This document shows, one piece after another, positions 1-38,003 of a DNA stretch of 38,003 nt; positions within the stretch are counted from its first letter, which is position 1, and the number at the start of each line of letters is the position of its first letter. The notes below the pieces were generated by a model. That model saw only the letters and a program-made list of their open reading frames with translations, was not told the origin of the DNA and searched no databases. The stretch lies in NCBI GenBank assembly GCA_024398365.1, contig JAKSJG010000012.1, positions 1 through 38,003 of the forward strand, given 5' to 3'. The translations under genes were made by a program, and so were the position numbers. Source of the DNA: Bacteroidales bacterium (GTDB taxonomy: Bacteria > Bacteroidota > Bacteroidia > Bacteroidales > UBA932).

Positions 1-55
1 CGGTCCGCTCTATGATGTGGCCCATCCGGCCGTAACCTATGATTGCGATTTTCAT
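1..55 (-). CDS. dapB: 4-hydroxy-tetrahydrodipicolinate reductase, N-terminal fragment
   Basis: Only the first 18 codons lie in the window; the gene runs off the left edge. The translation begins MKIAIIGYGRMGHIIER, which has the Rossmann GxGxMG nucleotide-binding start typical of DapB of Bacteroidota. DapB reduces dihydrodipicolinate with NAD(P)H in the diaminopimelate/lysine pathway in the cytoplasm. The ATG is at 53-55 on the minus strand, just after the hppA terminator. No clear TAnnTTTG box lies between that terminator and the ATG, so the transcription start is uncertain; readthrough from hppA is possible. Another short Rossmann-type reductase cannot be excluded from so few residues. Confidence 0.6.
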   Translation of the reverse strand, partial: MKIAIIGYGRMGHIIERT

Positions 56-67
56 TTCGCAATTATA

Positions 68-99
68 CAAAAAAAAACGGCTGGATGAACCAGCCGTTT
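68..99 (-). terminator. Rho-independent terminator of hppA
   Basis: A perfect 10-bp stem (75-84 with 90-99) closes a 5-nt loop. On the minus strand it is followed by an uninterrupted T run (77 down to 68). It lies about 22 bp after the hppA stop codon and just before dapB. Confidence 0.9.
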
Positions 100-121
100 C
101 TTGTATGTTGATTATGGAGTA

Positions 122-2320
122 TTAACCGATGAGGTGGATGCCTGCGGTGAGGCCTGCCATAACGATTGATACCATGCTCATGAGCTTGATGAGGATGTTG
201 AGTGAAGGGCCTGAAGTATCCTTGAAAGGATCGCCTACTGTATCACCTACGACTGTAGCGTGGTGGCACTCTGAACCCTTGCCTCCGAAGTGACCTTCCT
301 CAACGTACTTCTTGGCATTGTCCCATGCTCCACCGGAGTTGGACATGAACACTGCGAGTACGAAGCCTGCGCCGAGACCGCCGAAGAGAAGGCCGATGAC
401 ACCTGCAACACCGAGGATCACACCAGTGAGAATAGGGGTGATGATGGCGATGAGGGCAGGGACAACCATCTCGTGCTGAGCTGCCTTTGTGGAGATTTCC
501 ACGCAACGTCCGTAGTCAGGAGTAGCCTCACGGGTGAGGATGCCCTTGATCTCGCGGAACTGACGGCGTACTTCAACAACCATCTTGGATGCTGCACGGC
601 CTACTGCGTTCATTGTCATACCGCAGAAGAGGAATGCCATCATTGCGCCGATGAACACACCTGCGAGAACTGCAGGGTTCATGATGGTCACATTGTAATG
701 GTTGAGGACGTCGAGGATGCTTGCGCCTGCTGCGTCAACCTTGGCTGAGACACCGTTGATCATCTCGCCTGTGCGGGCGAGGGCGATCTTGATCTCCTCA
801 ATGTATGAAGCGATGAGTGCGAGAGCTGTCAGAGCGGCAGAGCCGATGGCGAAGCCCTTGCCTGTTGCTGCGGTTGTGTTGCCGAGTGCGTCGAGCACGT
901 CAGTGCGTTCACGTACGAAAGGCTCGAGTTCGCTCATCTCTGCGTTACCACCGGCATTGTCGGCGATAGGGCCGTATGCGTCGGTTGCGAGGGTGATGCC
1001 GAGGGTGCTCAGCATACCTACGGCTGCGATAGCCACACCGTAGAGACCGAGTGAGAGGTTGTGGATGTCAAAACCTGTTGCGAAGAGGTATGAGAGAACG
1101 ATTGCGGCTGCGATGGTGATCACAGGGATGGCTGTGGAGATCATACCGAGGCCGATACCGTTGATGATAACGGTTGCAGGACCTGTCTCTGAAGCTGCTG
1201 CGAGCTTCTGGGTCGGCTTGTATGAGTGTGAAGTGTAATACTCCGTAGCCTTGCCGATGATCACACCTGCGATGAGGCCTGATACCACTGAGAGTGAGAG
1301 TCTCCACCAGAGACCGTCAGCTGTGCCGAACACGAGGGCGAGGATGCCGAATGTGGCAACGCCGCTGAGGATGGCTGCGAGGTTGGTACCGCGGCTCATT
1401 GACTTGAGGAGCTGGCCCATGTCAGCGCCTTCCTTGGTGCGGACAACGAAGATACCGATGATTGAGAGCACAACGCCGACTGCTGCGATGAGCATAGGGG
1501 CGAGGATGGCCTTGGTCTGCATTTCAGGGCCTACGCCGAAGAATGCTGATGCACCGAGTGCCATGGTAGAGAGGATGGAACCGCAGTAAGACTCATAGAG
1601 GTCGGCGCCCATACCTGCCACGTCACCTACGTTGTCACCAACGTTGTCGGCGATGGTTGCAGGGTTGCGAGGGTCGTCCTCAGGAAGGTCTGACTCAACC
1701 TTTCCCACGAGGTCGGCTCCGACGTCAGCGGCCTTGGTGTAGATACCGCCGCCCACGCGTGCGAAGAGTGCCTGAGTTGAGGCGCCCATACCGAATGTAA
1801 GCATTGTGGTGGTGATCACGACGAGCTTCTGGGCTGCGTCGGCCTCAGCGACGAAGGCGTTGAGGATGATCCACCAGAGGGCGATGTCAAGGAGTCCGAG
1901 ACCTACGACCGTGAGACCCATGACTGCACCTGAACGGAAAGCAACCTTGAGTCCAGCATTCAATGAGCGTCTTGCTGCGTTAGCTGTACGTCCTGAAGCA
2001 TAAGTTGCGGTGCGCATGCCGATGAAACCTGCGAGTCCCGAGAAGAAACCGCCGGTGAGGAATGCGAAAGGCACCCATGTGTTCTGAACGTGGAAACCAT
2101 AAGCCAGTATTGCAAAGAATACTGCAAGAACGATGAAAACAATGACAACGATCTTGTACTGCTGCTTGAGGTATGCCATAGCACCCTCACGCACGTACTG
2201 TGCAATCTGCTTCATTGTCGGAGTACCTTCGTCCTCTTTCTTCATCTTGCTGTAGAAGATGTAAGCGAAGACCAGAGCGATGATTGACGCTACCGGTACT
2301 GCATAGAATAATGAGTTCAT
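122..2320 (-). CDS. hppA: K+-dependent membrane-bound pyrophosphatase (ion pump)
   Basis: The 732-residue polytopic inner-membrane protein is full length for the family. It couples pyrophosphate hydrolysis to Na+ and/or H+ export. The catalytic signatures are present: [20 protein letters not shown] at residues 190-209 and the Asp-rich [16 protein letters not shown] block at about 225-240, followed by a Glu (E243) in the same helix, the position linked to ion selectivity. The [10 protein letters not shown] motif at 480-489 carries Ala where K+-independent enzymes have Lys, so K+ dependence is expected. Whether it pumps Na+, H+ or both cannot be settled by eye. The gene is monocistronic, with its own TAnnTTTG box at 2365-2372 and its own terminator. 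Confidence 0.95.
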
Positions 2321-2364
2321 AAAACTAATGTATTGTTTTGGTTTACTGATTAATCCAGAGGGCG

Positions 2365-2372
2365 CAAAGGTA
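2365..2372 (-). promoter_or_regulatory. Bacteroidota -7 box for hppA
   Basis: The minus strand reads TACCTTTG, matching TAnnTTTG, and ends 44 nt before the hppA ATG. No convincing -33 TTTG is visible. It lies 39 bp from the divergent antiporter box at 2412. Confidence 0.65.
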
Positions 2373-2411
2373 CTGCAAAAAATAAAATTTCAGCTATTTG
2401 ATTTTTAATAT

Positions 2412-2419
2412 TATCTTTG
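2412..2419 (+). promoter_or_regulatory. Bacteroidota -7 box for the antiporter gene
   Basis: TATCTTTG matches TAnnTTTG and ends 36 nt before the ATG at 2456. An in-frame TTG at 2417 lies inside this box, so it cannot be the translation start; this decides the start of the downstream gene. Confidence 0.7.
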
Positions 2420-2455
2420 CAATCGGGACAGAAGTTTATCTCGCGCGAACTAACT

Positions 2456-4714
2456 ATGTCGGAAGAACTCAATCTTGTACGTGATCTTGCGGTCATCCTG
2501 ATATCAGCCGGCATATTCACCATCATCTCAAAGGCGCTCAAACAGCCTCTCATTCTAGGTTATATTGTGGCCGGTTTCCTTGTCGGCCCGCATTTCAATC
2601 TTTTCCCGAATGTCACCGGTGTGGAGTCGGTGGACCAGTGGTCCGAGATCGGTATCATCTTCCTCCTGTTTGCGCTGGGACTTGAGTTCAGCTTCAAGAA
2701 ACTGCTCAAGGTGGGCAGCAGCGCGCTGATTACGGCGGGCTGCGTCTGCATAGGCATGTTTGTGATCGGCATGACGGTTGGCCAGGCTCTGAGCTGGACC
2801 TCGATGGAGAGTATTTTCCTCGGCGGTCTGATGTCGATGTCCTCCACCACTATTATAATAAAGGCATACAATGACCTCGGCCTGAAGTCGGCGCCGCAGT
2901 CAGCTCTGGTGTTCGGCACTCTGGTGGTCGAGGACCTCATCGCCGTGGTGCTGATGGTCTTCCTCACCACTCTGGCGACGGCCAACAAGTTTGCGGGAGG
3001 GGAGATGCTGCTCGGCCTGGCCAAGCTGCTGTTCTTCCTGGTCCTCTGGTTCCTGGTGGGCATCTTCGCCATACCGTCACTCCTGAAGCGCACGCGCAAA
3101 TACCTCAGCGACGAGATACTTCTTATCATAAGCATAGGACTGTGCTTCGGCATGGTGGTGCTGGCCAACTACGCCGGCTTCTCATCAGCCCTCGGAGCAT
3201 TCGTGATGGGATCCATACTTGCCGAGACCATCGAGAGCGAGCACATCAGCAAGCTCGTGGTCAGCATCAAGGACCTCTTCGGTGCCATATTCTTCGTATC
3301 CGTCGGCATGATGATAGATCCTGCGGTCATAGCTGAGCACTGGCTCACGATACTCATCCTCAGCCTTGTCACAGCCATAGGCATGACGCTGTTCGGCACC
3401 TTCGGCGCGCTGCTTTCCGGCCGCGGCCTCAACGTGGCGCTGCATACCGGTTTCAGCCTCGCGCAGCTCGGCGAATTCTCCTTCATCATAGCCGGACTCG
3501 GCGTCAGCCTCGGCGTGATGCGCGGCTTCATTTATCCTGTAATCATTGCGGTGTCCGTGATAACCACCTTCACAACCCCTTATATGATAAAGGCCGCTGA
3601 CCCTGTCAGCAAATTCCTCTACAGCCGGCTATCTCCGACGATGATTGCAAGGCTCGACTCTGCCCCTGACAAGAAGAAGGGCAGCAGCAAGAAGGAGCAG
3701 AGCCTGTGGCGCGGACTTCTCAAGAAGTATCTCATCCGCATCGTGACTTACGGCGTGATACTCGTGGCCATCTTCCTCGGCTCGAAGCTGTACCTGGACA
3801 AGGCGGCTTACGACATATTCCCGGGCTGGAGCCAGATCACGCACAATTTCTTCTGTACCGGAGTCACTCTCGCCGTGATGCTGCCGTTCCTGCTCGGCCT
3901 GGCCGTCAACGGATCCGCCATCAAGAAGGACGCGGCCGCACTGCTTGCGGAGAAGGACAGCAATGTCTGGCCTGTGATGTCACTCGTGCTCATCCGCATT
4001 CTCATCGCCATAGGATTCGTGGTGGCGGTCATAGCAATACATTTCTCCCTGTCATACTGGTCAATACTCCTGATAGCGGTCGCAGGCGTCGCATTCTTCC
4101 TGATTGCGCGCAAGTCGCTGCACAGCTTCAAGGGCATCGAGGAGAGGTTTATGTCCAATCTCAACGCCAAGGAGGAGATACAGCACCATATCGCGCCTAT
4201 TCTGACCGGCATCAATTCCAAGATGGGCGGACACGACGTGGCTGCCGAGCCGGTAGAGGTGTCGCCTGCCTGCGAACTTGTCGGCATGACTCTGCGCGAG
4301 GCGCCGCTGCGTCAGCGCTACGGCATCAATGTGGCGAAGATTGTGCGCGGAGGCCGCAGAATACTCATCCCGTCTCCGGATGAGAAGATTTATCCTTACG
4401 ACGAACTCCTGGCCGTGGGAACGCGCAAGGAGGTGTCGCGCTTCATGGAGGATATGCGTCTCGGAGCCCTCGACAAGGCCTTCCCTGAGGAGAATGACGA
4501 CGTCGCCGTCGAGCCTTATTCCATCAAGGCCGGCTCTTATCTTGATGGAAAAATGCTCAGGGAGACAGATCTGAGGCAGAGAAACTGCATGGTAATCGGC
4601 GTCGTGCGCGGCGAGGAGTCCGTGATGAATCCGAAGGCGGACTTCCGCTTCACTGCCGGCGACATTGTCTGGCTTGCCGGCTCCCGCGCCGACTGCGAGG
4701 CGGTGGTTTCCTGA
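2456..4714 (+). CDS. CPA2-family cation/proton antiporter (KefB-like) with two RCK_C domains
   Basis: The protein has 752 residues. The N-terminal two thirds is a Na+/H+-exchanger-type membrane domain, with family segments such as LFALGLEFSFKKLL, FGTLVVEDLIAVV, AFVMGSILAET and LGEFSFIIAGLG. A further hydrophobic block of about four helices follows, then two tandem RCK_C (TrkA_C)-like domains in the last ~170 residues, each built around a LR...LRQR motif. The likely role is K+ or Na+ exchange for protons at the inner membrane. There is no TrkA_N NAD-binding domain between the membrane part and the RCK_C domains, unlike classical KefB/KefC, so gating by NAD(H) or glutathione is not expected. 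The start at 2456 is fixed by the promoter box overlapping the upstream in-frame TTG. The ion specificity is inferred only from family. Confidence 0.88.
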   Translation: MSEELNLVRDLAVILISAGIFTIISKALKQPLILGYIVAGFLVGPHFNLFPNVTGVESVDQWSEIGIIFLLFALGLEFSFKKLLKVGSSALITAGCVCIGMFVIGMTVGQALSWTSMESIFLGGLMSMSSTTIIIKAYNDLGLKSAPQSALVFGTLVVEDLIAVVLMVFLTTLATANKFAGGEMLLGLAKLLFFLVLWFLVGIFAIPSLLKRTRKYLSDEILLIISIGLCFGMVVLANYAGFSSALGAFVMGSILAETIESEHISKLVVSIKDLFGAIFFVSVGMMIDPAVIAEHWLTILILSLVTAIGMTLFGTFGALLSGRGLNVALHTGFSLAQLGEFSFIIAGLGVSLGVMRGFIYPVIIAVSVITTFTTPYMIKAADPVSKFLYSRLSPTMIARLDSAPDKKKGSSKKEQSLWRGLLKKYLIRIVTYGVILVAIFLGSKLYLDKAAYDIFPGWSQITHNFFCTGVTLAVMLPFLLGLAVNGSAIKKDAAALLAEKDSNVWPVMSLVLIRILIAIGFVVAVIAIHFSLSYWSILLIAVAGVAFFLIARKSLHSFKGIEERFMSNLNAKEEIQHHIAPILTGINSKMGGHDVAAEPVEVSPACELVGMTLREAPLRQRYGINVAKIVRGGRRILIPSPDEKIYPYDELLAVGTRKEVSRFMEDMRLGALDKAFPEENDDVAVEPYSIKAGSYLDGKMLRETDLRQRNCMVIGVVRGEESVMNPKADFRFTAGDIVWLAGSRADCEAVVS

Positions 4715-4759
4715 TTTCCTTGCCTGTCGCGAAAGAATCTGCTGTTCTTCAGATATATG

Positions 4760-4794
4760 AACCCCGAAAGTTTTGTTCTACTTTCGGGGTTTTT
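4760..4794 (+). terminator. Rho-independent terminator after the antiporter gene
   Basis: The stem AACCCCGAAAG / CTTTCGGGGTT with a 10-nt loop is followed by a T run. It lies about 45 bp after the stop codon at 4714 and separates the antiporter gene from the lipoprotein operon. Confidence 0.92.
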
Positions 4795-4798
4795 GCTG

Positions 4799-4829
4799 TT
4801 GATTTTTCAAGTTGATATGAGTAAATTTG
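4799..4829 (+). promoter_or_regulatory. Promoter of the lipoprotein operon
   Basis: TAAATTTG at 4822-4829 matches the TAnnTTTG box. TTG at 4799-4801 lies 20 nt upstream, the expected place for the -33 element. The predicted leader is about 55 nt before small ORF 1 at 4890. This is the only good promoter I can see before the terminator at 13743. Confidence 0.6.
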
Positions 4830-4889
4830 TAGTTTGAGCAATTTTTGCTGGCGTAAGAGTTAAACATACTATTTCAATTCTATATATTA

Positions 4890-5024
4890 ATGAAGCTTAC
4901 CATTTCGCTTGATTACCAGCAGCCCCAGGTGACATTGCTGGAGTTGGATTCTACCGGAGTATGTGCGGCATCCGGAAATCCCGTTTTCAATCCGTCGCAC
5001 TTTGATGATATAATTGACTGGTAG
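4890..5024 (+). CDS. Small ORF 1 (44 aa), leader gene of the lipoprotein operon
   Basis: This 44-codon frame starts with ATG and ends 10 bp before the first lipoprotein gene, whose ribosome binding site overlaps its stop codon. The peptide has no signal sequence. It contains a Y-Q-x-P-x-V segment (residues 9-14), a short hydrophobic stretch, and VCAASG at residues 24-29, then an acidic, Trp-terminated tail. Small ORF 2 at 11162 has the same order: YQ.P.V, about 10 residues, then VICASG. The shared pattern and the identical placement before a fimbrillin-like lipoprotein gene argue that both are translated genes. I do not recognise the function. Possibilities are a peptide precursor, a translational coupler or a small structural partner; none is shown by the sequence. 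Confidence 0.65.
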   Translation: MKLTISLDYQQPQVTLLELDSTGVCAASGNPVFNPSHFDDIIDW

Positions 5025-5034
5025 GGAGGACGCG

Positions 5035-6960
5035 ATGATGAGAAAACATTTGTCAATTATTTGCGCTGCAGCCGTCGTTTTCGGCGCAGCATCCTGCCAG
5101 AAGGCAAACATCAATGATGCATCTGTCGCATCAGACGCTGCCCTTAGGTCGATAACAGTCAGGATGCCGGGCAACGGCACCAGGCTGGGCCTTGACGAGG
5201 CCACAAATTACACCGTATTTGAGGTGGGGGACGAGGTTTTCGGATGGGATGCATCCGGCAGCTATACATACTCCTGTACTTCAGTCGATGCCGACAAGGC
5301 CGAATTCGAACTGATCAGCGATTACGCTCCGTCTTCCGTGGCCGGCACCAAGGTCAATCTGGTATATGCCAACGGCTATGATGAAGAAGACATTGCCGGC
5401 GGCGCACTTTCCCTCGATATCAAGGGCCAGAACGCCACGGCCTTCAGCCAGCTTCCGTTCGTGATGACAGCCCAGGGCGTCGTCGCAGAGGATGGCGGAT
5501 GCGAGGTGACCTTCAGCAACGAGACCTCATACATCCGCATCAAGGACTGCCCGACTCCCGCAGCAGGTGGCATGAGCTTCTATTCCGTGGAGGCCACGAA
5601 CCTCTACCCGCAGATGACACTGACCATCGGCGCTGACGGCAATTTCGTCAGGACAGTCGGTGCGGCCGCCACCATAAAGAACTCCGCTGAGATCATATCC
5701 GATCAGGACGGAAAGATTTCGGGCTGCATGGCCACTTTCGCTTCACCGGAAGCTGCTTCCGAAGCAAGTGTCGTCTTCACCGCAGAATCTGCCGAGGGCT
5801 TCCTGTATTACTATAATGCCGGCAAGAAGACGGTGCCTGCAAACAAGATCATCAGCATATCTGAAAAGGCGTTCACCACGGAAATACCGCAGGTGGGCAT
5901 TGCGGAAATCGTCGAGTCCGGCGACAGCTTCACCGACTTCACCGCCGCCGTGACTGCCGCCAATGCATACAATGGCCATTGCACCATCGCAGTGCTCAAG
6001 GACTTCACCAATACCGCAGCCCAGACTATCAGCAATCCTGCCGGTGTCACCCTCAAGCTCAATGGATACACTCTCACAATATCCGGCAAGTCAACCAGGA
6101 TATCGATCGCTTCCGGCAGCACACTGACCATTGAAGGCGAAGGTACATGCACCATGGCCACCGCAACCAACAATTTCGTCCTTGACCAGGAAAACTCCAC
6201 TCTCATCCTCAATGGCGGTACTCTCAGCACCGGTGGCACTTATGCAGTCGTTTATGCCACCAAGGGCAACTTCATAATGAACGGGGGAGAGGTCACAGAC
6301 AGCGGCCGCCAATCCCTCGCACTTGACTTCGAGTCGCCTGGCAAGATGGAGCTCAATGGCGGCAAGGTCACCGGTGGCAGTTCAAAGCACGGTGCTGTAT
6401 ATATCGGCAATACCGGAGCCAAGGTCGAAATCAACGGCGCGGAAATCAGCGCTCCATACGCTACCGACAACCCGGCTCTGAATCTCTATTCCGGCAAGCT
6501 TGTGCTCAACTCCGGTAAGATCGGATCCAAGAATGACCGTTGGGGAATCAAAGTGGGCAACGGCAGCTTCGAGATGAACGGCGGCACCATATCAGCCGCG
6601 AGATATCCTGTATATTGCGCCGGCACAGGTGATATTACCTTCACTGGCGGTAATGTGGTTGAAATCAACGCAGGATGGAAAGTTTTCTTCGGAAGCAGCG
6701 ATGCCAAAAACAAGGTCACTATCAAGGACGGATATTTCTTCACTCCTCACAGTGCCACTTACCCGGGCTTCTATACCTTCGGCGGCACTCTCACCAATAT
6801 GACAGTAGAAGTCTCAGGCGGCTATTTCACTGAAGACCTTCTCGATGCGACTGCCGGCTACAACGGCAAGATCTCCGTCAGCGGCAGCGTGGTTCCTTGC
6901 ACTGATATCAAGGACGGCAACGGCAACAAATATTCTTATCAGATCGTTCCTGTATTATAA
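5035..6960 (+). CDS. Lipoprotein with fimbrillin-like N-terminus and parallel beta-helix-like C-terminus
   Basis: The predicted product has 641 residues. The signal peptide ends in the lipobox GAASC (Cys about 21). The N-terminal half resembles Mfa/fimbrillin-like surface proteins, with the RITVR...GTRLGL strand pair and a GDEVFGWD segment corresponding to the W..GD motif. From about residue 295 the chain becomes a run of short beta repeats built on L-N-G-G / M-N-G-G turns about 20-25 residues apart (for example LILNGGTL, FIMNGGEV, MELNGGKV, FEMNGGTI), typical of right-handed beta-helices of surface adhesins or polysaccharide-binding proteins. No catalytic motif is obvious. The ribosome binding site AGGGAGGA at 5023-5030 suits ATG at 5035 or 5038. 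It follows small ORF 1 by 10 bp and precedes the next lipoprotein by 4 bp. The likely location is the outer membrane surface, inferred from family and signal. Confidence 0.8.
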   Translation: MMRKHLSIICAAAVVFGAASCQKANINDASVASDAALRSITVRMPGNGTRLGLDEATNYTVFEVGDEVFGWDASGSYTYSCTSVDADKAEFELISDYAPSSVAGTKVNLVYANGYDEEDIAGGALSLDIKGQNATAFSQLPFVMTAQGVVAEDGGCEVTFSNETSYIRIKDCPTPAAGGMSFYSVEATNLYPQMTLTIGADGNFVRTVGAAATIKNSAEIISDQDGKISGCMATFASPEAASEASVVFTAESAEGFLYYYNAGKKTVPANKIISISEKAFTTEIPQVGIAEIVESGDSFTDFTAAVTAANAYNGHCTIAVLKDFTNTAAQTISNPAGVTLKLNGYTLTISGKSTRISIASGSTLTIEGEGTCTMATATNNFVLDQENSTLILNGGTLSTGGTYAVVYATKGNFIMNGGEVTDSGRQSLALDFESPGKMELNGGKVTGGSSKHGAVYIGNTGAKVEINGAEISAPYATDNPALNLYSGKLVLNSGKIGSKNDRWGIKVGNGSFEMNGGTISAARYPVYCAGTGDITFTGGNVVEINAGWKVFFGSSDAKNKVTIKDGYFFTPHSATYPGFYTFGGTLTNMTVEVSGGYFTEDLLDATAGYNGKISVSGSVVPCTDIKDGNGNKYSYQIVPVL

Positions 6961-6964
6961 TTAA

Positions 6965-9115
6965 ATGAAAAGAACTGGTTATTTCCATATCGCGCTCCTG
7001 GCAGCGTCTGTCGCTCTCGGAGCGTGCAATCAGACCGGGGCAGAGCTTCCTGACCCTGATGTCAAGGGCTTTGTCGCATCACAGGAGAAGAGTGCTTCCG
7101 ACACCAGGACTGTCCTCGACTCATATTCCGTATTATGGTCCGCGGATGATACCATCACCGTGTTCAAGGCTTCCCTCATAGCTGACGGCTATGCAGGCTG
7201 CAAGGTCGGCATCGACCCTGCCGACGGCGGCAAGCCTTCTGGCCGTTTCTACAATCCCGAGTGCGAGGATTACTACGGCAGCCTCTGCTATGCTGCATAT
7301 CCTGCATCGATGTGCACGGGCGCCGAAGGCTCGAATCTGAAATTCAATCTTCCTGCTGTCCAGTACTGGCGCGACAATTCCTTCGATTCCGGAGCCAATC
7401 CTACTGTGGCAGTCACATCCGACAAGGAACTCAACTTCAAGAATCTCTGCGGACTGCTCGCCATTTCCTTCAGCGGAGCTCCGGCAATCACCGAGATACA
7501 GCTGACAACTCTTGTGGAGGAAGCGCTCTGGGGCGAGGGTAGCGTGGATATGGGATATACTGATGTCCCAGTCCTGAAGATGTCCCAGTCTATCACTCCT
7601 GAACAGAAGACACTGACTCTGAAGATCGACAATCCTGCCTTGCAGGATGATGGCCGCTTTGTCTCAAACGGTACTGCGGATGCGGTTGCTGACGGTGTCA
7701 TTGCGGGCGATCATCCTGGCGCTGCCAGCACATATTATTTCGTGGTTCCTGCCGGCAGCCTCGGTCAGGGCTTCGTGGTTACGGCCAAATGTGCCGACGG
7801 TACATATATGCAGAAGTATGCCACATCCTCCAACGCCGTCATTGAACGTTCCACCTGCGTAGAGATGCCGGAATTCGAATATCAGGACGAGTCAGAGATC
7901 GAGATCCGTACCGACGTCATCAACAAGGCTTTCTACAAGGACCTCGTGATGGACAGTGGATGCGGCCTGACCAACAACAAGACCATCCCTGTCACCAATT
8001 ATCTGAATCTCAGCACAGAGACCATCTACACCGAAGACGAAGAGGATTATGTGTTTACGGATGAAGGCCAGAATGCCCAGAACCGTCTCATCTGCGGTAC
8101 CGCAAATGACGAGAACGGAGTCCTGCTCTATCCGGACGGCGAGCCGCGCTACAGGATGATATATGTCAACGGCGGTATCGCCACAAGGCACGGCCGCAGC
8201 CTTATGGAGGCCGGCCGCGAGCATTTCAGACAGTACTTCTTCAACGGCGGCAGCTACCTCGGAACCTGCGCCGGCTCATTCATCGCCACATACGGCATCA
8301 TTGATTCCTATATTGCCCACAACGGATATATGGGAATATGGCCGGGCTATGCAAGCGACACCAGCACGCCGCATATCTATCCTGACTATAAACTTCCGGA
8401 TGACTGCCCTCTGCTCAAATATTATGACTTCGGCGGCGACCACCGCATCAAGGAGGTAAGGCACCACAACGGTCCGTATTTCGAGCACTGGGACATGGTT
8501 CCGGGCACCGAGGTGCTCGCCTACAACGATTACCCGGCATACAAATTCCATACATTTGCATCCTGCATCGCGTACAACCCGTCAATCTATTCGGGACGTG
8601 TGATCCTTCTCGGAGGCCATCCGGAACTGGCGGAAAGCGGGGAGCAGCTTGACTTTTTCGCAGCCCTCTGCCGCTATGCGATGGAAGGCGGCGGCATCGC
8701 CAAGGTCAAGGGCATTCTCCACAACGGGCAGACCCGCAATATGACCAAGGGCACGTCTGACAATGATCCTGCCTTCACCAAGGTGGGTGACAAGCAGTGC
8801 CACCATTTCGCATTCGCGCTGCCTGAAGGCGCGCGCAACATCAAGGTGCGCCTCGAGGCAAAGGCTGATTTCAACCTCAGTCTCCGACTGGCGAAGGGCA
8901 CCTTCGCATTCAAGGAGGACGCTCAGTATGCGGTCGAGAACCCCGACCTTGTCAAGGAATTGAAATTCGATTCCCTCAGCAAGGGAACCTGGTATGTCGG
9001 AGTCCAGTGCGAAGACACTGTCAATCAGACTTTCGGCAAATACGGTATCGCCTACAGCGGCAAGACCGCCGTGCTCAACGGAGTTCCATATTCAATCACA
9101 GTATCCTGGGAATAA
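6965..9115 (+). CDS. Lipoprotein with fimbrillin-like, glutamine-amidotransferase-like and PPC-like domains
   Basis: This 716-residue protein has a lipobox LGAC (Cys 21). Residues ~45-300 look fimbrillin-like (TRTVLDSYSVLW.ADDTITVF). Residues ~315-575 resemble a class I glutamine-amidotransferase fold of the BPL_N type: a nucleophile elbow GTCAGSF with C435 and a downstream GGHPE with H552 and E554, which would complete a Cys-His-Glu triad. Residues ~600-716 resemble a bacterial pre-peptidase C-terminal (PPC) beta-sandwich. The triad suggests a catalytic, possibly amidase or peptidase, function outside the cytoplasm, but no substrate can be named. It starts 4 bp after the previous gene and is followed after 15 bp by the LRR lipoprotein. 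Domain calls are from motif recognition only; the C-terminal PPC call is the least certain. Confidence 0.78.
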   Translation: MKRTGYFHIALLAASVALGACNQTGAELPDPDVKGFVASQEKSASDTRTVLDSYSVLWSADDTITVFKASLIADGYAGCKVGIDPADGGKPSGRFYNPECEDYYGSLCYAAYPASMCTGAEGSNLKFNLPAVQYWRDNSFDSGANPTVAVTSDKELNFKNLCGLLAISFSGAPAITEIQLTTLVEEALWGEGSVDMGYTDVPVLKMSQSITPEQKTLTLKIDNPALQDDGRFVSNGTADAVADGVIAGDHPGAASTYYFVVPAGSLGQGFVVTAKCADGTYMQKYATSSNAVIERSTCVEMPEFEYQDESEIEIRTDVINKAFYKDLVMDSGCGLTNNKTIPVTNYLNLSTETIYTEDEEDYVFTDEGQNAQNRLICGTANDENGVLLYPDGEPRYRMIYVNGGIATRHGRSLMEAGREHFRQYFFNGGSYLGTCAGSFIATYGIIDSYIAHNGYMGIWPGYASDTSTPHIYPDYKLPDDCPLLKYYDFGGDHRIKEVRHHNGPYFEHWDMVPGTEVLAYNDYPAYKFHTFASCIAYNPSIYSGRVILLGGHPELAESGEQLDFFAALCRYAMEGGGIAKVKGILHNGQTRNMTKGTSDNDPAFTKVGDKQCHHFAFALPEGARNIKVRLEAKADFNLSLRLAKGTFAFKEDAQYAVENPDLVKELKFDSLSKGTWYVGVQCEDTVNQTFGKYGIAYSGKTAVLNGVPYSITVSWE

Positions 9116-9130
9116 CAAGGAGGTATCGCA

Positions 9131-11119
9131 ATGAAAAAGATATTAATGCTTACAGCGGCTGCAGCCGCAATATTTGCATCCTGCACCAGAGAAGACGTCA
9201 ATTCCGGAGCGCCGGTCTTCAGAGGTGTGACTGAGAACGTTTCCACCAGGACTGCGCTGTCCCCGTCCGGAGATGGTTATAGCCTCGTCTGGAGCGAAGG
9301 TGACGTCATTGCAGTGTCAAACGGCACAGAGACGGCTTCATACAAGGCCGCGAGGGGCGGCAGCACCGAAACTGATTTCACAATCGTGACTCCCGGCTCT
9401 TTTTCCGGCAGCGCGTTCACCGCATATTATCCGGCATCGCTCGCCGAAGGCATACTGCCTGCAGTGCAGAAATATGCCGGAGCGGACATAGTCGAGGCTC
9501 CGATGATGGCCGAAACTGCATCGGATGTCAATACCCTTGAATTCCGCCTCCTCGGCGGAATGATGAAAATCAACGTATCCACCGCCCTCAGCGGGGTGAA
9601 AGTCTCATCCATCGTGCTCTCGTCAGATCAGGGCTTCAGCGGCCCTTGCGTCGTTGAAGGCGGTCTGGTCGCAGTCGATCCGGGCCAGGGCTCGGACGTT
9701 ACTCTCGACTGCGGAGAAGGAGTGGAGATCGGCACAAGCGCCACTCCGTTTGTGATCTCCGTGCCTGTGGCCAGATACACCGGACTGACCGTCAGCATCC
9801 TGACCACAGATGGCAAGCAGTCTGTGGCGAAGCTCGCCGCCAATTCCTCATATAGCATCAAGCGCGGTGAAATGCGTACTCTTGATATCAATGTCACCGC
9901 CCTCGAGCCTTATTTCAAGGAGGGCAAGGCCCTGCTGATGATGGGCAGTGACTTCAGCGAGGTGCTCAAGCGTTTCAAGAACCCTTCAGCAAAGGGCATC
10001 GACAAGGACAAGTCCATCAAGAAGATCATATTCAGGACCAATGACCCGACCGTCGGACCTGAAAAGGTGAGTGCATACGACTCTGAGATACCAATCTATG
10101 CTTCATGGGACTCGAAGACAGGCACGGTGACCGTCACCACGGCGGCCTCCGAGATCACGGCCAATGAGTCGCTTTCATACACATTCGCATTCATGCACGC
10201 TCTCAAGACCATCGAGGGACTTACATGTTTCAACACATCCGGGACAAAGTTCTTCGACAGGATGTTCTTCATGAACGGCTCCGAGAATCCTCAGATCGAG
10301 GCGATCGACTGCTCAAGCTTCAATACCGAGAAAGCCATCTCGATGCAGGCGATGTTTGATAGCTGCCAGCTGGCCAAGGTCATAGATGTCAGCAGCTTCC
10401 GCACTCCGAATGTGGAGAGCTTCTCAAGCATGTTCTGCATGTGCAAGGCAGTCGAGCATCTTGACGTCAGCCACTTCGATACATCCAAGGGCATAAAGTT
10501 CGGATATATGTTCTGCAAGTGCAACGCTCTCCAGGAGCTTGACGTCAGCAATTTCAACACGGCCAACGCGACCACTATGGACAATATGTTCTCGGATTGC
10601 TGGCTGATCCCGAATCTTGACCTCTCGGGCTTCAATACCGACAAGGTGACCAGCACCCGCAGCATGTTCAACCGCTGCAAGGCAATCAGGACACTTGATA
10701 TCAGACACATGAGTTTTCCTGCCACAACGCTCATGACCTATATGTTCTACCAGATGGAGAAGCTTGAGACCCTTCACATCGAGTCTCTGGACTTTGCAAG
10801 GTGGAGCGATGCGGCAAGCCTCGAACAGATGTTCAGATACATGCCTTGTCTCAAGGAGATTTATCTTGGTGAGAAGGGCTGCTGCACGGCGGGCATCCTT
10901 CCGACCTCATTCTTTGCATCATCCACTGACAAGGTGGGCGTCCGCACTGCTTCATACAGCAAGGAGCTGACCATTCATTGCACGAAGCAGACCGCCGACT
11001 GGCTTGCAAAGACTTCTCTGCGCTGGATAAAGAGCGGCTACAGCGGATTCGCCCCGATTGACGTGAAGTTCATCGACCTGGACGGCAATCCATATACCCC
11101 GACCTGGCCTGCGGACTGA
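9131..11119 (+). CDS. Fimbrillin-like lipoprotein with BspA-type (DUF285) leucine-rich repeats
   Basis: The 662-residue protein has lipobox FASC (Cys 18). The N-terminal region carries the STRTAL...LVWSEGDVIAV signature of fimbrillin-like proteins. From about residue 355 to 580 it contains seven or eight repeats of about 25 residues with the pattern L-D-[VL]-S-x-F-[ND]-T-x-x-[VA]-x-x-[FM]-x-x-M-F-x-x-C, the BspA-like DUF285 leucine-rich repeat. Proteins of this class are commonly surface-exposed and bind host or bacterial partners. A strong Shine-Dalgarno AAGGAGG lies before the ATG. Repeats diverge at DNA level, so this is an old array rather than a recent expansion. It sits mid-operon, 42 bp before small ORF 2. 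Confidence 0.82.
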   Translation: MKKILMLTAAAAAIFASCTREDVNSGAPVFRGVTENVSTRTALSPSGDGYSLVWSEGDVIAVSNGTETASYKAARGGSTETDFTIVTPGSFSGSAFTAYYPASLAEGILPAVQKYAGADIVEAPMMAETASDVNTLEFRLLGGMMKINVSTALSGVKVSSIVLSSDQGFSGPCVVEGGLVAVDPGQGSDVTLDCGEGVEIGTSATPFVISVPVARYTGLTVSILTTDGKQSVAKLAANSSYSIKRGEMRTLDINVTALEPYFKEGKALLMMGSDFSEVLKRFKNPSAKGIDKDKSIKKIIFRTNDPTVGPEKVSAYDSEIPIYASWDSKTGTVTVTTAASEITANESLSYTFAFMHALKTIEGLTCFNTSGTKFFDRMFFMNGSENPQIEAIDCSSFNTEKAISMQAMFDSCQLAKVIDVSSFRTPNVESFSSMFCMCKAVEHLDVSHFDTSKGIKFGYMFCKCNALQELDVSNFNTANATTMDNMFSDCWLIPNLDLSGFNTDKVTSTRSMFNRCKAIRTLDIRHMSFPATTLMTYMFYQMEKLETLHIESLDFARWSDAASLEQMFRYMPCLKEIYLGEKGCCTAGILPTSFFASSTDKVGVRTASYSKELTIHCTKQTADWLAKTSLRWIKSGYSGFAPIDVKFIDLDGNPYTPTWPAD

Positions 11120-11161
11120 CATTCTTTTTGAAACGAATAATCTATAACCAACCACAATACA

Positions 11162-11317
11162 ATGAAAAACACTATCTACCAATCACCGCTTGTTGAAATA
11201 CGCAGCCTGAACGGCGGAAGCGTCATCTGCGCGAGCGGTACCAACGGAAGCAATGAAGATTTCGGAAAGGGGAATGGTTTCACTTTCGATCTCTTCGAGT
11301 CTGTCAAACCATTTTAA
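11162..11317 (+). CDS. Small ORF 2 (51 aa), paired with the second LRR lipoprotein
   Basis: This 51-codon frame lies between two LRR lipoprotein genes; its stop codon abuts the AAGGAGG ribosome binding site of the next gene. The peptide resembles small ORF 1: it starts MKNTI, has YQSPLV at residues 6-11 and VICASG at 21-26, then a Gly/Asn-rich stretch and an aromatic tail (FTFDLFESV). There is no signal peptide or obvious membrane segment. The nearest related pattern I know is a loose class of Bacteroidales peptides of about 40-60 residues with a Y-x-x-P...CxSG core and no established role. The function is unknown. Confidence 0.65.
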   Translation: MKNTIYQSPLVEIRSLNGGSVICASGTNGSNEDFGKGNGFTFDLFESVKPF

Positions 11318-11330
11318 AGGAGGCAATTCC

Positions 11331-13712
11331 ATGAGAAAGTCCTTATTCGCTCTTGCAGCCATTGCGGCAATGACCGCAAGCTGCCAGCTGGCAGATGTGT
11401 CAGCACCGGACAAAGGTTCGGATATGTTCTACGGAACTATCGAGAATGAAACCCGTACAGTCCTCAGCCAGGACGGCGACCTCTATCACGTCATCTGGCA
11501 GCTGGCCGACCCTGTATATTTCACAGACGGCCTTGAAGATGGAAATTATGGTTACTATTATGCTCAGGAAGGTGGAACGGGCGCCAGCTGGTTCAAGAAG
11601 AAGGCCGGCTCCGAGTATGCGCCTACAGGCCTTGTGAAGGCATATTATCCTGCAAATGTCAAGGATATCCTCTCATACGAGCAGAATTATGTTGAAAACG
11701 GCGTTGCAGTTAACCCTATGTATGCCGAAGCTGTAATCGACGAGACAGCCGAGACACCTGCACCATTCGTATTCAAGAACATCTGCGGTATCCTCAAGTT
11801 CAACATCACCTCATCAGTTGGTGCTGTTGCGAAAAAGATTACCATCACCGCTGACCAGGGTCTTTCAGGCCACTACACAGTGGTTGACAACGCTGCAGTC
11901 GTAGAAGGCAAGAACGGCGTTTCAATGAGCTTCGGTTCTGCCGGACTCGCTTTGGGTACAGAAGCCAAACCGGTGCTCATCGTTGTCCCTGCAGGTACAT
12001 ACACCGGCATGAAGATTACCCTCAGCACTGTTGACGGCAAGACCCAGACCATCAGTATGAAGGATGGCGCGAGCATCAAGGTTGACCGCTCAATGGTATC
12101 CGAAGGCGATATCGCATTCAACAACCTTACCGATGTCCCGACAGGAACGACCGCAATCCTCCCTCCGGGTGCAATCTTCAACCTCTGTGTTAGGGGTACC
12201 GACATGACAAAGGTGGATGTTACTGACATAGTCGCTCTGAGAAACCTGGCGACTGTCGATGATTACGATGTCACCGGTGTCATCTTCGACGTCAACAGTT
12301 CATCTACCGAGGGTCTCCGTATCGAGGACGTTAATTCAGCATTGCCTATTTATATGGTTCGCGACGTCACTACCGGCGTTGTCACTATCAGTACTCCTGC
12401 CGCTACATTCAGCACCGGAGAGGATCCTTCATACATGTTCCGCAACCTTCTTTGCCTCAGGTTTATCAGTAACCTTGACAAACTTGATACAAGCGCGGCC
12501 AAGGATATGACCTTCATGTTCGGAAGCTACATTACAAATGCCGACTCAGTATGCTTTGCGCTCGAGAGTCTCGACCTTTCCAATTTCAACACCGAGAATG
12601 TGGAGGATATGACCAATATGTTCCGTAACCTCCGTATGGTGAAGCATCTCGACCTTTCAAGTTTCAATACCTCCAAGGTGAAGAGTTTCAGAAGTACATT
12701 CTATTATGCGAACCATATCGAGGAACTCGACCTCAGCAATTTCGATTTCTCAGCCGATACTTCTCTCTGCTCTACTTTCTACTGCATGGAAAGGTGCAAG
12801 GCAATCCACTTCCCTGAGGTGGTTGACTGCTCTAATGTCGAGGACATGCGCTATCTGTTCCACAACTGTGCATCCCTCACGAAACTTGACCTCACATGCT
12901 TCAAGAATACTGAGAATTGCAACGACATGGGTTATCTCTGCTATGACTGCGGAAGCCTTCAGGAAGTCGATCTCTCCACTATTGACTTCAGCCTGGATAC
13001 CTCGATGTCCTATATGTTCGCATACGACACATCTCTGGTCAATATCAAGTGGGCTGATGAAGTCGATTGCTCGAACGTTCAGACGATGAACTATATGTTC
13101 AGGCAGACCCATTATTCAACCTATGATCTCTCCAATCTGAAGAACATCGGTGCCCTTACCGGCTGCAAGTATATGTTTGCATATTGCCCTTATCTCACCA
13201 AGGTTATCTTTGACCGTGATGCGGACTTCTCCGCCCTTGGAAATCCTGGCTATATGTTCTACCACTCTTCCGAAGGACTCACCGTGGATTTGAACGACTG
13301 GGACGTATCGTCTATGATTTATCTGAACTATATGTTCTACGGCTGCTGGGCACGCGAACTAGATATTACCAGCTGGGATACCAGCAACGTCGCTGACTTC
13401 TACTATCTGTTCTACAATATGCGCAACTGCGGTACATTCCGTTTCGGTAACGATTTCGTAGGTCCGAGCCACACCAGGTCAACCTGCTTCATGTCGGGTG
13501 CCTCCAACAAGACCGGCAGTTCAAGCGCGTCGGAGCAGACAGGTATCAATGTCGGCTCCATCAAGATCTACTGCGGAACGGATGCCCTTGACTTCATCGC
13601 ATCCCGCGCTACGGTCAAGTATATCAATGACGGCTACTACAACGGCACACCTTGCCCTGTAACCTTCTACGATTATAAGACCGGCATGCAATTGACACCT
13701 GCCAACTGGTAA
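11331..13712 (+). CDS. Fimbrillin-like lipoprotein with BspA-type (DUF285) leucine-rich repeats
   Basis: The product has 793 residues. The frame is open upstream to 11253, but the AAGGAGG at 11317-11323 and the lipoprotein signal MRKSLFALAAIAAMTASC fix the start at 11331; the upstream part overlaps small ORF 2 in another frame. The N-terminal fimbrillin-like region (ETRTVLSQDGDLYHVIW) runs to about residue 290. From about residue 365 to 700 there are a dozen or so DUF285-type repeats, many with Y-M-F or Y-L-F at the repeat end, longer than the array in the upstream paralogue. The C-terminus (YYNGTPCPVTFYD) matches the paralogue's end loosely. It is the last gene before the terminator at 13743. 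Confidence 0.83.
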   Translation: MRKSLFALAAIAAMTASCQLADVSAPDKGSDMFYGTIENETRTVLSQDGDLYHVIWQLADPVYFTDGLEDGNYGYYYAQEGGTGASWFKKKAGSEYAPTGLVKAYYPANVKDILSYEQNYVENGVAVNPMYAEAVIDETAETPAPFVFKNICGILKFNITSSVGAVAKKITITADQGLSGHYTVVDNAAVVEGKNGVSMSFGSAGLALGTEAKPVLIVVPAGTYTGMKITLSTVDGKTQTISMKDGASIKVDRSMVSEGDIAFNNLTDVPTGTTAILPPGAIFNLCVRGTDMTKVDVTDIVALRNLATVDDYDVTGVIFDVNSSSTEGLRIEDVNSALPIYMVRDVTTGVVTISTPAATFSTGEDPSYMFRNLLCLRFISNLDKLDTSAAKDMTFMFGSYITNADSVCFALESLDLSNFNTENVEDMTNMFRNLRMVKHLDLSSFNTSKVKSFRSTFYYANHIEELDLSNFDFSADTSLCSTFYCMERCKAIHFPEVVDCSNVEDMRYLFHNCASLTKLDLTCFKNTENCNDMGYLCYDCGSLQEVDLSTIDFSLDTSMSYMFAYDTSLVNIKWADEVDCSNVQTMNYMFRQTHYSTYDLSNLKNIGALTGCKYMFAYCPYLTKVIFDRDADFSALGNPGYMFYHSSEGLTVDLNDWDVSSMIYLNYMFYGCWARELDITSWDTSNVADFYYLFYNMRNCGTFRFGNDFVGPSHTRSTCFMSGASNKTGSSSASEQTGINVGSIKIYCGTDALDFIASRATVKYINDGYYNGTPCPVTFYDYKTGMQLTPANW

Positions 13713-13742
13713 GCGCTTTCCGGCATTGTCCGGATTCAATAA

Positions 13743-13780
13743 AAAAGCTCCGGAGGCAATAGCTTCCGGAGCTTTTATCA
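13743..13780. terminator. Terminator closing the lipoprotein operon (probably bidirectional)
   Basis: A perfect 12-bp stem AAAAGCTCCGGA (13743-13754) pairs with 13765-13776 around a 10-nt loop. T-rich ends occur on both strands (TTTT on plus; a six-T run on minus). It lies 31 bp after the stop at 13712. Confidence 0.9.
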
Positions 13781-14131
13781 TGAAGCTTTGACTTGTTTCT
13801 GCCATGCAACGGGCTTCGGCGGGAGTGGAACAGAGTTCCGGTTACGTCATCAGGCAGCCAGAACCGGCATTCTGGGACCGGACAAGCCAGTCATGCCAGT
13901 AGCAGGTAACAAAACGACAATTGTTGTCACAGGCTGGCCGCCCTGTACGCCATCTGACGCGGTTCATCTGTGACGATGCGACAAAATTGGCTCGTTGTCA
14001 CAGCCGCATGTCACCGGATAGGGCTATCAGCGACATTAGCTGTGACAACAATTGTCATTTTCGATTTTCGGTACAATGTATCCGCCGTCGGAGATGTTTT
14101 TCCTTGGTTTGATCTAAACAATGCTTACTTA
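13781..14131. other. Gene-free convergent intergenic region with repeats
   Basis: About 350 bp lie between the lipoprotein terminator and the end of the leftward EamA gene. No coding frame is credible here. It holds a small hairpin (CCAGAA 13858-13863 with TTCTGG 13870-13875) and the inverted-repeat element at 13916-14056. No TAnnTTTG box or ribosome binding site was seen. Confidence 0.75.
13916..14056. repeat. 141-bp element bounded by 17-bp perfect inverted repeats
   Basis: The outer arms are GACAATTGTTGTCACAG (13916-13932) and its exact reverse complement (14040-14056). Each arm contains the near-palindrome GACAA-N3-TTGTC. Inside are a second TTGTCACAG at 13995-14003 and a CTGTGACG at 13968-13975, so TTGTCACAG and CTGTGAC each occur twice, 71-72 bp apart. 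This makes two nested, hairpin-capable units. It could be a palindromic intergenic repeat, a small non-autonomous mobile element or a cluster of protein-binding sites; no target-site duplication was evident. Confidence 0.7.
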
Positions 14132-15022
14132 TTATCCTTTTTTCCTGACTGCCAGAATCATTCCGGCGGTGAGGATTGCGGCGCCTGCCACGGCCATCCA
14201 GGTGATCCTGTCATCGAGTATCAGATAGGCGAAGATCATTGTGCAGAACGGCGAGAAATAGAGCAGATTCGTAGTCCTGACGGTGCCGATGACGGTCGTC
14301 GCCCAGTTCCAGGTGATGTAGCAGATCATTGACGCTACCGACCCCAGATAGAGCAGGTTGCCCCATACCGCAGGGCGGGAGAGGACTGCCATGTCTATGC
14401 TGAAAGGTTCCACGAAGATGAAGTACGGCAGGATGGTGAGCAGCCCGTATGCGAATACCTTCCTTGTGACGAAAAGCGGGGTGTGTCTGCCGGACACGCG
14501 CTTGAGCAGCAGGCTGTAGGATGCCCAGGCGATTGCGGCGCAGAATGCCAGCAGGTCGCCGAGAGGGTTGAGGTGCAGTACCAGCTCGCCGTTGAGGACC
14601 ACGAGCGCCATTCCGATGAATGCCGTGACGGAGCCTGCCACCTGCCTGAGATTCATCCGTTCCTCTTTGTAGAATATCGCCATCAGCAGGGCTGTCAGAA
14701 GCGGCGAGCAGCAGACCAGGATGGCGACATTTGCGGCGGTGGAGTATGTCAGCGCCGTGTTTTCACAGAAGAAATAGAGCGATCCGCCCGCAAATCCCAG
14801 CAGCGCGAAGTTCAGCTCGTCCTTGACCGAGCCGGAGAAGAGGTGCTTCGGGGCGAAGAACCATATCAGCACGTAGGCCAGCAGGAAGCGGACAAAGAAT
14901 ATCTCAGCGGGCGTCATCCCGTTGGCCAGCAGGATTTTGCTGGAGATGAAGGTCTCGCTCCAGATGGCCACGGTACATACCGCAGCGACCCATGCAAGAC
15001 TATGGCTGAGTTTCTTTTCCAT
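14132..15022 (-). CDS. EamA/DMT-family membrane transporter
   Basis: The 296-residue protein has about ten hydrophobic segments arranged as two EamA halves (for example FFVRFLLAYVLIWFF and ALLMAIFYKEERMNLRQ in the first, GNLLYLGSVASMICYITWNW and LILDDRITWMAVAGAAIL in the second). The E-R / D-R-I-T motifs near the ends of the halves are typical of drug/metabolite transporters. It probably exports a small metabolite or amino acid; the substrate cannot be read from sequence. The start at 15022 (MEKKLSHSLAW) is chosen because the longer frame would run through the promoter box at 15041-15048. The gene is monocistronic and divergent from the nitroreductase gene. Confidence 0.88.
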   Translation of the reverse strand: MEKKLSHSLAWVAAVCTVAIWSETFISSKILLANGMTPAEIFFVRFLLAYVLIWFFAPKHLFSGSVKDELNFALLGFAGGSLYFFCENTALTYSTAANVAILVCCSPLLTALLMAIFYKEERMNLRQVAGSVTAFIGMALVVLNGELVLHLNPLGDLLAFCAAIAWASYSLLLKRVSGRHTPLFVTRKVFAYGLLTILPYFIFVEPFSIDMAVLSRPAVWGNLLYLGSVASMICYITWNWATTVIGTVRTTNLLYFSPFCTMIFAYLILDDRITWMAVAGAAILTAGMILAVRKKG

Positions 15023-15025
15023 TGC

Positions 15026-15056
15026 TTTGTATTTGCGGAGCAAAGGTATAACTTTG
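15026..15056 (+). promoter_or_regulatory. Promoter of the nitroreductase-glycosidase pair
   Basis: TTTG at 15026-15029 and TAACTTTG at 15049-15056 are exactly 19 nt apart, a textbook Bacteroidota promoter. The ATG follows 22 nt after the box. Confidence 0.8.
15041..15048 (-). promoter_or_regulatory. -7 box of the divergent EamA gene
   Basis: The minus strand reads TACCTTTG, ending 18 nt before the EamA ATG. It directly abuts the plus-strand TAACTTTG box at 15049, so the two promoters cannot easily be occupied together. Confidence 0.65.
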
Positions 15057-15078
15057 TAGGAACATAAAGCATACGAAT

Positions 15079-15684
15079 ATGAAAAAAGCATTGATTATGG
15101 TCGCAACGCTCCTTTCTCTTGCGGCGTGCGGCTCCAAGACACAGCAAACCCAGCAGACAGAAGAGCCTATGAACAAAGATTTCCTCACACTCGCCACCGA
15201 GCGCTATTCGGTGCGCCATTTTTCTGATACTCCTGTGGAGCAGGAGAAGATCGACCTCATCATCGAAGCCGGCAGGGTGGCTCCTACGGCGGTCAATTCG
15301 CAGCCGCAGAAGATTTATGTCGCAAAGAGCCCTGAAGTGATGGCCAAGCTCAACAAGGTGTCGCCTTGCATGTACGGCGCGCAGCAGTGCTTCATAATGT
15401 GCTACAATGACGATACGGTATGCAAGCGCGGCGAGAACGGCAATTACGGCGAGATTGACGCGACTATCGTCCTGACCCACATGATGCTCCAGGCCGCCGA
15501 GCTCGGTATCGGCACCTGCATGGTGGGTTATTTCAAGCCTGACGAACTCTGCAGGGAACTCAATCTTCCGGAAACGATCCATCCGGTGCTCCTGATGCCT
15601 TTCGGCTATGCCGCCGAGGATGCCGCTCCGTCACCGAAGCACACTGAATACCGCCCGGTCGAGGAGACTGTCGAGGTGATATGA
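15079..15684 (+). CDS. Nitroreductase-family protein with lipoprotein signal
   Basis: The 201-residue product starts with a lipoprotein signal ending LAAC (Cys 15) and a Gln/Thr-rich linker, then a nitroreductase fold: ERYSVRHFSDTPV near the start, APTAVNSQPQKIYV (FMN phosphate/isoalloxazine region), and ELGIGTCMVGYF with LLMPFGYA near the end. The family uses FMN with NAD(P)H to reduce nitro, quinone or flavin substrates. The lipoprotein signal would place it in the periplasm or at the membrane, where NAD(P)H is not expected, so the electron donor is unclear. Its stop overlaps the start of the next gene by 4 nt (ATGA), implying translational coupling with the glycosidase-like gene. Confidence 0.85.
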   Translation: MKKALIMVATLLSLAACGSKTQQTQQTEEPMNKDFLTLATERYSVRHFSDTPVEQEKIDLIIEAGRVAPTAVNSQPQKIYVAKSPEVMAKLNKVSPCMYGAQQCFIMCYNDDTVCKRGENGNYGEIDATIVLTHMMLQAAELGIGTCMVGYFKPDELCRELNLPETIHPVLLMPFGYAAEDAAPSPKHTEYRPVEETVEVI

Positions 15685-18101
15685 TGATTGGAAAACATAC
15701 AATTGCCTGCTTCCTGCTGCTGACGGCGGCAGGAAGCGTTTTTGCACAAAATACTCCAAAGCCTCAGGGAGGTGCCACTGAACTGACTCCTTCCAAGTCG
15801 GAGTACTTCTCCTGGATAAACAACACCAACGAAGGTGCGACCGAGGCCCAGACCCTGGCCAATCTCAACTTCTTCAAGTGGCTCAGGGACACTTACGGGA
15901 TGCAGCTTGACATCTATGCCTTCGATGCGGGAGCCATAGACGGCGCCAAGCATTACGGCAGTTACAGATCTGACAAATTCAAGCGGCAATTTCCTCGCGG
16001 ATTCCGTCCCATATCCGAATTTGCCGCGGGCATGAACACCTCGCTCGGCCTGTGGGGCGGACCTGACGGATTCGGGGATACGCCTGCAGAGGCGGCGGAA
16101 AGAGCGGACATGATGGTGGACCTGGTCCGGAATTACAATTTCCGACTGTTCAAGATGGACGCTGTCTGCGGACAGCTCCGTCCGGAGAAATATGAATATT
16201 TCAATGATATGATGAACCGCGTGCGTGAAATCGCACCTGACTTCGTCCTGCTCAATCACAGGCTCAAGCTTGGCGAGGGCACGAAACATTCGACCACATA
16301 TCTGCTAGGCGGTGCGGAGACCTATGTCGATGTACTGATGACCAACTCCGTCACAGCGCCCCACCACAGGGCAAACAATATCTCCAGGGAAAACACGAAG
16401 GGCCTCACGCGTCTGAGCGAAGACCACGGCGTCTGCCTCTCATCATCCCTGGACGCGTGGGATGACGACCTCATACTCCAGGCATTCTGCCGCGACCTCA
16501 TAATGGCTCCGCAGCTGTATGGCAACCCGTGGTTCCTCCGCGATGACGAGTTCCCGTATCTCGCATTTATTTTCAACCTACACAGGGATTACCGGGACAT
16601 ACTCGTCAATGGCCAGCCGCTTCCTGAGAAGCAGTACGGCAGGAATTCCGTGAGCAGGGGAGACTCCGGCACGAGGTTCATCACCGTGCGCAACCTTTCA
16701 TGGCAGACGAGGACATTCACGATCGACCTGGACGGCAGCATCGGCCTCGAGGACAACGGCAGGAAGGTCAAGGCACGCACATACCATCCGTTCATCGAAG
16801 ACCTGGGCAGCCACAAGTTCGGCTCGAAAATCGAGCTTACCGTCGATCCGTACAGAGTGGCGCTGGTCAAGCTGACGAATGTCCCTGAGAAGGACAACAT
16901 CCTGATCAGCGGCATACCTTACAGAATAGTCAACGACCGCATCGGTGATGTCCGGGAAGTCCTGCTCTGCGGGGAAAGCGGCTGCGACTACGAGGTCCGC
17001 ATCACCAAAGGGGCTGAAGCGTTCAGGACGGCCGAGCTGGACGGCGCCGCAAACAGGGCGCTGCTTCGCGGAGGCAAGGTGCGTGTCCATTTTGATGGAG
17101 ACAGACTGTCCCTGCCTGTCAACAGGCATATAGCCGACCTGAAGGAATGTGCCATCCCCGAAGATATGTCCGCCCTGTATTATGCCACCGTCTTCGCTGC
17201 CGACAATGACTGCGTGGAGGCACGCTGCATGCGCAGATCCGGCCCTACGTCCATTCCGCAGGTCCAGGCGGCGCGGGATGCATTCTTCAATCAGGAAATG
17301 TATGTCAGACGCGAAATCGACAGCCGCAATCTGTTTGACGGCGATCTGTCCACCGCGTTTTCCATCGAACAGAGGTGGAGCGGACATTATCCTGACAAGA
17401 CCTGCTTCATGCTTGATCTCGGTGAATCCGTAAGCCTCGACAGCCTTGTCTTCGACTCATTCGATTACTATTCGATACAGCCATGGAAGGCATACGAAGG
17501 ATCGTTCTTCTATGTCTCTGATGATCTGAAGAACTGGACGAAGCATCCGTTCATCGTGAACACCCATGCCATCCTCGACTGCTCGCTCTGCGGCAAGTTC
17601 AGATATCTCCGACTGAGCAATTCTCCGCTGAGAATATGTGAGGTTACAGGATATGCCGGTGGAGAGAAAGTCAATCGCGGCAAATGGCATGCGAACAATC
17701 TATTCCGTCCTTATGACACTGCGTCCACCCATCCGAAAAAGGCCTGGAGCGCAAGTTTCAAGCTGGACGAGGTACCTTCCGGCGCATATCTGTGCGTTGC
17801 CATTAACGGCAACTGCGGCAAGGACGGCGCATTTGCAAGTTTCAGGATCAATGGCAAGCCGGCCGGTTGCCCGGACAGGGCGCCTGCATATTGGGCCAAT
17901 GCCTGGGAATGCCGTGTGAACATCAGGCAGGGCAACTACACATATTACTTCCCTTTGACCGGGGACATGAAGGGTGCCGACATCGACGCCGTGGTATTGA
18001 GCGTGGCGGAAGACAAGGCCTGCCATGACCTTGACATCAAGGTGTATTTGAGTACAAGCCCTGAGAGCCGGAGTCACAGGAGACTGGTGCTTTCCAGATA
18101 G
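15681..18101 (+). CDS. Secreted glycosidase-like protein with TIM-barrel-type and F5/8-type C domains
   Basis: The 806-residue protein has a cleavable signal peptide (ending about VFAQ at residue 23). Residues ~35-330 resemble an alpha-galactosidase-like barrel: WINNTNEGATEA, LDIYAFDAGAID, GLWGGPDGFGDTP and FRLFKMDAVCG, where D160 occupies the position of the nucleophile in GH27/GH36-like enzymes. A beta-sandwich region follows. Residues ~545-660 look like a discoidin (F5/8 type C) carbohydrate-binding domain (NLFDGDLSTAF...FRYLRLSN). Expected role: periplasmic or surface hydrolysis of an alpha-linked glycan. No SusC/SusD pair lies nearby, unlike a standard polysaccharide utilisation locus. 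The exact GH family is not recognised; it could belong to an unclassified one. Confidence 0.6.
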   Translation: MMIGKHTIACFLLLTAAGSVFAQNTPKPQGGATELTPSKSEYFSWINNTNEGATEAQTLANLNFFKWLRDTYGMQLDIYAFDAGAIDGAKHYGSYRSDKFKRQFPRGFRPISEFAAGMNTSLGLWGGPDGFGDTPAEAAERADMMVDLVRNYNFRLFKMDAVCGQLRPEKYEYFNDMMNRVREIAPDFVLLNHRLKLGEGTKHSTTYLLGGAETYVDVLMTNSVTAPHHRANNISRENTKGLTRLSEDHGVCLSSSLDAWDDDLILQAFCRDLIMAPQLYGNPWFLRDDEFPYLAFIFNLHRDYRDILVNGQPLPEKQYGRNSVSRGDSGTRFITVRNLSWQTRTFTIDLDGSIGLEDNGRKVKARTYHPFIEDLGSHKFGSKIELTVDPYRVALVKLTNVPEKDNILISGIPYRIVNDRIGDVREVLLCGESGCDYEVRITKGAEAFRTAELDGAANRALLRGGKVRVHFDGDRLSLPVNRHIADLKECAIPEDMSALYYATVFAADNDCVEARCMRRSGPTSIPQVQAARDAFFNQEMYVRREIDSRNLFDGDLSTAFSIEQRWSGHYPDKTCFMLDLGESVSLDSLVFDSFDYYSIQPWKAYEGSFFYVSDDLKNWTKHPFIVNTHAILDCSLCGKFRYLRLSNSPLRICEVTGYAGGEKVNRGKWHANNLFRPYDTASTHPKKAWSASFKLDEVPSGAYLCVAINGNCGKDGAFASFRINGKPAGCPDRAPAYWANAWECRVNIRQGNYTYYFPLTGDMKGADIDAVVLSVAEDKACHDLDIKVYLSTSPESRSHRRLVLSR

Positions 18102-18118
18102 TTTCCTGTCCGTATAAA

Positions 18119-18156
18119 CAAAACAGGATGGCTCTCTTCGGGGCCATCCTGTTTTT
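18119..18156. terminator. Bidirectional terminator between convergent genes
   Basis: AAAACAGGATGGC pairs with GCCATCCTGTTTT around a 10-nt loop, with T-rich tails on both strands. It serves the glycosidase-like gene (ending 18101) and the M16 protease gene (ending 18178). Confidence 0.92.
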
Positions 18157-18177
18157 GTCTAATAATAACTTGTCAGG

Positions 18178-20991
18178 CTACTTGGCGGCAGGGATGCCGT
18201 GCATGATGATCTCGCTGTGGTTCTTCTTGGAAGTTGACTTGTTGAAGGTCTTCTGAACAGCCTTGCAGTCGATGCTCTCCAGTGTCTTCTCGAAATCGGT
18301 CATCTTGTCAACGCCGCTGTCAAGCCATTCCTCGAGCACGTTGTTCCAGTAACCGTTCTCGCGGAGGCCTTCCTTATAAGTCTTGAGGAGGTATTCCTTT
18401 GCCTTGTTGACGTTCTCCTCTGAAGGGCCGTTCTTGGCGAATTCGTCAACGATCTCGCGGATGCGGTTGTTGAGGTACTCGTACCTTGCAGGGTCGGTCT
18501 GGTAAGCGATCTGATAATATGCCATCTTTGAAGGCACGTTGGCGACCTCGCCGTCAGCGCTGATACCGTAGGTGCCGCCTTCCTTCTCGCGGATCTCCTC
18601 GAGGAGGACGTTGGTGAGGGAGCTCATTGCGATCTCGTATGCGGTCATTGACTTGAGGTTGTACTTTGCCTTGCCGTGCTCGAAGAAGCAGGTGGTCACC
18701 ATAGGGATTTCCATCTCCTTGTCGAAGGTGTTGCTGATAACGCCGTTCGTGAAGTTGAGAGCCTTTGTGTTGGCCTTTTCCTTCTTGCCGCCTGCAGGGA
18801 GGGATGCGATGTACTGCTCGATCATGGGAACGAGTGTCTCCTCATCGAAGTTACCTGTGATGATGAAGTCGAAATCGGCTGCGTTTGCGAAGCGCTCTGC
18901 AGCAATGGCGAGTGCGCGCGCGTAGTCCATGTTTTCAACGTCGCTGATGGTAAGAGGAGTGACGAACTTGTCGTTGTCGTAAATGGAGGTGGTCAGAGTG
19001 TCCTGAAAAGCCGCCATAGGCTGCTTCGCGCGGTTGGCGATGGCTGCTGCAGAGCGTGTCTTCCATGATGAGAATGCATCCTGATCTGCACGGAGTGCGG
19101 TGAAGTACAGGTAGTTGAGCTGAAGCAGAGTCTCGAAGTCCTTAGGTGTGGCGTTGCCCTTGAGAGTCTCGGTGTACTGAGATACTGACGGAGTCAAGCT
19201 GACTTGCTTGCCGGCGAGCTTCTTGGTGAGTTCGGTGGCGCTGAAGTTGCCCAGGCCGCCGATTTCGATGAGTTCGTTGACAGCCTTGAGTGTTGCAGCC
19301 TCTGCCTCGTTGTAAAGTGACTTGCCGCCCTTGCTGTATGCTCTCATTATGATCTGGTCCTGATTGAAATCAGTCTTCTTTGCGTAAACGGTGGCTCCGT
19401 TGGAGAGAGTGTACTTCTTGTAACCGAACTTGGAATCGGTTGTCTTTGTGACCTTGCCGGCTGCAGGGAGCTCGGAGATGAGAGGTTCGTTGGACACTTC
19501 CTCCACGTAAGGGGCGATGTCCTCAGCTGCGACAGCTGCGAGAGCCGCCTTGATCTCGTCTGCTGAAGGATATGTGACGCCTTCCTTGTCAGGAAGCATG
19601 CAGGATACCACCAGGTTACCTTCGCCTACGAGGCTTCCGAACATCTGGTTGATGGCCTCGACAGGAATCATAGGTGCGAGCTGGCTTGCGAGTGCGAACA
19701 TGTTCTCCTCACCCGGGATAGGCTCGTTGTCGATGAAATGTCTTACGTATTCGCTGCAGTATGAGGCGCTCTTCTTCTTGTCGCGCTGCTTGTATGCTGT
19801 CTCGTACTGTGAGATGATCTCAGCACGTGCACGTTCGTATTCGGAAGCGGTGAAGCCGCCACGTGTGGCGCGCAGCATTTCACGGTAAACGGAAGTGATA
19901 GCCTTGAGCACTCCGTCTTCGGACGAAATGACCAGACCGTTGAGGGCTTTCTTCGTCTTGGAGAGGAAGAAGTCTTCATCAGCCACCTGTGCCTGGATGA
20001 AAGGAGGTTCCGGGCTCTGGAGCATCTCGTTGATGCGGTCCGCCATCATAAGGTCGGCTGCGTAGATGGCATACTGGTAGATGAGGTAGTCCATGCCGAT
20101 CTTTGCCTCATCAGGCACACCGTCGTGCTTGCAGAAAATGAAGGACATTGCATAAGGCTGCTCCTTGTCCTTCGCGATGCTGACGATAGGCTCCTTGTTG
20201 TCCTCGATCTGCACGTAGTAGCGCTCAGCCGGGTTCTCCGGCTTTGCGATGGTGCCGAAGATATCCTTGATTTTGGCTTCCACCTCGGCAACGTCGATGT
20301 CTCCGACCACGATGATGCCCTGCTGGTCAGGACGGTACCATTTCTCGTAGTAGTCGCGGAGGGCCTGGTAAGGGAAGTTGTCAACCACTGACATCAGGCC
20401 GATAGGGAGACGCTGGCCGTACTTGTTGCCCGGATAGAGTTCCGGAAGTATGGTCTCGTACATTCTCATCTGAGCGGAATTCATGCGTGAACGCCATTCC
20501 TCGTGGATGACGCCGCGCTCCTTGTCTATGTCCTCGCCTGCGAGCAGGAGGCCGTCAGCCCAGTCATGGAGTATCCAGAGGCAGGAGTCGATGGATGAAG
20601 GCACCTTTGCCACAGGCACGTTGTCGATGTTATAGACTGTCTCGTCAATGGAGGTGTATGCGTTGAGGTCAGCGCCGAACTTGACGCCTATGCTCTCGCA
20701 GTACTTGATGACCCCGTTGCCGGGGAAATGCTCTGTGCCGTTGAAGCACATGTGCTCCAGGAAGTGGGCGAGGCCGCGCTGATCCTCTTCCTCGAGGATG
20801 GAGCCGACCTTCTGTGCAATGTAGAAGTTTGCCTGGCCCTTAGGCTCTTCGTGATGCCTGATGTAGTAGGTCAGGCCGTTGTCGAGATGGCCGATGCGAA
20901 CGGCCGGATCGACAGGGATTGGCTGCATCTGCTGTGCACCCGCCATAAGGGTGAATGTCAGCGCAGCTGCGAATGCGAATAATCTTTTCAT
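18178..20991 (-). CDS. M16-family zinc metalloprotease (two-domain, exported)
   Basis: The 937-residue protein has a signal peptide (MKRLFAFAAALTFTLMAGAQ). The inverted zinc motif HFLEH lies at residues 76-80, with a third ligand candidate E158 in DKERGVIHEEW about 77 residues on, the usual M16 spacing. A second M16-like half follows (from about residue 510), where the corresponding segment reads ELIEIGGLGNF and lacks the HxxEH motif, so it is the inactive half as in PqqL-like proteases. It probably degrades peptides in the periplasm. The start at 20991 is preferred over 21027 because it begins the signal peptide and gives a leader from the box at 21033-21040. Single gene. Confidence 0.93.
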   Translation of the reverse strand: MKRLFAFAAALTFTLMAGAQQMQPIPVDPAVRIGHLDNGLTYYIRHHEEPKGQANFYIAQKVGSILEEEDQRGLAHFLEHMCFNGTEHFPGNGVIKYCESIGVKFGADLNAYTSIDETVYNIDNVPVAKVPSSIDSCLWILHDWADGLLLAGEDIDKERGVIHEEWRSRMNSAQMRMYETILPELYPGNKYGQRLPIGLMSVVDNFPYQALRDYYEKWYRPDQQGIIVVGDIDVAEVEAKIKDIFGTIAKPENPAERYYVQIEDNKEPIVSIAKDKEQPYAMSFIFCKHDGVPDEAKIGMDYLIYQYAIYAADLMMADRINEMLQSPEPPFIQAQVADEDFFLSKTKKALNGLVISSEDGVLKAITSVYREMLRATRGGFTASEYERARAEIISQYETAYKQRDKKKSASYCSEYVRHFIDNEPIPGEENMFALASQLAPMIPVEAINQMFGSLVGEGNLVVSCMLPDKEGVTYPSADEIKAALAAVAAEDIAPYVEEVSNEPLISELPAAGKVTKTTDSKFGYKKYTLSNGATVYAKKTDFNQDQIIMRAYSKGGKSLYNEAEAATLKAVNELIEIGGLGNFSATELTKKLAGKQVSLTPSVSQYTETLKGNATPKDFETLLQLNYLYFTALRADQDAFSSWKTRSAAAIANRAKQPMAAFQDTLTTSIYDNDKFVTPLTISDVENMDYARALAIAAERFANAADFDFIITGNFDEETLVPMIEQYIASLPAGGKKEKANTKALNFTNGVISNTFDKEMEIPMVTTCFFEHGKAKYNLKSMTAYEIAMSSLTNVLLEEIREKEGGTYGISADGEVANVPSKMAYYQIAYQTDPARYEYLNNRIREIVDEFAKNGPSEENVNKAKEYLLKTYKEGLRENGYWNNVLEEWLDSGVDKMTDFEKTLESIDCKAVQKTFNKSTSKKNHSEIIMHGIPAAK

Positions 20992-21032
20992 ATCTGTGTA
21001 ATTGAATATTTTTATAATAATGTTCAAAACTA

Positions 21033-21040
21033 CAAATATA
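21033..21040 (-). promoter_or_regulatory. -7 box for the M16 protease gene
   Basis: The minus strand reads TATATTTG, 41 nt before the chosen ATG. It lies back to back with the plus-strand box at 21078-21085. Confidence 0.6.
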
Positions 21041-21077
21041 TGAAAAGATAGGACTGGTTATTCTTATCATTTTTAAG

Positions 21078-21085
21078 TAACTTTG
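21078..21085 (+). promoter_or_regulatory. -7 box for the small-protein/AlaX/DUF1460 operon
   Basis: TAACTTTG matches the consensus, but the ATG at 21092 follows only 6 nt later. Either the transcript is essentially leaderless or the true start lies elsewhere. Confidence 0.65.
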
Positions 21086-21091
21086 TCAATT

Positions 21092-21565
21092 ATGAAAAAT
21101 GTCTTAAAATTGTTCCTCGCCTTGTTGATGGTCGTGCTCTCGGCCTCGACCTGCGACAAGGAGGACCGCAATCTGTATAAGGATTCCAACGGCAATGTCA
21201 CCGAACTCATCGGCCGCTGGGGGCTCGTTGAAGTCCAGTACAATACCGCCGGCGTGACCGAATCCCGCACGCTGGAGCCAGAGAGCCTCATGGAGTTCCA
21301 GGAGAAGGGTGTGGGACGCTCTCTGCGCCTCTGCGCTGACGGCAGGCTGGATGAGCTATCGACTTTCCATTATGAGAAGTATCGCGGTAGCGTCACCATC
21401 TTCACGGAGGAGGAGTGGCGCAACAACCAGTCCCGTTCTGACGAGGATCCGGATTACTGCCGCGGCACGACATACTATTTCAAGGTCATAGACTACGATA
21501 CCATCAGCAGCCGCGAGCGCGTCACTGACGGCACGTACCTGGTGAATATTTTCAGAAGATTTTGA
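21092..21565 (+). CDS. Exported protein of unknown function (157 aa)
   Basis: The protein begins MKNVLKLFLALLMVVLSASTCDKED: basic residue, hydrophobic core, then Cys. This looks like a lipoprotein signal, though Thr before the Cys is an unusual -1 residue. The mature part contains LIGRWGLVEVQY near the start and MEFQEKGVGRSLRLCADG, a pattern like lipocalin-type small lipoproteins of Bacteroidales. No catalytic motif was seen. A frame open from TTG at 21083 is discounted because that codon is inside the promoter box. It is the first gene of a tight operon (12 bp to the AlaX-like gene). The function is unknown. Confidence 0.75.
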   Translation: MKNVLKLFLALLMVVLSASTCDKEDRNLYKDSNGNVTELIGRWGLVEVQYNTAGVTESRTLEPESLMEFQEKGVGRSLRLCADGRLDELSTFHYEKYRGSVTIFTEEEWRNNQSRSDEDPDYCRGTTYYFKVIDYDTISSRERVTDGTYLVNIFRRF

Positions 21566-21577
21566 TAATTCAACCTT

Positions 21578-22054
21578 ATGGAAGAACCGATACTCAACGC
21601 ACACAATAAGTCCGAATATGAGCCTGCGCACAGCGCGGAGCACATACTCAACGCGACAATGGTGAAGATGTTCGGCTGCCCGCGCAGCCGTAACGCCCAT
21701 GTGGAACGCAAGAAGTCAAAATGTGACTATTTCCTCTCCGAATGCCCTTCCGACGCACAGGTCGCTGAGATCGAGGCCAGGGTCAACGAAGTGATAGCTG
21801 CCGGGATTGATGTCAGCATAGACTTTATGCCCAAGGCCGAGGCGGCGTCGATCGTCGATCTGAGCAAGCTCCCTGCTGATGCCTCCGACACTCTCCGCAT
21901 AGTGCGCATTGGCGATTATGACGCCTGCGCCTGCATAGGCGCGCATGTCGCGAACACATCCGAGATAGGACATTTCAGCATCATAAGCCACGACTTCAAC
22001 GAAGGCGTGTGGCGTCTCCGCTGGAAGGTGACTGACAGCTCAGACAAATATTGA
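21578..22054 (+). CDS. AlaX-like tRNA-editing domain protein
   Basis: The 158-residue protein corresponds to the second additional (editing) domain of alanyl/threonyl-tRNA synthetases standing alone. The zinc-binding pair HSAEH (H18, H22) and CIGAHVANTSEIG (C119, H123) are both present in order; the latter matches the CxxxHVxNTxEIG hallmark. Such proteins hydrolyse mischarged tRNA (for example Ser- or Gly-tRNA(Ala)) in the cytoplasm. It lacks the N-terminal glycine-rich segment of AlaX-M and AlaX-L types, so it is closest in size to AlaX-S. It lies 12 bp after an exported protein gene and 1 bp before a cell-wall amidase-like gene, an unexpected setting for a translation-quality factor. Exact substrate unknown. 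Confidence 0.8.
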   Translation: MEEPILNAHNKSEYEPAHSAEHILNATMVKMFGCPRSRNAHVERKKSKCDYFLSECPSDAQVAEIEARVNEVIAAGIDVSIDFMPKAEAASIVDLSKLPADASDTLRIVRIGDYDACACIGAHVANTSEIGHFSIISHDFNEGVWRLRWKVTDSSDKY

Positions 22055-22055
22055 T

Positions 22056-22952
22056 ATGGCAAGGCGGCTTTCCATCCTGCTTGCAGCCTGCGTGCTGGCT
22101 CTTCTGCCATGCGCGGGCATCTGCCGTGCTCAGGCTCAGCAGACGCCTGAGGCTGTGGTCAGTCCCTATGCCGCGGACGATTTCGCGGCTGCGATGCGCG
22201 TGCTTGCGCCGCTGAAGGACAGGCCGCTTTCCGAAGCCATGGTTGCCTGCGCCGAGCATTTCAAGGGCACGCCTTACGTTGCTGGCACGCTTGAAGGGGA
22301 GACCGAAGCCCTGCTGGTGGACACGCGCCGCACAGACTGCATACTCTTTGTGGAGATGTGCCTGGCGATGACCGTGGCATCGCGTTCGGACAGCCCGGAT
22401 TTTGAACGGTATTGCGGTATTCTGCGTTCGCTGCGCTACCGCGACGGCAGAGTGGACGGCTACGCGTCGCGCCTGCATTATACCTCCGAGTGGCTCCACC
22501 AGGCGGAGAATCTCGGCTATCTGTTCGATATCACAGGGCGAGTGGGAGGAGAGAGGCTGCAGCAGCGCTTCTTCTTCATGTCGAAGCATCCGAAGTCATA
22601 CCGTCAGCTCGCTGCCGCCCAGGAGGGGGACAGTCTGGCTATGAGCCAGCTGGAATGCATCAGGGCGGCCGAAGAGCGTCTTGATGAAGGTCGCTATTTC
22701 CTGCTCAGGCAGGAGAATATCGCGGCCAATGCAGACAGGATACAAAGCGGTGACATCATCAGTTTCAACAGCACCGTGCCGGGGCTGGACATAGCCCACG
22801 TAGGCATTGCGCTGCGCGAGGGGGACACTCTCACATTCATACACGCATCCTCTGTCCAGGGCAAGGTGGTCATCAGCTCTGAGCCTCTGGCGGATTATGT
22901 CATCGGCCGGAAGGACGTGGATGGCATACGGGTGGCAAGATTGATACAATAG
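22056..22952 (+). CDS. DUF1460 N-acetylmuramoyl-L-alanine amidase-like protein
   Basis: The 298-residue exported protein has a signal peptide (MARRLSILLAACVLALLPCAG). It matches the DUF1460 family of Bacteroidota, an NlpC/P60-like cysteine-peptidase fold proposed to act on peptidoglycan. Family landmarks are FKGTPYVAGTLEG, the nucleophile segment RRTDCILFVE (C95) and IAHVGIAL near residue 250 (catalytic His), with FIHASS further on. It lies 1 bp after the AlaX-like gene and 6 bp before the serine hydrolase gene, so the three are probably cotranscribed. Role in wall turnover or recycling is inferred from the family. Confidence 0.85.
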   Translation: MARRLSILLAACVLALLPCAGICRAQAQQTPEAVVSPYAADDFAAAMRVLAPLKDRPLSEAMVACAEHFKGTPYVAGTLEGETEALLVDTRRTDCILFVEMCLAMTVASRSDSPDFERYCGILRSLRYRDGRVDGYASRLHYTSEWLHQAENLGYLFDITGRVGGERLQQRFFFMSKHPKSYRQLAAAQEGDSLAMSQLECIRAAEERLDEGRYFLLRQENIAANADRIQSGDIISFNSTVPGLDIAHVGIALREGDTLTFIHASSVQGKVVISSEPLADYVIGRKDVDGIRVARLIQ

Positions 22953-22958
22953 TTTTTT

Positions 22959-24080
22959 ATGATAATGAAAAGGACAAGGGTTATAGTTGCGGCGCTCGCG
23001 CTGCTCCTCTGCTGCACAGTTTATACTGCGCAGGCAAAAGTTTCCAAGAAACAGTACAGGGCTTACGAAGCTGCGCTGCTGGATATCATCAAGAAGGCGA
23101 ATGTGCCTTCCATCCAGCTCGTATATGTGACGGCTGAGGACAGCCTGAGCTTCACCGTGGTCAACAAGGATTTCTATGCGGCCACCACTCTGCCGCAGGA
23201 GGATTGCCCTATCACTGACCAGTCGGTCTATGAGGCCTGCTCGATAAGCAAGATACCGCTCTCGTGGATTGCCGTCAAGATGATAGAGGAGGGGGCTCTC
23301 GAGCTGGACCGTCCGCTCGTCGAATATTATCCCGGTTTGCTGGACTTCTTCGCCACCGATGCTGACAAGGAGATGGCGAAGGTGCTCACTCCGCGCCTCT
23401 GCATGATCCACCGCACCGGCCTGCCGAACAAGGGCTACAAGGAGATGAAGTTCCTCTGCGCACCTGACACCCAGTACGGCTATTCCGGCCCCGGCATCTA
23501 CTGCCTCCAGCGTACGATAGAGTATCTCAAGGGCGAGACCTTGACGGACATCGCCCGCAAATACATCTTCGACCCTCTGGGTATGAAGAATACCAATTAC
23601 CAGTGGCGTGACGGCTATGAGAAATTGCATGTCAACGGGTACAAGGCTTCCAGCATCACCAAGAACAAGTGGAAGACCAACCATCCTAACGCTGCCTTCT
23701 CGATGACCACCAGCGCTGCGGAATGCACGGCTTTCTTCCGCGCCATGATGCGTCATTGGGGTATGAGCGAGGCGTCATACGATATGATGTTCGCGGCATA
23801 CGCCGATCCTGTGCCGTCCGATTTTCCGGAGCGCGGCTCCTTCTACAGGGCTCTCGGCCTCTGCCGTGAGGACAGTGAGCAGTTCGGCACGATGTATTAT
23901 CACTTCGGCAACAACGGCAACTTCAAGGGCCTGGCAATGTTCATTCCGCAGACTCAGACCTCGCTGGTGTACTTCATCAACGGTATCAATCCCTACAACA
24001 TCACCGACGCCATCCAGCAGCTCTTCCTCGGCAACGAGCAGCCGTTTGCCATGGTCAAGGCCGGCAAGCCGCTGAAATAA
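22959..24080 (+). CDS. Serine beta-lactamase-like hydrolase (class C/esterase family)
   Basis: The 373-residue protein has a signal peptide ending around AQA. The active-site SxxK motif is S95-I-S-K98 in EACSISKIPLSW. A Y-S-G motif (YGYSGPGIYCLQ) sits where the YxN/YSN motif is expected, followed by conserved segments MKNTNYQW and FGNNGNFKG (in place of the KTG/HxG strand). Such proteins can be beta-lactamases, D,D-peptidases or esterases. The change from YxN to Y-S-G argues for an esterase or peptidase rather than a true beta-lactamase. Placement after a DUF1460 amidase-like gene suggests peptidoglycan-related work, but antibiotic hydrolysis cannot be judged. Start at 22959 or 22965. Confidence 0.82.
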   Translation: MIMKRTRVIVAALALLLCCTVYTAQAKVSKKQYRAYEAALLDIIKKANVPSIQLVYVTAEDSLSFTVVNKDFYAATTLPQEDCPITDQSVYEACSISKIPLSWIAVKMIEEGALELDRPLVEYYPGLLDFFATDADKEMAKVLTPRLCMIHRTGLPNKGYKEMKFLCAPDTQYGYSGPGIYCLQRTIEYLKGETLTDIARKYIFDPLGMKNTNYQWRDGYEKLHVNGYKASSITKNKWKTNHPNAAFSMTTSAAECTAFFRAMMRHWGMSEASYDMMFAAYADPVPSDFPERGSFYRALGLCREDSEQFGTMYYHFGNNGNFKGLAMFIPQTQTSLVYFINGINPYNITDAIQQLFLGNEQPFAMVKAGKPLK

Positions 24081-24100
24081 GCTGCTGCCAAAGCGGTTTC

Positions 24101-24131
24101 TTGATAATTCGCGGGATTTTTTGTAACTTTG
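24101..24131 (+). promoter_or_regulatory. Promoter of the mtaD-pnp-walJ operon
   Basis: TTG at 24101-24103 and TAACTTTG at 24124-24131 are 20 nt apart; the ATG follows 23 nt after the box. Confidence 0.75.
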
Positions 24132-24154
24132 TCTAATTTTAATCGGACAGAGTT

Positions 24155-25435
24155 ATGAGCACCATTTTGTTGAGCAATGCGCGTCTGGTTGACGGACGCC
24201 GCGTCAATATTTTCATCAGGGACAAGTTCATCGGAGCCGTCGCTCCGGCATCTGAGCCCGCAGGGGCCATGTCTTTGGCTGACAGGGTGATAGACTGCAG
24301 CAATTTCTGTGCTGTCCCTGGCCTTGTCAATGCTCATACGCACGCTGCGATGACTCTGATGCGCGGTGTCGGCAAGGGACTTTCACTGCAGTCCTGGCTC
24401 AACATGATATGGGGCATTGAGGCCAATCTCGATCCCGAGTCCATTTACTGGGGCAGCAAGCTTGCGATACTTGAGATGATCAAGTGCGGTACGACCTGCT
24501 TCAACGATATGTACTGGTATGTTCCACAGGTCCGCGAGGCTGTGGAGGACATGGGTACCAGGGCTCTGCTCAATTACGTCGTGCTCGACGGAGGCGATGC
24601 CGCCAGAGGCCTCGCTCAGAGAGATGAATGCCTCAAGGTGGCGGAGATGTCCAGAGGCTGGTCTGACCGTGTCACCCTCGGCATTGCCATTCACGCTGAC
24701 TATACCGTGAACGAGGATAATATGCTGTGGGCCGGCAGGACCGCCAGGGAACTGGGTGCCAAGCTCCACGTGCACATCTCCGAGACCGAGCACGAGGTGA
24801 ACGACGACATAGCAAAGTACGGCAAGACTCCGGTGCGGCATTTCGATGACCTCGGGCTCATCGACAGCAACTTCATCGGTGCGCACGGCCTCTGGCTGAC
24901 CGACGAGGACATCGAGATTCTGGGTTCCCGCGGCGCCAGCGTGGTGCACAACATCAACTCCAACCTCATGCTCAGCTCCGGATACCGCTTCAAGTACAAC
25001 GAGCTGCGCGACGCAGGCGTGAATGTCTGCATAGGCACGGACGGCTGCGCATCCTCAGACAACCAGGATGTGCGCGAGAGCATGAAGACAATGGCGCTGC
25101 TGCAGCACGCGTGGCGCAATGACCCTCAGGCCATGCCGCTGGGCGAACTGCTGGACGTGGCTACGGTCAACGGCGCACGCGCCCTCGGCATCAACGCCGG
25201 CAGGATAGAGGAGGGGGCTCTGGCCGACATCGCGCTGGTCAACATGCGCACTCCGGAACTCGTTCCGGACATAGATTTCCTCAGCAATTTCGTATTCGCG
25301 GCCAACAGCTCCTGCGTGGATACAGTCATCTGCAACGGCCGCATCGTGATGGAGGGCCGCAAGGTGGCGGGAGAGGACGAGATACTGGCGAAGGCGGAGG
25401 AACAGGCTTGGAAATTAATGAAAAAAGCAAAATAA
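24155..25435 (+). CDS. mtaD: 5-methylthioadenosine/S-adenosylhomocysteine deaminase
   Basis: The 426-residue cytoplasmic amidohydrolase fits the MtaD/SsnA family. The metal-binding HxH is in [14 protein letters not shown], the further ligands in [10 protein letters not shown] and [10 protein letters not shown], and the catalytic Asp in [12 protein letters not shown]. It would deaminate 5'-methylthioadenosine and S-adenosylhomocysteine to their inosine forms. The next gene, 1 bp away, is a purine nucleoside phosphorylase, which fits a route from methylthioadenosine to methylthioinosine and then hypoxanthine. Related deaminases act on guanine or other adenosines, so the substrate is inferred. 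Confidence 0.88.
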
Positions 25436-25436
25436 C

Positions 25437-26276
25437 ATGGAAAACACAATCAACGAGCGCACAGGTCAGGTACTGGTGGCTGCATCTTATCTGGAGGAGA
25501 GGCTTCACGGCCTCAAGCCGGAGGTGGGCATAGTGCTGGGCAGCGGTCTGGGCAAATTCGGCGAGAGCATCGAGCCGATAGAGGTGATACCTTACGCCGA
25601 CATCCCTAACTTCGCGCAGTCAACGGCCATAGGCCACAAAGGCAACTTCATCTTCGGCCGCCTCGCCGGCAAGCTGGTCTGCGCCATGCAGGGCAGATTC
25701 CACTACTACGAGGGCCACAATATGGACAAGGTGACGCTTCCCGTCCGCGTGATGAAGATGCTGGGCATCAAATACCTCTTCGTATCCAACGCTGCAGGCG
25801 GTCTCAACCCTGACTTCAACATCGGCGACCTGATGATCATCGAGGACCACATCAATCTGATGCCTAACCCTCTGATCGGCCTGAACCTCGACAAGTTCGG
25901 CACCCGCTTCCCTGACATGTCCTGCGCATATGACCGCGATCTGATCGCGAAGGCCGAGGCTGCTGCCGCAGAATATGGCATAGAGCTGCGCAAGGGCGTG
26001 TATCTCGCCAACACCGGTCCTTCATACGAGACTCCGGCGGAGGTGCGCTTCTACTACAAGGCCGGCGCCGATGTTGTGGGAATGTCCACCGTGCCTGAGG
26101 TCATAGTGGCAAGACACTGCCAGATTCCGGTATTCGGAATGTCAGTCATCACCAATGTCGCCAACAAGGTCATCAGCAGCGACAAGCTCAATGACGGCGA
26201 GGATGTGGTGCGCATAGCGGACGAGGCATCCGAGAAGATGTCCAGGATATTCACCAGGCTCATTGAGACTCTCTAG
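25437..26276 (+). CDS. punA: Purine nucleoside phosphorylase (family I)
   Basis: The 279-residue enzyme has the PNP/MTAP signatures: [12 protein letters not shown] (phosphate site), [20 protein letters not shown] and [15 protein letters not shown], plus [12 protein letters not shown]. It splits inosine and guanosine (possibly methylthioinosine) with phosphate to give the free base and ribose 1-phosphate. It lies 1 bp after mtaD and 9 bp before the WalJ-type gene. The upstream deaminase makes a methylthioinosine role plausible, but the residues that separate PNP from MTIP/MTAP were not aligned. The symbol is by family, not by proven orthology. Confidence 0.9.
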
Positions 26277-26285
26277 AGCATAGGG

Positions 26286-27074
26286 ATGGTACATTTCATC
26301 AGTCTCTCCAGCGGCAGCAACGGCAACTGCTACTACATAGGCAACGGAGAGAAGGGTTTCCTCATAGATGTCGGCATAGGCGGGCGCAGCATCAAGAAGC
26401 GTCTGCTTCAAAACGGCATAAGCATTGACAGCATCATGATGGTGCTGGTGTCGCACGACCATTTCGATCACATACGCAGCCTTGGCACGTTCACCGAGCG
26501 TTTCAAGAAGCCGGTGTACGCCACTGCTGAGGTGATACGCGCGCTTGAGACACATTTCTGTACCGCGGGATATACCAGGGGCTATACACATGCCATAGTG
26601 CCGGGACAGACCACGCAGATTGACGGGGTCAGCGTCACGCCTTTCCGCGTGCCTCACGACGCCACTGACACCGTAGGATACTATATAGAGTTCGAAGGGG
26701 AGAGGTTCACCTTCATGACGGACCTGGGCGCCCCTACGGACGACGCCGTGCATTACGCATCGCTGGCGGACCACCTTGTGGTGGAGGCCAATTACGACGT
26801 GGACATGCTGGTGGCCGGCTCGTATCCTCAGGATCTGAAGATGAGGATCATGCAGGGCCACGGCCATCTGTCCAACGACGAGATGGCGACACTGCTGCGA
26901 CGCAGCTGGCATCCGGGCCTCAAGGACGTATATCTCTGCCACCTGAGCGAGAACAACAACACCCCGAGCCGGGCTATGCGCGCCGCTTCGGATGCGCTCC
27001 GCGAAACCGGGGCGGAGGGCACGTCGCTGCACTATCTGCCGCGCCGTGACGCTTCCGAGCTGTTCGAGTGGTAG
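26286..27074 (+). CDS. walJ: MBL-fold metallo-hydrolase, WalJ/YycJ family
   Basis: The 262-residue protein starts FISLSSGSNGNCYYIG, the hallmark of WalJ/YycJ proteins. The metal-binding HDHFDH motif lies at residues 57-62. Later ligands are in RVPHDATDT, MTDLGAPTD and CHLSENNN. Family members are implicated in exonuclease activity or cell-division coordination; Bacteroidota copies are uncharacterised. It is the third gene of the mtaD-punA operon, 9 bp after punA. Confidence 0.88.
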   Translation: MVHFISLSSGSNGNCYYIGNGEKGFLIDVGIGGRSIKKRLLQNGISIDSIMMVLVSHDHFDHIRSLGTFTERFKKPVYATAEVIRALETHFCTAGYTRGYTHAIVPGQTTQIDGVSVTPFRVPHDATDTVGYYIEFEGERFTFMTDLGAPTDDAVHYASLADHLVVEANYDVDMLVAGSYPQDLKMRIMQGHGHLSNDEMATLLRRSWHPGLKDVYLCHLSENNNTPSRAMRAASDALRETGAEGTSLHYLPRRDASELFEW

Positions 27075-27081
27075 CCGGCGG

Positions 27082-27112
27082 ATTGACAGAAAGGGAATAT
27101 TTCTTATTTTTG
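27082..27112 (+). promoter_or_regulatory. Promoter of ffh
   Basis: ATTG at 27082-27085 and TATTTTTG at 27105-27112 are separated by 19 nt. The ffh ATG lies 23 nt beyond the box. Confidence 0.75.
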
Positions 27113-27135
27113 CAGATTATTATTGAAGAAAAGAT

Positions 27136-28464
27136 ATGTTTGAAAATCTGATGGATCGCCTCGAGAGCTCTTTCAAGCTCATAAAGGGGCAGGGTAAAAT
27201 AACTGAAGTCAACATTTCCGAGACCTTGAAGGATGTCCGCAAGGCCCTCCTCGACGCCGATGTCAGCTATAAGGTGGCCAAGGGCTTCTGCGACCAGGTG
27301 AAGCAGAAGGCTCTGGGACAGGATGTACTCAAGGCTGTCCGTCCGGAGCAGATGATGGTCAAGATCGTCCATGACGAACTTGCCGCCCTGATGGGAAGCG
27401 ATGCGTCTGAAATCAATATCAAGGGCAATCCGGGCATAGTGCTGGTGGCCGGTCTGAACGGTTCCGGTAAGACCACGTTCTGCGGCAAGCTGGCGCTCAA
27501 TCTCAAGACCAAGAAGGGAAAGAAGGTCCTCGTCGCAGCCTGCGACACCTTCCGTCCTGCCGCCATCGAGCAGTTGAAGACCCTCTGCGGCCAGGTCAGC
27601 GTCGAGTGCTACAGCGAGGACGGGGTGAAAGACCCGATCCAGATTGCTCAGAATGCCATAGCCCTCGCGAAGAAGCAGGACTACCAGGTCGTCATCGTCG
27701 ATACCGCCGGCCGTCTTGCCGTGGATGACGAGCTGATGGACGAGATCTCAGCTCTGCACAAGGCCATCACACCTTCCGAGACCTTGTTCGTGGTCGATGC
27801 GATGACCGGTCAGGACGCAGTTGAGACAGCGAAGATATTCAACGAGCGCCTCGATTTCGACGGAGTCGTGCTCACCAAGATGGACGGTGACACCCGCGGT
27901 GGTGCCGCCCTCTCGATCAAGGCCGTCGTTGGCAAGCCGATCAAGTTCATAAGCCAGGGCGAGAAGATGGAAGCCCTCGACATATTCTATCCTGCACGTA
28001 TCGCTGACCGTATCCTCGGCATGGGTGACGTTGTCTCCCTCGTTGAGAAGGCCCAGGAGCAGTACGACGAGGAGGAGGCCCGCAAGCTGCACAAGAAGAT
28101 AGCCAAGGACCAGTTCACCCTCGACGATTTCTACAAGCAGATACAGCAGATCAAGAAGATGGGCAACATCAAGGATCTGGCATCCATGATTCCTGGCGTT
28201 GGCAAGGCCCTCAAGGATGTGGACATAGACAACGATTCCTTCAAGGGCGTTGAGGCCATCATCCTGTCAATGACACCGTACGAGAGGGAGAATCCGGATC
28301 AGATCAACGGCTCCCGCCGCAAGCGCATTGCAGCCGGCAGCGGTACGTCCATCGCGGATATCAACCGCCTGCTCAAGCAGTTCGAAGGCACACGCAAGGC
28401 GATGAAGACCATCTCTGCGGGCCGCATGAACAATCAGATTCTCAAGAAAAAGAAGCGCAGATAG
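27136..28464 (+). CDS. ffh: Signal recognition particle GTPase (SRP54)
   Basis: The 442-residue protein is full length. The N domain comes first, then the G domain with P-loop GLNGSGKTT (106-114), DTFRPAA, DTAGRL (D189 in motif G3) and TKMDGDTRGG (G4 and insertion motif). The M domain ends with a RRKRIAAGSG signature and a Met-rich, basic C-terminus. It binds 4.5S RNA and signal peptides on ribosomes and hands them to FtsY. P-loop GLNGSGKTT replaces the commoner GLQGSGKTT. It is transcribed alone from its own promoter and converges on the thioredoxin-like gene with only 2 bp between stop codons; a short palindrome occurs there but no good terminator with a T run. Confidence 0.97.
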   Translation: MFENLMDRLESSFKLIKGQGKITEVNISETLKDVRKALLDADVSYKVAKGFCDQVKQKALGQDVLKAVRPEQMMVKIVHDELAALMGSDASEINIKGNPGIVLVAGLNGSGKTTFCGKLALNLKTKKGKKVLVAACDTFRPAAIEQLKTLCGQVSVECYSEDGVKDPIQIAQNAIALAKKQDYQVVIVDTAGRLAVDDELMDEISALHKAITPSETLFVVDAMTGQDAVETAKIFNERLDFDGVVLTKMDGDTRGGAALSIKAVVGKPIKFISQGEKMEALDIFYPARIADRILGMGDVVSLVEKAQEQYDEEEARKLHKKIAKDQFTLDDFYKQIQQIKKMGNIKDLASMIPGVGKALKDVDIDNDSFKGVEAIILSMTPYERENPDQINGSRRKRIAAGSGTSIADINRLLKQFEGTRKAMKTISAGRMNNQILKKKKRR

Positions 28465-28466
28465 GC

Positions 28467-28937
28467 CTACAGGCCCCTGTAAGTGAATTTATGAATGGCC
28501 CTTCCGTCCTTAAGCACCAGGACGAGGGGCCATTTCCCGCATACTATGTCGAGGAATATGTCCTGGTCTGCATAGGTCAGCGTATCGTATTCGAGGCCCG
28601 TGGCGTCGAAGAATGGCTGCGGGTCGCGCGGCACGTCCGGACGGCCGAACACCACCGTCAGCGGGGTGTCCTTGAAGTGCAGGAGGCTGCGCGTGCGCTC
28701 CAGCCTTCTGGCGTTCTTCTCGCAGTACGGACATATCATCGAATAAAAGCACACGACCTGTGTGCCCCGCATGATCTCCGAAGGCAGTTTGCCGTCCGCG
28801 ACAGCCTGCTCCAGCGCTTCCCTGTTGACCTTGAGGTCGAATGCGCAGAATGCGTTGAGGAAGGGCAGGGCAAGCAATATAAAAATAATCCCGGGCAGAA
28901 CCCGGGATAAAATTATTCTTTTAAAAGATACAGCCAT
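28467..28937 (-). CDS. Membrane-anchored thioredoxin-like protein with CPYC motif
   Basis: The 156-residue protein has one N-terminal hydrophobic helix (residues ~8-32, VLPGIIFILLALPFLNAF) after a basic stretch, so it is probably anchored in the inner membrane with its domain in the periplasm. A thioredoxin-like segment carries CPYC (C69-C72, in FYSMICPYCEKNARRL), and a W-P near the end (GKWPLVLVL) may be the cis-Pro. CPYC is the glutaredoxin-type redox pair. It probably oxidises or reduces disulfides of exported proteins. The 71-residue lipoprotein gene ends 3 bp upstream, so the two are probably coupled. The start is chosen by that coupling and the signal-anchor; a strong hairpin lies inside its first codons (see 28888). 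Confidence 0.75.
   Translation of the reverse strand: MAVSFKRIILSRVLPGIIFILLALPFLNAFCAFDLKVNREALEQAVADGKLPSEIMRGTQVVCFYSMICPYCEKNARRLERTRSLLHFKDTPLTVVFGRPDVPRDPQPFFDATGLEYDTLTYADQDIFLDIVCGKWPLVLVLKDGRAIHKFTYRGL
28888..28908 (-). other. Terminator-like hairpin inside the 5' end of the thioredoxin-like gene
   Basis: ATCCCGGG and CCCGGGAT form a perfect 8-bp stem with a 5-nt loop. On the minus strand it is followed by ATTATTTTTATATTG, a T-rich tail. It sits at codons ~10-17 of the thioredoxin-like gene and about 33 bp after the lipoprotein stop. It could act as an attenuator between the two genes. Confidence 0.6.
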
Positions 28938-28940
28938 CCT

Positions 28941-29156
28941 TTAGAACAGCTGTGCTGAACACTTGTGACCTGTAGAATGACCGAATGCTTCAACGTATGT
29001 GTCGTTCTTGTCACATCTCTCACCGTCCGCCTTGTCAATGACGCGGTCAAGAACTACCTTGCCGTCCACTGTATCAACGCAGTGGCACTGCTTTGCGCAG
29101 CCTGAGAATGAGAATACAGCAACCAATGCTACGAGTGAAATAATAATTTTCTTCAT
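28941..29156 (-). CDS. Small Cys-rich lipoprotein
   Basis: The 71-residue protein has a lipoprotein signal with lipobox FSGC (Cys 20). Four more cysteines lie in the mature part (C24, C26, C48, C66), enough for two disulfides. It contains CHCVDTVDGKV, KADGERCDKND and HSTGHKC, without a known metal-site pattern. Preceding a CPYC thioredoxin-like gene by 3 bp, it could be a redox partner or substrate. I do not recognise the family. Its box (TATCTTTG on the minus strand at 29187-29194) lies 30 nt upstream of the ATG. Confidence 0.8.
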   Translation of the reverse strand: MKKIIISLVALVAVFSFSGCAKQCHCVDTVDGKVVLDRVIDKADGERCDKNDTYVEAFGHSTGHKCSAQLF

Positions 29157-29186
29157 CGAAGTTTATATTTAATCATTATTATATGG

Positions 29187-29194
29187 CAAAGATA
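29187..29194 (-). promoter_or_regulatory. -7 box for the Cys-rich lipoprotein / thioredoxin pair
   Basis: TATCTTTG on the minus strand; the leader to the ATG at 29156 is about 30 nt. No clear -33 element. Confidence 0.6.
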
Positions 29195-29237
29195 TATAAA
29201 TTATTTGAAATTAAACCGCTTAAAGATTTGTTTTGAT

Positions 29238-29245
29238 TATCTTTG
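29238..29245 (+). promoter_or_regulatory. -7 box for the alr-polysaccharide operon
   Basis: TATCTTTG lies 22 nt before the alr ATG, within the divergent region shared with the box at 29187. No clear -33 element was found. Confidence 0.65.
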
Positions 29246-29267
29246 TGTGGCGAAATTTTGAATATTA

Positions 29268-30383
29268 ATGAACGTTACAAATTATCCGAGACTTGAAATC
29301 AGCGAAGAGAACCTTCGCTACAATATATCCCATTTCCGCTCAAAACTAAACGATTCAACCCGCATGCTGGTGCTGCTCAAGGCCAATGCATACGGTATGG
29401 GAGCGGTGGAAGTGGCTCACACCATCGAGAGGATGGGCGTTGACTACATCGGAGTCGCCTTCGTCAATGAAGGCGTGGAGCTCCGCCGTGCAGGCATAGG
29501 CCTGCCGATACTTGTGCTCAACTGGAGCCGCGAGGCCCTCGAGGACATAGTGGGTTACAACCTTGAACCGGGTATGACCGACATGTTCTCCCTCAATCTT
29601 TTCCGCGGTTATGTGGCCCTCCGCGGCCTGAAGGATTACCCTGTGCATATCAAGGTGGATTCCGGTATGCACCGCGTGGGCTTTATGGAGAATGAACTCG
29701 ATGAACTCAAGGAGTTCTTCGACAACGACCAGACCCTCAGGGTCAAATCCATTTATTCGCATCTGGCAGGTGCTGACGAGGCATGCTTCGATGAATTCAC
29801 CCTCAGTCAGGCAGAGACCTTCGACCGCATTTCCGGCAAGATATCCGATTTCCTGGGATACAGGCCGATGAGGCATCTCTACAACACCGCCGGCATAGAG
29901 CGATTCGCTCAGAAATATCCTCAGTATCAGTATGACATGGTCCGCCTGGGCATCGGCCTCTACGGCTTCCGTACCCTCGAGGACGAGGACGTGCGTCCGG
30001 TGGCATCCCTCAAGACCAAGGTGGTGCAGGTGAAGCATCTTGACGTGGCTGACGGCACGGTGGGCTATTCCCGCAAGGGAAAGATCGGCGGTCCGACCGT
30101 CACAGCCACCATATCGCTGGGATACGCGGACGGCATTGACCGCCGTTTCAGCAACGGCGGCGCGCATTTCTCCCTCAACGGTCATCTGGTTCCGACCATA
30201 GGCAACATCTGCATGGACGCCTGCATGATCAACGCTACCGGAGTGGATGTGAAGGTGGGTGACGTGGTTACCATATTCGGCGACGAGCCGCGTCTGGAGG
30301 AGCTTTCCGATACTCTGGGCACCATCCCTTATGAGCTCATGACACGCATGAGCCGCCGTATCAACAGAGTTGTGATAAGATAG
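29268..30383 (+). CDS. alr: Alanine racemase
   Basis: The 371-residue enzyme has the PLP-lysine motif LLKANAYGMG (K38) and the second catalytic Tyr in SLGYADGIDRR, plus GNICMDACM. It makes D-Ala from L-Ala for peptidoglycan. It stands alone, whereas many Bacteroidota carry an Alr fused to MurF. The next gene starts 2 bp after its stop, and from there gene spacing stays at 2-7 bp through the polysaccharide genes, so alr probably heads a long transcript. Confidence 0.95.
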   Translation: MNVTNYPRLEISEENLRYNISHFRSKLNDSTRMLVLLKANAYGMGAVEVAHTIERMGVDYIGVAFVNEGVELRRAGIGLPILVLNWSREALEDIVGYNLEPGMTDMFSLNLFRGYVALRGLKDYPVHIKVDSGMHRVGFMENELDELKEFFDNDQTLRVKSIYSHLAGADEACFDEFTLSQAETFDRISGKISDFLGYRPMRHLYNTAGIERFAQKYPQYQYDMVRLGIGLYGFRTLEDEDVRPVASLKTKVVQVKHLDVADGTVGYSRKGKIGGPTVTATISLGYADGIDRRFSNGGAHFSLNGHLVPTIGNICMDACMINATGVDVKVGDVVTIFGDEPRLEELSDTLGTIPYELMTRMSRRINRVVIR

Positions 30384-30385
30384 CC

Positions 30386-31429
30386 ATGACACAGAAGAGA
30401 CTTTTCATCTGCGATTACAGCGAAGGCGCGCATCCTGCCATACTCGAGCGTATGGCTCAGACCAACATGCGCCAGAGTGTCGGCTACGGCGAGGACGAGT
30501 TCTGTGCCAGGGCACGCGAAATGATAGTTGATGCCTGCGGAGGCGGCGATCTGGACGTGCATTTCCTGGTGGGAGGTACTCAGACCAACGCCACGGCGAT
30601 CGCATCCATACTCAAGCCATATCAGGGCGTCGTTTGCGCCGAAAGCGGACATATCAACGTGCATGAGACCGGCGCCATAGAGCATTCCGGACACAAGGTG
30701 CTGGCCCTTCCTTCAGGCGATTCGAAGCTGACCGCGGAGCAGATTGACAGCTGCTTCGCCGGCCATTACAACGACTGCAACCACGAGCACATGGTGCAGC
30801 CGGGCATGGTATATATATCTTTCCCGACCGAACTCGGAATGCTTTATTCCAAGGCGGAACTGCAGGCCATCAGCGCGGTATGCCGCAAGTGGGAGGCGCC
30901 ACTTTACATTGACGGAGCCCGCATGGGCTACGGTCTTGCCTCACCGCAGTGCGACGTGACGCTCAAGGACCTTACGGAGCTTGCAGACCTCTTCTACATC
31001 GGCGGCACGAAGCAGGGCGCCCTCTTCGGAGAGGCCCTGGTCATCTGCAATCCTGCGCTGCGCAAGAATTTCCGCTACTTCATCAAGCAGAACGGAGGCA
31101 TGCTCGCCAAGGGCAGGCTGCTGGGACTGCAGTTCGAGACCCTGTTCGAGGACGGACTGTACTTCAGACTCGCCTCATCCGCCGTGACCAAGGCCATGGC
31201 AATACGTGACGCCTTCAAGGCCGCGGGCTTCAGCATGCTTGTGGACAGCCCGACAAACCAGCAGTTCCCGGTGCTGCCGCAGGCAGTGATTGACCGTCTT
31301 GCAGAGCACTTCGGCTATGAATTCTGGCAGGATGCCGGCGATGGCATGTCAGCAGTGCGTTTCTGCACCAGCTGGGCCACCACGGACGAGGCCGTAAATG
31401 AACTTATCGACGCTATCAGAAAACTATAA
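30386..31429 (+). CDS. ltaE: Low-specificity threonine-aldolase-type PLP enzyme
   Basis: The 347-residue enzyme belongs to the beta-eliminating lyase/threonine aldolase fold-type I group. Landmarks are FLVGGTQTNATAI, ESGHINVHETGA, YIDGARMGYGLA (D176) and the PLP-lysine in GGTKQGALFGE (K209). It would cleave L-threonine or allo-threonine to glycine and acetaldehyde. Because it follows alr by 2 bp, action on D- or L-serine/threonine-type amino acids used in glycan decoration is possible, but this is inference. The symbol is by family resemblance. Confidence 0.8.
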   Translation: MTQKRLFICDYSEGAHPAILERMAQTNMRQSVGYGEDEFCARAREMIVDACGGGDLDVHFLVGGTQTNATAIASILKPYQGVVCAESGHINVHETGAIEHSGHKVLALPSGDSKLTAEQIDSCFAGHYNDCNHEHMVQPGMVYISFPTELGMLYSKAELQAISAVCRKWEAPLYIDGARMGYGLASPQCDVTLKDLTELADLFYIGGTKQGALFGEALVICNPALRKNFRYFIKQNGGMLAKGRLLGLQFETLFEDGLYFRLASSAVTKAMAIRDAFKAAGFSMLVDSPTNQQFPVLPQAVIDRLAEHFGYEFWQDAGDGMSAVRFCTSWATTDEAVNELIDAIRKL

Positions 31430-31435
31430 CACGAC

Positions 31436-32572
31436 ATGAAACGTTCCATCATAATCACCGGCGGCGCGGGCTTCATCGGCTCGCATGTAGTAAGGCTGTT
31501 TGTCAACAAGTATCCCGAATACGACATCATCAACGTTGACAAGCTCACCTATGCCGGCAATCTCGCCAATCTCAAGGATATCGAGGACAAGCCCAACTAC
31601 AGCTTCGTCAAGGCGGACATCTGCGATTTCGACACCATTTACGCGCTGATGCAGGAGCGCAAGGTGGACGGCATCATACATCTGGCCGCGGAGAGCCACG
31701 TGGACCGCAGCATCAAGGATCCTTTCACCTTCGCGAAAACCAATGTGATGGGCACTCTGAGCATGCTCCAGGCCGCCAAGCTCTACTGGGAGAGCCTTCC
31801 GGAGAAATGGGAGGGCAAGCGTTTCTACCACATCAGCACGGACGAGGTATATGGCGCTCTCGAGCTGACCGATCCTGACGGCATAGAGTCTCCGTTCACC
31901 ACCAAGGCCTCTTCTGCACAGCATCATCAGGCCTATGGCAGCGAGTTCTTCCTGGAGACCACCAAGTACAATCCACACAGCCCGTACAGCGCTGCAAAGG
32001 CAAGCAGCGACCATTTCGTAAGGGCTTTCCACGATACCTACGGCATGCCGACGATAGTGACCAACTGCTCCAACAACTACGGACCTTACCAGTTCCCGGA
32101 GAAGCTGATCCCGCTTTTCATCAACAACATACGTCACCGCAAGCCGCTGCCGGTATATGGCACCGGTGACAACGTGCGCGACTGGCTCTTCGTGGAGGAC
32201 CACGCCAGGGCCATAGACACCATCTTCCACAACGGCAAGGTGGCTGAGACCTACAATATCGGCGGCTTCAACGAGTGGAAGAACATTGATATCATCAAGG
32301 TGCTCATCTCCACCGTTGACAGGCTGCTCGGCAGACCGGAAGGCGCCGACCTCGACCTGATCACATACGTGACGGACCGCGCCGGTCATGACAAGCGCTA
32401 TGCCATCGACTCCCGCAAGCTCCAGAGGGAACTCGGCTGGGAGCCGAGCCTGCAGTTCGAGGAGGGCATAGAGAAGACAGTCAAGTGGTATCTCGACAAT
32501 CAGGAGTGGATGGACAACGTCACCTCCGGCGACTACCTGAAGTATTACGAAGAGATGTATAATAACCGATAA
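31436..32572 (+). CDS. rfbB: dTDP-glucose 4,6-dehydratase
   Basis: The 378-residue short-chain dehydrogenase-type enzyme has the NAD motif GGAGFIGSH (9-17), STDEVYG (134-140) and the YxxxK pair Y184/K188 in YSAAKASSD. It turns dTDP-glucose into the 4-keto-6-deoxy intermediate for deoxysugars such as rhamnose. The insert between STDEVYG and YSAAK is longer than in E. coli RfbB, as often in Bacteroidota. RfbA, RfbC and RfbD are not in the window. It is 6 bp from both neighbours. Confidence 0.95.
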   Translation: MKRSIIITGGAGFIGSHVVRLFVNKYPEYDIINVDKLTYAGNLANLKDIEDKPNYSFVKADICDFDTIYALMQERKVDGIIHLAAESHVDRSIKDPFTFAKTNVMGTLSMLQAAKLYWESLPEKWEGKRFYHISTDEVYGALELTDPDGIESPFTTKASSAQHHQAYGSEFFLETTKYNPHSPYSAAKASSDHFVRAFHDTYGMPTIVTNCSNNYGPYQFPEKLIPLFINNIRHRKPLPVYGTGDNVRDWLFVEDHARAIDTIFHNGKVAETYNIGGFNEWKNIDIIKVLISTVDRLLGRPEGADLDLITYVTDRAGHDKRYAIDSRKLQRELGWEPSLQFEEGIEKTVKWYLDNQEWMDNVTSGDYLKYYEEMYNNR

Positions 32573-32578
32573 ATCCGT

Positions 32579-34735
32579 ATGGCACCTAAATACAGAATCC
32601 TTCTGCTTTTCGTCATCTCGATGATCGTGACATGGTTCGTGTTCCGACCTATCCTGAAGATTGCGCAGCAGAAGGGGATAGTGGACAATCCTGACGCCCG
32701 CAAACTTCAGCGTGTGCCGATTCCGGTACTGGGAGGCGTGGCGGTCTTCTTCGGCATAGTCGTGGGACTGTGCTTCTTCAAGACCATGCTGAGCTTCACG
32801 AGCCTGTTCGCCGTGCTTACGGCCATGATTGTGATGCTGTATCTGGGTACCATCGACGATATTCTCAATCTTTCCCCTTTCCTGCGCCTGGGCATTGAGG
32901 TGGTGGTGGTGACCCTGCTGATATACGGCACCCATTATTCGATGTGCAACTTCCAGGGCCTCTGGGGTATAGACCAGCTTCCTATCATATTCTCCGTGCC
33001 TCTGAGCATACTGACCATGGTGGGCATCATCAATGCCATCAATATGATAGACGGCGTGGACGGTCTGGTGTCAGGCTTCTGCATAGTGGCCTGCACTCTG
33101 TTCGGCGTCATATTCTTCTGCGAACACGAGTACTCCTTCGCCGCACTTGCGGCCGTTACCGTGGGCGCGCTCATACCTTTCTTCCTGCACAATGTCTTCG
33201 GCATCAAGTCGAAGATGTTCATGGGTGACGGAGGCACCATGATGCTGGGCATCGTGATGTCCTCGTTCGTGATTGCGCTCTGCAAATACCGCATCGAGTA
33301 CAATTTCCTGCTCAATCACCAGTTCGGCGTGCTGGCGTTCTCCCTGGCAGTGCTGGCGGTGCCGATATTCGACACCCTGCGTGTGATGATCTACCGTGTG
33401 CTCCACGGCCATTCTCCTTTCTTCCCGGACAAGAACCATCTGCATCATATCTTCATCGAGTTCGGCTTCTCCCACATAGGCACGACAATGTCCGAGATAG
33501 TGCTGGAACTTTTCGTCGTGGCTGTCTGGGCTCTTGTATGGAGTGCCGGCGCACCGGTTGACATCCAGCTCTACTGTGTCATAGCGGCTTCGCTGCTTGT
33601 GACCTTCGGCGTTGCCGCCTTCCTCAAGCGTGAGCTCAAGCGCAAATCATTATGCAGCAGGGCCATCAGGGCTCTGGCTTCAGGTACGCATATAGAGTGG
33701 GACGGTTTCTGGCTCAAGATACAGAACTTCGTGGACGGCAAGTCCGCCGTACTTGCACTGCTGCTCGTTCTGCCGATCTTCGCCTCCTGTTCCATGTTTG
33801 AGACAGCTGTCGAGGAGGAGGAAGCAGGCTATGGACCGGACGGGCTCTATTATACCCCGAATCCGACATGCATCGCCATATTCGGCGACATTCAGGTTTA
33901 CACCGAAAATGAAGAGCTGGTACAGAATTATGTGAACTCCCTTCAGTGGCTGAAGGATAGGCAGCTCCGTGATGCTGACATCTCATGCATACTTCACACC
34001 GGCGATGTGGCGAATACCAATATGGGCCACCAGTGGCGCCGCTTCCAATCCAATACATCAATTGTGTCCGACTGCATCCCATACTACACGAGCACCGGCA
34101 ATCATGATTATGACTGGAATGCGGAGGAGGTCATCACCGACCGCAACTCTTCCGGCCTTAACCAGCATTATGATTTTCCTTACCTGGCCAAGAACCTGCT
34201 TGCCGCTTATGAGGAGGGCAAGCTTGACAATGCTGTTTTCAGCAACAGGTTCGCAGGGCAGAATATGGATATAATGATGCTTGAATTTGCGCCGCGCGAG
34301 GACGTGCTGAAGTGGGCCGGAGAATATCTGGCCGCTCACAAGGATACCAGGCACATACTCGTCACCCATGAGTTTCTGTGGCGCGACGGCACACTCTTTA
34401 CCGACAAGCCGTATTCCGAACGGCAGTTCCGCGACTTGTCAGCCTCCTCCCCGTATGAGATATGGAGCAGGCTCGTGGCCCCCAATGACAACATAGCCTG
34501 CGTGCTCTGCGGCCATGTGTCAAACTTTGTCAGAGTGGTCGAACTCACATCCATGAAGGGCAAAGTGCCGGCTGTCGAGTTCAACCTTCAGGACGAGAAG
34601 GACGGCGGCGACGGCTGGATAATGCTATGGAATGCGAAGAATCCGGATGACAGCGTGTCGGTGTCCATATACAATACGGTCAGTGGCAAGTACTATCAGA
34701 ACAGGCCGGTATATGCCAAGTTCAAATTCAGATAA
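32579..34735 (+). CDS. WecA-type phosphoglycosyltransferase fused to a calcineurin-like metallophosphoesterase
   Basis: The 718-residue frame has two parts. Residues ~1-360 are a polytopic MraY/WecA-family transferase with DNPDARKLQ (36-44), GTIDDILNL (90-98), NAINMIDGVDGLVSG (152-166), FMGDGGT (214-220) and DKNHLHHIF (284-292); it would move a sugar-1-phosphate to undecaprenyl phosphate at the inner membrane. Residues ~430-718 resemble a calcineurin-like phosphoesterase: FGDIQ (435-439), HTGDVAN (473-479), GNHD (507-510), VTHEF (595-599) and CGHVSN (644-649). The junction (388-404) is KSAVLALLLVLPIFASC, a hydrophobic segment ending in a lipobox. It may be an extra helix placing the phosphoesterase in the periplasm, or the signal of an internally started lipoprotein (GTG at 33731). 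Usual WecA homologues end near residue 360-380. Confidence 0.85.
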   Translation: MAPKYRILLLFVISMIVTWFVFRPILKIAQQKGIVDNPDARKLQRVPIPVLGGVAVFFGIVVGLCFFKTMLSFTSLFAVLTAMIVMLYLGTIDDILNLSPFLRLGIEVVVVTLLIYGTHYSMCNFQGLWGIDQLPIIFSVPLSILTMVGIINAINMIDGVDGLVSGFCIVACTLFGVIFFCEHEYSFAALAAVTVGALIPFFLHNVFGIKSKMFMGDGGTMMLGIVMSSFVIALCKYRIEYNFLLNHQFGVLAFSLAVLAVPIFDTLRVMIYRVLHGHSPFFPDKNHLHHIFIEFGFSHIGTTMSEIVLELFVVAVWALVWSAGAPVDIQLYCVIAASLLVTFGVAAFLKRELKRKSLCSRAIRALASGTHIEWDGFWLKIQNFVDGKSAVLALLLVLPIFASCSMFETAVEEEEAGYGPDGLYYTPNPTCIAIFGDIQVYTENEELVQNYVNSLQWLKDRQLRDADISCILHTGDVANTNMGHQWRRFQSNTSIVSDCIPYYTSTGNHDYDWNAEEVITDRNSSGLNQHYDFPYLAKNLLAAYEEGKLDNAVFSNRFAGQNMDIMMLEFAPREDVLKWAGEYLAAHKDTRHILVTHEFLWRDGTLFTDKPYSERQFRDLSASSPYEIWSRLVAPNDNIACVLCGHVSNFVRVVELTSMKGKVPAVEFNLQDEKDGGDGWIMLWNAKNPDDSVSVSIYNTVSGKYYQNRPVYAKFKFR

Positions 34736-34741
34736 TAAGAG

Positions 34742-35545
34742 ATGAAGTATATAGACAGTGAGGAGATGAAGCTGATCCAGATGGACATTCTGGATGCCCT
34801 GCAGAGGTTCTGCATGGAGAATGGCTTGACATACAGCCTCTCCAGCGGTTCTCTCATCGGTGCGGTGCGTCATGGGGGTTACATCCCCTGGGATGATGAC
34901 ATCGACGTGTACATGCTTCGCGCTGACTACAACCGTCTGATGGAGAAGTTCCCGGAAGTGTATGACGGCCGTTTTGCGATAGGCTCCCTGGAACGCAATC
35001 CGAAATGGGACAGGACTTTCGCCAAGATGTACGATAATCGCACGGTGCTTGTCGAGAACCGCAGGGATGCGGTGGAGACAGGCATTAATATAGACATTTT
35101 CCCAATTGATGAGGTGCCTGCCGACGATACAATGTGGCTCAGGTATAACAAGCGCAGATATTTCTTCTGCCATCTCTTCGAGGTCAAGGACAGGCTCGTC
35201 AGAGACAATACACGTTCCTGGTGGAAGACCGTAGTGCTGCTGCCGCTCAAGGCACTTCTGCTGCCGTGGAGCAAGCGCACCATGGCGGAGCGCATCTCAG
35301 CCTTTGCTCAGAAATGGAACGGCTGCAACTCCGGACGAGTTTACAATTGCGCCTGGGGTGAGGTATTCGATCCTTTCAGCAAATCCCTCTTCGATGAGAT
35401 CATCGACATACCGTTCGAGGACAGGACATTCAAGTGCTTTGCAGGCTACGACGAATATCTTCGCGCCACCTACGGGGACTATATGAAACTTCCTCCTGAG
35501 GACAGGAGAGTGTCGCATCATAAATTCAAGGCCTGGTACAAATAG
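34742..35545 (+). CDS. LicD-family phosphotransferase
   Basis: The 267-residue protein has the LicD fold signature LSSGSLIGAVRHGGYIPWDD (33-52), directly followed by DIDVY, the nucleotidyltransferase-type catalytic region. LicD proteins transfer phosphocholine or related phospho-groups onto glycans; other members add glycerol-phosphate or ribitol-phosphate. It lies 6 bp after the WecA-phosphoesterase fusion gene and 2 bp before the flippase gene, so it probably decorates the polysaccharide made by this locus. The phospho-group donor is unknown; no choline kinase or CDP-choline gene is visible. Confidence 0.88.
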   Translation: MKYIDSEEMKLIQMDILDALQRFCMENGLTYSLSSGSLIGAVRHGGYIPWDDDIDVYMLRADYNRLMEKFPEVYDGRFAIGSLERNPKWDRTFAKMYDNRTVLVENRRDAVETGINIDIFPIDEVPADDTMWLRYNKRRYFFCHLFEVKDRLVRDNTRSWWKTVVLLPLKALLLPWSKRTMAERISAFAQKWNGCNSGRVYNCAWGEVFDPFSKSLFDEIIDIPFEDRTFKCFAGYDEYLRATYGDYMKLPPEDRRVSHHKFKAWYK

Positions 35546-35547
35546 CT

Positions 35548-37071
35548 ATGGAGAAGGACAACGCAAAGAGGCTGGCAAAGAACACCGTGCTGCTTTTCAT
35601 CAGGATGGTCATCGTCCTGCTGATATCGCTGTACACTACCCGCGTGGTGTTCAAGGCCCTCGGCGTTGACAACCAGAGTATCTACAATGTGGTCGGCAGC
35701 GTGGTCATCTTCTTCGGCTTCCTGAAGAATGCGCTGACCAACGCCACATCTCGCTACCTAACCTTCGAGCTCGGCACCGGCAACAGGGAGAAACTGCGGC
35801 AGATATATTCAATGGCCATCAACTGCCACATCATCCTGGCGGCCATACTTCTGCTGCTGCTCGAGATAGGCGGTGTCTGGTTCATCAACCATCAGCTCAA
35901 CATAGACCCTTCAAGGATGGCGGCGGCCAACTGGGTGTTCCAGTTCTCTCTGCTGACCTTCTGTCTCGGCATAGTCCAGACTCCTTTCCATTCAAACCTG
36001 ATAGCCCACGAGAAGATGGGCTATTACGCTTTTCTGAGCATACTTGATGCGGTGCTCAAGCTTGTGGTGGCTTACCTTCTCTATATCAGCCCGGTCGATA
36101 AGCTCATATCCTACGGATTCCTGCTCTGCGTGGAAGCGGTCATCATCTTCTGCTGCTATGCTCTTTACAGTTCGAGGAAGTTTGACGACACCGAGTACAT
36201 AAAGTTCTGGGACAAGGGCATAGTGGGTGAGTTCGCCTCATATTCGGGCTGGAGCCTGCTGGTCAACGGTGCGGACATAGCCACCCAGCAGTGCATAGGC
36301 ATATTCTTCTTCAATCTGCTGGGCAAGGTTGCGAATGCCTCACTGGGCTTTGCGAACCAGGTGAGTGCCGGCATAGGCATGTTCGTGGCCAATTTCTCCC
36401 AGTCCTACAAGCCTCAGATAGTCAAGTCATACGCATCCGGGGACAATGATTATTTCCACAAACTGATATTCTCCGCCTCCAAGATTTCCTTCCTGCTGTA
36501 CCTCCTGGTGGCGGTTCCAATAGTGGCCAATGTGGATTTCGTGCTGAAGATATGGCTCGGCGACTATCCTGAGTTCACTCCGGCATACATAGCCGTGATA
36601 ATTGTCTATTTCCTCTTCGACTCCTTCCAGGAGCCGCTCTGGCAGGCGGTCCATGCCACAGGCAAGCTCCGTACTCATCAGATAATGATAGCCTCGATCA
36701 AGGTGCTCGCCATTCCGGCGATGTATTTCGTGCTCAAGTCCGGCAGCTCCGGCACCGTGGCTTTGGGCATCTGGGCGTGCCTGAATGTGGCCTGCGCGGT
36801 GTCGAGGACCATATATATGCATTTCCTCATCGGGCTCGACCTGAAGGCCTACCTGTTCAAGGTGATCCTGCCTCTCGTGCTGCTGTTCGTTGCGGCTGTG
36901 CCGCTGCCGATCTGGGTTGCGCATCGCATGGGATCCAACTTCGGAGCATTTGTGGTGTCATCCGCAATTGCAGTGACGGTCATTCTCCTTGTCGGGGTTG
37001 CGGTGGTGCTGGACAGATCCGAGCGCAGTCTCCTGAAGGGCGTGCCGGTGATTGGTAAATTCATCAAATGA
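35548..37071 (+). CDS. Polysaccharide flippase (Wzx-like)
   Basis: The 507-residue protein is hydrophobic throughout, with about 12-14 predicted helices and no signal peptide. It has the features of the MOP (MATE/PST) superfamily, e.g. KNTVLLFIRMVIVLLISLYTTRVVFKALG at the N-terminus and the segment GMFVANFSQSYKPQIVKSYASGD around residue 275. It would flip undecaprenyl-linked oligosaccharide repeats across the inner membrane. It starts 2 bp after licD and ends 7 bp before the glycosyltransferase gene. Typical for an O-antigen or capsule locus; no Wzy polymerase lies in the window. Confidence 0.9.
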   Translation: MEKDNAKRLAKNTVLLFIRMVIVLLISLYTTRVVFKALGVDNQSIYNVVGSVVIFFGFLKNALTNATSRYLTFELGTGNREKLRQIYSMAINCHIILAAILLLLLEIGGVWFINHQLNIDPSRMAAANWVFQFSLLTFCLGIVQTPFHSNLIAHEKMGYYAFLSILDAVLKLVVAYLLYISPVDKLISYGFLLCVEAVIIFCCYALYSSRKFDDTEYIKFWDKGIVGEFASYSGWSLLVNGADIATQQCIGIFFFNLLGKVANASLGFANQVSAGIGMFVANFSQSYKPQIVKSYASGDNDYFHKLIFSASKISFLLYLLVAVPIVANVDFVLKIWLGDYPEFTPAYIAVIIVYFLFDSFQEPLWQAVHATGKLRTHQIMIASIKVLAIPAMYFVLKSGSSGTVALGIWACLNVACAVSRTIYMHFLIGLDLKAYLFKVILPLVLLFVAAVPLPIWVAHRMGSNFGAFVVSSAIAVTVILLVGVAVVLDRSERSLLKGVPVIGKFIK

Positions 37072-37078
37072 AAAGCTT

Positions 37079-38003
37079 ATGAAGGTACTTCTGATAAATA
37101 ATTTCCACTACCGCAAGGGCGGATCCGAGACGGTGTATTTCAATACTGGAAGGCTGCTCGAGGCTCACGGCCATCAGGTCGTATGGTTCAGCTTCGAGGA
37201 TGAGGCCAACCTGCCTTGCGCTCAGTCGGATTATTTCGTGAAGAAGTCCGCTTCGACCCTGGGGCAGATGAAGGATTATTTCTACAACGGGAAGGTGAGG
37301 AAGGCTCTGGAGCGTCTGCTGGAGGCCGAGAAGCCTGATATCGCCCACGTGCATCTGCTCTGGGGCGGCATGACGCCGGCCATCTTTGATGCGTTGCGCA
37401 AATACAACGTACCTCTCGTCCACACTGTGCACGACTACCGCATGGTGTGTCCTGCATATACCTTCCGCAATGGCGCAGGTGAGATATGCGAGAAATGCCA
37501 TGCCGGCAGCTACATCTCCTGCATCTCCGGCCGCTGCTCCAAGGGCAGCCTGCCGCAGAGCGCCATGATGGCTGCTGAGATGTATTCCCGCGGGCTTTTC
37601 CACAGTCCGGTGAAGAACATCGACGGCTTCATATTCGTCAGCAGATTCTGCGAGGAAAAGCATATTGAGCACAACAAGGCTTTTGCCAAGGCGCGGAGGA
37701 TGGTGCTCTACAATTCAGTGGATGTGGATGCGCCTGCGTCTGCTGCAAGAGGCGATTATTTCCTGTATTACGGACGCCTCTCATACGAGAAAGGGGTGGA
37801 GGACCTCATCAGGGCATTCTCCCGCCAGGGTGCGCATAAGCTGAAGATAGTCGGCACGGGCCCGGTGGAGGACAGCCTCAAGGCTCTTGCCGCAGGCGCC
37901 GCCAATATTGAGTTCCTCGGCTACCGCAGCGGAGAGCCGCTCTTCGATCTGGTGCGCGGCTGCAGCTTCGTCATCGTGCCTTCGCGCTGGTATGAGAACA
38001 ACC
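37079..38003 (+). CDS. GT4-family glycosyltransferase, 3'-truncated by the window edge
   Basis: The first 308 codons are in the window. The protein starts MKVLLINNFHYRKGGSE, the typical GT4 N-terminal nucleotide-sugar fold start with the GG loop, then HVHLLWGG, HTVHDYRMVCP, a CEKCHAG...CISGRC cysteine cluster, a GRLSYEKGVEDLI segment (start of the second Rossmann domain) and SRWYENN near the edge. It probably adds a sugar to the lipid-linked repeat unit. The full length is unknown. The start at 37079 follows the flippase stop by 7 bp. Confidence 0.9.
   Translation, partial: MKVLLINNFHYRKGGSETVYFNTGRLLEAHGHQVVWFSFEDEANLPCAQSDYFVKKSASTLGQMKDYFYNGKVRKALERLLEAEKPDIAHVHLLWGGMTPAIFDALRKYNVPLVHTVHDYRMVCPAYTFRNGAGEICEKCHAGSYISCISGRCSKGSLPQSAMMAAEMYSRGLFHSPVKNIDGFIFVSRFCEEKHIEHNKAFAKARRMVLYNSVDVDAPASAARGDYFLYYGRLSYEKGVEDLIRAFSRQGAHKLKIVGTGPVEDSLKALAAGAANIEFLGYRSGEPLFDLVRGCSFVIVPSRWYENN

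Follow-up and report, generated by a model that had tools for sequence, protein, structure and literature searches.

Enzymes of the WecA type are polytopic polyprenyl-phosphate N-acetylhexosamine-1-phosphate transferases (PF00953, TIGR02380), and WecA lies in the membrane with its N-terminus outside and its C-terminus inside. Calcineurin-like metallophosphoesterases (MPEs) have the canonical metal motif DxH...GD...GNH(D/E)...H...GHxH, the residues of which are usually metal ligands, and the known C55-PP phosphatases are BacA/UppP and PAP2 proteins. Passages of PMC5222938 describe the catalytic motifs of WecA and assign it ten to eleven transmembrane domains, and a section of PMC12784632 gives 11 for the enzyme of M. 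tuberculosis. The nearest architecture in print that we found to the one reported here is a polytopic YkuE-type phosphoesterase using Sec and Tat, as portions of PMC5449189 present it. A sequence-only reading of the DNA, made without database searches, had proposed that a WecA-type transferase is here fused to a phosphoesterase and had known of no described fusion of this kind; none was found in the open-access literature either.

The window, by which we mean the whole stretch of 38,003 nt that was analysed, is an entire contig of a Bacteroidales assembly of 1.94 Mb (91 contigs, 79% complete). It contains a single uninterrupted frame of 718 aa on the forward strand, running from the ATG at 32579 to the stop codon at 34733–34735 (Table 1). 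The first part of this protein is like WecA and its relatives in its motifs, its 11 predicted segments and its glycan cluster, but whereas its unfused relatives stop with the cytoplasmic tail or close to it, the window protein adds one further segment and a phosphoesterase of 290 residues. Pfam places Glycos_transf_4 (PF00953) at residues 77–233 (E 4e-30, 105.4 bits against a cut-off of 27) and Metallophos (PF00149) at residues 432–647 (E 7e-8, 33.5 bits against a cut-off of 21.5). The DD, NxxNxxD, GD and HxHH motifs are all present, and D93, D94, N152, N155, D158, D217, H287, H289 and H290 are invariant in a 10-row alignment (A2). With the single frame and the two Pfam matches, these invariant catalytic residues bear out the proposed fusion and its claim that all WecA motifs are retained. 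The top NCBIfam match is TIGR02380 (ECA_wecA; residues 9–322), and as its 161 bits fall under the curated cut-off of 326 we keep the name WecA-type, which is safe as judged from the sequence, and leave unassigned the sugar specificity, which this match does not settle. The WecA part also matches two MraY chains in a PDB sequence search. The only other PF00953 match of the window genome (C1:99904-100509) has an MraY-like start and neighbours that by eye resemble peptidoglycan-synthesis genes, and the genome's one PF02397 transferase lies on a different contig.

Table 1. Features of the fused gene and its neighbours, in window coordinates.
Feature	Position	Strand	Basis
NAD-dependent sugar-nucleotide dehydratase, upstream gene, same place in G013	31436..32572	+	Pfam GDP_Man_Dehyd/Epimerase
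Fused gene, WecA-type transferase + hydrophobic/lipobox-like segment + calcineurin-like phosphoesterase (MPE), 718 aa	32579..34735	+	ORF, Pfam, NCBIfam
WecA-type part including cytoplasmic tail, residues 1–388, 11 hydrophobic segments	32579..33742	+	Pfam, GES scan, alignment
WecA C-terminal tail, residues 350–388, 9 K/R and 4 D/E	33626..33742	+	GES scan, unfused relatives
In-frame GTG, codon 385, candidate internal start of the sequence-only reading	33731..33733	+	Context scoring
Junction hydrophobic segment, residues 389–404, ending at C404 (lipobox-like IFASC)	33743..33790	+	GES scan, comparison with G013
Acid-rich linker, residues 405–428	33791..33862	+	Translation
Calcineurin-like phosphoesterase domain, residues 429–718	33863..34732	+	Pfam, alignment
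LicD family phosphotransferase (PF04991), only LicD match in the assembly	34742..35545	+	Pfam
MatE-type protein, probably polysaccharide flippase (Wzx-like)	35548..37071	+	Pfam

A second species of the genus, G013, encodes the same two-domain frame, with an identity of 62% over residues 1–653. Its contig ends within the fused gene, and the last 141 bases are the first 141 bases of contig C36, on which the frame continues to its stop, with LicD and a flippase-like gene coming next, so that the order RfbB-like gene, WecA::MPE, LicD and flippase is common to both species (the upstream dehydratase at 31436..32572 we take to be RfbB-like). An artefact of assembly or binning, or two genes made to look like one by an overlooked frameshift or stop, could be suspected from the incomplete and fragmented window assembly (79%, 91 contigs) and from the split of the G013 gene over two contigs, but we consider it highly improbable, since two diverged species have both the fusion and its gene order in common and both frames remain open through the junction despite their length differences, with no frameshift needed to be assumed in either.

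The fusion is rare. Of 40 genomes of the genus, 11 match the protein and only the window genome (G000) and G013 carry the fused form, which is what became of the suggestion to look for the architecture elsewhere. In the overlapping wider samples the MPE is matched in 56 of 398 genomes of the family and 21 of 393 of the order. Three MPE matches beyond these two species lie in frames of more than 600 aa (G209, G567, G468), and these have other architectures; the WecA query matched none of their ORFs of at least 300 aa. Among the matches listed for PF00953 frames in 198 genomes of the order, the next longest after that of the window, at 720, measures 551 and has a front extension only, and plasmid records gave only distant MPEs (17 records, all below 60% identity).

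Between the two species the WecA core is 73.5% identical (dN 0.185, dS 0.90) and the MPE 53% identical over 227 codons (pN 0.32 against pS 0.78, with synonymous sites saturated), and both parts appear to be under selective retention. Identity is 48.5% over the 33 codons of the tail, 35% over 17 codons of the linker and 23.5% over 17 aligned codons of the junction segment. The junction is by this comparison free to vary, yet in both species it has remained hydrophobic, with a small residue and a Cys at its end. The WecA parts of the two species group at 92/97 in the tree, a value below the program's star limit, with the unfused G016 and G010 nearby. These closest unfused WecAs (L003 and L004, 65–66% identical) are situated two genes after an OmpA-like gene, as seen by eye; they are without the tail and in another setting, and the fused gene therefore does not simply occupy the position of those wecA genes. 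Elsewhere, a WecA-type protein of RUG14092 (L027:4968-6398), 42–45% identical to that of the window, is extended at its C-terminus by about 80 residues of another kind, in which no hydrophobic segment is obvious by eye. At one locus (L147:1541-7613, G496:C6) about 6 kb contain three WecA-type frames, and long stretches of two of these are nearly identical, which suggests a recent duplication.

The location of the join is consistent with the loss of a stop codon. Six unfused relatives (G076, G021, G029, G019, G022 and G039) stop 4 to 13 residues past the D that aligns with D386, which places the join at the natural end of WecA. The window tail, GFWLKIQNFVDGKS, continues directly into the hydrophobic segment, as would fit a stop lost ahead of a following lipoprotein gene, and in G013 a KKGETTGGG stretch lies between tail and segment, possibly a remnant of the charged start of an old signal. 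In the GES scan the segment spans residues 389–407 (19 residues, mean GES 2.18; 1.77 in G013) and contains LVLPIFASC, which ends at C404 (nt 33788–33790). Compared by eye with a PROSITE-type lipobox pattern, both proteins have the [AGS]-C end, as IFASC in the window and SLQGC in G013. The hydrophobic segment with C404, the Cys of which G013 also has, upholds the earlier description of the junction as lipoprotein-signal-like. It differs from an N-terminal lipoprotein signal in being internal, after 388 residues, unless translation starts at GTG 33731. The export signals of Bacteroidetes surface lipoproteins, which passages of PMC5080379 give as K-(D/E)2 or an SDDDD-like string directly following the Cys, are by eye absent from both CSMFETAV (window) and CGPEPT (G013), where a single Glu stands at +5 and +4, respectively, and acidic runs occur only 8–9 residues past the Cys.

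Both proteins contain 12 hydrophobic segments in a 19-residue GES scan, 11 in the transferase and one at the junction. The loops at 26–47, 88–103, 155–162 and 268–306 and the tail at 350–388 fall on the same side and carry the DD, N..D and HLHH motifs. The tail is positive, with 9 K/R against 4 D/E (12 against 4 in residues 350–394 of G013). As the MPE lies one crossing past this tail, it is predicted from hydrophobicity, segment parity and charge to be on the side away from the catalytic loops, which is the periplasm. The segment count and loop parity thus support the earlier suggestion that an extra helix puts the phosphoesterase there, as far as hydrophobicity can tell.

The phosphoesterase has the motifs D437-x-Q439, G475-D476, GNHD (507–510), H597 and G645-H646, and differs from the full canonical metal motif in having DxQ for DxH and GHVS for GHxH. 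Because two canonical metal-ligand histidines are absent, the site may bind a single metal, or may be altered, and activity is not certain. In an alignment of 46 sequences the second His of GHxH occurs in none and D-x-Q in all, the rows from outside the clade described below having been filtered for DxQ and G(N/D)H(D/E) in frames below 520 aa (40 of 40 loci gave at least one row). Among 36 further MPE frames taken without the motif filter, 34 have a DxQ-like string and none has GHxH. DxQ-subgroup MPEs of Bacteroidales (PF00149) are thus like the window MPE in their Pfam match and in their D-x-Q, GD, G-(N/D)-H, H and GH motifs; in the 44 others compared there is no WecA, whereas the window MPE has its export segment internally, behind a polytopic enzyme. 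The sole match below 0.01 in a PDB sequence search with the MPE was diphosphonucleotide phosphatase 3zk4 (E 2e-5); each of the remaining 11 rows stood at 0.37 or worse.

In the MPE tree the fused domains group with the free-standing MPEs of G170 and G407 (100/100) and then with that of G109 (95/90), although the program warns of long branches, so that the deeper joins of the clade may be false. Pfam assigns Metallophos to all three. The proteins of G407 (MRRRGLYTAILAALTVFAAC) and G170 (MRIVSLLAALSLLLSC) begin with lipoprotein signals, as does that of G109 if its start is the ATG of MNSK; the latter (CSREDN) comes near the surface-export signal by eye. The window genome also encodes a free-standing MPE paralogue (G000:C17:3331-4038; L146:3226-4332), 29% identical and with a secretion-like N-terminus, and no LicD was found in the 13.5 kb around it.

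LicD lies within 6 kb of the MPE in all five loci of the clade (six-frame translations), its frame starting 4–7 bases after the fused frames and lying 3.5–5.6 kb from the three free-standing MPEs. At the loci of more distant MPE homologues it was found in none of 80, which cover 81 other MPE places counted in the family and order lists and are 3.2 to 19 kb long, some truncated where their contig stops and some sharing a genome with another locus, and absence therefore weighs less in the short ones; at four of the 80 (L183, L184, L185 and L188) even the MPE profile fell short of the 1e-5 threshold. For LicD we used a profile made from the five clade genomes, which detected its positive control, the LicD of G039 (L076). 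Each clade genome has exactly one LicD match, and any LicD at all is found in 102 of 398 genomes of the family. A nucleotidyltransferase (G407) and a CTP-transferase-like protein (G170) are encoded beside the free-standing MPEs, and in G109 a thiamine-diphosphate enzyme lies two genes upstream. In G170 the MPE is followed by two genes that look CapA-type by eye (L105:8215-9366 and 5577-6725), with LicD further along. A WecA profile, which detected the WecA of three control loci, found none in the 16.8–19 kb stretches around the three free-standing clade MPEs and none at the 80 distant loci, and relatives with the two halves as separate genes, which the sequence-only reading had named as evidence against a fusion, were thus not encountered there.

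That LicD lies near the MPE in five of five clade loci and in none of 80 others leads us to favour a phosphate-linked glycan decoration over undecaprenyl pyrophosphate as what the MPE would act on, although the neighbourhood may reflect only residence in glycan clusters, where many genes gather. The sequence-only reading had placed the phosphoesterase near the undecaprenyl-(pyro)phosphate cycle, and a phosphatase of undecaprenyl phosphate or pyrophosphate coupled to the transferase would indeed suit a domain fused to an undecaprenyl-phosphate-using enzyme and predicted to face the periplasm. We nevertheless regard this as quite improbable, as the three free-standing relatives have LicD in their vicinity and no WecA within the stretches searched, and the MPE part matched neither BacA/UppP nor PAP2 in Pfam. 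Of the earlier interpretation as a whole, the true fusion, the lipoprotein-signal-like junction and the periplasmic placement have held, and the undecaprenyl role finds no specific support, the neighbourhoods of the closest homologues pointing to LicD-type decoration.

Whether the junction would be cut is the point on which the remaining readings diverge. We consider processing at C404 by Lgt and LspA somewhat the likelier outcome, because the lipobox-like Cys is kept and the free-standing relatives look like lipoproteins; LspA (PF01252) is encoded in both fusion genomes, and the open-access literature searched gave no example in which signal peptidase II cuts after a polytopic protein. Next most likely after such a cut polyprotein is a tethered two-sided enzyme, in which the junction stays uncut as a twelfth transmembrane helix and holds the MPE beside the transferase at the inner membrane. 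To this we give a considerable chance, though one short of even: the segment is hydrophobic enough for a helix by its GES means in both proteins, and polytopic YkuE-type MPEs with four transmembrane segments and an exported phosphoesterase are in print (sections of PMC5449189), but the Cys kept at the segment end while the rest diverged and the lipoprotein-like look of the free-standing relatives speak against it. The sequence-only reading had also offered initiation at GTG 33731, giving an ordinary lipoprotein from within the wecA frame, and here the evidence is divided. The GTG at codon 385 is conserved in both species, and its context in the window outscores 98% of 491 in-frame ATG/GTG codons within 18 window genes (a reference chosen by hand, all with ATG starts). 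The G013 site, on the other hand, is ordinary, with 15% of internal codons scoring higher, and the unfused G021 (L006), which has ATA at the same site, scores as high (2.81; the other five unfused relatives are lower), so the KIQ(K/N) codons by themselves can produce a start-like context. Nor does the tail (33 codons) show greater conservation at synonymous sites than the core does (pS 0.72 against 0.52). We thus give the internal start little weight and hold it to be improbable; should the gene give two products, a cut by signal peptidase II, which the earlier reading did not name, would be an equally simple route to them.

On balance we put slightly more belief than doubt in an inherited fusion of a WecA-type priming enzyme and a periplasmic MPE that acts on LicD-added substituents, with processing at C404 somewhat favoured. 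A single loss of the stop that separated wecA from the next gene, one for a lipoprotein, would have occurred in an ancestor of the two species. At the cytoplasmic face the WecA-type enzyme would use undecaprenyl phosphate to prime a surface glycan, and its tail, judging from segment parity and charge, would lead into the former lipoprotein signal, which as twelfth segment would carry the MPE to the periplasm. There, as the gene neighbourhood suggests, the MPE could trim or turn over the phosphate-linked substituents that LicD adds to the same glycan, and Lgt and LspA acting at C404 would produce a membrane transferase and a separate lipoprotein from one polyprotein. The more specific version, in which signal peptidase II cuts the internal signal to give transferase and lipoprotein MPE in a 1:1 ratio, the latter editing a phosphate-linked decoration, we put forward tentatively and as a possibility on the unlikely side. 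Were signal peptidase II to cut here, the gene would be a natural test of lipoprotein signal function inside a polytopic protein. The fusion would in addition couple a phosphoesterase across the membrane to the step that opens surface-glycan synthesis in the cytoplasm, and the link of a small MPE clade to LicD-type clusters suggests which class of substrates could be tested on enzymes whose metal motif is unusual.

Compared with known systems, the window protein is like the YkuE-type MPEs in having several transmembrane segments followed by an exported phosphoesterase, but these have four segments with a twin arginine directly before the last, according to parts of PMC5449189, whereas the window protein has 12. 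Its tail before the last segment reads HIEWDGFWLKIQNFVDGK, without the twin arginine. In the fbcH cytochrome b/c1 polyprotein of Bradyrhizobium, a polytopic and an exported protein are encoded in one frame with an internal signal that is cut by signal peptidase I; the window motif is instead of the signal peptidase II type, and its cutting is putative. The pneumococcal phosphorylcholine esterase, an enzyme of a different fold from the MPE and not itself fused, works with LicD-decorated teichoic acid, and it resembles the role proposed here for the MPE in being an esterase that acts on a LicD-added phospho-ligand.
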